Assembly (NCBI GenBank): GCA_021813435.1
Contig: JAKAKR010000005.1
Span: 1 to 54,953, forward strand
Origin: Nanobdellota archaeon
GTDB taxonomy: Archaea > Nanobdellota > Nanobdellia > Woesearchaeales > UBA9642
DNA: 54,953 bases
Reading direction: 5' to 3'
Shown here: in pieces, positions 1 to 54,953 of the stretch
Numbering within the stretch: the stretch's first letter is position 1
Layout: every line of letters begins with the position of its first letter
Notes under the pieces: generated by a model
What the model was told of the DNA's origin: nothing
Database searches by the model: none
What the model saw: only the letters and a program-made list of their open reading frames with translations
Made by a program: the position numbers and the translations under genes

Positions 1-135
1 AAATATGGAGATGCACTAAAAGCATATTCAATAAAAGGAAGACGCGCAGAAGTAACAACAAAAATATTAGCACATAACTTATGGAGAAGATTAATTCTCA
101 AAATCTACGAGCTTTGCAATATCGCCGAAAGATGA
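1..135 (+). pseudogene. C-terminal fragment of a probable DDE transposase (cut by window edge)
   Basis: An open frame runs from the first base to a TGA at 133-135 and encodes 44 basic residues containing KGRRAEVTTKILAHNLWRR. This resembles the conserved C-terminal helix of IS4/IS5-like DDE transposases, in which a run of basic residues precedes an AHNLWR-type motif. The start lies outside the window, so it cannot be said whether the gene is intact upstream. The non-coding stretch 136-233 would then hold one end of the element, but no terminal inverted repeat can be confirmed because the other end is missing. The identification rests on a short motif and is tentative. Confidence 0.4.
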
Positions 136-233
136 TGAATGTTATCCTGTTCCACGAATACGCAACATCAAGGGATGAGCGCGTTCCGCTAACTTTTTAA
201 AACCCGCCATTTCCTTTTCTGCAAGGTGATACC

Positions 234-383
234 ATGATCGAATATGGAGAATTCAAAGGCAACAAGATGATTATCCTCAAGCGCAAGGAAGACGATGCAT
301 TCCCATTCCAGTTCGGAAAGCAGAAGGCAAAACTGATTGTCGAAAATTACGAGGCAATAAAGAAATTTGCCGAGGAAGAGTAG
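234..383 (+). CDS. Small 49-residue protein, unknown function
   Basis: A short frame starts at ATG 234, preceded by AAGGTGAT, a good archaeal Shine-Dalgarno match about 4 nt upstream. The product begins MIEYGEFKGNKMIILKR and ends with the acidic-helical stretch NYEAIKKFAEEE. The pattern (a beta hairpin, a phenylalanine/proline turn DDAFPFQFGKQKAK, then an amphipathic helix) looks like a genuine small folded protein. It resembles the short 'YGEFKGNxMLxL' proteins that are common and uncharacterised in archaea. It lies between the transposase remnant and the phosphatase gene. No function is proposed. Confidence 0.6.
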   Translation: MIEYGEFKGNKMIILKRKEDDAFPFQFGKQKAKLIVENYEAIKKFAEEE

Positions 384-458
384 ACAGGATATTTTTTACT
401 TCCAGTAACATCTCAGATTTTTAGATCATCACATGATTATTATCATAATAGGCATCCT

Positions 459-1328
459 ATGGAAGACGAATCTATTGAACAGATACTGAAACGCATGACT
501 CCACCTATTGGAGAAATCCCGAACCTTAGAGGGATAGATATTGCAGGAATCATGATTCCGCGCGAAGCTGTCGGTGGAGATTATACGCGTATCATCAAGT
601 ATAGTGAAGAGTATGACTTCAAAAAAATTCTCGAATACTCCCAAAACAATCACAGTCCAAATCACGTACAACGGATAACCAAAGCCATTGCAGAAACAAA
701 AAATCGCGTTGCACTCATTATCGCAGATTTTGAAGGGCATGGCGCACAGGCAGCAATCTATGCCGCGCAATTCGACGCAATAGTCGACGGCACTATTAAT
801 CAACAGCTCAGAGAACACGGCGAAATGCGGCGGGAATTTATTGATTATATCGCAGATTATTTTCATCATCGCAACATTCACGGCACGATGATTTTTGGTG
901 AGATCACCTCTGCAGGAACATTTAGATTCATGTCTGCAGGACACGTGTCGCCCTACATTTTCTCAAAAGAAAATAACGTACTTGAGGATATCAGTAGCAA
1001 AAATATCTACGAGAATAACCTGATGCTTGGCATTAGACCGCCAAACAGCAGTATTCGCACATATACTACAGGAGTTATCGGATATGAACCAGCATATCAT
1101 ATTAATGAATGGGAATTTTTAAACAACGGAGACTTATTTATTATCTACTCTGACGGATTAATAGATCCTGCCCAATCATCGCAGTATACCCCGGCGCAAT
1201 TGCAAGAAGTACTGCGTGAAACTAAAAGTCTTCCTGCAAAAACAATTGTAGAGCTTATTGTTGAGGATCGCGCAAGAGGGGGCAATATTGATGATGATAT
1301 TAGTGTCATTGTTGTAAAAAAGAATTAG
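459..1328 (+). CDS. SpoIIE/RsbU-type PP2C serine phosphatase
   Basis: The 289-residue protein has the PP2C-like SpoIIE phosphatase fold. An N-terminal AVGGDY motif (residues ~36-41), ADFEGHGAQAA (~88-98, the metal-binding D-x-x-GHG motif), SAGHVSPYIF (~151-160), GDLFIIYSDGLID (~223-235) and a terminal IDDDISVIVV appear in the order expected for RsbU/SpoIIE catalytic domains. In bacteria such enzymes remove phosphate from anti-sigma-factor antagonists. No STAS or HPK-type anti-sigma partner is visible here, so the substrate is unknown. The protein is essentially only the catalytic domain, with no membrane or sensor domain. It probably ends a short unit convergent with gpsA. Confidence 0.85.
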   Translation: MEDESIEQILKRMTPPIGEIPNLRGIDIAGIMIPREAVGGDYTRIIKYSEEYDFKKILEYSQNNHSPNHVQRITKAIAETKNRVALIIADFEGHGAQAAIYAAQFDAIVDGTINQQLREHGEMRREFIDYIADYFHHRNIHGTMIFGEITSAGTFRFMSAGHVSPYIFSKENNVLEDISSKNIYENNLMLGIRPPNSSIRTYTTGVIGYEPAYHINEWEFLNNGDLFIIYSDGLIDPAQSSQYTPAQLQEVLRETKSLPAKTIVELIVEDRARGGNIDDDISVIVVKKN

Positions 1329-1375
1329 AATATGCACGTCATCTTGTGAGGAATAAACAGGTAACATGTTCATAC

Positions 1376-2344
1376 TTAAGAATTCAAGTAGTCGAGCAAT
1401 AGTCCTTTTATCTGTACACGGGTCACTCTGCCATCAATGATTTGCATCAATGTTTTGGTAAGCTGATGATCGATATGTGATTTCTTGAGTACAGACAATA
1501 ATTTAAGAGTATCATATCCCTCAACAGTCTGACCGATCTTCTTTATGGCGGCTTCACTGCTCATTCCTTTGCCGAGGAGAAATCCGAATGTTCGATTGCG
1601 TGAATGCGGCGAAACTGCAGTCACATAGAGATCTCCAAGACCTGCAGGACCGATAAAAGTATGTCTGTGGATATTCTTTCCCGTATTGAGATAATAAAAT
1701 CTGCTATACGCTTTTGATACCAGTGATGATTCAAAATTATGTCCAAGGCCGAGTCCTTCGCATACCCCGACAAGCAATGCGATGATATTCTTATAGAATC
1801 CGAGTAATTGTATTCCCTGTTTATCTGTTGTTAAATTGAAGAAAAAATTATTTGTTTCAAGTTCATGTTTCATCTTATGGAGTGTACGGATACTCCCGCC
1901 GAGCATGACAACAGTCGGTTTATGACGTGCGAGTTCGTAAGCGATGCAGGGACCGGATAACGCAATAACCTTATGCGGTTTGCAATGCAATTCATGCTCG
2001 ATGACATCAGTCAATACCAAGCCATCAACAGACAATCCTTTACTTGCAGAGATGATATACTGATGAGAATAGTAGAGCCTCAGTTTTCGCGCGACAGCAA
2101 CAACTGCAGCCGAAGGAACTGCAAAAATAATGACTGCGCAATCTTTCATCAATGAAAGGTCTGTTGTTGAAAGAATGTTTTTTCCTAATCTGACGCCCGG
2201 CAGATAACGCATGTTTTCTTTACGTGCATGAATAGCGGTGATGAGCTGCACATTGATATCATAGAGAATGATCTGATGTTTTTCTGAGAATATTTTTGCA
2301 AATGTGCTTCCCAAATTCCCCGCACCGATGATTCCGATCTTCAT
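1376..2344 (-). CDS. gpsA: Glycerol-3-phosphate dehydrogenase [NAD(P)+]
   Basis: This 322-residue protein has the bacterial/eukaryotic GpsA architecture. It shows a Rossmann motif GAGNLGS (7-13), SKG (101-103), SGP (130-132), the catalytic lysine in FYKN (K185), GPAGLGDL (232-239) and SRNRTFG (248-254). The enzyme interconverts dihydroxyacetone phosphate and sn-glycerol 3-phosphate. That stereoisomer is the backbone of bacterial-type lipids; archaeal membranes normally use sn-glycerol 1-phosphate made by EgsA. In archaea GpsA may serve glycerol catabolism or redox balance instead. The start at 2344 has no Shine-Dalgarno, but an AT-rich TATA-like stretch lies about 25 nt upstream, consistent with a leaderless mRNA. 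Confidence 0.93.
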   Translation of the reverse strand: MKIGIIGAGNLGSTFAKIFSEKHQIILYDINVQLITAIHARKENMRYLPGVRLGKNILSTTDLSLMKDCAVIIFAVPSAAVVAVARKLRLYYSHQYIISASKGLSVDGLVLTDVIEHELHCKPHKVIALSGPCIAYELARHKPTVVMLGGSIRTLHKMKHELETNNFFFNLTTDKQGIQLLGFYKNIIALLVGVCEGLGLGHNFESSLVSKAYSRFYYLNTGKNIHRHTFIGPAGLGDLYVTAVSPHSRNRTFGFLLGKGMSSEAAIKKIGQTVEGYDTLKLLSVLKKSHIDHQLTKTLMQIIDGRVTRVQIKGLLLDYLNS

Positions 2345-2405
2345 CGAGATATTTTGATGAATGTATTATTTAAATATTTTGGATTCTAAAATATTTTTTT
2401 TCGTA

Positions 2406-2542
2406 CAAAGTCAAGTTGTGTGACTTCGCCACATTAATTCGCGCTCACATCGTGTATAGACATTTATGTTGTGCCGAGTTGTATCTTATCGCTTAGTGTA
2501 TCTTTGGTTAGTCAGACAGCATTAACACCTAACTTGACTTTG
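2406..2542 (-). repeat. Element A: degraded member of the WGYGARC hairpin family
   Basis: Perfect 12-bp inverted repeats CAAAGTCAAGTT (2406-2417) and AACTTGACTTTG (2531-2542) bound a 137-bp element between the divergent gpsA and SDR genes. Inside, on the minus strand, are TAAGCGAT and GATGTGAGC, the end motifs of the element family described at 26269, 28862 and 34298, but they are only about 54 nt apart and lack an abutting stem. The outer arms share AAAGTCAA with the outer arms of element B (26252-26387), which supports common descent. The right arm is followed by a run of six T. Membership is weaker than for B, C and D. Confidence 0.45.
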
Positions 2543-2612
2543 CTTTTTTCCGGAAGATTTTTATTCTGGTAAAAACAAGTTCTTCATATTGAGGTTTATT
2601 GAGGTGAGTTTT

Positions 2613-3380
2613 ATGGCAAGATTAGATGGCAAGATTGCGCTCGTTACCGGTGGTTCTTCTGGCATTGGAAAAGCTGCATGCATGATGATGGCAAGAGAGA
2701 ATGCGACAGTCATTGTTGCTGATGTCAATGATAAGGCAGGAAAACAGGTCGCTGAGGATATCAAAAGATCAGGACAGCACGCCTATTATATACATCTTGA
2801 TATTAGTTCTGAACGCCAGGTAAGGAATGCATTTAAATTCATTGAGAAAAAAATCGGTAAAATAAATGTTCTTGTCAATAATGCAGGCATTGCAGGAACA
2901 ATGATGCCGACAGACAAGCTTGAGGAGAAAGACTGGCTCAAAACAGTCAATATAAATGCGAAAGGAGTATTCTTATGCACAAAATATGCTATACCTCACA
3001 TGCGATCAACGCATAGTGGATCAATCATAAATCTTTCAAGCATTGCAGGATTGATAGGCATCGAGGGATCAAATGCATATAGCGCAAGCAAGGGCGCGAT
3101 ACGGCTCATGACAAAGGTTGATGCAATGAATTATGCAAAAGAGAATATTCGGGTGAATTCAGTCCATCCCGGATATATCTGGACTCCAATGGTCGAGAAT
3201 GCCCTGAAAGCCGGCGGAAATATCGAGCAGGCAAAACAGGCAGCAGGACAGGCGCATCCTTTAGGGCATATGGGTGAGCCTGATGATATTGCATACAGTA
3301 TAGTCTATCTTGCATCTGATGAATCCAAATTCATGACTGGCGCAGAACTCGTGATCGACGGCGGATACACTGCACGATAG
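2613..3380 (+). CDS. SDR-family NAD(P)-dependent oxidoreductase
   Basis: This is a classical short-chain dehydrogenase of 255 residues. It has the cofactor motif TGGSSGIG (12-19), NNAG (89-92), the catalytic serine in NLSSIAG (~142), YSASK (Y156, K160) and the C-terminal TGAELVIDGGY. The family usual length is about 250 residues, so the protein is complete. ATG 2613 was chosen over an in-frame TTG at 2589 because GAGGTGA lies 7 nt before it. The closest functional groups are glucose 1-dehydrogenase-like and 3-oxoacyl-ACP-reductase-like SDRs; the substrate cannot be read from sequence. A sugar substrate is a guess from the pentose-phosphate genes downstream. Confidence 0.9.
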   Translation: MARLDGKIALVTGGSSGIGKAACMMMARENATVIVADVNDKAGKQVAEDIKRSGQHAYYIHLDISSERQVRNAFKFIEKKIGKINVLVNNAGIAGTMMPTDKLEEKDWLKTVNINAKGVFLCTKYAIPHMRSTHSGSIINLSSIAGLIGIEGSNAYSASKGAIRLMTKVDAMNYAKENIRVNSVHPGYIWTPMVENALKAGGNIEQAKQAAGQAHPLGHMGEPDDIAYSIVYLASDESKFMTGAELVIDGGYTAR

Positions 3381-3381
3381 A

Positions 3382-3397
3382 GCTGTGCGAAAACAGC
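3382..3397 (+). terminator. Short hairpin directly after the SDR stop codon
   Basis: GCTGT and ACAGC form a 5-bp stem around a six-base loop (GCGAAA), beginning just after the SDR stop codon at 3378-3380. There is no T-run. It may act in termination or 3' mRNA stability; the stem is short enough to be chance. Confidence 0.2.
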
Positions 3398-3445
3398 AAA
3401 ACATAAATCAGCAACTATATAAATAATCCATTTTCTTAGGATAGT

Positions 3446-4273
3446 ATGGATAGGGTCACTGCTGTTTCTGAATTACAGATCCTCTGCAAAGAGTTCCGCA
3501 AGGATATTCTGACCATGGTCTACACTGCAGGATCAGGCCATCCCGGCGGATCACTCTCTGCAACAGAGATCATGACAGTCCTATTCTTCAATGCAATGCA
3601 TCATGACCCTAATAATCCGCAGGATGAGAACCGTGACCGGTTCATCCTCTCCAAAGGGCACTGCACGCCTATATATTATAGTGTGCTTGCACATTGCGGC
3701 TATATCCCGCATGAATCACTCCTGACATTCCGGAAACTGAACAGTCAACTCCAGGGCCACCCAGACAAATCAAAATTTCCACTACTCGAAACAAGCTCTG
3801 GAAGTCTCGGACAGGGGCTCTCGATTGCTGCAGGGATGGCGCTCGGCCTTGCGCTCAAGAACAATCCTGCAACAGTCTATTGCCTTCTAGGCGATGGCGA
3901 ACTCGACGAGGGACAGGTATGGGAGAGTCTTGCGACCATAAAGAAATACCGGCTCGCAAACCTTATCGCAATCATTGACCACAACAATATCCAGCTTGAC
4001 GGTACAACAGCAGACATCAAGGATCTTGAACCGCTTGCAGAAAAATTGCGGGCATTCGGCCACACTGTTCTTGAAGTTGATGGGCATGACCTGACTGCAC
4101 TCATCGAAACATTCTCGGCAGCAAAAGCGCATGCAGAAAAAAAAGAGACCGTCATCATCCTCTGCCACACCATCAAGGGCAAGGGCATCTCATTCATGGA
4201 GAACACTGCCAAATGGCATGGGATTGCTCCGAACAAGGAAGAATACGAGAAGGCAATGGAAGAACTAGAATAA
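3446..4273 (+). CDS. tktN: Transketolase, N-terminal (thiamine diphosphate) subunit
   Basis: The 275-residue protein matches the N-terminal half of split transketolases. It has GHPGGSLSATE (~28-38), SKGHCTPIYY (~68-77), the thiamine-diphosphate/Mg motif GDGELDEGQVWE followed by NNIQLDG, and GKGISFMENTAKWHG near the end. It binds the diphosphate of ThDP and pairs with the C-terminal subunit at 4999 to transfer two-carbon units between sugar phosphates. Split transketolases are usual in archaea. The gene leads an operon: the next gene starts 16 nt after its stop. A TATA-like CTATATAAAT lies about 30 nt before the start. Confidence 0.95.
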   Translation: MDRVTAVSELQILCKEFRKDILTMVYTAGSGHPGGSLSATEIMTVLFFNAMHHDPNNPQDENRDRFILSKGHCTPIYYSVLAHCGYIPHESLLTFRKLNSQLQGHPDKSKFPLLETSSGSLGQGLSIAAGMALGLALKNNPATVYCLLGDGELDEGQVWESLATIKKYRLANLIAIIDHNNIQLDGTTADIKDLEPLAEKLRAFGHTVLEVDGHDLTALIETFSAAKAHAEKKETVIILCHTIKGKGISFMENTAKWHGIAPNKEEYEKAMEELE

Positions 4274-4289
4274 AAATGATAGGTATCCT

Positions 4290-4964
4290 ATGAGAGAGCG
4301 CATCAAAAAACATATTGAAAAGCACATGGACCCGGATCACTTGAAAGAGCATATTGTAGAGAACAAAAAGTTCTTTGTGCGGATCACCGACACTATCGCA
4401 GATCACATCATCAGATCAATCATCATGCTCTTTATCCTCGGAATCATCACTGTCATCACCAGTTTTGTGAGTACCGCACTCTTCCTTTTCTTCTCTGCAC
4501 TGCTCTCACTCTTCTCACTGCTTATCGCAATCTCATTATTGCGACGCGGCGTGCGCTACCTCTTCTACAACGAAGGGAAATTGTATCAGATGATCATCGG
4601 GTATGCGATCGCAGTGCTTGGCATCATCTTCCTCTTTACCACTATCTATTCAGCAAGCCATGAACTCGGATATGGATACCTTACCTACGGCACATGCTCG
4701 AACGCCAAGGTGAACCATGCAATGATTGCGGATGATGCGCATGCGGTGAACAGTTTCGGAGGGACACTCTACTTTACGAGCGTCACCTTCTTTACCATCG
4801 GCTATGGCGACATCTGCCCCATGGGACTCAACAAGGGGATTGCAGTACTCAATGGATTTGCCGGAAGCGTCTTTGCAACAATTATCCTAGGAATAGCGAT
4901 CGCAAGATATCTTGATCACACCCGGGACGAAGAACGCAAGAAAAAAGAGAACGAGAAGAAATGA
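4290..4964 (+). CDS. Potassium-channel-like membrane protein with TIGYGD filter
   Basis: The 224-residue protein has hydrophobic segments at ~41-62, 65-81, 97-116 and 188-206. The pore signature FFTIGYGDICP sits at ~167-177 in front of the last helix, so the layout is a pore-loop K+ channel with extra N-terminal helices. TIGYGD is the selectivity filter of K+ channels. The N-terminus is rich in charged residues and histidines, and the C-terminus is a short lysine/glutamate tail without an RCK or cyclic-nucleotide domain. The gene sits between the two transketolase subunit genes, 16 nt after one and 34 nt before the other, so it is probably co-transcribed with them. Gating is unknown. Confidence 0.85.
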   Translation: MRERIKKHIEKHMDPDHLKEHIVENKKFFVRITDTIADHIIRSIIMLFILGIITVITSFVSTALFLFFSALLSLFSLLIAISLLRRGVRYLFYNEGKLYQMIIGYAIAVLGIIFLFTTIYSASHELGYGYLTYGTCSNAKVNHAMIADDAHAVNSFGGTLYFTSVTFFTIGYGDICPMGLNKGIAVLNGFAGSVFATIILGIAIARYLDHTRDEERKKKENEKK

Positions 4965-4998
4965 AAAAATAAAAACAGAAAAAAACAAAGGTACAATC

Positions 4999-6168
4999 AT
5001 GATCCAGAAAATCGCTACACGGGACGGGTATGGAAGAAAACTTGCAGAATTGACTGATGAAAAGATCGTTGTCCTGACTGCAGACCTTGCAGAGTCCTCA
5101 CGCGTCAAGCCATTTGCAGAAAAACATCCTGACCGCTTTATCCAGGTCGGGATCTCTGAACAGGACATGTTCGGCATGGCAAACGGCCTTGCACTCGAAG
5201 GATTCATTCCACTCACGAATACTTTTGCATCATTCTGCCTGCGGGGGCACGAGCAGATTCGGCTTATTGCGATCAATAACAGCAATGTAAAGATTGTCGG
5301 GCATCATGCAGGAATAACCTTAGGACAGGATGGCGTGAGCCAGATGTGTGAAGTTGATATCTCGCTCTTTCGCACTATGCCAAATTTCAGCGTTGTTGTC
5401 CCTTGTGATGCGCTCGAGACGCAAAAGTCGCTGGGCGAAATCGTCAAAGCAAAAGGCCCGTGTTATCTTCGCCTCTCGCGCGAACCATTCCCCATCCTCA
5501 CGAATGATTATTCGGAATTCAAGATCGGCAAGGCGAACATCATGCGCGAAGGCAGTGATGTCCTTATTGTTGCCTGCGGCATCATGGTCTCTGAAGCATT
5601 GCTTGCCGCATCGATCCTGCAGGAACAGAACATCAATGCTGCAGTCATGAACATGCACACGATTAAGCCGCTGGACAAGGAGACACTCCTGCAGTATGCA
5701 AACAAGTGCAAGGCAGTCGTGACTTGCGAGGAGCATTCCATCTATGGAGGCCTGAGCAGTGCAGTTGCAGAAGCCCTTGCAATGGCAAAAATCCCCATCA
5801 AGATGATCGGCATCAATGATAAGTTCGGCGAATCCGGAAAACCGGACGAACTTCTCGAGAAATTCGGACTCACCGGCGAACATATCGCCGAGTGCTGCAT
5901 TGATGTATTGCGATTCAAGGATAAGATCGCAAGCGGGCGCGAGATGAAGGATGTTGACGAACTCATGCACGAGATCAACACATTCAAGCGCGAACTCGAA
6001 GCAAAGGCAGCGCAGACCAACACTACCGCGCGTCCTGAACCTAAAGCGTATGAAGAGGATCCCCGCGGCCGCATCATCAAGATGTCAGAGAAAGACAAGG
6101 AGAAAGTCGATGCAGTCCTTGAAAAGATGTTTGGCGGCAGGAAAAACGGGAAGAAAACAAATCCATAA
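4999..6168 (+). CDS. tktC: Transketolase, C-terminal (pyrimidine-binding) subunit
   Basis: The 389-residue protein matches the C-terminal half of transketolase. It has the catalytic glutamate in VGISEQDMFGMANGLAL, FASFCLRGHEQIRL, HHAGITLGQDGVSQM and EEHSIYGGLSSAVAE. It completes the enzyme formed with the subunit at 3446. ATG 4999 is preferred over an upstream in-frame ATG at 4912, which would overlap the channel gene and add 29 lysine-rich residues; AAAGGT lies 6 nt before 4999. After the usual end of the family (about 310 residues) comes a ~70-residue charged, probably disordered extension ending FGGRKNGKKTNP, whose role is unknown. Confidence 0.93.
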   Translation: MIQKIATRDGYGRKLAELTDEKIVVLTADLAESSRVKPFAEKHPDRFIQVGISEQDMFGMANGLALEGFIPLTNTFASFCLRGHEQIRLIAINNSNVKIVGHHAGITLGQDGVSQMCEVDISLFRTMPNFSVVVPCDALETQKSLGEIVKAKGPCYLRLSREPFPILTNDYSEFKIGKANIMREGSDVLIVACGIMVSEALLAASILQEQNINAAVMNMHTIKPLDKETLLQYANKCKAVVTCEEHSIYGGLSSAVAEALAMAKIPIKMIGINDKFGESGKPDELLEKFGLTGEHIAECCIDVLRFKDKIASGREMKDVDELMHEINTFKRELEAKAAQTNTTARPEPKAYEEDPRGRIIKMSEKDKEKVDAVLEKMFGGRKNGKKTNP

Positions 6169-6240
6169 TCGCATAGCACGCCCATCGCCGGTATTCTTTT
6201 GAGATACTATGTAGTGCGTTCTTATTTTTAAGGGGATACA

Positions 6241-6250
6241 TTTATATATT
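6241..6250 (+). promoter_or_regulatory. TATA box for the gene at 6273
   Basis: TTTATATATT lies about 27 nt before ATG 6273. It predicts a start of transcription near 6268-6272 and a very short or absent leader, although a GGAG motif also precedes the ATG. Confidence 0.5.
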
Positions 6251-6272
6251 AGTGATAACAAAAAGGAGAGCT

Positions 6273-6791
6273 ATGGGTTTGGAAGACCGATTCAAAGAAG
6301 ATATCGCGACTCAGACTACAAGTGCAGAAGACCAGCAACGCGAATCTATTGCAAACGGCATCACTGAAAACCTCCAATATGTCTTTGATGCTGCAAAAGC
6401 GATGGCAGAACAATATTCTGCGCGTCCCGAGTACGGGAAAAATCTTTCACGCATACTGCAACAGTACATCATCTCCCTGCACGAGGTTATTCTTGATGTA
6501 GAAGGGAATCATTGGGAGCAACAACTTTTCACGACACCTCAAGGCGCAACGACGCAGTATCATCGGAAGAATAATGCAAAGATCATGACGCTTGATGAAT
6601 TTGCACGCGCAGTATTTATCATGCATCTTGATTTTATCTCAGCAACAGATAAGAATATCTGTATGAGCGCAAAAATACATTTCGAGGAAAAATACCATTG
6701 CATAAGAGAGGGATATCCCTCACTGCTGTCTCGATACGCTGATCCTGTTGCCCGCCGCAGAATAGAAGATCTCAAGATAACATACCAGTGA
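6273..6791 (+). CDS. Uncharacterised 172-residue helical protein
   Basis: ATG 6273 is preceded by AAAGGAGAG, a strong Shine-Dalgarno, and was chosen over GTG 6252. The product is soluble and mostly helical, beginning MGLEDRFKEDIATQT; two cysteines (in NICMSAK and KYHCIRE) fall in the last third. No known domain is recognised. It stands alone between the transketolase operon and the convergent PhoU/AbrB gene. Confidence 0.65.
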   Translation: MGLEDRFKEDIATQTTSAEDQQRESIANGITENLQYVFDAAKAMAEQYSARPEYGKNLSRILQQYIISLHEVILDVEGNHWEQQLFTTPQGATTQYHRKNNAKIMTLDEFARAVFIMHLDFISATDKNICMSAKIHFEEKYHCIREGYPSLLSRYADPVARRRIEDLKITYQ

Positions 6792-6835
6792 ATGTGCGCT
6801 GCAACCGATTAAAGCATCGCCAGACATGCAGCAGG

Positions 6836-7696
6836 TCAGTGTTTATCCTCGCATTTCAAGGCATAGATATCTGCATAGAGTGAGTTGAGTATGCGCATAC
6901 TATTGTGGACATGCATGTGGGATACATTCTTTGCTTCGGCAAGTATCTTGCGCTTAAGAAGGTACGTCCTGTTCTGGCCATAAGAATATTTCTGCGGGTT
7001 AAAGGCGTAGAATAATTCGTATGCTGTCCTGAGCAGCGTATGCAGTTCTTTGATATAGATGGACTCTTTCTTGTAACGCGCAGGACCCAGCAGCCATACC
7101 AATTCATCCTTCAGCTTCTCGATCCGGTCAAGCATCATAAAAAATAATGGCGTATTGGCGTACTCCACATGACCGCGTTTTATGATGATGCGCTGACAAT
7201 AATTCACGAGTCTTGTGATATTGCGATTCAGTACGTCCATCTCTGCAGTCGCGGTCGCTTCAAAAAATTCCAGGAGCAGCAGGAATACGCGCCTCAACAC
7301 GGTATTGAACTCATCTGATGAATCCTTGGTGATATCCTTGATGATAATATACTCTTTCTTCTGCTCAATAATCTCAAACCCGATCAAGTGCCGCTCCATG
7401 ATCTGCGCGATATTTGTTATGGATTGCGGTGTCCGAATAAATATTTTGAGTTCATCAAAGCCTTTGCGATAATATACCTGCAAAATTTTGACAAGAACAT
7501 CAGGATAGTCTTTCTCATCAATGATCGCGCGCTGTAATTCCTGCTTTGGGGAGGAGATGATGATGCGGTCTGCAACGATAGTAAGGTCAACCTGTCTAGT
7601 CTTGTCGAGTTTTTGGTCCTTGATCCATTCGATAGGCAGTGTTACGGTGTACGATTTCCGATTCTTCGGGCCCTGCGTGGTGAGTTTCTTGTCCAT
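6836..7696 (-). CDS. AbrB/PhoU-domain regulator (phosphate uptake regulator-like)
   Basis: The 286-residue protein starts with a SpoVT/AbrB-type swapped-hairpin domain (residues ~1-50: KKLTTQGPKNRKSYTVTLP then VDLTIVADRIIIS). A long helical region with PhoU-like repeats follows (~110-280). This AbrB-PhoU combination is common in archaea and is usually annotated as a phosphate-uptake regulator, with the AbrB part binding DNA or mediating dimerisation. No pst transport genes are nearby, so the phosphate link is inference from the family. It is transcribed divergently from the HD hydrolase gene at 7803 across a 106-bp gap that holds TATA-like sequences for both directions. Confidence 0.8.
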   Translation of the reverse strand: MDKKLTTQGPKNRKSYTVTLPIEWIKDQKLDKTRQVDLTIVADRIIISSPKQELQRAIIDEKDYPDVLVKILQVYYRKGFDELKIFIRTPQSITNIAQIMERHLIGFEIIEQKKEYIIIKDITKDSSDEFNTVLRRVFLLLLEFFEATATAEMDVLNRNITRLVNYCQRIIIKRGHVEYANTPLFFMMLDRIEKLKDELVWLLGPARYKKESIYIKELHTLLRTAYELFYAFNPQKYSYGQNRTYLLKRKILAEAKNVSHMHVHNSMRILNSLYADIYALKCEDKH

Positions 7697-7802
7697 AATC
7701 CCTCTTTGGATGCGTGTATTTAAAAATATTGTTATAATCTATACTAATACAAGTAAAATGTTATAGTGAAAACTATAAATAATAAGATGCCGTACATATA
7801 GT

Positions 7803-8618
7803 ATGATACCAACAACAACACCCAATATCCAAAAGAGTTTAGTATATGTCCAGGAATGGGAAGAGTCAGAACTGGGCTGGGGCCAGCGAGCCGACGGATA
7901 TTCACTCCACCGATACCATGCAGATATCGCGCAATTTGTCCACGAATATTGGAGCCGCATGCCTGATAGAACGCCTGAGGAGTATTCACGACCCTGTGGA
8001 TCGCCATTCACCGGATATATCACGACTGCACACTATGAAAAATTCTTCCAAGAGCAGACCAAAGGAGTAAGACTCTGCTCTAGAGATTACAGCGCATTGA
8101 TACTCGAACTTGCAGAGCATTATGCAACTGAATACCACAAAGGACAGATCAGATGCAAAACTGCTGAACCGTTCATCACCCACCCGCAAACTGTCGTAAA
8201 TCTGCTGAAAGAGTATGGATACGAAGATCCTGCGACCAAATGCATTGCCTGGCTGCATGACACTGTCGAAGACACGAATCTTACAATCGACGAGATCACT
8301 GAAGTGTTCGGGAAAGGCATTGCAGAAGGCGTCCATTTACTCACGCGCGACGTCCCCCGGGACGCGTACAACAAACGGATTTTAGCAGCGCCAAGGGACA
8401 TTCAAGTCATCAAGCTCTGCGACATCATCCATAATAGCATGACACTTGAGGTATACACCCCGGAATTTGCACTGGAGAAGATTACTGAGTATAAAAAAGT
8501 CTATGTCCCGCTCGCAAAAAGTATCAATGCTGACATCGCAAATAGACTGCTGGAAAACATGAACAATTATCTGAGTTTGCAGATGCAGCCTGCTGAAAAA
8601 AAGGCAGTAGAACAATAA
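7803..8618 (+). CDS. RelA/SpoT-type HD hydrolase (MESH1-like)
   Basis: The 271-residue protein carries the HD domain of RelA/SpoT enzymes. It shows HKGQIR (H112), HP (H126-P127 region), the metal-binding H152-D153 in WLHDTVEDTNLT, FG.GIAEGVHLLT, and D207 in VIKLCDIIHNS. These match the Mn-binding residues of (p)ppGpp hydrolases. There is no synthetase, TGS or ACT domain, so it resembles the stand-alone MESH1 type. The first ~90 residues are unusual, rich in tryptophan and tyrosine. Archaea rarely have (p)ppGpp metabolism, so the substrate may be another nucleotide. The start follows a TATA-like segment by about 25 nt, consistent with a leaderless mRNA. Confidence 0.8.
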   Translation: MIPTTTPNIQKSLVYVQEWEESELGWGQRADGYSLHRYHADIAQFVHEYWSRMPDRTPEEYSRPCGSPFTGYITTAHYEKFFQEQTKGVRLCSRDYSALILELAEHYATEYHKGQIRCKTAEPFITHPQTVVNLLKEYGYEDPATKCIAWLHDTVEDTNLTIDEITEVFGKGIAEGVHLLTRDVPRDAYNKRILAAPRDIQVIKLCDIIHNSMTLEVYTPEFALEKITEYKKVYVPLAKSINADIANRLLENMNNYLSLQMQPAEKKAVEQ

Positions 8619-8633
8619 TTGCGCAAGAGATGA

Positions 8634-9059
8634 TCAACGATCCATCTTCTTGATTCGCCGCGTATAGCGTGCGAGCCCTGAGAATTTTGTGGTGAAGAAT
8701 TTTCTGACAAGTTTTTGCGCAAGGACTGGTTTTGTGAATTCCCCGCTGAGGACAATGACATTGGCATCAGTATGATAGCGTGCCCATTCGGCATCCTTGA
8801 GCGTGTGGCAGAGTGTTGCGCGAATGCCCTTGTGGCGGTTTGCGGCAATATCCATACCGAACCCTGATCCGCAGATAAGAATCCCGGGTTTCTTCTCCTT
8901 AAGAACATATGTGACTAATCGTTTAGCATAATCAACCTCATCGACCAGTTTTGCATCATCAAATGTCCCAAGGTCAATCAAGGGGAATTTTCCTTTCAAT
9001 TCTTCCTTGAGCATAAATCCGCGATGATCGCTTGCGATAAATCCAAGGATATGCTTCAA
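8634..9059 (-). CDS. rpiB: Ribose-5-phosphate isomerase B
   Basis: The 141-residue protein matches the RpiB/LacAB family. It has IASDHRGFMLKEEL (8-21), DYAKRLV, the active-site ILICGSGFGMDIAANRHKGIRATL and HTDANVIVLSG. It interconverts ribose 5-phosphate and ribulose 5-phosphate. Archaea usually have RpiA, so RpiB here is bacterial-like. The start codon is TTG at 9059, supported by an AGGTGAT Shine-Dalgarno 4 nt before it. With transketolase and ribulose-phosphate 3-epimerase in the same 7 kb, it supplies the pentose branch of the non-oxidative pentose phosphate pathway. Confidence 0.92.
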   Translation of the reverse strand: MKHILGFIASDHRGFMLKEELKGKFPLIDLGTFDDAKLVDEVDYAKRLVTYVLKEKKPGILICGSGFGMDIAANRHKGIRATLCHTLKDAEWARYHTDANVIVLSGEFTKPVLAQKLVRKFFTTKFSGLARYTRRIKKMDR

Positions 9060-9214
9060 TTAAATCACCTGTTGTCAAATCACTTATTAATAATATTCTT
9101 TAATATCCTTTGAAACGCCGATATTTAAATGTTATTAAAACATGAGCTGTAAAGCAAGCATTTCTGCCGTAATGATTTAGGAAAATTGATAAATATCTTA
9201 ATCTATTCTCTTCC

Positions 9215-9940
9215 GTGGTTAAAATAGTAAAAATTCCGAGTTTTGAATTAGCGGTGTATATACAGGGCGATCCTAACGCGAAGAAACTTGCGTTGCTCTT
9301 ACCAGGGAGAATAGATACTAAAGACTATCCACATATGAAAAGCCATGTCGAGTATTTAGCACGCAAAGGTTATTTAGCGCTCTCTTTTGATCCTCCGGGA
9401 ACATGGGAGAGTCCGGGTGGCATTAAAATTTACACAATGACAAACTATCTCAAAGCCGTCAATGAGCTTATAGAATATTTTGATAATAGGCCAACAGTGC
9501 TTATGGGTCATAGCAGGGGTGGAAGTGTAGCAATGATTGCTGGCACGCAAAACAATCATGTAACCCACATTATTACTGCAATGTCTCGTCCTCAACCGAG
9601 TAAAATTATTGAAAAGGATGTTAAAAATGGTGCCGAGATATCATATCAAGACACACCCTCAGGCGGCAGGATCAAATTTGAACTACCATTTAATTATTTT
9701 GTTGATGCGTCTAAATATAATGCAATTGATGCACTCTCCAAATGCACAAAACAAAAACTCTACATATCAGGCAAGAGAGATGACGATATTACCCCGGAAT
9801 CAGTCAGGGAAACCTATAAGAATTCATCCAATCCAAAACAACTATACGAAGTAGATAGCGAACATAACTACCGACTGCACCCAGAAATAATCGAAGAAAT
9901 AAACAAAGTCGTTGGCAAGTTCTTGGATAAAAAATTCTAA
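9215..9940 (+). CDS. Alpha/beta hydrolase
   Basis: The 241-residue protein has the alpha/beta-hydrolase fold. It shows an LLLPGR oxyanion segment (~27-32), the nucleophile elbow GHSRGGS with Ser100, a likely acid residue in KRDDDITPES and a likely catalytic histidine in SEHNYRLHPE. The substrate is unknown; size and motifs fit a small esterase or peptidase-like hydrolase. The start is GTG 9215, about 25 nt after a TATA-like AAATATCTT, consistent with a leaderless transcript. Its codon use looks more AT-rich than the flanking sugar genes, which might indicate later acquisition. Confidence 0.8.
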   Translation: MVKIVKIPSFELAVYIQGDPNAKKLALLLPGRIDTKDYPHMKSHVEYLARKGYLALSFDPPGTWESPGGIKIYTMTNYLKAVNELIEYFDNRPTVLMGHSRGGSVAMIAGTQNNHVTHIITAMSRPQPSKIIEKDVKNGAEISYQDTPSGGRIKFELPFNYFVDASKYNAIDALSKCTKQKLYISGKRDDDITPESVRETYKNSSNPKQLYEVDSEHNYRLHPEIIEEINKVVGKFLDKKF

Positions 9941-9979
9941 CTGATAAAATTAATAAATAGGAATAACAGAAAACAGATC

Positions 9980-10618
9980 ATGTCACGCATTTCAGCTTCA
10001 ATACTCAGTTTCTATTTCGAGGCAAAAGAGGGAAAGGAATCTGAAGAAGTGATGATTAAGAAAATCAATCATGCACTCCTTGAGAAGAAGAGTGAATTCC
10101 ACATCCTCCATCTTGATATCATGGATGGGAAATTCGTCACCCACACTGCATTCACCCCATCGCAATGCCGCAGGATCGCAACACCGCACAAAAAAGAAGC
10201 GCATTTCATGGTCGTCGATTACAAGAAATATATCCAGGATTTTCTGCTCATTGTAGATATGTTCATTGTCCAGCAGGAAGTCATCCGGAGGGATTTTCCT
10301 GAGACCATCGCGTACCTGCACAAGAACCATAAATTCGTTGGTATCGCGATCGATCCTGAGACCCCGATTGCAGAAATAAAATATCTTGACCAGATCGATC
10401 TTGTCCTGGTCATGGCAGTGCATCCGGGGCTTCCTGGCCAGAAATTCATGGAAAGCGCAGTGCGAAAGATAAAGAAACTGCAGGAGATCCGCAAAAAACA
10501 GGGATTGCGGTTCCAGATCGAGGTGGATGGCGGCATCAACAACATCACCCGCAAGAAATGCATTGACGCAGGTGTTGATCTTCTTGTCGAGGGAAGCTAT
10601 TTCTTTAAGGGATATTAA
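9980..10618 (+). CDS. rpe: Ribulose-phosphate 3-epimerase
   Basis: The 212-residue protein is a TIM barrel of the Rpe family. It has SASILSF near the start, HLDIMDGKFVTH with the metal-binding histidine and aspartate, AHFMV (usually HLMV), GIAIDPETPI, VMAVHPGLPGQKF, EVDGGINN with the catalytic aspartate, and LVEGSYFF. It interconverts ribulose 5-phosphate and xylulose 5-phosphate, the donor for the transketolase encoded upstream. The length is normal for the family. Most archaea lack Rpe in classical form, so its presence with rpiB and tkt points to a functional non-oxidative pentose phosphate route. Confidence 0.92.
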   Translation: MSRISASILSFYFEAKEGKESEEVMIKKINHALLEKKSEFHILHLDIMDGKFVTHTAFTPSQCRRIATPHKKEAHFMVVDYKKYIQDFLLIVDMFIVQQEVIRRDFPETIAYLHKNHKFVGIAIDPETPIAEIKYLDQIDLVLVMAVHPGLPGQKFMESAVRKIKKLQEIRKKQGLRFQIEVDGGINNITRKKCIDAGVDLLVEGSYFFKGY

Positions 10619-10647
10619 GTAAGATGCAGTAATGGTGCTGGCTGTAA

Positions 10648-11469
10648 TTATTTCTTGCCGTCCTTGCGTGCAGGGGTCTTGTTACGCCTATTCGTATGCC
10701 CAATATGCTTTTCTGCGATGAAAAAGAAGTAGACGCGATTGAAAGTAAAGAGCGCGTAGACAACAATGACAGTCAAAATATTTCCCACAGTGACGAATGT
10801 CTGGTAATGGGCGATGAACGTATTCTTAAAAAGGAGACTTGCACCAATGACGAGCGCCACATATACTGCAATGACGATGATGCTTGACAGAAAGAGTCCG
10901 AGGTATGCGCGGCTAAAAAGATTCCGGAAGCTCTTCTTGAGGCAAGCCCAGAATTCATGCCCGAGGATGAATGCAGAGTGCGCCAGGTTCCAGAATACAT
11001 AGAAGAGAAGTGCAAAGACTGCAAAGAGGACAAGGACAAGAAGCGATGCCCACGCGGCAAGCGTTGTCAAGAATACTGAGATGATATTGAAGAGTATAAA
11101 AAAGACAAAGAATACGATAAAAAGGAGCAGATTGATGAGAAACATCTGCTTGAGCATGGAGAAATCATGCGTATGCGTTTTGGACAATGATTTGATATTG
11201 CCAAGGATGATGAGACTGAAAAAAGAATACGCCAAAAGGATGATTGCAACATACAGGACAAAGAGCGCGATGAGCCCGACAAAAAGGAGCACATTCTTTT
11301 GGGCCTGCGTGACAACATCAAGAGTGGATGGGAAGAGAAGGTTGACTGCATAATTCAGGAGCAAAAACAGTGCAAGGAATCCTACATCAAGCAAAAATAT
11401 CCAGAAAAGGACCTTAGGGTTCTGCCGGATTGACGTGAATGATTTTTTCCAGAGCGGATGCGTTGCCAT
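10648..11469 (-). CDS. Multi-pass membrane protein of unknown function
   Basis: ATG 11469 gives a 273-residue protein beginning MATHPLWKKSFTSIRQNP. About six transmembrane helices follow, many of them rich in phenylalanine, and the tail is a basic cytoplasmic stretch (RRNKTPARKDGKK). An upstream in-frame start at 11529 was rejected because TTTAAAAAC, a TATA-like box, lies between the two and points to 11469. The fold resembles uncharacterised DUF4013/GlpM-like archaeal membrane proteins, but no motif is decisive. It is convergent with rpe. Confidence 0.65.
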   Translation of the reverse strand: MATHPLWKKSFTSIRQNPKVLFWIFLLDVGFLALFLLLNYAVNLLFPSTLDVVTQAQKNVLLFVGLIALFVLYVAIILLAYSFFSLIILGNIKSLSKTHTHDFSMLKQMFLINLLLFIVFFVFFILFNIISVFLTTLAAWASLLVLVLFAVFALLFYVFWNLAHSAFILGHEFWACLKKSFRNLFSRAYLGLFLSSIIVIAVYVALVIGASLLFKNTFIAHYQTFVTVGNILTVIVVYALFTFNRVYFFFIAEKHIGHTNRRNKTPARKDGKK

Positions 11470-11590
11470 AATAGAGTGCGATGAACGGCGCAAGTTTTTA
11501 AATGTTATTATATCGCAAACCAGCTGCAAACACGACGAATCCCGTTTTTCACAAACTATATAAATGATGCCAAAATGGACGTACGAGGGG

Positions 11591-11631
11591 GTATCGAACA
11601 GCGATACAAAGAAGATTGATACGATTGATAC
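11591..11631 (+). promoter_or_regulatory. Cluster of GATAC motifs upstream of the thiol-redox gene
   Basis: A hairpin GTATCG-aacag-CGATAC (11591-11607) is followed by two tandem perfect copies of GATTGATAC (11614-11631). This gives four GATAC/GTATC sites within 41 bp. The cluster lies between a TATA-like CTATATAAATG (11556-11566) and the gene at 11678. It could be an operator array or a leader structure. No regulator can be assigned. Confidence 0.35.
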
Positions 11632-11677
11632 TCAATAACTAAGAGCATATAACGTATATAATATGGGGTGATTTGAT

Positions 11678-12778
11678 ATGGATGAAGATAACGTTTCTGC
11701 GCATGAAGAAGCACAGAAAAAAAAGCATACTGTTCACAAGAAACCAGAGCATAAAGAGAGTAACAAGATCCCGAGCGAGAAGAAATCCGGCGGGAACGCA
11801 ACTGCATGGACTCTCGGAAGCATCGCAGTCCTTCTTGCAATATTACTGGTGGTCTCATTATTCACCCACGGATTTGCGGGAACAAATGGACAGACAAAAA
11901 AGACACTTACTCCTGATGAGGTCAAGGCAAAGGCTATCAGTACAGTCCAGGGACTTGTCCAGGGCCAGACCGTCACGGTGACTTCGGTTGTTGACGCAGG
12001 AGATGTCTATGCGATCGCGCTTGAAGTCGGCGGTCAAAAATACAATTCCTATGCAACAAAGGATGGAACATTATTGTTCCCCAGCAGCGTTGATATGAGC
12101 GGCACTGCAAAGCCTGCTGCAACGCAGACTGCAACTCCACCACAGCCAACAAGTGTCCCAAAGACTGATAAGCCTACGGTTGAACTCTTTGTCATGAGCT
12201 ACTGCCCCTATGGAACACAGGCAGAGAAAGGAATACTTCCTGCAGTCCGAACACTTGGCGACAAGATCGATTTCAAGGTACGATTCGTCTACTATGCAAT
12301 GCATGGAGAAAAAGAAGTCTACGAGAACCTTGCACAATACTGCATCCAAAAAGAGCAGCCGCAGGTTTATGATAAGTATCTTGCATGCTTCCTTAATGCA
12401 AGCGATGAGGCAGGATGCCTTGTCCAGGCAGGAGTTGATACGGCAAAGCTTAATACATGCAAGACTGCTGCAGACGCAGAGTTCAATGTGACCAAGAACT
12501 GGAATGATAAGTCAAGCTGGCTTTCTGGACAGTTCCCCATCATGAACTTTGACTATGCACTCAACCAGAAGTATGGCGTGCAGGGCAGCCCGACACTGGT
12601 CATCAACGGCGCCCAATCAAACGCAGGCAGAGACTCTGCAAGCTTCCTTGCAGGAATATGCGCAGCATTCAACACGCCGCCCGCAGAGTGTAATACGCAG
12701 CTCTCATCCACAAGTCCCGGTCCGGGATTCGGATATGATAGCACAAGCGCTGCAACTGCCGCAGGATGCGGAGTATAA
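11678..12778 (+). CDS. Membrane-anchored thioredoxin-fold (DsbA/GILT-like) protein with CPYG site
   Basis: The 366-residue protein has a short cytoplasmic N-terminus, one transmembrane helix (~44-66), a small domain (~78-137) with GGQKYNSYATKDG, a Pro/Thr linker, and a thioredoxin-like domain (~165-335). The active-site position reads SYCPYGTQ (C176) where CxxC would be expected, so only one cysteine is present there. A cis-proline loop GVQGSPTLVING follows. Further cysteines (QYC, LAC, AGC, NTC, GIC, AEC and the C-terminal GCGV) are shared with the paralogue at 12924. A role in extracytoplasmic disulfide chemistry is likely but redox activity is unproven. GGTGAT precedes the start. Confidence 0.8.
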   Translation: MDEDNVSAHEEAQKKKHTVHKKPEHKESNKIPSEKKSGGNATAWTLGSIAVLLAILLVVSLFTHGFAGTNGQTKKTLTPDEVKAKAISTVQGLVQGQTVTVTSVVDAGDVYAIALEVGGQKYNSYATKDGTLLFPSSVDMSGTAKPAATQTATPPQPTSVPKTDKPTVELFVMSYCPYGTQAEKGILPAVRTLGDKIDFKVRFVYYAMHGEKEVYENLAQYCIQKEQPQVYDKYLACFLNASDEAGCLVQAGVDTAKLNTCKTAADAEFNVTKNWNDKSSWLSGQFPIMNFDYALNQKYGVQGSPTLVINGAQSNAGRDSASFLAGICAAFNTPPAECNTQLSSTSPGPGFGYDSTSAATAAGCGV

Positions 12779-12923
12779 AGCAGTACTGCGATTAAGGGTT
12801 TGCAATAATTTTTTTACTATTTTTTATTTTCATTATATTTTCATTATTGACTGCGTCTAGTGCAGTCTATTCATCGCGCAGTATCATCAGCGATAATCAT
12901 TATCTATTGTTGTAGGGGGGATC

Positions 12924-14600
12924 ATGGTTCGTCATTTACATACCGAGTATCTTGAGCATAAACAGCACCTCAAAAAACAGAAGGCAAGAATCATCGCGTG
13001 GATCAGCGGAGTCCTTGCAGTGCTGTTTGCAATCTTATTCCTGCTCTCTCTTACCACAACAATTTTTACGCACGCACCAAACGGCAATATCATTTCTGCA
13101 AGTACCGCGCGAAATATCGCGCAGGACAGGATTGCGCAGCTTGCCGCAAACCAGACAGTATATGTGACAGGGGTCAGTGACGAGGGATTTGCGTATGCCA
13201 TCAATGTCAATGTCGGCGGGCAGGATTATCTCTCCTATGTCTCTAAGGATGGACGATTCTTGTTTCCCTCAGGGATTGCACTCGATTCATCAAGCACTGC
13301 AGCAACTACCCCACAGAATACAGTATCACAGCCTATGACAAAGACCGATAAGCCTACTGTTGAACTTTTTGCAATGGCCTATAGCCCTTATCTTCTCCAG
13401 ATCGAGAAGGGATTGTTCCCTGTCCTTGACGCACTCAATACTACCATTGATTTTAAGATACGATTCGTCTATTTCTCCATGTTCGGGGAAAAAGAGATCA
13501 AGGAAGAGTTGAACCAGTACTGCATCCAGAAGAATGAGCCGCAAAAATTCGTTTCTTATCTCAAATGCTTTGTTGCAGACGGTGACGGCACTGCATGCAT
13601 TGCGCAGGCAAATATCAACACCGCACTGCTCACGACATGCGTCAACCAGACTGATGAGTATTATAGTGTGAGCAAGAGTTTCTCTGACAAGAGCAAATGG
13701 ATCAATATTTCAGGGGTCTCAGATTCTGTTGCAGTATTCCCTGTTGATCTTGATGCGAACAAGAAGTATGGTGTGCAGGGCAGTCCTATACTTTTCGTGA
13801 ATGGAGCATTTGCTGATACGCAAAAACAGCGCGATTCTGCGTCACTACTCCAAAAGATTTGCGACGGATTCAAAACGCCTCCTGCAGCATGCAAGAAGAT
13901 CCTCAGTTCAGCCCAACCCAGTGTAGGGTTCATCAACCAGCCGCAACAACAGGCAGATACCTCGGCACCTGCAAGCATTCCCAAGACTGGTAAGCCTGCT
14001 GTCGATTTATTTGTCATGAGCTACTGCCCATTCGGAACCCAGGCAGAGAAAGGAATACTCCCTGTTGTAAGGACACTAGGAGACAAGATCGATTTCAAGG
14101 TACGATTCGTCTACTATGCAATGCATGGAGAAAAAGAAGTCTACGAGAACCTTGCACAATACTGCATCCAAAAAGAGCAACCGGACAAATACCTCAAATA
14201 TCTTGCATGTTTCCTCAATGCGAGCAATGAATCTGACTGCCTTAATGTTGCAGGAGTTGATACGGCAAAGCTCGATGCATGCAAGACTGCAAGCGATTCG
14301 ACATTTGATGTGACCAAGAACTGGAATGACAAGAGTTCATGGAACAATGGCCAATTCCCGCTCTTCAACACTGATTCAGCACTCAACCAGAAATTTGGCG
14401 TGCAGGGAAGTCCGACACTGGTCATCAACGGCGCCCAATCAAACGCAGGCAGGGACTCTGCAAGCTTCCTTGCAGGAATATGCGCAGCATTCAACACGCC
14501 GCCCGCCGAATGCAACACAAATCTTTCCAGCACCCCGCCCGGAGCAGGATTCGGGTATGATTCTGTCGGCGCAGCAACTGCCGCAGGATGCGGAGTATAA
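12924..14600 (+). CDS. Membrane-anchored protein with two tandem thioredoxin-fold domains, first one lacking the active-site cysteine
   Basis: This 558-residue paralogue of the preceding gene has the same N-terminal anchor (~24-46) and GGQDYLSYVSKDG domain, then two thioredoxin-like domains. Domain 1 (~145-335) reads AYSPYLLQ at the active site, with S154 in place of cysteine. Domain 2 (~357-545) reads SYCPFGTQ (C368) and is nearly identical to the single domain of the upstream protein, including the GCGV end. Domain 1 keeps the QYC, KC, AC, TC, IC and AC cysteines and a GVQGSPILFVNG loop. It looks like an internal duplication whose first copy has become non-catalytic. A GGGGGGATC ribosome site precedes ATG 12924. 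Confidence 0.8.
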   Translation: MVRHLHTEYLEHKQHLKKQKARIIAWISGVLAVLFAILFLLSLTTTIFTHAPNGNIISASTARNIAQDRIAQLAANQTVYVTGVSDEGFAYAINVNVGGQDYLSYVSKDGRFLFPSGIALDSSSTAATTPQNTVSQPMTKTDKPTVELFAMAYSPYLLQIEKGLFPVLDALNTTIDFKIRFVYFSMFGEKEIKEELNQYCIQKNEPQKFVSYLKCFVADGDGTACIAQANINTALLTTCVNQTDEYYSVSKSFSDKSKWINISGVSDSVAVFPVDLDANKKYGVQGSPILFVNGAFADTQKQRDSASLLQKICDGFKTPPAACKKILSSAQPSVGFINQPQQQADTSAPASIPKTGKPAVDLFVMSYCPFGTQAEKGILPVVRTLGDKIDFKVRFVYYAMHGEKEVYENLAQYCIQKEQPDKYLKYLACFLNASNESDCLNVAGVDTAKLDACKTASDSTFDVTKNWNDKSSWNNGQFPLFNTDSALNQKFGVQGSPTLVINGAQSNAGRDSASFLAGICAAFNTPPAECNTNLSSTPPGAGFGYDSVGAATAAGCGV

Positions 14601-14629
14601 ACACTGTAGAAAGAAGAAACAAAAAGAGA

Positions 14630-16180
14630 TTACTTGAGTATCCGTTCTATCCCTTTCTGGTATTTCTTGAGTTCAAGATAGGGCAATGCCTTGACCAATG
14701 TGCACATGTCACGGTGCGCATTATACCGGGAGAATGAAAGTCGCTCCTCGTCACGCGCAACAACGCTGCCGATCGGATGCTCGCGCTCCCAAAGCGAGAG
14801 GTCAATAAGTTCTTCAAAAAACAGCGGTCTCATCTTATGGTAGATCAGCATTTCACCGAATCGGGTGACATCAGATGATCGGTTTGCCTCAAGATTCCAT
14901 TCACGATTCTTTGCAGTGGGATTCTTTTCGAATCCTGTACCTGCAAGCATGATATGAAACAACAGGTCAGTATGTGCATTCTGCCGCGCAGCATATTTTT
15001 CCAGGTATTCTTTAACGAATGCATCATGTGCGGCGACTGAGTATACCCGTCCGCTCGGATTTTTTGCAGAGCGATTTGATGTGCGCAGATGGGTATATAC
15101 CGCACGCTGGTCAACAAATGGCTGCAGCAGCGGGTCAGAAGTGAATTGCAATGCATACTGATCCAGTTCCTGCTTGAGCGCTTGGTGTGCTGGATCGATA
15201 AATCGCGTAGACTCTATTTCACCTGTCGGGGAAAAACCCAGATTCTCAAAATGAGCAAGATAATCGCGTACACGTATACGACGCAAGGGCTCTTTTCTTC
15301 CAGAGCGGCGATTCGCTGCTTCAAGGCTCTGCAGATACCTGCGCACAAACGACAATGGAAAATGCATGGTCGCGTGCAATCCCTGCATCTTATCCACATG
15401 CCATGCAATATCCGATGTATTGGATGCTCTGATGCTTCCTGATTCAATATCCCATATCCCATTGTCTGCAGGCGCGCGGAGTTCATAGAACCGGAGACGG
15501 CTTACCGGTTCCTGGATTGCTGCGGCGATAATATCAAAAGTGATCATTGAGGACAGTTCCTTGCGCTGCGGAAAATACGTCAAGGCAATTCCTCCGTTGG
15601 CATACTTGATATGCTGGCTCGCGCTGAGCGCCAATCGTCCGCCTGGAGGTGATCGGTTATATTGCAGGGTGTTTATGAATTCCTCTTCACTCATGGTCCG
15701 CAATGATTGATAGGTGAGCGTGTGTGATTCCTTGAGTACAGTCTTTGTATCAGTGACAGTGATGCGGTCCGGGTGGAATGTTGCATACCCGAAAAGTCCA
15801 TGGAATGGATCGATGATCAGGGTTTTTCCCTGGTGCGGCACAGTGATGAATGCGTGATCGCCGATCATAGTATCTTTAGGATTCTCACCGTCTGCGACAC
15901 TGCGAAATCCCATCGTTGCATACAATGTTGGCTTGAGTTTTGCCTCACGCGCAATAAGATAATTTATCCCTGCAAGTGAAAAGCAGTCTGCCTGGGATTT
16001 CACTTCATGCAGAAAGAGACCGCACTTGCCTGAGCGGAGCGCATCATTGAATCCGTAGGTAATCTCAAGAAAATATCCGTTATAGATCATATGTGCAAGA
16101 TTGAACTGTGTCTTGCTTCGCAGGGAATACTGCGCGACAACACTTCTTGCACGATTGATTGATTCTTCAGGAAAATCCAT
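14630..16180 (-). CDS. Transglutaminase-like cysteine-peptidase-fold protein, unknown role
   Basis: The 516-residue protein has an N-terminal region with a Cys-His-Asp arrangement typical of transglutaminase-like/papain-like folds. Cys66 lies in SQADCFSLAGI at a helix start, His109 in IGDHAFITV and Asp124 in KTLIIDPFHG; spacing and hydrophobic context fit the family. The remaining ~350 residues are helical and basic, with no recognised domain and no signal peptide or transmembrane helix. The family includes peptidases and transglutaminases as well as inactive members, so activity is inferred only. It lies convergent with the thiol-redox genes. Confidence 0.6.
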   Translation of the reverse strand: MDFPEESINRARSVVAQYSLRSKTQFNLAHMIYNGYFLEITYGFNDALRSGKCGLFLHEVKSQADCFSLAGINYLIAREAKLKPTLYATMGFRSVADGENPKDTMIGDHAFITVPHQGKTLIIDPFHGLFGYATFHPDRITVTDTKTVLKESHTLTYQSLRTMSEEEFINTLQYNRSPPGGRLALSASQHIKYANGGIALTYFPQRKELSSMITFDIIAAAIQEPVSRLRFYELRAPADNGIWDIESGSIRASNTSDIAWHVDKMQGLHATMHFPLSFVRRYLQSLEAANRRSGRKEPLRRIRVRDYLAHFENLGFSPTGEIESTRFIDPAHQALKQELDQYALQFTSDPLLQPFVDQRAVYTHLRTSNRSAKNPSGRVYSVAAHDAFVKEYLEKYAARQNAHTDLLFHIMLAGTGFEKNPTAKNREWNLEANRSSDVTRFGEMLIYHKMRPLFFEELIDLSLWEREHPIGSVVARDEERLSFSRYNAHRDMCTLVKALPYLELKKYQKGIERILK

Positions 16181-16254
16181 GGCGCCACCAATGCGATATG
16201 CTGTTGCATACGTAACAAGATGATAACAACCGGTAATAAAAAAAGAACAGGGTT

Positions 16255-16656
16255 CTAGCTCAGCACGTTTTCTATTGATGTTTTTTGGTGTCGGCCTGAT
16301 GTCGGCGGTGATTTCCGCTCAATCACTGATCCGGTTGTCACTACCTGAAGCTGATCCTTTGAAAGATCGAACGAAGCCGTGATGGCGTATTCTGCGATGA
16401 CTGCGCTCCGCCCATATTGCTTTCTAATTTGTTTTTTTATTTTTACAATATCAGATCCATGGGTGGTGAATGAAGTTGAAATATTCCGCGCAGTATATGT
16501 TCCCGCAACATCATAGCTCATCACTCCTTTGGGAAGTTCATCAAGACCGCTCTGGGTGAGCAGTGAGTTATACTCGTTTTTTTGTTTATCCAGATCAGAG
16601 ACCGCAGTATCCAGATCTTTTCCAGAACTCTTGATATTATAGGCATTCGTACTCAT
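16255..16656 (-). CDS. Uncharacterised 133-residue protein
   Basis: ATG 16656 is preceded by GGGGGGATAC, a strong Shine-Dalgarno. The longer open frame reaching back to 16914 would overlap the divergent gene at 16801 and is rejected. The protein starts MSTNAYNIKSSGKDLDTAVSDLDKQKNEY, a helical and probably coiled segment. A beta-rich half follows (VAGTYTARNISTSFTTHG, then AVIAEYAITASFDL). No family is recognised. No membrane segment is present. Confidence 0.55.
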   Translation of the reverse strand: MSTNAYNIKSSGKDLDTAVSDLDKQKNEYNSLLTQSGLDELPKGVMSYDVAGTYTARNISTSFTTHGSDIVKIKKQIRKQYGRSAVIAEYAITASFDLSKDQLQVVTTGSVIERKSPPTSGRHQKTSIENVLS

Positions 16657-16800
16657 AGTATCCCCCCATAATGCATGTGTAAAGTAAACGCAAGGAACAA
16701 CAACGCATTTAAAAAGTTTACTACGGCACGATAATGTCACAATGAGGATTGATTGCATAAAATTCGCAAATTTAATAAATGAACCTGCCTTCATGCAACC

Positions 16801-17775
16801 ATGATCTGTATTATTGCGCTTATTGTCTTTGGGATTCTTGGGATTTTTTCTGCAAAATACCGGATCATCGCTAAAGAAGCATTCAATTGCGTCTTCAAAA
16901 AGATCACGCTCCAAAAATGTGATACCGGACTTGATACCCGACTCAAATCCCAGATCACCGGATCATTCATGCGCTGGTCTCCGAAAATTGGACGAATACT
17001 CTACAGATATTTTGAGGTGTTCTCCTGGATATTTCTTATCCTTACGCTTGCAACACTCTTTTTCATGGGACAGGGAATCTATAATTTTATTGCGTATGGC
17101 AACTGCAACGGACCGAACAGCAATCAATTCTGCATCTTTGACCCGCTCGGAACAATAAAACCTGCAAATGATAGCACATCAACTGGCGCAATCTGCCATG
17201 TACCCGGCGCAGGATTCAACAAGACCCTCACCCCGCCGCCCATCGGCGACTTGACCCATGAATTCTATTCAGGAAATCCGAACGCGACGGTAGTGATTGT
17301 CGAATTCGGATGCTTCTCCTGCTATTATACTCACCAGGCAGAGCCCACTGTCCAAAAAGTGATAACTCATTACGGGGACCGGATACTCTATGTCTACAGA
17401 GATTTCCCGCTCACTGCACTGCATGAGAATGCGCTCATCGCTGCAGAAGCTGCGCATTGCGCGCTCGACCAGAACCAGTACCCCGCGTATCGCGCCTATC
17501 TCTTTGCAAACCAGCCCAAGCAGTATTATGATGATCTCATTGCGTACGCGCAGGAACTCAATATGAATATGACTGCATTCAAGGAATGCCTTGACACTCA
17601 GAAATATAAGGATGTTGTCAAGCAGAATTATCAGGAAGGACTTGATTCCGGAGTCACAGTCACCCCGACATTCTTCATCAACAACCAGACCATTGTCGGT
17701 GCAAAATCGTATACTGAATTCAAAAGAGTCATTGATAAGGAACTCGGCATCCATTGGTGGGAATTCTGGAAGTAA
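16801..17775 (+). CDS. Membrane-anchored DsbA-like disulfide oxidoreductase
   Basis: The 324-residue protein has two N-terminal hydrophobic segments (~1-20 and ~72-92) and a DsbA/thioredoxin_4 domain (~150-315). The active site is GCFSC (C171, C174), followed by a helical insertion and a GVTVTPTFFINNQ cis-proline loop. It probably oxidises or isomerises cysteines in secreted proteins. No VKOR or DsbB partner is visible in the window. ATG 16801 follows a TATA-like AATTTAATAAAT by about 28 nt, so the mRNA is probably leaderless. With the two paralogues at 11678 and 12924 it makes a thiol-redox neighbourhood. Confidence 0.88.
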   Translation: MICIIALIVFGILGIFSAKYRIIAKEAFNCVFKKITLQKCDTGLDTRLKSQITGSFMRWSPKIGRILYRYFEVFSWIFLILTLATLFFMGQGIYNFIAYGNCNGPNSNQFCIFDPLGTIKPANDSTSTGAICHVPGAGFNKTLTPPPIGDLTHEFYSGNPNATVVIVEFGCFSCYYTHQAEPTVQKVITHYGDRILYVYRDFPLTALHENALIAAEAAHCALDQNQYPAYRAYLFANQPKQYYDDLIAYAQELNMNMTAFKECLDTQKYKDVVKQNYQEGLDSGVTVTPTFFINNQTIVGAKSYTEFKRVIDKELGIHWWEFWK

Positions 17776-17788
17776 GAACCGATGCGCA

Positions 17789-19060
17789 CTATTGTCCTAT
17801 AAGACCTTTCTTATATGTTTTCTCGATGCGTTCTGATTCCTCAACCACTGCATTTCCGACAAATTTCAAGAAATGCTCGATGATATATGCGTAATCCTTC
17901 GGCGGCATAAGCTGTATGACCTCAGAGAGCGGGATAGTGTTATAGAGTTTGAGTGATGCCTGCTTGATCCATGAGATGGAAAACTCGTTGCGCATCCAAT
18001 GCCTGCTGTCTTTACCCAGACTATTCAGCCATGCAACCCCTCCACGCCACTTTGTCGGACTGAAGATGAAATAGTACGTGTATTTTGCAATGATCTGCTG
18101 GAACTGGAATATTGCAGGATCACGAAATGATGTTGCTACAGCATCAAGCGCGTATGCATCAAGTTGATTGTTTTTCAGGCAAAGCGCGATGTTTCTTGCA
18201 AATGCTTGATGATGCAGGAGTATCTCATTGAATCCCATCCCGCAACCTGGCGGATCCATCATCCCTGACTGGCCAAAAAAGACCATGTTGTCAAGCGCAT
18301 ACGCATTCAGTTCCCCGCCGGCGATCCGCCCGAAGAGTGGCGCAGCAATCCTCGCGTGGGGATAGTGCGATTTGAATGAGGATTCAAATAGTGGTTTAAG
18401 ATCAGTAGGATTCCCTATGGACTCGTTAAGATTATAGAATACATAAAAATCCGCTTTATGCGCTGAATGCGGATAGATCCCGATATACGTGTTATGTGTA
18501 TCATTGAGCGGCAGAAAATAAATACGTGAGGGATCCTTGATAGTGATATGTGTAATGACACCGCCGTACAATACCCAGGTGTTGACGTGCGATACCAGAT
18601 TATATTTTTTGAGCAGTGGACTTGTGATGCCAGTGCAATCAATAAGAAGCCTTGCAGTATAGCTGCTCTTTGCAGTTTTGACTGATACCCCGTACGCAAT
18701 CTGTTCTGCATCACGCAAAGTATCCTGCACGAACTGCACGCCGCAAGATTTTGCCTGACGCTGCCATAATCCGAGCACCTTATTTGCATCAAGGACAACA
18801 AGCAAGTCTTTCATCTCGTGCGTCAGATCCATTGCAACATACATGAGCGACTTGCAGCGGTGCAGAACGCATGATCCCAATCCGTTAGCTTTGATACGAT
18901 CCGCATAGGAATACCATGCCGCAGTTGTCTCTGGTTTCAATTTTGGATCAATGACAAGAATACGATGCCCTTTTCCCAATTCTTTTGCAACTTCTTTTGC
19001 AACTGCAAGTCCGGCGGGTCCTGCGCCTGCGATAATGATGTCGAAATCCGTGACAACCAT
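17789..19060 (-). CDS. FAD-dependent oxidoreductase, lycopene-cyclase/geranylgeranyl-reductase-like
   Basis: The 423-residue protein has an N-terminal FAD-binding motif GAGPAGLAVAKEVA (11-24), a second conserved stretch ending LLIDCTGITSP, and GCGMGFNEILLHH (~271-283) near the isoalloxazine region. This order is that of the geranylgeranyl reductase/lycopene cyclase branch of FAD monooxygenase-like proteins. Archaea need a geranylgeranyl reductase to saturate isoprenoid lipids, but overall features are closer to lycopene cyclase-like members and no carotenoid genes are nearby. The assignment stays at superfamily level. Confidence 0.7.
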   Translation of the reverse strand: MVVTDFDIIIAGAGPAGLAVAKEVAKELGKGHRILVIDPKLKPETTAAWYSYADRIKANGLGSCVLHRCKSLMYVAMDLTHEMKDLLVVLDANKVLGLWQRQAKSCGVQFVQDTLRDAEQIAYGVSVKTAKSSYTARLLIDCTGITSPLLKKYNLVSHVNTWVLYGGVITHITIKDPSRIYFLPLNDTHNTYIGIYPHSAHKADFYVFYNLNESIGNPTDLKPLFESSFKSHYPHARIAAPLFGRIAGGELNAYALDNMVFFGQSGMMDPPGCGMGFNEILLHHQAFARNIALCLKNNQLDAYALDAVATSFRDPAIFQFQQIIAKYTYYFIFSPTKWRGGVAWLNSLGKDSRHWMRNEFSISWIKQASLKLYNTIPLSEVIQLMPPKDYAYIIEHFLKFVGNAVVEESERIEKTYKKGLIGQ

Positions 19061-19147
19061 TGTAGTATTCCTGTACGCAGGGTTTATATAGATACCGATT
19101 CATACGTATTCCATAAAACATATAAACCCCCCTTCTCTTAACATACC

Positions 19148-20347
19148 ATGGGTCTTAACACGACAAAAATACGGCAGGATTTCCCGCTTCTGCATAATCA
19201 GAAAAAACCATCCGTCTATCTTGATTCTGCATGCATGTCCTTAAAACCAATGCCGGTCATCGAGAAGATGAACGAGTACTACAAGGAATATCCTGCATGC
19301 GCTGGACGGAGTCATCATCGACTGGGAAAGCGCGCTTCAGAAGAGTATGATTGCGCGCGCGTGATGGTAAAAAAATTCATTAATGCGCGCGCAGAACAGG
19401 AGATCATCTTTACGCGAAACGCAACTGAGGGATTCAATCTTGTCGCACATTCCCTGGATTATGATGTCGTGATCACGAGCGACAAGGAGCATAATTCTAA
19501 TCTTGTGCCCTGGATTGTAGAAAAGCAGGAAAAAGGCATTGTCCATGAGGTTATATCGACAGAGCAGGGATTTGATCTTGCGCAGTTTACTGCACTCCTG
19601 CAAAAGCACAAGAATAAGAAAATACTGGTGTCTATTGTCCACACCAGCAATATGGATGGGACAACAAATCCGGTGAAAGAAATCATTAAACTCGCTCATG
19701 AATATGATGCAACAGTTATGATTGATGGGGCGCAGTCTGTTCCGCACAAGCCTATCGATGTCAAAAAATTGGATGCAGATCTCCTTGCGTTTTCTGGCCA
19801 TAAAATGCTTGGACCCACAGGAACAGGAGTACTCTATGGAAAATCTGAGATTCTTGAAAAGCTTAAGACGTATAATGTCGGCGGGGACACTGTTGACGAT
19901 ACCTTCTATGATAAGGCAGTATTCACGAAGATTCCTGCACGATTCGAGGCTGGTCTCCAAGATTACGCAGGATTCATCGGTCTAGGTGCCGCAATCGAGT
20001 ACCTCTCCAAGTATATTGATGACATCGAGGACCATGACCGCGAGCTGAACAGGATCATGACTGACGGACTAAAAAATGACATCGATATCCTCGGACCGCC
20101 AGATGCAACATCCCGCTCTAGCATCCTCTCATTCAATCCCAAGAATCGCATGGATTATCACGAGGTCGCAATGCTTCTTGACTCCTATGCAAACATCGCA
20201 ATCCGCTCCGGCAGGCACTGCGTCCACTCTTGGTTCAATGCGCGCAGGATCGGTGGGAGCGCGCGCGCCTCAGTCTATCTCTACAACACTGTCGAAGAAG
20301 CAAAACTCTTTGTTGAAAAGACCAAAGAAGTGTTGAAGATGAAATAA
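19148..20347 (+). CDS. sufS: Cysteine desulfurase (SufS/CsdA type)
   Basis: The 399-residue PLP enzyme is of aminotransferase class V. It has the PLP lysine K219 in AFSGHKMLGPTGTGVLYG, the cofactor stretch MIDGAQSVPH, and catalytic Cys358 in RSGRHCVHSW. It takes sulfur from cysteine for Fe-S clusters or tRNA thiolation. No SufB/C/D/E or IscU gene is adjacent, so the acceptor is unknown. Length is normal for SufS. A TATA-like CATATAAAC lies ~28 nt upstream, suggesting a leaderless transcript divergent from the FAD oxidoreductase gene. Confidence 0.92.
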   Translation: MGLNTTKIRQDFPLLHNQKKPSVYLDSACMSLKPMPVIEKMNEYYKEYPACAGRSHHRLGKRASEEYDCARVMVKKFINARAEQEIIFTRNATEGFNLVAHSLDYDVVITSDKEHNSNLVPWIVEKQEKGIVHEVISTEQGFDLAQFTALLQKHKNKKILVSIVHTSNMDGTTNPVKEIIKLAHEYDATVMIDGAQSVPHKPIDVKKLDADLLAFSGHKMLGPTGTGVLYGKSEILEKLKTYNVGGDTVDDTFYDKAVFTKIPARFEAGLQDYAGFIGLGAAIEYLSKYIDDIEDHDRELNRIMTDGLKNDIDILGPPDATSRSSILSFNPKNRMDYHEVAMLLDSYANIAIRSGRHCVHSWFNARRIGGSARASVYLYNTVEEAKLFVEKTKEVLKMK

Positions 20348-20418
20348 AGATAAAATGAACTACTTTGCAATAGTTACAAATAATAAACTTTATAAATAAT
20401 ATAAACATCCTTCTTGGT

Positions 20419-20826
20419 ATGGCAATTCAAATGATAGATAAAGTCAGAGCATTAACCGTGAAAGGCAAGGATACGCCTTACATCGCAGAAAAATTGGGAA
20501 TATCAGAAACATCCGTTGCAGCATACAAGGCGCATATTACCCGCCTTAAACAACACACGCGCGTGGAGAAAGAAAAATACACTCCAAAAGATGATAGGCG
20601 TGTAGCATTAACGGTACAAATCGATAGATCATATCTTCGGACAATTCTCGGCGAGAATAAGAAAGATGAACATGCTACGACCAACAGAAAAGAGATATCA
20701 TTACGCGACATAGTTATGAACGGTCTCAACGATGGCAGAACAGCAGAAGATGTACGTGCACAGGTCGATAAATCAGTAACTGCATATATTGCGCACTACA
20801 CCCGTGGAAGCTATAAGAAGAACTAA
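20419..20826 (+). CDS. Small helix-turn-helix protein
   Basis: The 135-residue protein begins with a short HTH of the LuxR/terminase-small-subunit style: DKVRALTVKGKDTPYIAEKLGISETSVAAYKAHITRLK (residues 7-44). A basic linker and a second possible HTH (SLRDIVMNGLNDGRTAEDVRAQV) follow. It is probably a DNA-binding regulator. TTTATAAATAATATAAAC (about 20389-20405) places the TATA box so that transcription starts at or very near the ATG. It might control the divergent or convergent unknown pair at 21012-23834, but nothing in the sequence proves this. Confidence 0.65.
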   Translation: MAIQMIDKVRALTVKGKDTPYIAEKLGISETSVAAYKAHITRLKQHTRVEKEKYTPKDDRRVALTVQIDRSYLRTILGENKKDEHATTNRKEISLRDIVMNGLNDGRTAEDVRAQVDKSVTAYIAHYTRGSYKKN

Positions 20827-21011
20827 GTCTATTGAGACAATAATTCTATTCAGACCATAATTTCATCCACATACACGATGGTTGCAGAAGATGAGATAGG
20901 ATATAGCGATAGTAAAACTATAGCGACACTAAAACACGATCAATGCACCATTAATATACTAATATAAAAAGCACATACCACAGTCAAAAATGCATTCTTC
21001 AGATACGTCCT

Positions 21012-22883
21012 CTAATGCGTAGGAGGTGCATTTGTTTTTTTGACATGATAGCACATAAAAAGCATTGAGCTCTTCGGGTTGGCATAGGGTTCGATAACAG
21101 GTTTTTCAACGATTGTATAGTTATGGGTATGGATGATAGATTCAAGAAACTCTTTACTCAAGTCAGGGATATCAGCTGCGGAGACTACACGATTGATATA
21201 CGGAGAGGTGTTGATCGTGATTCCAATAATTGCGTTGTCAGTTAATCTGCGCTTAAACAACGAATCTAACACCAGCTTTTTCTTCTCCATGTCGTTAAGG
21301 CCGCCAACATAGTCTAAAAACACTATATTGAACTGCCGGGTATCCCTGCGCGACAATACATCCAGAAATCCTTGACTTACACGATACTCCCTTGCAAGAT
21401 GCGAATCTGTCTGCCGGCGGGATTTTGCATCGATAAGTGATTGATATAAGGATAATGTCATGAGCGGCGCGGTACTGGTGCTGTTATCATTGGTGTACTT
21501 CACCAGCCATTCATCATCTGATTTTGATAACGAAAACAGATCATGCGATGGAAAATCCAGCAGTATCGCATCGTCAATATTTCTGTTATAGACATGTACG
21601 TTGCATAATGCCTGCTGCGGATTTGCACGTATAATGCTCTGCATGATATTTGCAGAACGCTTATCATATTCAAAAATGATGCTATCTAAAGGAGTCTTCT
21701 CCTGCGCACAAAGCGCGTGCAGACCAAGATAACTTCCGAATGTCACGCCTTCCAGTCCAAGATAGGATGCATGCAGTTTCTGGTTAAGCAGTTCCTGACG
21801 CTCAAGTTTAAGATTATCAATAGCCGATTGCAGACGATCAATGGTTTTCTCATTTTTATGATTATCGGCAGGACTGACCTTCACCTTGCTCGCATAGGAC
21901 AACCGGTCCTTCAAGACATATGCATTCCAATGCGCCAGCATAGTATCGCGGGTTTCGACATCTTTAAATGTAAAAATAATCTTACGTTCAGAAGAATTCT
22001 TGGTGACTGTATACCGCTCATTATATTTTTTCATCAACGACACATCTTTAGATACATGATCACGAAGGTAAGAGTTACTGAACGTGAAGAAGCCACCCTT
22101 CTGATTGAATAGGAATTCAAAAGTCAGATGCTCCTTGGATACTGTTTTGGTCTGACGGGTCATATCAGCAATTTTTGTATCAATAAGCGTTTTTTGGGTC
22201 TCCTGCGCATTATGGAACCCCCGGATAAGGTCCTGGACTTTTTCGAGAAATAACGCCCGCACAAGACGTTTAGACTCTGTTGACCACATCTTTGTTCCTT
22301 CGATGGAATAATCGCTTCCCTTTGTAGTCACGAATGCAGGATACTTAAATTCGGGATCAGTATTCAACGGATAATGAGTCATAATATATTCATCGGGAAG
22401 TATCCCGAGGATGTGTTTGAGTGAGTCCTCAGAAAATGGCATTCCCAATGCCTGTTTCAGCTCTTCAGGAGAATTGAATGTTTTAGCGCTTGAAGTCTTA
22501 AGCGCATACTGATAGATAACCCCGCTTACAAAGCCTGTAGGTGAACAACTCGTATCAAGCTGCGGATTTTTAGCATTGAACAGTTCAACGACCTGTTTAA
22601 GGTATATTTGTGGGAGTGATTTGCTGTTGCGCAATTGGTCGAGTGTTTCAACAACAAGATCTTCTGCGGGGCGTATTGATACCGGCGCAGGAGATACGAT
22701 TGCGGTAAGTTTCTCTGGTTTTGTCGATGGCGTTGCCAGTTGAACAGGCGGCGATGAAACACTTTGCTGCGATTTTTTGTATGCATCCCGCGGACTGGTG
22801 AGCTGTTTACGTAATTCTTCTCCGTAATTAAGTCCATGGTCAATACAGTATTGACGTAGCTTAACATAGTCGATGGTAGTCAT
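21012..22883 (-). CDS. Unknown 623-residue protein with C-terminal methyltransferase-like domain
   Basis: No close family is recognised. Residues ~40-75 are a low-complexity Ser/Pro/Val linker. Residues ~335-370 look like a coiled coil (DRLQSAIDNLKLERQELLNQK). From ~371 to 617 the strand order resembles a class I Rossmann methyltransferase: VTFGSYLG (motif I position), IIFEYDKRS with an acidic residue after strand 2, VHVYNRNIDDAI, IVFLDYVGG (motif IV position), AIIGITINTS and SMLFMCYHV. The glycine-rich SAM loop is poor, so activity is uncertain. GAGGAT precedes the ATG. The gene follows the one at 22935-23834 by 51 bp and is probably its operon partner. Confidence 0.6.
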   Translation of the reverse strand: MTTIDYVKLRQYCIDHGLNYGEELRKQLTSPRDAYKKSQQSVSSPPVQLATPSTKPEKLTAIVSPAPVSIRPAEDLVVETLDQLRNSKSLPQIYLKQVVELFNAKNPQLDTSCSPTGFVSGVIYQYALKTSSAKTFNSPEELKQALGMPFSEDSLKHILGILPDEYIMTHYPLNTDPEFKYPAFVTTKGSDYSIEGTKMWSTESKRLVRALFLEKVQDLIRGFHNAQETQKTLIDTKIADMTRQTKTVSKEHLTFEFLFNQKGGFFTFSNSYLRDHVSKDVSLMKKYNERYTVTKNSSERKIIFTFKDVETRDTMLAHWNAYVLKDRLSYASKVKVSPADNHKNEKTIDRLQSAIDNLKLERQELLNQKLHASYLGLEGVTFGSYLGLHALCAQEKTPLDSIIFEYDKRSANIMQSIIRANPQQALCNVHVYNRNIDDAILLDFPSHDLFSLSKSDDEWLVKYTNDNSTSTAPLMTLSLYQSLIDAKSRRQTDSHLAREYRVSQGFLDVLSRRDTRQFNIVFLDYVGGLNDMEKKKLVLDSLFKRRLTDNAIIGITINTSPYINRVVSAADIPDLSKEFLESIIHTHNYTIVEKPVIEPYANPKSSMLFMCYHVKKTNAPPTH

Positions 22884-22934
22884 AAATCCTCATCAGGATG
22901 GCGGTTGGGCATATCGTGCATGGATCGTGAATGA

Positions 22935-23834
22935 TTATTTTTTTAAGAGATCATAAAAGAGCTTATCATCATGCACGATAGTTATAACAGGAGGAGGGGT
23001 ATACCCCTCTTTTTTGAGTTGGCCGGCCACATATTGGGATATGGCATTAGTATCAGGGGTTGTTCCGGTAAAATTGAACATTGCCAATGCGTTAAACGCT
23101 TCCTTGTCTTGCGAATCAAACTGGAATTCCTGCTCGATAAATGCTTCGCAGATATAATCAGCCAGTCCATGACGCAAATTTTTTTGTGTCGGTCCTGAAA
23201 TATCAGTAAAATATACGGGCAATACGAGCGAAACGTGGTTGTTCTTCGCATTTCCGTTCAACAGCAGCACATCAATACTGGACACTGCAGGGATATTGAA
23301 TCCTTTTTTGGCCAGTTCAAAGATATCGTTACGCAGCGATTCGTCGGATATCTTTGCGATTTCTGTAACTGATTTTTTCCCGTATTGCTGCTGGATATCG
23401 AATGATCGTATCTCTGCAGCTTTCTTCTCAAGAATATTATATGTTTTGGAGGCGCGCTCTTTCAATGCCGGGTAAAGCACTGTTTCATCATATTTTTTGA
23501 CATCACTAAACGAGGCGGCTGACGCAATATCTGTTATCGATGATATGGCGGTTTTTGATGATTTTGACGCAGGTAACACATCACTGAACGAATCACCATA
23601 TGTACGGATAAAATGGTATATTGCATTACTCTTACGATGCACGCCGAATCTGTGGTTGACAGTCTCTGCAATAGCGTGGTATATATGCCCTTTGACATTC
23701 GAATCCTGTGCGGATCGCCCGGTTATGATGCGATCAAAAATGCCGTGCGCTTTTGCAAGGGAGATAATCAGTGTAATCTCATCATCTGATGCCCGTACGC
23801 GTGTTGTTTTTCTTTTTGTATGTGGTTGTGCCAT
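22935..23834 (-). CDS. Unknown 299-residue protein, first gene of a two-gene unit
   Basis: ATG 23834 has GAGGT 7 nt upstream and is preferred over TTG 23846. The basic N-terminus (HTKRKTTRVRASDDEITLI) leads into a helical region resembling a Myb/SANT- or MADF-like DNA-binding bundle, up to about residue 65 (HRKSNAIYHFIRTYG). A Ser/Ala-rich stretch, a long helical middle (~110-160) and an alpha/beta C-terminal domain (VLPVYFTDISGP, PPPVITIVHDD) follow. No catalytic motif is evident. It heads a unit with the methyltransferase-like gene downstream. The AT-rich promoter TTTATAAATAT lies about 50 nt upstream. Confidence 0.55.
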   Translation of the reverse strand: MAQPHTKRKTTRVRASDDEITLIISLAKAHGIFDRIITGRSAQDSNVKGHIYHAIAETVNHRFGVHRKSNAIYHFIRTYGDSFSDVLPASKSSKTAISSITDIASAASFSDVKKYDETVLYPALKERASKTYNILEKKAAEIRSFDIQQQYGKKSVTEIAKISDESLRNDIFELAKKGFNIPAVSSIDVLLLNGNAKNNHVSLVLPVYFTDISGPTQKNLRHGLADYICEAFIEQEFQFDSQDKEAFNALAMFNFTGTTPDTNAISQYVAGQLKKEGYTPPPVITIVHDDKLFYDLLKK

Positions 23835-24008
23835 AGTATACCTCAAAAAATGCGAATAAGTTATTACTTATAGGAAGTGACACCTATTTATAAATATTTT
23901 GGTTTTGTAGCCACTAATAAGAGGTATAATGTGCTGATAAGAGCGGATATCAGGAGTAAAGAACCACTCAGCGCGTAAATACCAATTCCCAACAAACCTC
24001 AACCGATA

Positions 24009-24734
24009 CTAAACAAATCGCTCCAAGTCAGCATCCAGCTCCACAAACTCCTCATTCGTCAATTGGAATAATTTCTTCGTATAGAATTCTTTCTTGCAGA
24101 GCGCTGCAATCTCTTTTTTTGTCTTATGGACAAATATCTTCTCAAAGGCGTTGATGAGTTTTTTCTCGTCTAGTAGCACGAGCTTCTTGTAAATGACTGC
24201 CTTTTGACTAAGCATGTCAAGCGGTTTTGGCTCGATTCGGACAATTGCAGAGTCAACACGCGGTTGCGGGTGGAACGACTTTTTCGGAACTGTCCTCAGG
24301 ATCTCGATGTCATAGAATGACTGTGCAAGAATGCCGATACGATTATTGCCCCCGGCCAACAATTCTGCAAAATTCTTCCCGATAAGAAGGATTGCAAGGT
24401 CAAAATCTGATTTGAAGAGTTTGCGCAGGAGCGGCTCGCTGATGGCATAGGGAATATTCGAGATGATCTTGTTGCAGTGATGTTTTTTTGAGAGTACATC
24501 AAATTCTTCAAGGATATTTCCTGTGTAAAATGTGACACGATTTGATTTCCAGCGATTGTCTGCGATGTCGATTGCGATGACTGCGCATTTCTTTTCAAGA
24601 AGCTTGGTGAGCGCGCCCTGTCCGTACCCAATCTCAAGGACAATATCATCTGCGGTCAATTCACCGTGGTCTACAATGAACTGCGCAAACGCTTTGTCGA
24701 TCAAATAATGCTGGCCGGTCTGGTCGAGATTCAT
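24009..24734 (-). CDS. ksgA: 16S rRNA adenine-N6 dimethyltransferase KsgA/Dim1
   Basis: The 241-residue protein has the KsgA/Dim1 order. It shows Q(6)HYLIDKAF at the N-terminus, motif I VLEIGYGQGALT (~32-43), IAIDIADN (motif II), the catalytic NIPYAISEPLLRKL (motif IV), and FHPQPRVDSAIVRI. It dimethylates two adjacent adenines near the 3' end of 16S rRNA during small-subunit maturation. Its ATG overlaps the stop of the TrmB-like gene by 4 nt, so the two are translationally coupled. Confidence 0.93.
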   Translation of the reverse strand: MNLDQTGQHYLIDKAFAQFIVDHGELTADDIVLEIGYGQGALTKLLEKKCAVIAIDIADNRWKSNRVTFYTGNILEEFDVLSKKHHCNKIISNIPYAISEPLLRKLFKSDFDLAILLIGKNFAELLAGGNNRIGILAQSFYDIEILRTVPKKSFHPQPRVDSAIVRIEPKPLDMLSQKAVIYKKLVLLDEKKLINAFEKIFVHKTKKEIAALCKKEFYTKKLFQLTNEEFVELDADLERFV

Positions 24735-25480
24735 TTTTTTGCTGAGGATATCCGTGCAGGTTTTTTGTATTTATTCCATATTGAATAGAAGTACTGGCGG
24801 AATGAATCTGCAAGTTGTCTGGAATGAATCATATACGATATCATATTGTCTTCCCAGAGCGTGAAGATGACCTTATTGTGGAATATGGAGATGTTTGTGG
24901 GCACCGGAAAGTCGACGACCAGCAAGGTATTCATGTCCCTGCCTTTCATGTAAGGGACTGTCTCAGGAGTGATGATGCCTTTGATGATAAAACCGCGTTC
25001 CTTGCGCTCTTTCTCGTATTCCTTGTAAAAATTGTGAGCCTTTTCAAGAAGCGCCTTGTCCTTTGCGTAGAACACAAAGAATAAGAATTCATCTCCTGGT
25101 TTTCCATCATTGATGAATTCATAGAGCATATTCTTGAATCCGGTAAACCCTTGATAGATTTCTGCTTCCTGCTTTTCCTGCGGCTGCTGCTGGACGAGCA
25201 ATTCAGGGATGATCTGCTCGAACCTTTTCCGCTTTTCGTCAATAAATTTGAGGACATTGCGGGGATCTGCTGCCTGATAATAGCGGGTCTTGCCCTTGAT
25301 GATATAGGACACAAAACCTTTCTCCACGAGCTTATGGAGTGTCATATGCACGACAGAGTTCTGCAGTCCAGTCCGGTCAAGGATCGGTCCTGCGGTTGTT
25401 GATCCCAATTCGTTCAGGGCAAGATATATCTTGATTTCTGCGTGCGTCAGTCCAATATCCTCGAGTATTGAGATATCCAT
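24731..25480 (-). CDS. TrmB-family transcriptional regulator
   Basis: The 249-residue protein begins with the TrmB winged helix (residues 1-75: IGLTHAEIKIYLALNELGSTTAGPILDRTGL, then VEKGFVSYIIKGKTRYYQA). A short coiled linker and a TrmB effector-like domain (~105-240) with EIYQGFTGFKNMLYE follow. In archaea such proteins repress or activate sugar and metabolic genes on ligand binding. It is divergent from the secreted protein at 25623, with tandem palindromes in between that are good operator candidates. It is coupled to ksgA downstream by a 4-nt overlap. Confidence 0.85.
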   Translation of the reverse strand: MDISILEDIGLTHAEIKIYLALNELGSTTAGPILDRTGLQNSVVHMTLHKLVEKGFVSYIIKGKTRYYQAADPRNVLKFIDEKRKRFEQIIPELLVQQQPQEKQEAEIYQGFTGFKNMLYEFINDGKPGDEFLFFVFYAKDKALLEKAHNFYKEYEKERKERGFIIKGIITPETVPYMKGRDMNTLLVVDFPVPTNISIFHNKVIFTLWEDNMISYMIHSRQLADSFRQYFYSIWNKYKKPARISSAKK

Positions 25481-25500
25481 AGCATGTTCTACGTACCATT

Positions 25501-25577
25501 TGTATATAAATCTTTCTGTATCCTCCTATTTAGGAGGATTTAGTATCCTCCACTATTGGAGAAATATTATTTAAATA
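25501..25577. promoter_or_regulatory. Divergent promoters with two tandem palindromic operators
   Basis: TCCTCCTA-tt-TAGGAGGA (25521-25538) is a perfect 8-bp-arm palindrome. An imperfect second copy, TCCTCC...TTGGAGAA, occupies 25546-25563, exactly 25 bp further on. They lie between a minus-strand TATA (25501-25510) facing the TrmB gene, whose start is about 25 nt away, and a plus-strand TATA TTATTTAAATAC (25567-25578) facing the secreted protein gene. The position covers the likely BRE/TATA area of both promoters. Regulation by the adjacent TrmB protein is inference. Confidence 0.7.
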
Positions 25578-25622
25578 CTAGTATCACTATTAAATAGTAA
25601 AGATAAAAAATGAGGTGTTAAC

Positions 25623-26243
25623 ATGAAAACAACAAAATCAATCAAACAACTGTTCATCGCAGGACTCATCGCCATTGGAACATACAGCACCGCATATGGG
25701 CAGGACCAGCAGATCAAGACAGCGATTACCGGAACGCAGATTATGGTTCCGGACCAAAAACCAGTCTCACGGTTTGAAGCAGTCATGAAATATGGACCGA
25801 TCAAAGCAGATGCATATATCCTCGCAGAAAAGAGAGACAACCGTAATGTGTACAAGTTTCGATTCCAGAGCCTGCCAGTATCCTATGGACCGGCATCTGC
25901 AGGAGTGAGTGTGCAGCATGTGAACAACGGGCAAGTTAGTCAGGAGATTGGCGGAGTTGCGCGCATACAGGGATTGCTCATGGACGAAGTTACGGGAAAA
26001 ATCGATGTCAGGTATTTCCCGCAGTCGCATACCAGTGATTGGTATGGCATTGTTAATACCAAAGAGATATTTGCAGATGTACTCGGTTCATACAACACTG
26101 AAACAAAATCATACATGATCCGTCCCGGGATAGATTACAAGGTAACAAAAGGAATCATGATCGGCCTTGAAGGAAAAATTATCGGAACACCGAACACCAT
26201 CAAGACAGATTATGTGGGATTGCGATTAAAGGGAACGTTGTAA
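25623..26243 (+). CDS. Secreted beta-strand-rich protein
   Basis: The 206-residue protein has a clear Sec signal peptide (MKTTKSIKQLFIAGLIAIG...STAYG, cleavage near residue 26 before QDQQ). The mature part is a series of amphipathic beta strands with short turns (for example DAYILAEKRDNRNVYKFRFQS and IDVRYFPQSHTSDWYGIVNTKE), ending DYVGLRLKGTL. This alternation is what is seen in small beta-barrel or beta-sandwich proteins; an aromatic-terminated outer-membrane signal is not present. There are no cysteines. A GAGGTG ribosome site precedes the ATG. It is under the TrmB operators at 25521-25563. Confidence 0.6.
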   Translation: MKTTKSIKQLFIAGLIAIGTYSTAYGQDQQIKTAITGTQIMVPDQKPVSRFEAVMKYGPIKADAYILAEKRDNRNVYKFRFQSLPVSYGPASAGVSVQHVNNGQVSQEIGGVARIQGLLMDEVTGKIDVRYFPQSHTSDWYGIVNTKEIFADVLGSYNTETKSYMIRPGIDYKVTKGIMIGLEGKIIGTPNTIKTDYVGLRLKGTL

Positions 26244-26251
26244 AAGCAAGT

Positions 26252-26387
26252 AAAGTCAACTGATGCAGAAAAGTTATCGCCTAGCGAACTTTAGATAACA
26301 TATGTGGCGAGCAATAGCCCGAGGAATATAGCGAGAATAATAACAGTGTGAGCGCGATAACTTTTGTTAGCATACGCAACTGACTTT
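26252..26387 (+). repeat. Element B: WGYGARC hairpin element with 73-nt core
   Basis: The core stem is a perfect 12 bp: AAAAGTTATCGC (26269-26280) with GCGATAACTTTT (26354-26365). It encloses exactly 73 nt that begin CTAGCGAACTTT and end AACAGTGTGAGC. The heptamers AGCGAAC and TGTGAGC (WGYGARC) lie in direct orientation just inside the two arms. Outside, ATGC/GCAT and AAAGTCA/TGACTTT (26252-26258 and 26381-26387) extend the pairing. It fills the space between the secreted-protein gene and the small membrane-protein gene. Elements C and D have the same core length and end motifs but different stems. Confidence 0.7.
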
Positions 26388-26446
26388 GCCGATAAAAACA
26401 CAAGTTTTTTATTCTCAGTATATGTTGATATTCATAGGTGATACCT

Positions 26447-26665
26447 ATGAAAGATAATGATGCACATGCAAAGGATCAGAATCCGTTTGTCACGATCGCT
26501 GCGGTTTGCGGCGGGATGTTTCTTATGACCACAATATTTGTCCTCATATTCGACAAGGAAAACTCCGGAGTCCTGATATCCATTGTCTGGGGATTTGTCG
26601 TTCTTGGAATCGCACTCGGAGCATTCCAGCTGCAGTCCATGCGCGAGCCGAAAAAGAAGAAATAA
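26447..26665 (+). CDS. Small two-helix membrane protein
   Basis: ATG 26447, with AGGTGAT 4 nt upstream, gives 72 residues: a polar N-terminus (MKDNDAHAKDQNP), two transmembrane helices (~14-35 and ~44-60) and a basic tail (REPKKKK). An in-frame GTG at 26438 is the Shine-Dalgarno itself and is rejected. It resembles many uncharacterised small archaeal membrane proteins. It lies directly upstream of tRNA-His. Confidence 0.6.
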   Translation: MKDNDAHAKDQNPFVTIAAVCGGMFLMTTIFVLIFDKENSGVLISIVWGFVVLGIALGAFQLQSMREPKKKK

Positions 26666-26726
26666 GGATGTTCAGGAATAATAATTGAAACCTTTTTAAA
26701 TCGTTTTTATTTTCTTTCTTTTTATT

Positions 26727-26828
26727 GACGGCCGTGATGTAGCCTGGCAGCATAGAGGACTGTGGATGGCATTGATAAAATGCCTGAGCAGCAATCCTTT
26801 TGGGTGGGTTCAAATCCCACCGGTCGTC
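26727..26828 (+). tRNA. tRNA-His (GTG) with 28-nt intron
   Basis: The acceptor stem pairs ACGGCCG with CGGTCGT. The preceding G (26727) is an encoded G-1 facing C73 (26828), the tRNA-His identity pair. D arm ATGT/GCAT, anticodon stem GAGGA/TCCTT, T arm GTGGG-TTCAAAT-CCCAC. The loop CTGTGG gives anticodon GTG. A 28-nt intron (26766-26793) sits at the canonical 37/38 site and contains a GGCATT/AATGCC hairpin. CCA is not encoded. A degenerate second copy of the 3' end lies at 26918-26938. Confidence 0.9.
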
Positions 26829-26938
26829 CTTTACTATTTTAGGACGTACGACACGAATGCTGCAATCGAAGATTGCACATTCACTTTTGATGCAACTTTT
26901 AGTAAAAGTTGCGGTGGAATCCCATCGGCCGTCCTTTA
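26813..26938 (+). repeat. Direct repeat of the tRNA-His 3' end flanking a hairpin-rich 84-bp spacer
   Basis: The 21 nt at 26813-26833 (T arm, acceptor and CTTTA) recur at 26918-26938 with 19 identities. The spacer holds two perfect hairpins: TGCAATC-gaa-GATTGCA (26861-26877) and GCAACTTTT-agt-AAAAGTTGC (26892-26912). Duplicated tRNA 3' ends are typical of integrase attachment sites (attL/attR), but no integrase gene is nearby. It might be the scar of a lost or very small element. Confidence 0.5.
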
Positions 26939-26967
26939 TATTATCTATACAAGAATTCGAGGGTTAT

Positions 26968-27303
26968 ATGGCACTTACTATTTATCAATCCATTTCGCAA
27001 CTGCCCAAAAATATTATCTATCAATTATTTGAAACCATCGCAGATGAATATCATATCCTCCGGCATCAGCAAGATAGCGATTTCATGAAAAATCAAGCGA
27101 TGACATATCTTCAACACTATATCAGTTTCGGGTATCAGATAGATCAATCATATTTCTTTTCTGTAAAGTCAGAACCCCAAAGTATAAAAATAACATTAGA
27201 GACAGACAACGGTGAAGAGAAAGAGTTTATTGGCGAAAAATGCATGGCTTTTTTTCTGAGAAAGCACTATCCTGAACTTGAAGTTAAGATAGCAGAGGAT
27301 TAG
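26968..27303 (+). CDS. Unknown 111-residue protein, partner of an ASCH-domain protein
   Basis: ATG 26968 (MALTIYQSISQLPKNI...) is chosen because the longer frame runs back into tRNA-His. The product is a compact alpha/beta protein with an acidic C-terminus (YPELEVKIAED) and no recognised domain. Its stop is followed after 2 nt by the ATG of the ASCH gene, so the two are co-transcribed and probably work together. The pair begins about 30 bp after the duplicated tRNA-His 3' end, which suggests recent acquisition. Confidence 0.55.
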   Translation: MALTIYQSISQLPKNIIYQLFETIADEYHILRHQQDSDFMKNQAMTYLQHYISFGYQIDQSYFFSVKSEPQSIKITLETDNGEEKEFIGEKCMAFFLRKHYPELEVKIAED

Positions 27304-27305
27304 CT

Positions 27306-27725
27306 ATGCACCACATCGCCATCATGCACAAAGCGTTTCTGGACAATATCATTGCAGGCACCAAGACCATTGAATCGCGATGGTATGTGACAAAACGTGC
27401 ACCATACGGCAAAATAAAAAAAGGTGATGTGATCTATTTCAAATTAAGCGGAGGTCCGGTCACTACAACTGCCACAGTTATTGATGCAAAATTCTTCGAC
27501 TTAAAATATACATCTTTCAAAGAACTTTACGAAAAATATGGGCGGGCAATAGGATTCAGTTCACTCCAGGAAATGAATAAATTCGCCAAAAACAAGAATT
27601 ATTGTACACTCGCATTTCTCGAGGATGTAAAACAAATTACGCCATTTGCTATCGACAAAACTGGTTTCGGGAATGCGAATGCCTGGATAATTGTAAAACA
27701 TATCGACGATATAAAGAAACAATAA
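27306..27725 (+). CDS. ASCH-domain (PUA-like) RNA-binding protein
   Basis: The 139-residue protein fits the ASCH family. It starts with a beta strand and helix (MHHIAIMHKAFLDNIIAGTKTIESRW), in which AGTKTIESR matches the G-x-K-x-x-E-x-R motif that lines the nucleic-acid cleft. GKIKKGDVIYFKLSGGPV follows, and the C-terminal strand AWIIVKHI closes the barrel. ASCH proteins are predicted to bind RNA and some hydrolyse modified nucleosides. The stop lies inside the 3' end of the convergent GNAT gene. Confidence 0.85.
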   Translation: MHHIAIMHKAFLDNIIAGTKTIESRWYVTKRAPYGKIKKGDVIYFKLSGGPVTTTATVIDAKFFDLKYTSFKELYEKYGRAIGFSSLQEMNKFAKNKNYCTLAFLEDVKQITPFAIDKTGFGNANAWIIVKHIDDIKKQ

Positions 27726-28266
27726 GCAATTTCATCTTTGCAATTAATTTTTCCAGATCACTCATTGTTGCAGAGATAATCGATTGCTTCTCAGTCAAAT
27801 CTTTTGCCAGTATCACATCAATGCGTTTTGCAGTATAGAGACTCTCTTTTGCTTCGATGCGATAGCTGCGTTTTGTCATCACTGCAACAATATCCTCGCT
27901 ATTGCTGCTTGCATCGCAAATAATTTTTTTATATCCCTGTTCACGCGCATAGGTTTCAACATCTGCAAGAAGCGCAGTACATATCTTCTTATTACGATAT
28001 TGCCTGTCAACGCGAAGGTTTTTGAGTTCAATCATAGAAGAATCTGTTTTATGCTGTTGGAATACGAGTTCCCCGATAACAAAAGAATTTCCTGATTTAT
28101 CCTTAGAATATATCGCAATAATCTTTTTATAACCTAATTCCATTTCACGCTTTGCCTTCCTGCACCATTCATCATACTGCGGATAATCCAAGTCCTGCGA
28201 TTTCAGAAATTCATAGACTGCATTGATCTCTTTTGGATCTGTGATGAGTCGCGGGCAATAAATCAC
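27649..28266 (-). CDS. GNAT-family N-acetyltransferase
   Basis: The 205-residue protein has the GNAT pattern. It shows GELVFQQHKTDSSMIELKNLRVDRQYRNKKICTALLADVETYAREQGYKKIICDAS (~67-122), in which RVDRQYRNKKI takes the place of the R/Q-x-x-G-x-G/A acetyl-CoA loop. The C-terminal ~40 residues overlap the ASCH gene on the other strand and are probably not conserved. The start is GTG 28266, about 27 nt downstream of a minus-strand TATA (28288-28298), so the mRNA is probably leaderless. The substrate is unknown. Confidence 0.7.
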   Translation of the reverse strand: MIYCPRLITDPKEINAVYEFLKSQDLDYPQYDEWCRKAKREMELGYKKIIAIYSKDKSGNSFVIGELVFQQHKTDSSMIELKNLRVDRQYRNKKICTALLADVETYAREQGYKKIICDASSNSEDIVAVMTKRSYRIEAKESLYTAKRIDVILAKDLTEKQSIISATMSDLEKLIAKMKLLIVSLYRRYVLQLSRHSHSRNQFCR

Positions 28267-28313
28267 TAGAAAAGATAAATGTGACTACTATATAAAGGTT
28301 ACGATGCGTAAAA

Positions 28314-28324
28314 TTTATAAATAT
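28314..28324 (+). promoter_or_regulatory. TATA box that fixes the start of the gene at 28343
   Basis: TTTATAAATAT lies with its centre about 25 nt before ATG 28343. It therefore supports a leaderless start there rather than at the upstream ATG 28304, which lies before the TATA box. Confidence 0.5.
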
Positions 28325-28342
28325 AGTAATGATTGCCGTTTC

Positions 28343-28759
28343 ATGACCATTAAGAGTATTCAAACATTAATATTGAAGAGTCCAGAGTACAAGATTGATA
28401 CAATAATCTCAGAGATAAGTCCTGACTGGAAAGAAAAGCCAGTATATTATTTTTATCTAAGCAATCCGCGAAACGGTCTGGAAGATTACATGACGCAAGT
28501 ATATACAGACATATTTGACAATTTTCAAAAATTTAAAAAAACAGACTACAAACACAAAAATTCTGACAATAACCTGACCGCGGTATATAAAAAAGATTCA
28601 CAATTTATCATAAAACGACAAGATCCGAGTGGTACACAAACCCTTACCAATATCCACCCACGAATATTTGAAGATGAAAAGATCGAAGAACCTGCCCAGC
28701 CAAAAGGAGTAGATATTGAAATGCTTAACACGATATTCGCATTTAACAGGCTTGCTTAA
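28343..28759 (+). CDS. Uncharacterised 138-residue protein
   Basis: Starting at ATG 28343 the product reads MTIKSIQTLILKSPEYKID and continues as a polar alpha/beta protein rich in lysine, asparagine and tyrosine (YYFYLSNPRNGLEDYMTQVY). The end is a short helix (GVDIEMLNTIFAFNRLA). No family is recognised. Its base composition is more AT-rich than the ribosomal genes next to it, in line with the other accessory genes of 26.9-28.8 kb. Confidence 0.5.
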   Translation: MTIKSIQTLILKSPEYKIDTIISEISPDWKEKPVYYFYLSNPRNGLEDYMTQVYTDIFDNFQKFKKTDYKHKNSDNNLTAVYKKDSQFIIKRQDPSGTQTLTNIHPRIFEDEKIEEPAQPKGVDIEMLNTIFAFNRLA

Positions 28760-28861
28760 TAAGCTATTCGCATTCTTCTAATAAACAGTATTTTCTCAAA
28801 CCGAACAATTTCCTCACTTTGCGTTGAACTATTTCATCTATACGGCTCTGTGGAATTTCTT

Positions 28862-28952
28862 AAGTGCCACGCTCACATAGTTTGTGGTAAATTCATTGTG
28901 TTGCGAGATATTTGTGATAGACCATTCAACAAAGGTTCGCTGGGTGGCACTT
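28862..28952 (-). repeat. Element C: WGYGARC hairpin element with 73-nt core
   Basis: Read on the minus strand, AAGTGCCAC (28944-28952) and GTGGCACTT (28862-28870) form a perfect 9-bp stem. The 73-nt core (28871-28943) begins CCAGCGAACCTT and ends AAACTATGTGAGC. An outer partial stem (GGCTCTGT with ACAGAACC) and a flanking 7-bp direct repeat CTATACG (28838-28844 and 28969-28975) surround it. On the plus strand a T-run follows. It occupies most of the 326-bp gap before the uS13 operon promoter; apart from it and that promoter the gap holds nothing recognised. Confidence 0.7.
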
Positions 28953-28977
28953 TTTTACAGAACCTCGCCTATACGAA

Positions 28978-28988
28978 ATATTTATAAA
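28978..28988 (+). promoter_or_regulatory. TATA box of the uS13-uS4-uS11-rpoD operon
   Basis: ATATTTATAAA is the archaeal TATA consensus. It predicts transcription from about 29010, hence a leader of roughly 75-85 nt before the uS13 start. Such a long leader is unusual next to the many leaderless genes here. Confidence 0.6.
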
Positions 28989-29009
28989 CAAACCGTTATT
29001 CCCCCTAGT

Positions 29010-29066
29010 GTTAGCCCGAGTTCCCAGACGAGAGCGATTGTTAGGGTTACTAACTGTGTTCTCTCG
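29010..29066 (+). promoter_or_regulatory. Structured leader of the uS13 operon with two competing pairings
   Basis: GTTAGCCC (29010-29017) can pair with GGG-tta-CTAAC (29044-29054). CGAGAG (29029-29034), in the loop of that hairpin, is perfectly complementary to CTCTCG (29061-29066). The second pairing would form a pseudoknot with, or replace, the first. uS4 and other ribosomal proteins control their operons this way in bacteria; that use here is inference. Confidence 0.4.
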
Positions 29067-29094
29067 AGGATTTACCTGCTAATTCATGATTAAA

Positions 29095-29637
29095 ATGGCT
29101 GAAGAGAAAAAACCAAAACCAGAATTCAAGAAACCGATGCCCAAGCAGGAGCAAAAACCTGCAGATGACCCGAACTATCGGCATATTGTTCGCGTCGTCA
29201 ATACTGATCTGAAAGGAGAGAAGAAAGTGCATATGGCACTCCATAAGATTAAGGGCGTCTCATTCATGTTCTCAAACTTTGTCTGTTACATGGCAAAAGT
29301 CGATCCTTTGAAGAAAGCAGGAAACCTGACTGATGAGGAAGTTGCGCGACTTGAGGATGTTATCAGAAATCCTGCAACCTATAATGCGCCAACGTGGCTT
29401 CTCAACCGGCAGAATGATTATGAAACCGGCCATGACATGCACCTTATCACGACTGATCTCAATCTTATGATCGATAATGACCTGAAGCGTATGAAGAAGG
29501 TCAAGTCTTACAAGGGTCTTAGGCACACGTGGGGTCAGCCTGTCCGTGGCCAGAGGACCAAGTCTAATTTCAGAAAGAATAAGGGTAAGGTTTCGCTGGG
29601 TGTAGTCAAGAAAGCGGCTGCACCAAAGAAAGCATAA
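29095..29637 (+). CDS. rps13: 30S ribosomal protein uS13
   Basis: The protein matches archaeal uS13. It has NYRHIVRVVNTDLKGEKKVHMALHKIKGVSFMFSNFV near the start of the core and the C-terminal GLRHTWGQPVRGQRTKSNFRK, the basic tail that contacts tRNA in the small-subunit head. A ~27-residue lysine/proline-rich N-terminal extension precedes the core. ATG 29086 is an equally possible start three codons earlier; no Shine-Dalgarno separates them. It heads the archaeal uS13-uS4-uS11-rpoD operon. Confidence 0.93.
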   Translation: MAEEKKPKPEFKKPMPKQEQKPADDPNYRHIVRVVNTDLKGEKKVHMALHKIKGVSFMFSNFVCYMAKVDPLKKAGNLTDEEVARLEDVIRNPATYNAPTWLLNRQNDYETGHDMHLITTDLNLMIDNDLKRMKKVKSYKGLRHTWGQPVRGQRTKSNFRKNKGKVSLGVVKKAAAPKKA

Positions 29638-29677
29638 GAGAGGAGATAGTCTAAAATAATAGTTATCAAGGTTTAAA

Positions 29678-30262
29678 ATGGGAGATATCAAAAAGATCAG
29701 GAAAAAATATTCCAAGCCGAGCCATCCATGGAGAGCAACGCGGATCGAGGAAGAAAATAAGATCTGCAAGGAGTATGGCATCCCGCAAAAGACAGAGCTG
29801 TGGAAGGCTATTGCAAAATTACAATCATTTAAGAATCAGACTAAGAAACTTGCTGCGCTCGTTACAAAACAGGCAGAAAAAGAAAAGCAGAATTTGCTTA
29901 CCAAATTACAATCCTACAACCTCATCAAGCCTGAAGAGGGAACAGATGCCATCCTTGGTATCACGCTTGCACACCTGCTTGACCGCAGATTGCAAACCAT
30001 TGTATACAAGAAGCATCTTGCACGCACCATCAAACAGGCACGACAGTTGATCACGCAAAGGCACATCCTTATCAATGATAAGATTGTCACAAGCCCGTCT
30101 TATCTGGTGAAGGTTTCTGAGGAAGCGCAGATCGCAATTTCTCCTAAATCGCCACTTTACGCGCAAGATCATCCTGAACGTTCAACAGAAGAATACCGGA
30201 AGCAAAAGGCAGAAAAGCCGGTGAAGGAAAAACCAAAACCACAATATCAAAGGAGAAGGTAA
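29678..30262 (+). CDS. rps4: 30S ribosomal protein uS4
   Basis: The 194-residue protein begins MGDIKKIRKKYSKPSHPW, the archaeal uS4 N-terminus. It carries the S4 RNA-binding domain in the middle (LDRRLQTIVYKKHLARTIKQARQLITQRHILINDKIV). The C-terminus is extended by a basic tail (EKPVKEKPKPQYQRRR). uS4 is a primary 16S rRNA binder and, in bacteria, an autogenous regulator. It lies 40 nt after uS13 in the conserved order. Confidence 0.95.
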   Translation: MGDIKKIRKKYSKPSHPWRATRIEEENKICKEYGIPQKTELWKAIAKLQSFKNQTKKLAALVTKQAEKEKQNLLTKLQSYNLIKPEEGTDAILGITLAHLLDRRLQTIVYKKHLARTIKQARQLITQRHILINDKIVTSPSYLVKVSEEAQIAISPKSPLYAQDHPERSTEEYRKQKAEKPVKEKPKPQYQRRR

Positions 30263-30271
30263 CTGATTAAG

Positions 30272-30670
30272 ATGAGTACTGATAATACAAAATGGGGTAT
30301 CTGTTATATCTTTTCATCCTATAACAATACAATTATTCATATCACTGATATCACCGGAACAGAAACACTCGCGCGAACATCCGGCGGACAGGTTGTCAAG
30401 TCTGATCGTCTTGAATCCTCTCCAACAGCCGCAATCATGGCTGCAAAGAATGCTGCTGAACAGGCAATGGAGAAGGGCATCAACGGCATCCACGTCAAGA
30501 TTCGCGCGCCCGGCGGCCACAATGGACCTAACAGTCCTGGACCTGGCGCTCAGGCAGCAGTTCGCGCACTCTCACGTATGGGTCTTCGCATCGGATCAAT
30601 TGAGGAAGTAACACCCATCCCGCATGATACCTGCAGAAAGAAGGGCGGCAAGCGTGGACGAAGAGTATAA
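30272..30670 (+). CDS. rps11: 30S ribosomal protein uS11
   Basis: The 132-residue protein matches uS11: [58 protein letters not shown] and the terminal [22 protein letters not shown]. It sits in the platform of the small subunit near the Shine-Dalgarno helix. Only 9 nt separate it from uS4. Confidence 0.96.
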
Positions 30671-30700
30671 AGAACGCAAAACCAGTCTATAAAAAATAAA

Positions 30701-31327
30701 ATGGATATCAAACTCATCAGCAATGAAGAGAAGAAGAATCGCATCACATTTTCCGTATCAGGAATAGATATCGCCTATGCAAACACACTCCGACGCATCA
30801 TGGGGTTCGAAGTCCCAGTCATGGCAATTGATGAAGTAGAATTCCGCAAGAATTCCTCCATCTTGTATGATGAATTATTTGCACACCGCCTCGGACTCAT
30901 CCCGCTCACGACAGATCTAAAGGCGTACACTATGACAAGTGAGTGCAAATGCGGTGGCGCAGGATGCGCTTCATGCACAGTCAAGTTCACATTGAAGGCT
31001 GCAGGACCATGCACGGTATATACTGCAGACCTCAAGTCAAAGGATCCCGACATCAAGCCTATCGCAAACAAAATACCCATTGTAAAACTCCTCGAGGACC
31101 AAGAGGTCGAATTAGAGGCTACTGCAACATTGGGCAAAGGCAAGGATCACTCAAAATACTGCCCGGGTCTTATATTTTACCGGATACCGGACCAGGACAA
31201 GGATGAATTCATATTTACTGTTGAGTCATGGGGACAATTAACCCCTAAAGAAATTGTGATCAAGGCTATTGACCTCTACAATTCGCAGCTTGAAGAATTC
31301 AGTGAGCTGGTAAAAAAACTCGAGTAG
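30701..31327 (+). CDS. rpoD: DNA-directed RNA polymerase subunit D (Rpo3)
   Basis: The 208-residue protein begins with the alpha/RPB3 dimerisation domain (ISFSVSGIDIAYANTLRRIM-type sequence, residues ~10-40) and ends with the second half of it (SWGQLTPKEIVIKAIDLYNSQLEEFSELVKKLE). The insert domain has CKCGGAGCASC (~82-92), close to the CxC..C..C zinc loop of RPB3. Many archaeal D subunits are ~260 residues with a ferredoxin-like Fe-S domain, which is lacking here. It assembles with subunit L and subunit N (encoded at 32856). Confidence 0.94.
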   Translation: MDIKLISNEEKKNRITFSVSGIDIAYANTLRRIMGFEVPVMAIDEVEFRKNSSILYDELFAHRLGLIPLTTDLKAYTMTSECKCGGAGCASCTVKFTLKAAGPCTVYTADLKSKDPDIKPIANKIPIVKLLEDQEVELEATATLGKGKDHSKYCPGLIFYRIPDQDKDEFIFTVESWGQLTPKEIVIKAIDLYNSQLEEFSELVKKLE

Positions 31328-31342
31328 ACATATACACTATGC

Positions 31343-31468
31343 GCGAGGGTGGCAGAGCCTGGTCAAATGCGCTAGCTTGAGGCGGCGTGGACAAATCCAC
31401 TGGGTTTGAAAATGCTTCAAACGGCTAGTTCCTTAGTGGATGCGCGTGTTCGAATCACGTCCCTCGCA
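31343..31468 (+). tRNA. tRNA-Leu (GAG) with 40-nt intron, inside the ribosomal cluster
   Basis: Acceptor GCGAGGG/CCCTCGC with discriminator A (31468). Anticodon stem CTAGC/GCTAG, loop TTGAGG gives anticodon GAG (31379-31381). A type II variable arm (TTCC...GGAT) fits leucine. T arm GCGTG-TTCGAAT-CACGT. The intron (31383-31422, 40 nt) is at the 37/38 site and can form two hairpins, GTGGA/TCCAC and GTTTGAA/TTCAAAC. The gene starts 16 bp after rpoD and precedes eL18 by ~36 bp, so it may be processed out of the operon transcript. Confidence 0.9.
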
Positions 31469-31504
31469 TCAAAAACGTAACCACAAAAAAATAAGTTGAT
31501 GATT

Positions 31505-31861
31505 ATGAGTCTTGAACATAAGAACGAACAATTGCAAACGCTCATTGCGACGCTCAAGAAACAATCTATTGAGCAGAAGGTCGGGGTCTGGAAGCGGATT
31601 GCGCTCGAACTGGAGCGACCGACACGCCAGCAGCGTGCAGTGAATCTTTCACGCATCGAGACCTATGCAAAGGATAATGATGTTGTCGTCATCCCGGGAA
31701 AACTCCTTGGTGGCGGAACACTCACGAAAAAAGTCACGATTGTCGCATTCCATTATTCAAAAAGTACTGCAGCAAAGATCGGCAAGAACGTGACATTGCT
31801 CAGTATTGAAGAGGCATTAAAAAAATATCCCAAGGGCAATACCCTGCGGATTATCGGTTGA
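31505..31861 (+). CDS. rpl18e: 50S ribosomal protein eL18
   Basis: The 118-residue protein matches archaeal eL18: LIATLKKQSIEQKVGVWKRIALELERPTRQQRAVNLSRIE and VVVIPGKLLGGGTLTKKVTIVAFHYSKSTAAKI. ATG 31505 is used; ATG 31499 two codons earlier is also possible. Its last codons overlap the search space for the uL13 start, and the two genes are 8 nt apart. Confidence 0.94.
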   Translation: MSLEHKNEQLQTLIATLKKQSIEQKVGVWKRIALELERPTRQQRAVNLSRIETYAKDNDVVVIPGKLLGGGTLTKKVTIVAFHYSKSTAAKIGKNVTLLSIEEALKKYPKGNTLRIIG

Positions 31862-31869
31862 GGAACAGG

Positions 31870-32289
31870 ATGATACTAATCAATGGAGAAGATCTCATTG
31901 TCGGGCGCGTCGCAACAGTTGCGGCAAAACAGGCGCTCCTTGGAAATGAAGTAATCATTGTCAATTGTGAGAAGATGTTTGTCACCGGCAGCAAGACATA
32001 CCTTACTGCAGAGAGCCACCGCAGGCGCGTCCAGGGAACATGGTCGAAGGGACCGTTCTTCTATCGCATGCCTGACCGGTATGTCCGGCGCATCATCCGC
32101 GGGATGATCCCGTACAAGACTGCACGGGGAAACGCTGCATATAAACGCATCATGTGCCATATTGGCGTTCCTGAAGAGTACAAGAATGAGAAGATGATTA
32201 CAATCGCAGCAGCTGCAGTACAGAAAATTCCTAATCTCAAGTATGTGCGTGTGGCAGAGATCGCCCGACAGATGGGCGCGAAGGTATAA
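31870..32289 (+). CDS. rpl13: 50S ribosomal protein uL13
   Basis: The 139-residue protein matches uL13: ILINGEDLIVGRVATVAAKQALLGNEVIIVNCEKMFVTG and the conserved RGMIPYKTARGNAAYKRIMCHIGVPEEY. ATG 31870 follows GAGGAACAGG and is preferred to an upstream TTG at 31858. It is followed after 3 nt by uS9, as is usual. Confidence 0.95.
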   Translation: MILINGEDLIVGRVATVAAKQALLGNEVIIVNCEKMFVTGSKTYLTAESHRRRVQGTWSKGPFFYRMPDRYVRRIIRGMIPYKTARGNAAYKRIMCHIGVPEEYKNEKMITIAAAAVQKIPNLKYVRVAEIARQMGAKV

Positions 32290-32292
32290 ACC

Positions 32293-32688
32293 ATGAAACA
32301 GATCGTTACCAGCGGACGAAGAAAACAATCCATTGCGCGGGCAGTATTGTCCGAAGGCAAGGGACACATCACGATTAATACCATGAATCTTGAACAGTAC
32401 ACTCCAGAACTTGCACGATTAAAAGTCCAAGAGCCACTGCTTCTTGCAGGGGATGCGGCAAAAAAAGTCGACATTGCCGTAACAGTTAATGGCGGTGGAA
32501 TAATCACACAGGCAGATGCGATGCGTCTTGCAGTCGCACGCGCACTTGTCCAGTACTCTCCAAAACTCAAAGAAACATATCTTGATTATGATCGTCACCT
32601 GCTTGTTGCAGATATCCGTGTCAAGGAATCCGCAAAGCCCAACCATCACGGTCAGGCGCGCGCAAGGACACAGACCTCCTACAGGTGA
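32293..32688 (+). CDS. rps9: 30S ribosomal protein uS9
   Basis: The 131-residue protein matches uS9: TSGRRKQSIARAVLSEGKGHITIN, VNGGGIITQADAMRLAVARALV and the basic end KPNHHGQARARTQTSYR, whose last arginine reaches the P-site tRNA. Element E lies immediately after its stop. Confidence 0.96.
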   Translation: MKQIVTSGRRKQSIARAVLSEGKGHITINTMNLEQYTPELARLKVQEPLLLAGDAAKKVDIAVTVNGGGIITQADAMRLAVARALVQYSPKLKETYLDYDRHLLVADIRVKESAKPNHHGQARARTQTSYR

Positions 32689-32704
32689 ACAGGTCATATT
32701 TCCA

Positions 32705-32818
32705 TTGTTGCTGTCAATGTGTGAACATGATAACAGCAACAATCGAGAAAAATTCACAGAATTGCAAATGGTGGATTTTTCCATAAATAACATCATCTGA
32801 TGTGAACGACAGCAACAA
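32705..32818 (+). repeat. Element E: divergent WGYGARC hairpin element
   Basis: TTGTTGCTGTC (32705-32715) and GACAGCAACAA (32808-32818) form a perfect 11-bp stem around 92 nt. TGTGAAC occurs at 32720-32726 and again at 32801-32807, where it abuts the right arm as in elements B, C and D. The left arm has a second possible partner, ACAGCAACAAT (32733-32743), which makes a competing 11-bp hairpin with 32704-32714. It lies between uS9 and rpoN. Core length and 5' motif differ from B, C and D, so membership is probable rather than certain. Confidence 0.55.
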
Positions 32819-32855
32819 AAAGATTTATTGCAAAAAAAATTCGAGGCAAACAAAA

Positions 32856-33053
32856 ATGATTATTCCCATCCGATGCTTTTCCTGCGGCAAACCCATTGCG
32901 CAGCATTGGGAAGAGTTTTCTGAGCGGTCAAAGAATGGCGAGGATAAAAAGAAGATCATGGACGATTTGGGTCTTGAGCGTTATTGCTGCAGGGCACTCT
33001 TCTTAGGGCATGTCGATCTCATCGATGATGCAAGTAAGTTCAAGAAATTTTAG
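32856..33053 (+). CDS. rpoN: DNA-directed RNA polymerase subunit N (Rpo10)
   Basis: The 65-residue protein is the archaeal RPB10 homologue: MIIPIRCFSCGKPIAQHW with CxxC, and GLERYCCRALFLGHVDLID with the CC pair that completes the zinc site. It binds the D-L assembly platform of RNA polymerase. ATG 32856 is the family start; an upstream frame from 32802 reads through element E. A TATA-like AGATTTATTG at about 32821-32830 suggests its own promoter. Confidence 0.95.
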   Translation: MIIPIRCFSCGKPIAQHWEEFSERSKNGEDKKKIMDDLGLERYCCRALFLGHVDLIDDASKFKKF

Positions 33054-33155
33054 ATCATTAAAATTATTATTTTTCTTTTAAAAAAAGCGGTGAGAACGAA
33101 CCAGCGGGGTGGTTATGATCATCAGCAAAACTGCGAATATTATTCGATACGCGCC

Positions 33156-33485
33156 ATGAAAAACCATAACATCGATGAACAGAGTATGTTCTCAAAACTT
33201 GCAAGCGATATCCATACGCTGCTCGGTGATGAACTTGAATGCGTAGCAATCCATACAATAAATTTACAGATCGAAGTCATTGTCAGTGACCTTGATGCGT
33301 ATATCAGCAATAACAGCTATGAGGCCATGAAACAATTGCTCGCAGGATATCGTCCGTGGATCGGCTCTATTGATTATAGCGTCGAGCAGTTATGTCCTAT
33401 CATCACAAAAATCACTGCCAATCCCGAACAGTACATTCCCATCTACCAGAGCAAGAGTTTCCAGGAACTCACGCAAAACCTTTAA
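33156..33485 (+). CDS. Uncharacterised 109-residue protein
   Basis: Starting at ATG 33156 the product is MKNHNIDEQSMFSKLASDIHTLLGDE, then alternating strand and helix (LECVAIHTINLQIEVIVSDLDAYISNN), with two cysteines. No family is recognised. A GTG at 33090 is a possible longer start; neither has a clear Shine-Dalgarno. It lies 25 nt upstream of the first HIT-fold gene and may be co-transcribed with it. Confidence 0.45.
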   Translation: MKNHNIDEQSMFSKLASDIHTLLGDELECVAIHTINLQIEVIVSDLDAYISNNSYEAMKQLLAGYRPWIGSIDYSVEQLCPIITKITANPEQYIPIYQSKSFQELTQNL

Positions 33486-33510
33486 ATACTCATTCTTCAA
33501 GGGGTAATGC

Positions 33511-34287
33511 ATGCCTGAGGAAATCGATACGAGCAATATGTCTGCTGAAGAGATTGCTGAGCTCCAAAAACAGAATTGCATCTTCTGTAAGATTGCAGAA
33601 AAACAGATCCCTGCAAAGATCATCCATGAGGATTCTGACATTATCTGCGTGCTGGATATCAACCCTGCATCCGAGGGGCACATTCTGGTCTATCCCAAAA
33701 AGCATTATATGATTCTTCCGCACATTCCTGATGATGTTCTCGGAAAACTGTTCAAGGGCGTGCAATTGATGTCAAATACTTTGCTCAAGACCGTGCAGTG
33801 CAAGGGTACGACAGTGTTTATTGCCAATGGCGCAGCTGCAGGACAGCGCGCCCCCCATGTGCTTATCCATGTCTTTCCGCGACGCGAAGGCGACGGACTT
33901 GTTGAATTACCAAAGTATGAGATGAATGAAGAGCAGATGTTAAAGTTACGGGCAAGTCTCAAGCCGTATCTTGCGCAAGTGTTTGGCGCGCCAAAAAAGA
34001 CCAATGAAAAGGTTGCAGAATTCCACGATGTCAAAGAGGAAAAGCAAGGGATTCATGTTACGCCGGATATTGCGCCTGAAGAAGAAGCAGAAGAGAAAGA
34101 AGAAGAACCAGAACAAGAAGAGACTCTTGAGTCTGCTGAGGAACCTGCACCGCAGGAAGTTAAAAAGAAGACCGCAAGAAAAAAGACTGCAGAAAGTCCT
34201 TCCCAAAAGACAATCCTGAAAGAGGAACCTCGACGACCAGCACAACAAGTGAATTTAGACGATATCGGCAAATTGTTCGGAGCATAA
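33511..34287 (+). CDS. HIT-fold protein lacking the central catalytic histidine, with charged tail
   Basis: Residues 20-160 are a HIT domain: CIFCKIAEKQIPAKIIHEDSD (23-43), NPASEGHILVYPKKHYM (51-67) and the motif region APHVLIHVFPRR. In FHIT/HINT the motif is H-x-H-x-H; here it reads H116-V-L118-I-H120, so the middle, nucleophilic histidine is leucine. A ~95-residue Glu/Lys/Pro-rich tail follows and ends in a short helix (VNLDDIGKLFGA). It is probably not a standard nucleotide hydrolase. A paralogue lies downstream at 34411. Confidence 0.82.
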   Translation: MPEEIDTSNMSAEEIAELQKQNCIFCKIAEKQIPAKIIHEDSDIICVLDINPASEGHILVYPKKHYMILPHIPDDVLGKLFKGVQLMSNTLLKTVQCKGTTVFIANGAAAGQRAPHVLIHVFPRREGDGLVELPKYEMNEEQMLKLRASLKPYLAQVFGAPKKTNEKVAEFHDVKEEKQGIHVTPDIAPEEEAEEKEEEPEQEETLESAEEPAPQEVKKKTARKKTAESPSQKTILKEEPRRPAQQVNLDDIGKLFGA

Positions 34288-34411
34288 TACTTAAGGATGT
34301 TGCCTGCAAGCGAACCTTCGGGCAGATAAGGCGATTGCAAATGACTCGAAACACTAGCGATGAACAAAACAATGTGAGCCAGGCAACACCCCAGATCATC
34401 GGAGCATAATA
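34277..34411 (+). mobile_element. Element D flanked by 13-bp direct repeats (candidate insertion with target-site duplication)
   Basis: TCGGAGCATAATA occurs at 34277-34289 (containing the stop codon of the first HIT gene) and exactly again at 34399-34411 (ending in the A of the next ATG). Between them lies element D: perfect 9-bp stem TGTTGCCTG (34298-34306) / CAGGCAACA (34380-34388) and a 73-nt core from CAAGCGAACCTT to AACAATGTGAGC. The layout is that of a small non-autonomous mobile element with a target-site duplication. No transposase is encoded in it. Confidence 0.55.
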
Positions 34412-34986
34412 TGAGTTGCGAGATTTGTGAAAACAAATTTGAGAAGAATCTCATCTACGAGAACGACAAGATCAAGATATGTCTTGCACTCGAGCCTGCA
34501 ACTAGCGGGCACATCCAATTATTTTCTCAGGAACATTATCCTATTCTTGAACAGGTACCCCTGCCGCTTCTCTCCTATATCAGTGCTGCGGCAAATAAGG
34601 TTTCCATACTCTTATTCGAGATGTTAAAAGTTCACGGCACTAATATCATCATCCAGAATGGTGTTCCTGCAGGACAGAATGTCCCGCATTTCTCAATCCA
34701 TATCATTCCACGACGCACTGATGACGGGCTGAAACTGGACTGGGACTTGAAACAGGCAGCTCCTGATGCACTAGAAAGCATACAGCGCATCATCACCGAA
34801 GGGATGAATACCTTGGAACAAAACCAACAAGTCCCCACGCCGCAACTTACCACAGAAACCGCAGAAGTGCCTGCGCCTGCCGAAGAAGAGACAACAGAAG
34901 ACAAAGAAGAAGAAAAAGAACCAGACCATCATAAAAAACAAAAAAAGAGAAATTATTATCTTGAAAGTCTGGAGCGGATACCTTAA
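34411..34986 (+). CDS. Second HIT-fold protein without central histidine, with charged tail
   Basis: The 191-residue protein is a diverged paralogue of the one at 33511. It has CEICENK (3-9), EPATSGHIQLFSQEHYPIL (28-46) and the motif VPHFSIHIIPRR, that is H93-F-S95-I-H97 with serine in the position of the catalytic histidine. A ~70-residue acidic then basic tail follows. Both paralogues have lost the same residue but keep the outer histidines, so a ligand-binding role is more likely than hydrolysis. The stop overlaps the convergent gene's stop by 4 nt. Confidence 0.75.
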   Translation: MSCEICENKFEKNLIYENDKIKICLALEPATSGHIQLFSQEHYPILEQVPLPLLSYISAAANKVSILLFEMLKVHGTNIIIQNGVPAGQNVPHFSIHIIPRRTDDGLKLDWDLKQAAPDALESIQRIITEGMNTLEQNQQVPTPQLTTETAEVPAPAEEETTEDKEEEKEPDHHKKQKKRNYYLESLERIP

Positions 34987-35471
34987 GATTGCTTCTTTCT
35001 CCGGGGCCTTGAAACATATCCAGTTAATATTGATCCGCCAATCACGACGCCTGCAAGCTCCTGAAACATTTTTGTATCGTTTTCACCTACTCTTTCTTGA
35101 GCAATAGCATCCAAGCGAGCATATTTTACAACAGAATCTTGAGGTGTTTCTTCCACAATCGTTTGCAACGAATCAGCAGTCTTTTTCAATTGCGCAACAT
35201 ATGGATCGAACTTCGGATCAAGTGAATATTTTACGGGAAACAGCACGGGATAATCCAAGCATTCTTTTGCACTCCGGTACATAACAATGGATTTAGAATA
35301 ATTGACACTGCTCAACTCGTAAGATTTTTCAGATCTCCCCAAGATAACATACACTGTTGAGGCCATAGTCAATAAGAGTCCTCCAAGAAGAGCGAGTTTA
35401 CCGCGATATGCTGCTCGCCCCGGACTTATAATTTCAGTCGTTTTCTCTTCTAATTGATTTTGGTTATTCAT
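34983..35471 (-). CDS. Membrane protein with two terminal helices, unknown function
   Basis: ATG 35471 is preceded by GAGGTGG and gives 162 residues. A transmembrane helix lies at ~27-45 (LALLGGLLLTMASTVYVIL). A polar, mostly helical exterior domain follows and a second hydrophobic stretch (AGVVIGGSILTGYV) precedes the basic end SRPRRKKQS. The domain between is probably extracytoplasmic. No family is recognised. Confidence 0.55.
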   Translation of the reverse strand: MNNQNQLEEKTTEIISPGRAAYRGKLALLGGLLLTMASTVYVILGRSEKSYELSSVNYSKSIVMYRSAKECLDYPVLFPVKYSLDPKFDPYVAQLKKTADSLQTIVEETPQDSVVKYARLDAIAQERVGENDTKMFQELAGVVIGGSILTGYVSRPRRKKQS

Positions 35472-35597
35472 TTTTGCCACCTCTTTAATCACAATCTATT
35501 TTTTGTTACTTCTTAGTAGTCGCAACAGTATATGAATCCTTGGTTCAATATCTATTAAACCGAAAAGTTTAATAATAAGATTAATCCTATAAGTTTA

Positions 35598-36455
35598 ATG
35601 ACTATCACATATACGCTTCCGTTCGGCAAAGAAGATAATGTCAAGAATCTTATCTTCACGATTCTCACCAAGGAGTATCCCCTGAAACTTATTGATCTCA
35701 TGAATATCATCAAGAAGCGTTATGGTAAATCAGTCACCTTTCAGGCTGTCCGCAAAGCAGCGCTCGAGCTCGAGAAAGAAGACATACTGGTGCGAAAGGA
35801 TAAAGAATTTGAGATAAACAAAGAATGGGTGGTGAATGCAAAGAAACAACTCGATATACTCTACCGTGATTTAACAAAAGAACAGATCCGTCCAAGAAAT
35901 ATTGATTCGATTAAAGGCGAGATTTCAGTGTTCACGTTCAATTCTGTCAATGAGATGATGAAATTCTGGGAGGACATCATCGATGATTGGTATCAGAGAT
36001 TCAAGAAGGGTGACCCAGATATCAATGCATATCAGGGAGCGCATCTTTGGGAGGCACTCCTGCATCCTGATCAGGAACGAAAGATCATGGAACAACTCAA
36101 AAAGAAAGGGATAAAGTCGTATTCTTTGTCCACAGGAAATACGCCGCTCGACCGCTACACTGCAAAATTTTATGCAAGCATCGGATTAAAGACTGCATTC
36201 ATTCCCTCGCAGGCAAGTTTTGACAAGAGCCATTATATCGCGACCTATGGCGACATCATCGTTCAGGCGAATTATCCGCCGGAAATCGTGAAAGCGCTTG
36301 ATGAATTCTTCAAGAAGAACAAGACTATCGAAGAGATGAATCTCAAAGCATTATCCGATATCGTGAATAAGAAAATCAGTATCCAGCTTACAATCATCAA
36401 GAATCTCTCGATGGCAGAACAGATCAATAAGTCGATCATCGAACAGATTGAATAA
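35598..36455 (+). CDS. Winged-helix transcriptional regulator, archaeal TrmB/ArsR-like
   Basis: The 285-residue protein begins with a winged helix (residues ~14-75: FTILTKEYPLKLIDLMNIIKKRYGKSVTFQAVRKAALELEKEDILVRKDKEFEINKEW). A C-terminal sensor-like domain (~110-270) follows, with SVFTFNSVNEMMKFWEDII, ALLHPDQERKIMEQLKKKG and SHYIATYGDIIVQANYP. The layout is that of archaeal one-component regulators whose second domain resembles the TrmB/phospholipase-D-like effector fold. Ligand and targets are unknown. It is convergent with the prepilin peptidase gene. Confidence 0.7.
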   Translation: MTITYTLPFGKEDNVKNLIFTILTKEYPLKLIDLMNIIKKRYGKSVTFQAVRKAALELEKEDILVRKDKEFEINKEWVVNAKKQLDILYRDLTKEQIRPRNIDSIKGEISVFTFNSVNEMMKFWEDIIDDWYQRFKKGDPDINAYQGAHLWEALLHPDQERKIMEQLKKKGIKSYSLSTGNTPLDRYTAKFYASIGLKTAFIPSQASFDKSHYIATYGDIIVQANYPPEIVKALDEFFKKNKTIEEMNLKALSDIVNKKISIQLTIIKNLSMAEQINKSIIEQIE

Positions 36456-36458
36456 TTC

Positions 36459-37334
36459 TTAGAAGAGTCTGAAGATGTTCAGGGAATAGAGCATCATAGT
36501 TATTATAAACGCGATCAGGAATGCCGGAATGAACGGGATTCCCTCTTTGATGGTAATCTTTTTTATTTTTCCCTGTTTCTCATATTTTTTGAGGAGTGCA
36601 ATCTGTTCCTGTGATATCCCAAGATCCTTTGGCCCTGCAACATACTTTTTTCCGACGTAGACATCTGTATAGATCCAGTCCCCCTCAGTCAGTTTTGCAA
36701 TAGGGATAGTTTTAACCATGCAGCCCTGCTCGATGACCTTGACAAAGATCCAGAGATAGAATATAAAGAATGCTGCGGCAATGATGATGAACAGGAACAA
36801 TTTATATTCTTCCGGGACCACAAGGATGGTCAGCGCAAGAAGAATGACAAGCGCGCCAAGCGCAATCCTGCGCATGATAAGGATATTTCTTTTTCTGCTG
36901 ATTGCAAGGAGCGCTTTCTTGAACTGCGCGCGATGCGATAACGCAAGGTACGCGCTCCAGAAGAGCCCATAGACTGCGCCGACGATAATGATGTTGATAA
37001 GGAGGATGAGCAGCCAATAATTATAGTCTCCGAAAAGTGCAAAGGCATTGAATCCGATAATCGCGCCTAGCCCCATGATGAGTTTGCTGTCTCCGCCGCC
37101 CCATTGCCCCAGATAGAACATCGCGTATGCAATCCCCATGCCGATAAGAAATCCCATGATGGTCTGGACGAGCGGGCGATAATCCCACGCAACAATCGCG
37201 TAGAGCGTGGCGCTTGCAAATGCCGCAAAGATAAGACCGTAGGATACATAATCCGGGACCTCGCGTTTTCGCAAGTCAGTGATTGACCCGATAAGCAATG
37301 CGACAAATGCAATGATGATTGATGCCCAGAGCAT
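36459..37334 (-). CDS. Type IV prepilin/prearchaellin peptidase (A24 family)
   Basis: The 291-residue membrane protease has the two catalytic aspartates of the A24 family: D20 in GSITDLRKREVPDYVSY and D82 in the GxGD motif WGGGDSKLIMG. There are six to eight hydrophobic helices and a cytoplasmic insert (AKLTEGDWIYTDVYVGKKY) before the final GIPFIPAFLIAF helix pair. It cleaves class III signal peptides of pilins or archaellins. No pilin or pilus ATPase gene is present in this window. Confidence 0.9.
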   Translation of the reverse strand: MLWASIIIAFVALLIGSITDLRKREVPDYVSYGLIFAAFASATLYAIVAWDYRPLVQTIMGFLIGMGIAYAMFYLGQWGGGDSKLIMGLGAIIGFNAFALFGDYNYWLLILLINIIIVGAVYGLFWSAYLALSHRAQFKKALLAISRKRNILIMRRIALGALVILLALTILVVPEEYKLFLFIIIAAAFFIFYLWIFVKVIEQGCMVKTIPIAKLTEGDWIYTDVYVGKKYVAGPKDLGISQEQIALLKKYEKQGKIKKITIKEGIPFIPAFLIAFIITMMLYSLNIFRLF

Positions 37335-37416
37335 GAAGAAAAAGATTTATCAGTGATATATAAAGTTGATGAAAAAGTTGATGAGAAGAATAGTAAAAAA
37401 TAATAGGATAAAAAAT

Positions 37417-37896
37417 TTAGAGATAGGTTGTGTGCACATGCGCATCCACTTTCGGCATTAACTTTTTTTCATAGAGGACGTTTCCGGTTGCAGTGATGAT
37501 GCCATGTTGCGCATCCTTAAAATAGACCGGGTGTATGCTCAAATCCAAACCGAGAAGATAACCCTTAGTTGCGCAGCTTTCCATAACCCTCTCAGTCAAT
37601 GTTTCCTTTACTTTTGCAAAAAGCATGTCCACTGACGAAATTTTGGCATCATCGCCAAATCGGTCAAGGATATGTTCAGTGCTAAAAAAATAATCAGGTT
37701 TTTTTGTTGTTCCGATATTTGCGAATACAATAGAGTGCAGCACTATATCATACGTGTGTACATTCCTGTTTGCATAGCATTCCGGCACCTGATCCTTTGA
37801 CAGTTCCTGTTCATTTGATATCTTTAGAGGAACGCCGATTCTCATGATACTTTTTAATAATTTTTCCAGTTTTTCCTTTTTTTCGAGTGTAGTCAT
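37417..37896 (-). CDS. Uncharacterised 159-residue protein
   Basis: ATG 37896 follows GGTGGTG and gives MTTLEKKEKLEKLLKSIMRIGVPLKISNEQELSKDQ... The product is a soluble alpha/beta protein with conserved-looking strands YDIVLHSIVFANIG, GLDLSIHPVYF and GIITATGNVLYEKK. No family is recognised. It is divergent from the Lrp-type regulator at 38026. Confidence 0.5.
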   Translation of the reverse strand: MTTLEKKEKLEKLLKSIMRIGVPLKISNEQELSKDQVPECYANRNVHTYDIVLHSIVFANIGTTKKPDYFFSTEHILDRFGDDAKISSVDMLFAKVKETLTERVMESCATKGYLLGLDLSIHPVYFKDAQHGIITATGNVLYEKKLMPKVDAHVHTTYL

Positions 37897-38025
37897 AAAC
37901 ACCACCACGTACAAGTATCCACTGTTTGGTAATTATAGAATAATCAAGCATTATATATATTTTTCTATAAATTTTTGCGTGAAAAACGCTAAATTTAAAT
38001 ATAAAACGCGCAATATGCGTGCATT

Positions 38026-38559
38026 ATGGATAAACAAAATTTTTCTGAAACTTCACAGAACAAAGAAACAATCCTGATCTATGGATCAGCACATAAATTC
38101 GATAAATATGACCGTAAGATCATCATAACCCTCAATCAGGATGCAAGACAAAATCTTGCAGAGATCTCAAAAAAAGTCGGTCTTTCACGGGACGCAGTAC
38201 GCAGTCGTATCCAAAGACTCATCAAGGATAAAGTGATACTTAATTTCAAGCCCATCCTCAATCCTCCGAATATGGGTTTTCCGATCATCAACTATGTCTT
38301 TATCGCGCTCCATAATCCCAGTGCAGAAGAGGAAAAAAAATTCATTGCATTCATGAAGGCGCACCGGAATATCACCTATGTCGCAAGCCTTATCGGCAAA
38401 TGGGACTTTATTGTTGATATCATGGCAGAAGACCCAGGAAAATTTAACGAAGTCTTAAAGGAGTTGCGGCAGAAATTCTCCTCGCTTATCAAGGATTATG
38501 AGGTCTACGGTGTTCTTGAAGAATACAAGTATGAAGAGATTGCGCCGCTCGTAGAATAA
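38026..38559 (+). CDS. Lrp/AsnC-family transcriptional regulator
   Basis: The 177-residue protein has an N-terminal Lrp HTH (residues ~26-75: KYDRKIIITLNQDARQNLAEISKKVGLSRDAVRSRIQRLIKDKVILNFKPILN). A RAM ligand-binding domain (~85-165) with VFIALHNPSAEEEKKF and YVASLIGKWDFIVDIMAEDPGKF follows. A ~24-residue polar N-terminal extension is present. TTTAAATATAAAAC about 25 nt before the ATG suggests a leaderless mRNA. Confidence 0.88.
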   Translation: MDKQNFSETSQNKETILIYGSAHKFDKYDRKIIITLNQDARQNLAEISKKVGLSRDAVRSRIQRLIKDKVILNFKPILNPPNMGFPIINYVFIALHNPSAEEEKKFIAFMKAHRNITYVASLIGKWDFIVDIMAEDPGKFNEVLKELRQKFSSLIKDYEVYGVLEEYKYEEIAPLVE

Positions 38560-38567
38560 AAAGGCTA

Positions 38568-39203
38568 TCAAATCATATGAATATGCCGCTGCACGAGTGG
38601 AGTCTTTGTATGTGCGTGCTTGGCAATAATCGAATGATACCATGCAGTGTATTCTTTTGATCCAATATAGAATTGCGAATCCAGAAAATCGCTCAAGAAG
38701 AGCAGAGTATATTGCTGTTGTTTGTGTCTTGTGATCTCATCGATACGTGTCTGGACATTTAATTTTGATCCTGACGGTTGGTCAGGAGAAATGTAGACAA
38801 AGAGCCGTTCAGTTTCAGGCAGTAGCTGTAATTTATATTTGCTTATGGAATGGCGGTCAGCATTCTCTGCGCAAAGATCTGTATAATGCGTGCTGGTAAA
38901 GAACAAAGAGATATCATTTTTCGGAATATGCGGTGTCTTGCCACGTTCGACTGCATTCAATCCTGCGGCAAAGTTCAGCACATCGGTGTTTGTTGTTAAT
39001 TGAATGACCAGTTGATCGGAGCCCTGGAATGACTGCTGCAATTCTTCAAGTGAAGAAATAGACGTGCATCCAAATTTTTTTGAGAGCATATCCTTAGTCA
39101 TGGTATATGCCGGCTCGATTGTGGATTCTAAATATGCACGAAGTTTCAGATAATTTTCCTTAGGATAATGCTTAAATTCGCTATCAATAGAGAGCATGGT
39201 CAT
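38568..39203 (-). CDS. Uncharacterised 211-residue protein
   Basis: The product begins MTMLSIDSEFKHYPKENYLKLRAYLES and is an alpha/beta protein with VIQLTTNTDVLNFAAGLNAVERG and ETERLFVYISPDQPSGSKLN. ATG 39197 is an alternative start two codons later. Nothing in it identifies a family. It is convergent with the Lrp gene (8-nt gap) and divergent from the zinc-ribbon gene at 39342. Confidence 0.5.
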   Translation of the reverse strand: MTMLSIDSEFKHYPKENYLKLRAYLESTIEPAYTMTKDMLSKKFGCTSISSLEELQQSFQGSDQLVIQLTTNTDVLNFAAGLNAVERGKTPHIPKNDISLFFTSTHYTDLCAENADRHSISKYKLQLLPETERLFVYISPDQPSGSKLNVQTRIDEITRHKQQQYTLLFLSDFLDSQFYIGSKEYTAWYHSIIAKHAHTKTPLVQRHIHMI

Positions 39204-39302
39204 TCAAAGAAGAGATTGTTTATAAAGTTTACTAAAATTAATCACTAAACAGTAATAACTAATAAACAAGAGTATTTTTATTCCCGTTCCGTAACATCAC
39301 AA

Positions 39303-39334
39303 TATTTATATATTAGTATACCTTATAGTATACT
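39303..39334 (+). promoter_or_regulatory. Promoter with palindromic operator candidate
   Basis: TATTTATATA (39303-39312) is a TATA box about 32 nt before ATG 39342. Directly after it AGTATAC-cttata-GTATACT (39315-39334) forms a perfect 7-bp-arm palindrome over the expected transcription start. A repressor bound there would block initiation. Confidence 0.5.
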
Positions 39335-39341
39335 GATTGCT

Positions 39342-39695
39342 ATGAACGACCCTGGTTCGACAGTCAAAATATGCGATTTGTGCAAGATCAGTTCTGAAGA
39401 GACAGCAGTATTCAACTGCAATTATGCCAAGGGCGAACTCAACATCTGCCTCGGATGCCTGACTGAAGGGATCATCGACATCTACAAGGACTCCATAAAG
39501 CCGCAAAAACAACAAATCAATATCAAACCTGCGTCTGAACTCGCATTCGAGACATTCGACATGCCCCTTGAGGTCTATGGGTTCTCGTGCGAGGAGTGTG
39601 GAAATGTACTTTTTGCAGACACATTCCCCATCATGTGCGACTGCGGACACATCCACCAGGAAGATGCAATAAAAAAACAGCAGGTTCAAAAATAA
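39342..39695 (+). CDS. Small protein with two zinc-binding cysteine clusters
   Basis: The 117-residue protein has an N-terminal CDLCK...FNCNY...CLGC cluster (residues ~11-43) and a C-terminal zinc ribbon CEECG...CDCGH (~84-105). These probably hold two zinc ions. No fold-specific residues point to a function; such proteins often bind nucleic acids or act as adaptors. The palindrome upstream suggests it is regulated. Confidence 0.65.
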   Translation: MNDPGSTVKICDLCKISSEETAVFNCNYAKGELNICLGCLTEGIIDIYKDSIKPQKQQINIKPASELAFETFDMPLEVYGFSCEECGNVLFADTFPIMCDCGHIHQEDAIKKQQVQK

Positions 39696-39802
39696 TTTTT
39701 TCTTCAATTATTGTTACTATCCCAAACATAGGCATCAAGAAGTACTGTGCAATAAAATAAAGAATTAAAAATTCTAAAAAAAAAATAAAAAGTTCTGAAG
39801 GT

Positions 39803-40213
39803 CTAGTTGTCGCGCCAGGCAACAAGTCCCCACATAATGAGCTGACCGATGAATGCAAGCCATCCAATGACTGGGATGAAAAACAGCACTGGCATAAGCG
39901 AGAGCCATCCGGGGTATTTTCTGAATTCATAGATGTGCCATGACCAGATGATGAAAAACACGAGATTTGCAACCGGCACAAGGAACATGAATACCCATGC
40001 CCAATGTTTTTTTGCAAGAATGGGGATGAGCGCAAGATTTGCGAGCGGAACCCATGCAAGCCATGCAATATCAGATCGCTTCAGCTTCTTTGCAAGCGCA
40101 GAGAATACCAACGCGAAATAGATGTATAATGCGATTCCGACAAAGATCATTGTTACCAGCGCTGCACCGATAAATGCGCCGATAATGCCGCCTTTAATAA
40201 AATCCGTCAACAT
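39803..40213 (-). CDS. Four-helix membrane protein (DUF5684-like)
   Basis: The 136-residue protein has four hydrophobic helices with short loops. It includes WLAWVPLANLALIPILAKKHWAWVFMFLVPVANLVFFII, a pattern shared with uncharacterised small membrane proteins annotated DUF5684 or 'signal peptidase I-associated'. A GAGGTGG ribosome site precedes ATG 40213. Confidence 0.6.
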   Translation of the reverse strand: MLTDFIKGGIIGAFIGAALVTMIFVGIALYIYFALVFSALAKKLKRSDIAWLAWVPLANLALIPILAKKHWAWVFMFLVPVANLVFFIIWSWHIYEFRKYPGWLSLMPVLFFIPVIGWLAFIGQLIMWGLVAWRDN

Positions 40214-40420
40214 TGTACCACCTCAAAATGGTTTATAGCATTCTCTGAACCACAGGAGTATAAAAAGGTTACGGAAAAAATGAAAGAGTAATTAAAGAAA
40301 AAACCAAAGAAGAAACCATAATCAGCAATCGTCCGATCAGTGATCGATGAGTAGTCGATCCAAATGTTTCCACTACTGTTGTTCCCATTACTGATTTTCC
40401 TCTACCGCACATAACAACAA

Positions 40421-40495
40421 TATTTATAAAACAACCCCTATTTCTTGCAGTACCAATGATTAATGAAGCGGCAAGGACCGCTGAATGAGGGAGTT
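40421..40495 (+). promoter_or_regulatory. eL8 promoter and kink-turn-like element in the mRNA leader
   Basis: TATTTATAAA (40421-40430) predicts transcription from about 40452 and a leader of ~85 nt. In it, GA-AGCGG (40465-40471) and CCGCT-GA (40478-40484) form a 5-bp stem capped by a CAAGGA loop and flanked by tandem G-A/A-G pairs, the core of a kink-turn. Bases before it (GATTAAT) could form the bulge and C-stem. eL8 (L7Ae) is the kink-turn binder, so autogenous control is likely. The rest of the 40214-40536 gap holds a small CGATCAGTGATCG palindrome and nothing else recognised. Confidence 0.6.
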
Positions 40496-40536
40496 TATTC
40501 TTACTGTTTTAGGATATCTCCTCGGAGGAACACAAA

Positions 40537-40833
40537 ATGACAGACCATAAAGGATACGAGATTGTTGAACTTGCACGAAAGAGCGGAAAGATCAAGAAAG
40601 GAACAAACGAGGTTACAAAGCTTCTCGAGCGCGGAACTGCAAAGGCAGTCGTCTATGCTGCAGATTGCAATCCTAAAGAGATTGTCATGCATCTGCCGCT
40701 GCTTGCAAAAGAAAAGGACGTTCCCTGCTTTGAAGTTCCCAGTAAGGAAGAGCTTGGCGCAGCCGCAGGACTCACAAAACCAACTGCAGCAGTCGTTATC
40801 ACTGATCTTGGCGAAGCAAAGAACGCATTATAA
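40537..40833 (+). CDS. rpl7ae: 50S ribosomal protein eL8 (L7Ae), kink-turn RNA binder
   Basis: The 98-residue protein is L7Ae, slightly shorter than the usual ~120. It has GTNEVTKLLERGTAKAVVYAADCNPKEIVMHLPLLAKEKDVPCFEVPSKEELG, which includes the NEVTK RNA-binding strand. It serves in the large subunit, in box C/D and H/ACA RNPs and in RNase P. A GGAGGA Shine-Dalgarno precedes it and its leader carries a kink-turn-like element. Confidence 0.95.
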   Translation: MTDHKGYEIVELARKSGKIKKGTNEVTKLLERGTAKAVVYAADCNPKEIVMHLPLLAKEKDVPCFEVPSKEELGAAAGLTKPTAAVVITDLGEAKNAL

Positions 40834-40845
40834 ATAGGGTGTACA

Positions 40846-41151
40846 ATGGCAGGCACAAAACCGCAACAAAAACCCACAAAAGGCACTGAAGGAACAGCAG
40901 CACCTGTAGAAATCAAGGGCTCAGTAAACTTCACTTACGCAGTCCCTTCACGTGTTGAAGAGATTGTAGGACGCACAGGAACTCGAGGAGAGGCAACCCA
41001 AGTCCGCGTCAAAATCCTTGACGGCAGGGACAAGAACAAGACCATGCGCCGCAATGTACGTGGACCCGTCCAGATCGGCGACATCCTCATGCTCAGAGAA
41101 ACAGAAATCGAAGCGCGACCACTCAACAAGATGGGTCGAGGAAACCAGTAA
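40846..41151 (+). CDS. rps28e: 30S ribosomal protein eS28
   Basis: The C-terminal ~70 residues match eS28: [60 protein letters not shown] ~30-residue Lys/Gln/Thr/Ala-rich N-terminal extension is unusual. It follows eL8 by 12 nt in the conserved eL8-eS28-eL24-ndk order. Confidence 0.95.
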
Positions 41152-41161
41152 AGGTGAACAA

Positions 41162-41359
41162 ATGGTAAAATGCTCATTTTGCAACAATGAAATGCCCAAA
41201 GGGACGGGCAAAATGTTTGTCAAGGTTTCAGGACAGATTATGTATTTTTGCTCGAATAAATGCGAGAAAAACCTCCTGAAGCTTGAGCGCATCCCCCGTG
41301 AACATAAATGGACAAGCGCTCCAAAAATAAAGAAAGAGGCCGCAAAGAAAAACGAGTAG
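41162..41359 (+). CDS. rpl24e: 50S ribosomal protein eL24
   Basis: The 65-residue protein begins MVKCSFCNNEMPKGTGKMFVK and carries the CxxC...CxxxC zinc finger (CSFC, CSNKC). A basic tail follows. ATG 41162 follows AAAGGTGAAC, a Shine-Dalgarno that fixes the start; the longer open frame lies over eS28. Confidence 0.94.
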   Translation: MVKCSFCNNEMPKGTGKMFVKVSGQIMYFCSNKCEKNLLKLERIPREHKWTSAPKIKKEAAKKNE

Positions 41360-41368
41360 GTGTTTCCA

Positions 41369-41896
41369 ATGGCTACTGAACAAAAAAAGGAAGAAAAAAG
41401 CGATCCTATCATCCAGCGGACACTCGTCATCCTCAAGCCTGATGCAGTCCAGCGCGCGATTGCCGGCAGGATCCTCCAGCGATTCGAGGATGTCGGATTC
41501 AAGATCGTCGGCATGAAGATGGTCTGGGTCGATGAGGCATTCGGCAAGAAGCACTATTTTGATGTCGAAGAGCGGCATGGACCAAAAGTCCTGCAGGGAC
41601 TGCTCAAGAATATCTCTGAGGGACCCGTCATTGCAATGGTGCTTGAAGGCGTTGCTGCAGTCGAACAGGTACGCAAGATGGTCGGATCAACTGAACCGAA
41701 ATCCGCAGCGCCGGGAACAATCCGCGCGGATTTTTCGCAGCACTCCTACGCGCTCGCTGACGCAAAGCAGGTCGGTGTCAAGAATGTCGTGCATGCATCA
41801 GCAAGTCTCAAAGACGCCGCATACGAAATCAATCTCTGGTTCCGACCCGATGAATTGCACACCTACAAGACAGTCCATGAGGTTCATGTCTTTTGA
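41369..41896 (+). CDS. ndk: Nucleoside diphosphate kinase
   Basis: The 175-residue protein matches Ndk: RTLVILKPDAVQRAIAGRIL, AGPVIAMVLEG-type sequence, PGTIRADF and the active-site histidine in NVVHASAS. It balances NTP pools by a phosphohistidine mechanism. A ~13-residue lysine/glutamate N-terminal extension precedes the fold. ATG 41369 is preceded by TAGGTG and preferred to GTG 41360. Confidence 0.95.
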   Translation: MATEQKKEEKSDPIIQRTLVILKPDAVQRAIAGRILQRFEDVGFKIVGMKMVWVDEAFGKKHYFDVEERHGPKVLQGLLKNISEGPVIAMVLEGVAAVEQVRKMVGSTEPKSAAPGTIRADFSQHSYALADAKQVGVKNVVHASASLKDAAYEINLWFRPDELHTYKTVHEVHVF

Positions 41897-41967
41897 TTTT
41901 TTTTATAACACAATAATCAAACAAAAAATATGGAGGTACTGGGGACAACTGTTTCCAGTAAACGTTT

Positions 41968-44148
41968 ATGGGAGAAAAAACTGTTGACAAGGTCATGAGA
42001 ATAGCAGGAGACGCAGAGCATATCAGAAATATTGCGACCTGCGCGCATATCGATCACGGAAAAACAACCTTTTCAGACAATCTCTTGTGGGGCGCAGGAA
42101 TGATGTCGCAGGATCTTGCAGGAAAAGCCTGCGCGCTCGATTTCCACGAAGATGAGCAGGCACGCGGAATCACGATTGATGCGGCAAACGTATCCATGGT
42201 CCACACAGTCGAGGGAAAAGAATACCTGATCAATCTTATCGATACGCCAGGACACGTTGATTTCGGCGGCGACGTCACGCGCGCAATGCGTGCAGTCGAC
42301 GGTGCAATTGTCCTGTGCTGCGCAGTTGAAGGCATCATGCCGCAGACTGAGACTGTTCTCAAGCAGGCACTGCGTGAGCGCGTCAAGCCAATCCTTTTCA
42401 TCAACAAGGTCGACCGGTTGATCAAGGAAGTAAAATTGACTCCTGAAGCAATGCAGGAGCGATTCATGAAGATCATCAATCACGTCAATAAATTGATCCT
42501 TGACCTCTCGCCTGATATGGGTAAGCAGTGGCAGGTCAATGTCCTTGACGGCAGCGTCTGTTTTGGATCTGCATTCCATAATTGGGCGCTTTCAGTCCCT
42601 TACATGAAAAAGAAGAGTATCAGCTTTAAGGACATCATTGATGCCTATGAGAATGAGAACTGGAAGGATCTCAAGCAGCGCGCGCCGCTTCACGAGGTCA
42701 TCCTTGATGCAGTAGTAAAGCACCATCCGAATCCGCGCGCAGCCCAGACATATCGCATTCCAAAAATCTGGCACGGCGATATTGAAAGCCCGGTCGGGCA
42801 ATCGCTCATCAAAGCAGATCCCAAGGGCCCGGCAGTCTTTGTCATCACCAAGATGACTATTGACCCGCAGGCAGGAGAGATCTGCGCTGGAAGAATCTTT
42901 AGCGGAACCATGCGCCGTGGAGACACTGTCCGGCTCAACAAGGCAAAGACTGATGTTCGCGTCCAGCAGCTCTTTATCTATAACGGTGCAAAGCGTGAGA
43001 TTGTCGACAATATCCCGGTCGGAAACATCATCGGCGTTGCAGGACTCAAGGGCGCGTACCCCGGAGAAACAGTCTCTGTAGGCGAAGTCGATCCGTTTGA
43101 AGCAATAACGCACATCTTTGAACCAGTCATGACTAAAGCAATCGAGGCAAAACGCCCAAGCGATCTTCCGAAACTCGTCGAAGTATTGATCCAGGTCTCT
43201 AAAGAGGATCCTTCCATCAAAGTCGAGATCAACCAGGAGACTGGCGAGCACCTCATCTCAGGAATGGGAGAACTCCATCTCGAAATCATCGAGAACAGGA
43301 TCAAATCAGAAAAGGGTGTCGAGATCCAATCATCCCCGCCGATTGTTGTCTATCGTGAAGCCATCATGAAAAAGACTCCTGAAGCATACGAGGGTAAATC
43401 GCCAAACAAGCACAACAAGTTTTATTTTACTGTTGAGCCGCTCAGCGATGAACTCAAGGCAGGAATCAAGTCCGGCGAACTCCCTGAAGGCAGGCCGAAA
43501 AAGAATGTCCAGGAATTATGGAAGAAACTCGAAGAGTATGGCATGGACAACAAGGACTCAAGAAAAGTGCGTGACATCTACAAGGGCAACATCCTTATTG
43601 ATGGAACACGCGGAATCGTCCACATCGGTGAAGTCATCGAGATGGTCTGTGACATGTTTGAAGATGTCATGATAAAAGGGCCTCTTGCAAAAGAGCCGTG
43701 CATCGGAGTCAAGGTCGTCCTTGATGATGTCAAGTTGCACGAGGATGCAATCCATCGTGGACCTGCACAAACATATCCTGCGGTCCGTGACGGTATCCGT
43801 GGCGCTATGATGAACTCCAACCCGCTGATGTATGAACCCGTCCAAGTGCTCCAGTTCGAAGCGCCAGTCGATTTCATGGGCGAGATCTCTAAATTGATCT
43901 CCTCAAAGCGTGGACAACTCCTTGACATGCAGCAGGAAGGAACGCAGATTGTCGTCAAGGGCAAGCTCCCGGTCGGCGAGATGTTCGGACTCTCCAGTGA
44001 TTTGCGCTCAGCGACAGAAGGACGCGGAAATTTCTTTGTTCTCGATCAGACATTCGAGAAGTTGCCTGAGGAATTGCAGGGCAAGATCATCACCCAAATC
44101 AGGAACCGTAAGGGTCTTAAGGGTGGCGAGGAAGAACAGTCTGAATAA
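41968..44148 (+). CDS. fusA: Translation elongation factor aEF-2
   Basis: The 726-residue GTPase has CAHIDHGKTTFSD (P loop), ARGITIDAAN (switch I), DTPGHVDFGGDV and NKVDRL. All EF-2 domains follow. Domain IV has LHEDAIHRGPAQ with the histidine that is modified to diphthamide in archaea; HRGPAQ is a usual archaeal form. It drives ribosomal translocation. No uS7/uS12 gene precedes it here. Confidence 0.96.
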   Translation: MGEKTVDKVMRIAGDAEHIRNIATCAHIDHGKTTFSDNLLWGAGMMSQDLAGKACALDFHEDEQARGITIDAANVSMVHTVEGKEYLINLIDTPGHVDFGGDVTRAMRAVDGAIVLCCAVEGIMPQTETVLKQALRERVKPILFINKVDRLIKEVKLTPEAMQERFMKIINHVNKLILDLSPDMGKQWQVNVLDGSVCFGSAFHNWALSVPYMKKKSISFKDIIDAYENENWKDLKQRAPLHEVILDAVVKHHPNPRAAQTYRIPKIWHGDIESPVGQSLIKADPKGPAVFVITKMTIDPQAGEICAGRIFSGTMRRGDTVRLNKAKTDVRVQQLFIYNGAKREIVDNIPVGNIIGVAGLKGAYPGETVSVGEVDPFEAITHIFEPVMTKAIEAKRPSDLPKLVEVLIQVSKEDPSIKVEINQETGEHLISGMGELHLEIIENRIKSEKGVEIQSSPPIVVYREAIMKKTPEAYEGKSPNKHNKFYFTVEPLSDELKAGIKSGELPEGRPKKNVQELWKKLEEYGMDNKDSRKVRDIYKGNILIDGTRGIVHIGEVIEMVCDMFEDVMIKGPLAKEPCIGVKVVLDDVKLHEDAIHRGPAQTYPAVRDGIRGAMMNSNPLMYEPVQVLQFEAPVDFMGEISKLISSKRGQLLDMQQEGTQIVVKGKLPVGEMFGLSSDLRSATEGRGNFFVLDQTFEKLPEELQGKIITQIRNRKGLKGGEEEQSE

Positions 44149-44245
44149 GGCAAGTATTTGTTTTTTTATTTTTTTTATCTTCATATTTGTTTTTTCTATC
44201 TTCAGTTTTCTCGTCATTATAATGAATGGATTCTGGTAAGAAGAG

Positions 44246-44307
44246 GAGCGTTCGTATCGATTGCATGATCCGAAATTGTAGTCTCAAGGATACCAGTGAT
44301 AACGCTC
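44246..44307 (+). other. Intergenic imperfect hairpin, function unknown
   Basis: GAGCGTT-c-GTATC (44246-44258) pairs with GATAC...AACGCTC (44289-44307) with a 7-nt bulge, and GGATT/AATCC (44228-44232, 44313-44317) can extend it. The loop contains CGATTGCA, which is also found inside element D, but the WGYGARC motifs and constant core are missing. It may be a decayed relative or unrelated. Confidence 0.25.
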
Positions 44308-44386
44308 ACCCCAATCCCGATATATAACTACTACATAATGATTAATTTTAATAAACTATTTAAATCCCGCCTTATTTTGAGAGGGC

Positions 44387-44755
44387 ATGATCGATGAAAC
44401 CATCACCTGGTATAACCCGGATGAGCTGACCGGAGGATATTTCAAAAACCGTACAGCACTCGAGACATTCGTCAAAAAAGAACAGGTACCTGTCACTATC
44501 ATAACAAGACAGCATATCGACCATCGCCTCACTGGCGACCGGACAGTCACGATCTATTATCTCAAGTCCAAGAAGATAGGGTCAAACGAAAAAGCAAAAT
44601 TCTATGACTGCGCAACAAAAGGCATCATTGTTGCAGGGCCACCGCGGAAAATGAATAGTTTTGTCGGTGAAGAGATTGTCCAGAACTATGTGTGCCGGCA
44701 ATGCGGAGAATTGCTGTATAGTACACCATTAGTTCCTGCAAAAGAAAAACCCTGA
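44387..44755 (+). CDS. Uncharacterised 122-residue protein
   Basis: The product starts MIDETITWYNPDELTGGYFKNRTALETFVKKEQ and ends with a CRQCGELLYSTP half zinc knuckle; another cysteine lies in FYDCATKG. It is beta-rich, for example DRTVTIYYLKSKKIG. No family is recognised. ACTATTTAAATCC about 25-30 nt before the ATG is a TATA candidate. It lies between the two elongation factor genes. Confidence 0.55.
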   Translation: MIDETITWYNPDELTGGYFKNRTALETFVKKEQVPVTIITRQHIDHRLTGDRTVTIYYLKSKKIGSNEKAKFYDCATKGIIVAGPPRKMNSFVGEEIVQNYVCRQCGELLYSTPLVPAKEKP

Positions 44756-44823
44756 GTTCTTATCTTTCAATGACGAGAATGAACGGCGAAGCCACACCCA
44801 GAATGTTTCAGAGGACAAAAGCA

Positions 44824-44914
44824 AAATATTTATAAATCAACCATAATTTCTCTGATGAATCCCGTGGGGGTTAAAAAGTAAAGCATACATACTATTAACT
44901 ACTAATGATGCTTT
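44824..44914 (+). promoter_or_regulatory. aEF-1alpha promoter and leader hairpin
   Basis: AAATATTTATAA at 44824-44835 is the TATA box; transcription would begin near 44857, giving a leader of ~80 nt. AAAGCAT (44880-44886) and ATGCTTT (44908-44914) form a perfect 7-bp stem with a 21-nt loop, ending before a strong GAGGAGGT ribosome site. Confidence 0.45.
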
Positions 44915-44936
44915 TATAGTCGAGGAGGTTTGAAAA

Positions 44937-46247
44937 ATGGCAAAAAATAAGGAACACATCAATCTTGTATTCGTCGGTCACGTCGACCACGGAAAATCCA
45001 CTACAGTCGGTCGATTACTCTACGATTCTGGCAATGTCGACGAACAGGCAATGCGAAAATTAAAGGATAAGGCGCAGGAATTAGGAAAAGGCGGATTCGA
45101 GTTTGCATTTGTCATGGACAACCTGAAGGAAGAGCAGGAGCGCGGCGTCACAATCGATCTTGCACACAAGAAATTCGAGACAGAAAAATACTATTTCACT
45201 ATTATCGATGCACCAGGACACAAGGACTTTGTCAAGAACATGATCACTGGCGCATCACAGGCAGATGCTGCAGTTCTTGTCTGCGGCGCTAACGAGATCA
45301 AGGGAACTGAAGGCATCACTGAACTTCCTCCCCAGACCATTGAGCACGCACGATTGACTAAGATCCTTGGCGTTGGCCAACTTATTGTTGCAGTCAACAA
45401 GATGGATATGCAGGGTTACTCCCAGGAGCGATTCGAAGGCGTCAAGAAGGCAGTTTCTGCACTTCTCAAGTCATCCGGATGGAAGATTGACGAAGTCGCA
45501 TTTGTCCCACTCGCATCACTTGTCGGAGACAATGTTGTCAAGAAGTCTGATAAGATGTCATGGTACACTGGACCAACACTGCTTGAAGCAATCAACAATT
45601 TGAAGGTTCCACAGAAACCAACAGAATTACCATTACGCATGCCAATCCAGGATGTCTATAATATTACTGGTATCGGCGTTGTCCCTGTTGGACGAGTCGA
45701 GACTGGAATCTTAAAGGTCAATGATAAGGTCATCGCAGTTCCTGGACGTGAAGGTAAGGGTGTTCCCGGTGAAGTCAAATCTATCGAGATGCACCATGAA
45801 CAGTTGAAGGAAGCAGCTCCCGGAGACAATGTCGGACTGTCAGTTCGCGGATTCGGTAAGAAGGATGTCGCACGTGGAGATGTCATGGGTCACGAGGGCA
45901 ATGCGCCAACTGTTGCAACAGAGTTTACAGCGCAGATCGTTGTCTTGAACCACCCTTCAGTCATCACCATCGGATACACTCCAGTATTCCACATCCACAC
46001 TGCACAGATCGCATGCACAGTTACAGAGATTGTCAAGAAATTGAATCCAATGACTGGTGAAGTGTTGCAAGAGCATCCTGATTTCATCAAGAATGGTGAT
46101 GCAGCAATTATCAAGTGCAAGCCAACACATCCGCTTGTCATCGAGACACAGAAAACAATTCCACAGTTGTCACGATTCGCAATCCGTGACTCTGGCGCTA
46201 CAGTCGCTGCAGGAATGTGCATCGATGTTGTAAAGAAACAGTTGTAA
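44937..46247 (+). CDS. tuf: Translation elongation factor aEF-1alpha
   Basis: The 436-residue GTPase has [61 protein letters not shown] and NKMDMQGY, then domains II and III to [12 protein letters not shown]. It brings aminoacyl-tRNA to the ribosome. A very strong GAGGAGGT Shine-Dalgarno precedes the ATG. The codon use is strongly biased, as expected for a highly expressed gene. Confidence 0.97.
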
Positions 46248-46315
46248 GACTGTTTCAGTATTTATTTTTTATATTTCACACATGGTAAACTAACAGTTTA
46301 TCATTGGAGTACACT

Positions 46316-46627
46316 ATGCAGAAAGCAAGAATTAAATTAGCAAGTACCGACATTAACAAGATCAATCAGACCTGTGAGTACATCAAGGACGTCGCTGAAA
46401 AAACCGGCGTTGTCATGAAAGGTCCGATACCACTGCCGACTAAGCGATTACGATTGACGACAAGAAAAGGCCCGTGCGGGAACGGTTCAGCAAGTTGGGA
46501 TCGATTCGAGATGCGTGTCCACAAGCGGCTTATTGACCTTGGTATTGATGAGCGCGCATTGCGTCTGGTCATGAAGGTCCCTATCCCTGAAGGGCTCAAT
46601 ATCGAGATTGAGATGATTGATGAGTAA
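46316..46627 (+). CDS. rps10: 30S ribosomal protein uS10
   Basis: The 103-residue protein matches uS10: [50 protein letters not shown] and [19 protein letters not shown] 46316 is preceded by GGAG and preferred to the in-frame TTG 46304. It follows aEF-1alpha as in most archaea. Confidence 0.96.
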
Positions 46628-46762
46628 ATCAATCGCAATTCTTTTTCTTTCTTCCTTAAAAATTCTCAAAATATGCAAGTAGTGTAGAAATACAACAAAT
46701 GCCGTATTTATAATCACTTATTGATAGTAAAATTTATATATCTGTTCTTATTCCAATCGAAA

Positions 46763-47212
46763 ATGGGAAAAGAACCCGCACACCAATACCGTATGGATCA
46801 TAACGCCACCATAGATAGCATCATAGATACTGATCACACCTGCAAGAATAGTGGTGAAGATCATAATGAGATGATCGCACAAGACAAGTCGTATCGAACA
46901 CTCTTCAAGGAATACCTGCATACTGCAAAATGGTATCTTGCGACTACTGCAGTCTGCGGAATCACGCCTGCAGTATTCTGGAAAAATATTACTGAGTTCT
47001 ACAGCACGCATAACATGGGAGAGAATATCGGGACAACCGCAATCGCTGTCGCGTGGGGGGCATTCACCCTTGCTGCAATGATTTCTGCGACAACAGAAAC
47101 GGCAACACTCATCCGCAACATGTATGCGACCTATACACGCAACAACATTTATAAAACCAATGCCCAACGTATAGGCAATGACACGATTAAAAATTCTGAC
47201 ATTCAACATTGA
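46763..47212 (+). CDS. Two-helix membrane protein of unknown function
   Basis: ATG 46763 gives 149 residues: a polar N-terminal half (MGKEPAHQYRMDHN... DKSYRTLFKEYLHTAKW), hydrophobic helices at ~66-82 and ~100-117, and a basic tail. A TATA-like AATTTATATATC at about 46731-46742 places the start; an earlier in-frame start at 46721 lies before it. The end overlaps the next gene by 35 nt. Confidence 0.5.
   Translation: MGKEPAHQYRMDHNATIDSIIDTDHTCKNSGEDHNEMIAQDKSYRTLFKEYLHTAKWYLATTAVCGITPAVFWKNITEFYSTHNMGENIGTTAIAVAWGAFTLAAMISATTETATLIRNMYATYTRNNIYKTNAQRIGNDTIKNSDIQH
47146..47157 (+). promoter_or_regulatory. TATA box inside the upstream gene, for the gene at 47178
   Basis: CATTTATAAAAC lies within the coding end of the membrane-protein gene, about 26 nt before ATG 47178. 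It predicts a leaderless mRNA for the nuclease-family gene and explains the overlap of the two reading frames. Confidence 0.5.
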
Positions 47213-47954
47213 GTCCGCACAGAACGTCCATAAAGGATACTGGCAGTATGTGACTGGCGCATGGAAGAATATCCTGCCGCATTCTGATAAGGTCATCTAC
47301 GAGATTGCAGATTACATCAACAAGGAAGAGATTGATATCGCAACATTCACCGAGATCGAAGGGAAAGCGATCCAGTCAAGATTCAAGAGCCAGATCGAGG
47401 AATTCGCAAAAGAGACAGGACTCAAGTATACCTCATTCAATCAGACATTCCGTGTCTGGAAGATCGTGGACCAGGGAAACGGCATCATCAGCAAATACCC
47501 GCTCATGAATCGCGAGTATTACAAACTCTACAGCAGAAAACATCCCCGCTATCTGGAATATACCACAGTCATTGTCGGCAAGAAGAAGATCCATGTGCTT
47601 GCAACGCATCTCTCACTCGGAAAAAAGAACAGGGTAAAAGAATTGCAGCAGATTACTGACATTTTCAAAACCATAAAGGAGCCGAAGATTCTTTGCGGGG
47701 ATTTCAACACTGAACGCGCAGAGGAGCTTGCAATCCTTGAGCGTGCAAACCTCATCAGTGTCAATAGCGAAAAAACCTATCCCTCCTGGAAGCCGACGCG
47801 AAGCATTGATCACATCTATGTAAGCCCGGAATTCAAGATCATCAGGACATACAATGTCCCGCTCATTGTTTCTGACCATCTCGGTGTTGTCGCAGAACTT
47901 GAGATCAATGAGAAAAAAGAGAATAAACGCAAAGACCATAAGAATAGAAAATAA
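47178..47954 (+). CDS. Endonuclease/exonuclease/phosphatase-family protein
   Basis: The 258-residue protein has the EEP fold. It shows ILTFNIES (Asn), ATFTEIEG (metal-binding Glu), THLSLGKKNR (His), LCGDFNTE (Asp/Asn), SIDHIYVS and the final catalytic IVSDHLGVVAEL. The family hydrolyses phosphodiesters (nucleases, sphingomyelinases, inositol phosphatases). There is no signal peptide, so a cytoplasmic role is likely. The C-terminal ~18 residues are lysine/glutamate/arginine-rich and lead up to the convergent tRNA-Ser gene. Confidence 0.85.
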   Translation: MTRLKILTFNIESAQNVHKGYWQYVTGAWKNILPHSDKVIYEIADYINKEEIDIATFTEIEGKAIQSRFKSQIEEFAKETGLKYTSFNQTFRVWKIVDQGNGIISKYPLMNREYYKLYSRKHPRYLEYTTVIVGKKKIHVLATHLSLGKKNRVKELQQITDIFKTIKEPKILCGDFNTERAEELAILERANLISVNSEKTYPSWKPTRSIDHIYVSPEFKIIRTYNVPLIVSDHLGVVAELEINEKKENKRKDHKNRK

Positions 47955-48050
47955 CGCCCAGACCCGGATTTGAACCGGGAAACCTTTCGGAAACGGTTCT
48001 CACGAAATGATATTCGAGACCGTCGCAGTACCAGATTGTGCCATCTGGGC
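47955..48050 (-). tRNA. tRNA-Ser (CGA) with 14-nt intron
   Basis: On the minus strand the acceptor GCCCAGA pairs with TCTGGGC, with discriminator G73 as usual for serine. Anticodon stem ACGGT/ACCGT with loop CTCGAA gives anticodon CGA. A 14-nt intron (47999-48012) at position 37/38 allows a CGAA/TTCG four-bp central helix, as in a bulge-helix-bulge. A type II variable arm with CC-GAAA-GG and T arm CCCGG-TTCAAAT-CCGGG complete it. CCA is not encoded. It begins right at the stop of the convergent nuclease gene. Confidence 0.88.
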
Positions 48051-48122
48051 AATAGTTCTCCTGCAAAAGATGATGCACTCTTTTAATAGTTAGTGTTTTT
48101 CAGAAAAATAAGATTGCTGCGA

Positions 48123-51100
48123 TTACTGATGCGCAATCGATTGGTAGGTATCGTCGAGTTTTTTCCCGTCCCATCCCTTTGCGACAAGTTTTTTGCGCAT
48201 GACCGGATACGATTGCCCTTCTGCAAGTCCCTGACGTATGACAAAAGAGTAGAGTGCTGTTGTTGCGCTCTCTTCAGGGATTCCTGCAAGGAGTAGTGAC
48301 TGCCGGATTGCAGACCATGATTTCTTTTCAGTGACGCCTTGGGCAATGATCTGTTGCGGATCAGGAAGAACGATTGCGTGTTGTTTTGCCGGACCATAGA
48401 ATACATACGTAAGTATCCCGATGAGGAGTAGGAATCCCGCCCCGATATAATAGATATACATCGGCAGTGAAGGTGCAGGTATACGGGTCACTGATTCTTT
48501 GACTGGCGGGATTGTTGAAGGTGCAGGTGAATGTGCAGCAGGCGTCTGTGCAGGTGTTGCAGGTGGCGTAGTTGTCGTCGTAGTCTTGTTTACCGGGGGG
48601 ATTGGCGCTGTGGTATTTGCTGTTGACGGAACAGTGATGATTGCTCCACCAGTACTTACGATACCGCCTCCGCCTCCTCCAGAAGGCGCGCTTGTGATCG
48701 TGACTGATTGCGCTGCTACGCTTGATCTATTGAATGCATCAGTAACAGTCAGTTGGATAGTATATGTTCCTGCCAAAGTGTAGGTGTGGCTTATCTGGGT
48801 TGCAGAGGTTGTTGAGGTGTTTGTTCCATCGCCAAATGACCAGAGATAAGTCAACACATCATTGATTGCGCTTGTCCCGTTTGCAAGGATATTGCGGTCT
48901 GTTGCTGCAGATTGGAGTGTTGAAGAATACCCTGCATACGCCAGGGTGTGTGTTCCGAATGCTGCAATCGGCGGATAGTCGATGATAGCAGTAAGATTCT
49001 TTGCGCCGCTTGCAGTCGCATTATAGATGCCATTGACCCCGACAATGGTTCCTGAAAAGATAGCGTCGCTTATGATCTCTGCAGCAGTGACTGTGGTGTC
49101 CTGGAATGTCGAATCATTGACGACACTTCCCGTAACTTTCACATTGGAAAGTGTTGAGTTGGTGATATTGGAATTTTCGATCGTGGAGTTTCCGGTAATG
49201 GTGCTGTTCGTAATCCATGAGGGATCGATAGTTGAATCAACAACCTGCGATCCGGTCACTTGCGAGTTGATAATGACTGAGCGTAGAATCGTTGCATTGC
49301 TCACTGATGAGTATGTGAGGTTAGAACTGGTGATTGCAGAATTATCAACGCTTGTGATGTTGTTTGTTGTCCCGTTGAACACCATGCCATCGATCGTCGA
49401 GTCAGTAACTGTCGTATTGGTTTTTGTGGCAAGAACAGTAAGTGTGATGACGTTGGTTGAAGCGTTCAACTGGTGTGATCCGATCTCTTGCGCATTGAAC
49501 TGCGCTGTTGCAGTGCCTGTCCATCCGATCGCCGGGGTCAGTAGCGCAATACCGCCCGTGATATTGACGCTCATATTAGAATCGCTTATTGTAATGAGCG
49601 TATAGTTTAATGCGTCATGGTTCTCATCAATAAGAAAATAGGTGAGATTGATAGTATCAGAATCGTTTGCGAGCCAGGACTGGGGATGGATAAATCCGTT
49701 CAGTGCCGGCGGGATGTTGATGATTGAAACATTTGCAGTCGCAGTGGTATTTGCGCCAAAGGTGTCAGTTGCGACAAATTGCAGTGTTTCCCATCCTTCC
49801 CATGATTGATTATCTACAATCAAGGATGCAGCACCAGTAAGAACATTAAGACTTGCGACAGTGATGTGCGTTCCATTGGAGAGGACTGCATAAGTCAGCG
49901 CATCCTGGTCAGGGTCAGAGAACAATGAGGATACATCAAGGGTGATGGAATTGTTGCGTGCAAAAGAGAATGATGCATTATGGTCGATTGGCGCGCGGTT
50001 GGTGATAGTAAACGTTGACCGCAGAGTCATATTCACATTCCCTGCAGGATCTGTTGCAAAGGATCGCCAGTAATATGTCTTGTTGTTGCTGAATGCAGAA
50101 CGATTCAGGATGACATAATAGGTGTTTGAATTGTTAAGGACCTGCCCAGCGGAGAGATTTTGTGTGGTGTTCGAATCATTGATCTCAAAGTTTACAGTGA
50201 GCGGCATGTTCGCATCAGTCCATGTCACGTTCAATTGCACTGTATCGTTGATAAAGAGTTGTGTTCCCGAGAGGTTAGTGACTGCGCTGTATGCCGGAGC
50301 GAGGCGATCAATGATGAAAGAGGTATTTTTCTGTACAGGCACTGATTGGTTCGTTTGATTGTTGAAGGTATGATTGTTTGTTGCGTTCACGATGAGTGTA
50401 TAGCTGCCGTCCGGCCATGTCGTCACATCAAAGTTTCCGCTCCAGTTCAGATAGTTGCGCGTCGCATTGCTGGTATTGCTGATAGCGCCCATTGATCCGC
50501 CCGAACTGTTGATGACTGTTGCAGTGACGTTCTCTGCAAGCTGCGCGATGATAGTGTAGGGCAATGTATTGCTTTGCACCAGTGAAGGCACAGTCAACTC
50601 GATGTAGGGTTGTGTATTGTCAATAGTGAATTGTGTTGTCGCGCTTGCAGTATAATTATACGTATCATTTGCAAAGACAGTCAAAAGATATGTCCCGTTG
50701 TTTCCGAGGCTTGCAGTGCTGATTGTTCCGGTGTATGATCCGTTGGCATTCGCGATCAGCACGGTCTTAGGGATGCTCGCTGATCCGATAATAGGGGTGA
50801 CTGTGTACCACGCGTTTGCGACAGGAAAACTTGTCGGGGTGATTGATGTCTGGAGACTTACGGTTCCGGTCACGATCTCGTTTGATGAAGGGTTAGTGAT
50901 GGTGATCGCAGGCGCGTAGCCGCCATTGGTCCAGTTCACCTGCGTATTTTGCGCTGCAGACTGCGCATTGCCATTAGAATCCTTGCAGGTGATATAGTAG
51001 GTGTGCGCCCCTGCGCCTTCAGGGATACTGCAATTGAGCTGGTTATTTCCGAGAGCAGTGCATGCAGTCCCGTACATTGTTGAATAATCAATATCATTCT

Positions 51101-53630
51101 TGCTGTATACGCAGGTAATGCCTGCTTCTCCGGTCACAATGATATCTGTTGTTCCGCTTGCACTCCAATCGATGAATCCATCAGTCGCATTGGTATCATT
51201 GCCTGCTCGAAGAATTGTTGCAGCTGCAGGCGGCGTGACATCAAGATAGATCACTGTATTACTCGTCATTGTAGTGCAGAGATTTACCCTGTTGCATGCC
51301 ATGACCTTTGCATAATACCCCATCTGGTTCGTAAGTGAACTATTGTTAGGATAACGCAAGTTAGGCAGGGTGATGGTCTGGCTTATTGAGGTATTGGTCC
51401 AATTGACCAGTGTCGCCCCGTCGGTGTCAAGGAATGTGTACTGATAGTATGCTATTCCAGATTCCGGGTCAGCTGCAGGATCTATCGCAATGGAAAAGTC
51501 ATTCGTATAGGAATAGAATGAATTATTATTGAGACGCACACTAAAATTCTGCGGCGGCGTGGTATCGACAAAGAACTGCAATTCGTTGTTGTACACATAG
51601 GATTGTGTATTTCCTGCAGCATCACTCACAAGATACTTGAATCGATAGCAGTATCCTGAGTCAAGATTTGCAAGAACAGTCTGTCCTATGGTCGTACTCA
51701 GGATTGTGCCCATGACTGCACCAGGAACAAGCACATATGATGAGAATGCGCCACAGGTGCTGTTGCTGAGGCTTGCGGTCTTTGCATATTCCAATTGCAC
51801 TGCCGCAACTCCGCTGAGTGCATCGATCCCGGGATAAAGCGTGATAGAGGTCGTATTCGCTGATAGGTTGATTGCAGTATAAGTGATTGTTCCATTGACG
51901 GGCATTTGCGTATCGACCTTGAATCCATCATTGGAGAACCATTCACTCCACAACTGGTTTGATCCTTGCGCGCGCGCAGTCACATAATACGTCACATTAT
52001 CGCTGAGTGAGAGCCCTGTTGCAGTATAATCTGCCGATGAGATTGTGGTTACGCCCCGGATATTGCTGTAATTTGTCCCATTTCCCGAGTAAGGACTTGT
52101 TCCGATCATGAACTGGTAACTGATGATGTGCGAGGCATTTGAAGTGAAGTTGAGTAGGAAATGGATATTGTTATGGTTATTGCTCCATGCTGCATCGCGG
52201 ATGACGCATAATGGTCCTTGACCAGGCCCGCTTCCTCCTGCGCATTGCGGCGGCACAGTATCATGAAAGAGTATTCCGCTGCTGCGGGTCACATTGGAGA
52301 GTGTTCCTGCCTGTGATCGCGCGCGCACATAAAAATAATAGACATTCTCGCTCCAGAGTGTGAGATTGACAGTGACGTTGGTATTGAGACCGACATCAGT
52401 CCATCCTGCAGTATCATTCCATCCTGTAGCGCCATAAGATGTACCTGTACCGACTGCGTATTCGTAGGCTGCAGCAGGGCTTGAGGCATATTGCAGTGCA
52501 GTCCAATTTGCAAATAATGAGTGGATGTTTGTTGTTGAGGCGATATAGACTGTACCAGTGTCATGATACCCATTCTCGACCAATGCAATGGCACCGGGGA
52601 CAGTGTCTATAGTGATATTTGTTTTTGCAGTCGTTGTATATGCCGCGTTATTAGCGATAGTGAGCGTGAGGTTATATACACTGTCAGTAAGGTTGAGGAT
52701 CGTATAACAATTCTTTGTCGTATTGCTCCCGCTGCATGTCACATTGCTTGCAGAAAGCAGGAGGTCTGATGATGTGCCAGTGGTGCGGTTGATGGTGAGC
52801 GACAATGTCGAGAGATTGAGCGCAGTATTATCCTGGAGTGTGAAGTTGATGGTTTGTGTCGTGGTGTTAAATAGCTGGTTTGGTGTTGTCCAAGTGACTA
52901 CCGGATAGGCATCGATGATTGTTATCGCAGAACTATTGACTGGGGTTCCGTTATTGATGCCATCAGCAGCAGTGACCTGACAGATCCATGTGTCGCCGAC
53001 TGTGAGATTGCTCGCAGTAATGGTCTGGCCGGTGAGCCCAGTCTGTAATGAGTTGTTTTTGAACCATTGGAATGTTGTCCCATTTTCCTGTTGGCTCTGC
53101 GCATCATAATAGGAGTAATTGCAGGAGAGATTGTTCATCTGGGTCGCATTTGACGGAAGGATGCGAACAGTTGATGCGACTGGCGGGGTATTGACAGAGA
53201 AACTTGTTCCTGTGGAATTGATATATCCAAGATAGCTGCGATTGTCAGTCAGGTTATACGCATGATAATAGACATGGACAGTCTGCCCTGCCATGGAGTT
53301 TACGACAGGTATCATGCAACTTGATGCATTGTCATAGAATGAGGTATCCGCACACCAGCAGCTGGAGTTCGTCGCAGTCGCAAATGCGATATCATAAGAG
53401 CAGAAATTACAGGTATTATTCATACAGAAAAGGATGATCTGCGGCTCTCCGATCCAGCGTAGTGAGATATTGACAGAACTCCCGATAGGGACATTGGATG
53501 ATGGCGTCGACTGAAAAATAGGGTTTGAACTGTTCAGGCTTGATGCGCTTGCCAATGGCAGGATGAATATACTTGCAAGAAAAATTAACGTACAGAAAAG
53601 TAATGTAACTCGTGTAACCCGTGTTTCCAT
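48123..53630 (-). CDS. Giant 1835-residue surface protein with Ig-like, cadherin-like, beta-helix and PKD regions
   Basis: A signal peptide (~1-29) is followed by a long array of beta-sandwich domains (~30-1210) of Ig/FN3 type and two cadherin-like domains (~1215-1400). A repeat region (~1405-1535) has short strands such as STIENSNITNSTLSNVKVTGS, suggesting a right-handed beta helix. A PKD domain (~1545-1645, WSFGDGTN...HTYTLAGTYTIQLTV), a Pro/Thr-rich linker and one transmembrane helix (~1728-1750) follow. The ~85-residue cytoplasmic tail contains two related helical repeats (SWSAIRQSLLLAGI and SYPVMRKKLVAKGW). Asn-x-Ser/Thr sequons are very frequent, so heavy N-glycosylation is likely. It is probably an adhesin or cell-envelope protein. 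Confidence 0.85.
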   Translation of the reverse strand: METRVTRVTLLFCTLIFLASIFILPLASASSLNSSNPIFQSTPSSNVPIGSSVNISLRWIGEPQIILFCMNNTCNFCSYDIAFATATNSSCWCADTSFYDNASSCMIPVVNSMAGQTVHVYYHAYNLTDNRSYLGYINSTGTSFSVNTPPVASTVRILPSNATQMNNLSCNYSYYDAQSQQENGTTFQWFKNNSLQTGLTGQTITASNLTVGDTWICQVTAADGINNGTPVNSSAITIIDAYPVVTWTTPNQLFNTTTQTINFTLQDNTALNLSTLSLTINRTTGTSSDLLLSASNVTCSGSNTTKNCYTILNLTDSVYNLTLTIANNAAYTTTAKTNITIDTVPGAIALVENGYHDTGTVYIASTTNIHSLFANWTALQYASSPAAAYEYAVGTGTSYGATGWNDTAGWTDVGLNTNVTVNLTLWSENVYYFYVRARSQAGTLSNVTRSSGILFHDTVPPQCAGGSGPGQGPLCVIRDAAWSNNHNNIHFLLNFTSNASHIISYQFMIGTSPYSGNGTNYSNIRGVTTISSADYTATGLSLSDNVTYYVTARAQGSNQLWSEWFSNDGFKVDTQMPVNGTITYTAINLSANTTSITLYPGIDALSGVAAVQLEYAKTASLSNSTCGAFSSYVLVPGAVMGTILSTTIGQTVLANLDSGYCYRFKYLVSDAAGNTQSYVYNNELQFFVDTTPPQNFSVRLNNNSFYSYTNDFSIAIDPAADPESGIAYYQYTFLDTDGATLVNWTNTSISQTITLPNLRYPNNSSLTNQMGYYAKVMACNRVNLCTTMTSNTVIYLDVTPPAAATILRAGNDTNATDGFIDWSASGTTDIIVTGEAGITCVYSKNDIDYSTMYGTACTALGNNQLNCSIPEGAGAHTYYITCKDSNGNAQSAAQNTQVNWTNGGYAPAITITNPSSNEIVTGTVSLQTSITPTSFPVANAWYTVTPIIGSASIPKTVLIANANGSYTGTISTASLGNNGTYLLTVFANDTYNYTASATTQFTIDNTQPYIELTVPSLVQSNTLPYTIIAQLAENVTATVINSSGGSMGAISNTSNATRNYLNWSGNFDVTTWPDGSYTLIVNATNNHTFNNQTNQSVPVQKNTSFIIDRLAPAYSAVTNLSGTQLFINDTVQLNVTWTDANMPLTVNFEINDSNTTQNLSAGQVLNNSNTYYVILNRSAFSNNKTYYWRSFATDPAGNVNMTLRSTFTITNRAPIDHNASFSFARNNSITLDVSSLFSDPDQDALTYAVLSNGTHITVASLNVLTGAASLIVDNQSWEGWETLQFVATDTFGANTTATANVSIINIPPALNGFIHPQSWLANDSDTINLTYFLIDENHDALNYTLITISDSNMSVNITGGIALLTPAIGWTGTATAQFNAQEIGSHQLNASTNVITLTVLATKTNTTVTDSTIDGMVFNGTTNNITSVDNSAITSSNLTYSSVSNATILRSVIINSQVTGSQVVDSTIDPSWITNSTITGNSTIENSNITNSTLSNVKVTGSVVNDSTFQDTTVTAAEIISDAIFSGTIVGVNGIYNATASGAKNLTAIIDYPPIAAFGTHTLAYAGYSSTLQSAATDRNILANGTSAINDVLTYLWSFGDGTNTSTTSATQISHTYTLAGTYTIQLTVTDAFNRSSVAAQSVTITSAPSGGGGGGIVSTGGAIITVPSTANTTAPIPPVNKTTTTTTPPATPAQTPAAHSPAPSTIPPVKESVTRIPAPSLPMYIYYIGAGFLLLIGILTYVFYGPAKQHAIVLPDPQQIIAQGVTEKKSWSAIRQSLLLAGIPEESATTALYSFVIRQGLAEGQSYPVMRKKLVAKGWDGKKLDDTYQSIAHQ

Positions 53631-53803
53631 GCACCTTCACCAAAAACAGTACTTCCTACGAATAGCCATTAATAAATATTTCTATTTTTGTCGTCAAAAT
53701 AGGTGAAAATACTGCTCAGAAGATACGCCGGGTGGTGGACTGCGCGCAACACCGTGATTGAGATTACCTGAGTTTACACGAAATATTGTGTATAGTTACG
53801 CTG

Positions 53804-54574
53804 TCAGGGAGACTCATGCAGTTTATCAACGATATGCATGGTTGAGCTTGTCGGGAGAAATGGCGCTGCGCGCGCAGTAATAGTGCTGAGCGCTCCGGGT
53901 ATTACGATCCGCTTCTTTTTCATGAGTCCGTCGAATGCTTTCTGGGCGACATACGCAGCGTCCACTGCATGCGCAAAGAGTCTGCTATTGGTTATTCCTG
54001 CACGAGTACCAAACCCAGTTTTGGTGGGTCCGGGACAGAGCGCAGTGACTGATACTCCTGTTTTGCGCAGTTCATGATGGAGCGCGCTAGTCAGTGAGAG
54101 TACATAGCTTTTTGATGCATAATAGGTTGCCATGCCAGGACCTGGCTGGAATGCAGCGATGGACGCCACATTAAGGATTTTGCCGGAATTTCTTGCAAGC
54201 ATATCCTTAAGATAGTAATGGGTAAGTTTTGTCAATGCGACAATATTCAATTCGAGAAGTGCTGTCTGCTCCTCGATGGTTGTTGCGGCAAATGATCCGG
54301 ATATCCCGAATCCTGCATTGTTGACAAGAATGTCGATAGGGATCTTTTGCGCAGTGGTTTCATCGTATAATTCCTTTGCAGCCGCAGGAAGCGAGAGATC
54401 TTTTGCAATGATCGTGACTGTTATGGGGTATGTTGTCGTAAGCTCTTTTTGCGCGAATTCCAATCGCTCCTTGCTGCGTGCCACAAGGACGAGATTATAA
54501 TGATTCTTTGCAAACACGTTTGCAAGTTCATATCCAATGCCACCTGATGCGCCGGTTATCAATGCTGTTGCCAT
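53804..54574 (-). CDS. SDR-family dehydrogenase (YqjQ/DltE-like)
   Basis: The 256-residue protein has TGASGGIGYELA (~7-18), NNAGFGISG, the catalytic serine in NVASIAAFQ, YYASKSYV with Tyr and Lys, and the CPGPTKTGF loop. This pattern fits the ketoreductase/DltE-like SDRs with unknown lipid or steroid-like substrates. ATG 54574 was chosen because GAGGTGA lies 6 nt before it; ATG 54583 directly abuts that Shine-Dalgarno. It is the last protein gene in the window. Confidence 0.88.
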   Translation of the reverse strand: MATALITGASGGIGYELANVFAKNHYNLVLVARSKERLEFAQKELTTTYPITVTIIAKDLSLPAAAKELYDETTAQKIPIDILVNNAGFGISGSFAATTIEEQTALLELNIVALTKLTHYYLKDMLARNSGKILNVASIAAFQPGPGMATYYASKSYVLSLTSALHHELRKTGVSVTALCPGPTKTGFGTRAGITNSRLFAHAVDAAYVAQKAFDGLMKKKRIVIPGALSTITARAAPFLPTSSTMHIVDKLHESP

Positions 54575-54695
54575 ATCATTCACCTCAATACACCTCTATA
54601 AGATAATTACCTTATTTTTTACCTATCCCTCTACCTGCCTGCACTCATATGCCTTGTTACCAGTTGCCGGTGTTATAATTCCCTGCGGTAAAGAA

Positions 54696-54784
54696 TGCGA
54701 CTGCCGGGATTTGAACCCGGGTCGCGGCCTTGCTCCAAAAGATTTCTATGGGAGGGCCGTATCCTACCGCTGGACTACAATCGC
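54696..54784 (-). tRNA. tRNA-Gly (CCC) with 18-nt intron
   Basis: On the minus strand the acceptor GCGATTG pairs with CAGTCGC, discriminator A. D arm GTCC/GGAT, anticodon stem CGGCC/GGCCG and T arm CCGGG-TTCAAAT-CCCGG fit. The loop CTCCCA gives anticodon CCC. The intron (54731-54748, 18 nt) is at 37/38, where CTCC/GGAG can form the helix between the two bulges. CCA is not encoded. The 169 bp after it, to the window end, show no gene. Confidence 0.88.
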
Positions 54785-54953
54785 TTCGCAAGGATAACTG
54801 ATAGGATAAAGCGGGGGTTTTAATAGTTTATTAAATTAGGGGGTTGTCGGATAATAGTTTAGCGTCAATTAGTGAGTATCATCGATAAATGAACTAGAAA
54901 ATCGGACAGGATTGCAAGTGGTACGATGTTCCTTAAATTTGCGAATTCCGATA

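Follow-up and report, generated by a model that had tools for sequence, protein, structure and literature searches.

A probable MITE-like insertion between two HIT-family genes belongs to a family of gene-less folded elements in Woesearchaeota

Element D, which lies between two adjacent HIT-family genes of a woesearchaeal archaeon, is, as judged by sequence comparison with related genomes, an insertion flanked by a 13-bp target-site duplication. It belongs to class I of a family of gene-less folded elements found in Woesearchaeota (DPANN), in which the fold covaries from copy to copy and at least one sister subfamily has moved recently. Taken together, the evidence makes it very probable that D is a MITE-like, non-autonomous DNA transposon that was inserted at the HIT1-HIT2 junction and duplicated 13 bp there. 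The window analyzed is a stretch of 54,953 nucleotides (contig JAKAKR010000005.1 of the assembly GCA_021813435.1), and the 1.41-Mb genome to which it belongs is referred to as the host genome (G000). The host is a woesearchaeote, with an EF-1A that shares 91% identity with the one from Candidatus Woesearchaeota archaeon KatS3mg002.

Element D and the HIT1-HIT2 junction

In a preliminary description of the window, a perfect 13-bp direct repeat had been reported around an element of about 109 bp with a conserved hairpin, and the repeat had been proposed to be a target-site duplication. The 13-mer TCGGAGCATAATA was indeed found exactly on both sides of D (Table 1), these being its only matches in the window when up to two mismatches were allowed, and the spacer between the two copies measures exactly 109 bp. 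The left copy contains the final sense codons and the TAA stop of HIT gene 1, and both this stop and the start of HIT gene 2 are intact after the duplication. The hairpin also proved to be real and part of a covarying family. The covariance model R1, which was built from eight copies with D among them, scored D at 85.8 bits (E 5.9e-17). When D was folded alone as RNA the result was not significant (z 0.37); the case for D therefore rests on comparison.

The comparison of related HIT-HIT loci suggested in that description was carried out by using HIT gene 2 as the query to locate the orthologous HIT pair in relatives. In the three congeners G001, G002, and G003 the pair was found without the element and with the junction sequence in a single copy, and the HIT junction was likewise element-free and single-copy in genomes from other families. 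The junction of G003 reads TTATTTGGAGGATAATATGAA, against TTGTTCGGAGCATAATA-(element)-TCGGAGCATAATATGAG in the host; its ...AAATTATTTGGAGGATAATATGAA is the homologue of AAATTGTTCGGAGCATAATATGAG, that is, of the host sequence minus the element and one copy of the repeat. HIT gene 1 of G001 and of G002 ends with a stop that overlaps or abuts the start of HIT gene 2. Since the empty sites carry a single junction copy, the 13-mer is a target-site duplication and not a conserved motif. A repeat due to chance, or to a functional motif conserved at the HIT junction, might be suspected because the 13-mer contains a stop codon and adjoins a start codon. However, the relatives carry one junction copy without any element, and exact repeats of at least 8 bp at such a spacing arise by chance in 2.6–4.7% of cases, those of 13 bp being far rarer, so that the probability left to this explanation is negligible.

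Table 1. Coordinates of element D, of the other features in the window, and of two further repeat families of the host genome
Feature	Position	Strand	Details
HIT-family gene 1	33511..34287	+	paralogous match to HIT gene 2
13-bp target-site duplication, left copy	34277..34289	+	end and TAA stop of HIT gene 1
Element D, class I, 109 bp	34290..34398	+	R1 covariance match 34298-34392
D terminal stem, 5' arm	34298..34306	+	TGTTGCCTG
D one-sided bulge, 3 nt	34307..34309	+	CAA
D tandem G.A motif, 5' half	34310..34315	+	GC-GA-AC
D tandem G.A motif, 3' half	34374..34379	+	GT-GA-GC
D terminal stem, 3' arm	34380..34388	+	CAGGCAACA
13-bp target-site duplication, right copy	34399..34411	+	last base is the A of the HIT gene 2 ATG
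HIT-family gene 2	34411..34986	+	
Element C, class I	28858..28952	-	outer stem GGTTCTGT/ACAGAGCC; CTATACG at 28838-28844 and 28969-28975
Class I element	26272..26366	+	outer inverted repeat AAAGTCA..TGACTTT
Class II element	32705..32818	+	5-nt bulge; internal hairpin loop AGAATTGCAAATG
Degenerate class I element	2431..2524	-	outer repeat AAAGTCAAGTT; E 0.04
169-bp repeat family	C1:53787, C2:25619, C7:28947, C7:125436, C9:143104		G000
150-160 bp repeat family	C6:3269, C7:117671, C9:181523, C5:886		G000

Structure of class I and class II elements

A terminal stem, a one-sided bulge, and a tandem G.A/A.G motif (YGAR opposite YGAR) are common to all elements, the bulge being of 3 nt in class I and 5 nt in class II. 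Class I elements consist, in order, of a terminal stem of about 9 bp, the 3-nt bulge on the 5' side, 2 bp, the tandem G.A/A.G, 2 bp, and a loop in which the motifs CCTT and AAATAACTCG are conserved. This structure was drawn by hand, and the same prediction was obtained independently with RNAalifold. Class II elements combine the 5-nt bulge with an inner helix, which reaches at most five pairs, and with an internal hairpin whose loop is AGGATTGCAAGTG; two long variants carry additional hairpins inside that loop. The tandem G.A of the clear copies is YGAR on both strands, a context that gives stable sheared pairs in DNA as well as in RNA. Copies that have outer inverted repeats often carry a 3' mini-hairpin (CGAR..YGAG), which was found on the right side in 17 of 88 cases and on the left side in one of 88. 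Some subfamilies have outer terminal inverted repeats together with 9–10 bp duplications; D lacks the outer inverted repeats seen in such copies, a point that counts against the transposon interpretation.

The other elements of the window are listed in Table 1. For element C, a shorter flanking repeat, CTATACG, had been noted previously. This 7-bp repeat is present, but it is weak evidence of a duplication, since scores of 7 or more were common in the control. In one class I copy of G002 (L265, C24:8721-8816) the loop and the 3' side are the same as in another copy and the 5' arm is unrelated, as if the 5' end had been exchanged.

Distribution and copy number

Class I copies were located by pattern and covariance searches. 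The host genome contains at least 24 full-length copies (E 1.5e-6 or better), and the total rises to 28 up to E 1 when four weak or partial copies are included. Among the congeners, 46 copies were found in G002 and none in G001 or G003, G001 being a 100% complete genome, and eight copies were present in G012, which belongs to another family. Class II was discovered from geometry alone. At least 13 copies of it occur in the host genome. Among 288 genomes sampled across the order it was detected in 18, and among 371 sampled across the phylum in 16, all in the same class.

The copies are about 100–170 bp long and no gene was found in any of them. Except where a few short predicted ORFs are overlapped, they lie between genes, and they show no orientation bias. 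No clear shared insertion positions were detected between G000 and G002; 12 of 43 loci had a strong match within 3 kb of an element, an overlap judged to be near chance. Several of the features by which MITEs are recognized were found in the family: non-coding sequence, a length of about 50–500 bp, multiple copies, terminal inverted repeats, and a target duplication with an empty site.

Neither GTDB contigs nor viral contigs gave a match when scanned with exact patterns, the element fold matched no Rfam family at the gathering score, and no description of the family was found in the literature. As far as the libraries searched show, the family is large and previously uncatalogued; within the same limits, elements of the MITE kind are already known, and the novelty lies in the conservation of shape over sequence and in the host group. 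MITE-like elements of this sort can constitute many insertions between genes in some DPANN genomes and be missing from others of the same genus, and the covariance models from this analysis can be used to detect members of the family.

Flanking duplications and mobility of the family

Duplications across the family were compared with a mixed-flank control, in which flanks were wrongly paired and exact repeats of at least 8 bp were counted at comparable distances. Duplications of this length were observed in 7 of 23 class I copies of the host genome (control, 2.6%), among which the 13-mer of D is the longest flanking repeat, in 5 of 7 copies of G012 (control, 4.7%), in 3 of 16 class II copies (control, 4.7%), and in only 5 of 46 copies of G002 (control, 3.4%). 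Most of the target duplications in the family are of 8–12 bp. The majority of the copies, above all those of G002, have no detectable duplication despite a near-perfect terminal stem, which is not expected of dead MITEs. Either the stems are selected in place, or many of the insertions leave no duplication, or gene conversion preserves the stems while the flanks decay.

The mobility that had been anticipated for the family was confirmed by near-identical copies at multiple sites with 10-bp duplications, by their patchy presence (0 versus 46 copies in congeners), and by the absence of clear shared positions between two congeners. One class I subfamily, 144 bp long and bounded by GGCTCCTTTCAAAA inverted repeats, is 97–100% identical at separate sites, where it is flanked by the 10-bp duplications GCACTAAGAC, CTTTGAATCC, and GATTTGCTGG. 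This near-identity across sites indicates that some subfamilies were recently mobile. Additionally, a genome-wide scan for repeats with inverted ends detected several more subfamilies and one complete IS.

Covariation of the arms

In the class I seed of eight copies, covariation was seen at seven of the 13 pairs, and in 44 copies of G002 at 12 of 13; two-sided changes were seen at 22 of the 27 class II pairs. The G002 copies were located by a model trained on the host genome only. In their alignment 95.6% of the cells pair and 159 cells show a two-sided change, a count that leans toward the structure because the alignment was fitted to the model, whereas the slid controls gave 23 or fewer. Sliding the partners thus abolished the covariation signal.

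Of 536 pairs counted in the element stems (those of class I, with some G002 copies among them, and those of class II from the host), 10 are G.T; the host tRNAs have 86 such pairs among 1003. The wobble pair is therefore about four-fold depleted in the elements, with a Fisher p of 2.7e-8 that overstates the case, as related copies are non-independent. In G002, 16 G.T pairs and 12 A.C-type mismatches were counted. RNA tolerates G.U but not A.C; as both types are about equally frequent, neither strand is preferred. These results favor the view that the arms are kept complementary as DNA, either through selection acting on a hairpin of DNA or through gene conversion between the two arms.

The same counts bear on whether the elements could be small RNA genes, with the fold selected in the transcript and transposition just spreading the genes. 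Several observations would suit such genes: covariation is strong, the bulge and the loop motifs are defined (AAATAACTCG; GATTGCAAG), the class II loop can take up extra hairpins, stems are preserved where no target duplication is visible, and element C has a TATA-like box just upstream on its strand. Nevertheless, G.T pairs would not be expected at a level so far below that of tRNA, nor A.C-type mismatches at nearly their frequency; moreover, promoter and orientation are inconsistent among the copies, the congeners have no clear shared positions and the complete one has zero copies, and a match in Rfam is absent. An RNA-gene origin is consequently regarded as unlikely.

Under the preferred interpretation of D as a MITE-like transposon, a transposase would be supplied in trans, most likely of the DDE type because the target duplications are mostly of 8–12 bp. 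This enzyme would cut out or copy the element and join it to a staggered cut. The arms could stay complementary because an extruded hairpin or cruciform that participates in mobilization is selected for or, alternatively, through arm-to-arm gene conversion during replication, and not through a function of the transcript. A tentative extension, held to be rather doubtful, is that the transposase or integrase reads the folded shape, a bulged tandem-G.A YGAR DNA hairpin, and not the sequence; the arms could then change freely, one step compensating another, without loss of the shape or of the ability to insert. DNA transposons are usually defined by their end sequence, whereas here the arms differ and compensate and the geometry of the bulge and tandem G.A is constant. 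The case therefore makes it testable whether a transposition system selects for DNA shape.

Search for the transposase

MITEs usually share their ends with an autonomous parent, and the parent is often not found. A transposase encoded elsewhere, as had been proposed from the window, is still the best inference, but the genome search for a transposase gene with the same core at its ends found none, and no copy of the element holds a gene. The host genome (assembly 96% complete) yielded no version of the core with a long insert, and the single match to an autonomous copy with a gene in the loop was read as chance. A Pfam search for the Mutator family led to an IS240-like transposase at two places, where matching ends were not noticed.

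The one complete IS detected in the host genome, on contig C8 (about 7493-8765), was also considered as the parent. It has the ends GGTGTGGGACAAAAAT, of the form GG(C/G)TGTG..AAAAT, which resemble several outer MITE ends, and a 9–10 bp duplication, and it sits precisely within the CTTATTTTA target duplicated by a class II element. Despite the similar end rule and the same target, it was rejected, as its ends are not identical, the bulged tandem-GA core is absent, and there is no co-occurrence with class II: among the 288 genomes of the order, the IS was present in 30 and class II in 18, with three shared. The IS may share its target choice with the mover of the elements or be related to it. 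Its transposase, of about 339 aa, matched nothing in Pfam or NCBIfam, and the structure prediction was poor (pLDDT 38). Relatives of this IS (C8:7320-8776) are widespread in the order, often at contig ends.

The attC sites of integrons are stems that vary in sequence but keep their shape, with extrahelical bases and an unpaired centre, and the element stems resemble them in all of these respects. The elements might accordingly be thought of as attC-like folded single-stranded recombination sites, moved by a shape-reading tyrosine recombinase, and XerC/D-like recombinases without the IntI-specific segment were found in G002, G012, G137, G146, and G147. In contrast to attC, however, the copies are dispersed and do not form arrays, and D and others have target duplications, which site-specific recombination does not leave. 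No integron integrase scored above the curated cut-off; the host gave a weak partial match and G136 none, both being carriers. This origin is thus very improbable. The tyrosine recombinases of the five genomes mentioned can be aligned with the integron integrase model but skip approximately positions 183–236 of it.

Imperfect hairpins at many intergenic places are also typical of REP/REPIN and IS200/IS605 sequences, and shape-based recognition of such hairpins is known for the Y1 class. Movement of the elements by a Y1 (HUH) transposase on single-stranded DNA would be in line with the presence of Y1 matches in five of eight genomes (G000, G002, G137, G146, and G147) and their lack in the element-free congener G001. 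Y1 insertion, however, creates no target duplication; the carriers G012 and G136 have duplicated, mobile-looking copies but no Y1 match; and the hairpins near the three Y1 genes of the host lack the bulge and tandem-GA core. The elements also differ from these sequences in their ends, and there is very little likelihood that they were moved in this way.

Comparison with known MITEs

The archaeal MITEs SM1-SM4 of Sulfolobus are short, gene-less, multi-copy, intergenic, and hairpin-forming (PMC10969869), and the woesearchaeal elements share these features as well as inverted ends and short target duplications. They differ from SM1-SM4 in that their subfamilies have the bulged tandem-GA core and internal motifs in common while the arms differ yet compensate, and in that a parent IS whose ends match theirs was not found. 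QMITE2 and other bacterial MITEs have direct repeats of 7–9 bp, long inverted ends, and a predicted stem-loop (PMC10969869), all of which recur here. Unlike QMITE2, the woesearchaeal family has an outer stem, an inner stem, and, in some subfamilies, a 3' mini-hairpin, with covariation observed across 44 copies in one genome.

Other repeats and genes nearby

Two further repeat families were detected in the host genome (Table 1). The 169-bp family is separate from the elements described above; its copies are 92–99% identical, with the ends GTTGCAGACAAAAG and a long inner stem. The other family, of about 150–160 bp, has the ends GTGTGTTCAACA and, at the C6 site, the duplication TTTCCGATA.

In the window, tRNA-like genes with intron-sized insertions were found at 31343-31468 and 26728-26828 by Rfam and were missed by ARAGORN with default settings; the match at 31343-31468 (41 bits) was obtained only in an Rfam search of a smaller region. 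Finally, at 12150-14601 of the window, a segment of about 630 bp is duplicated in two adjacent ORFs, with 82% identity.
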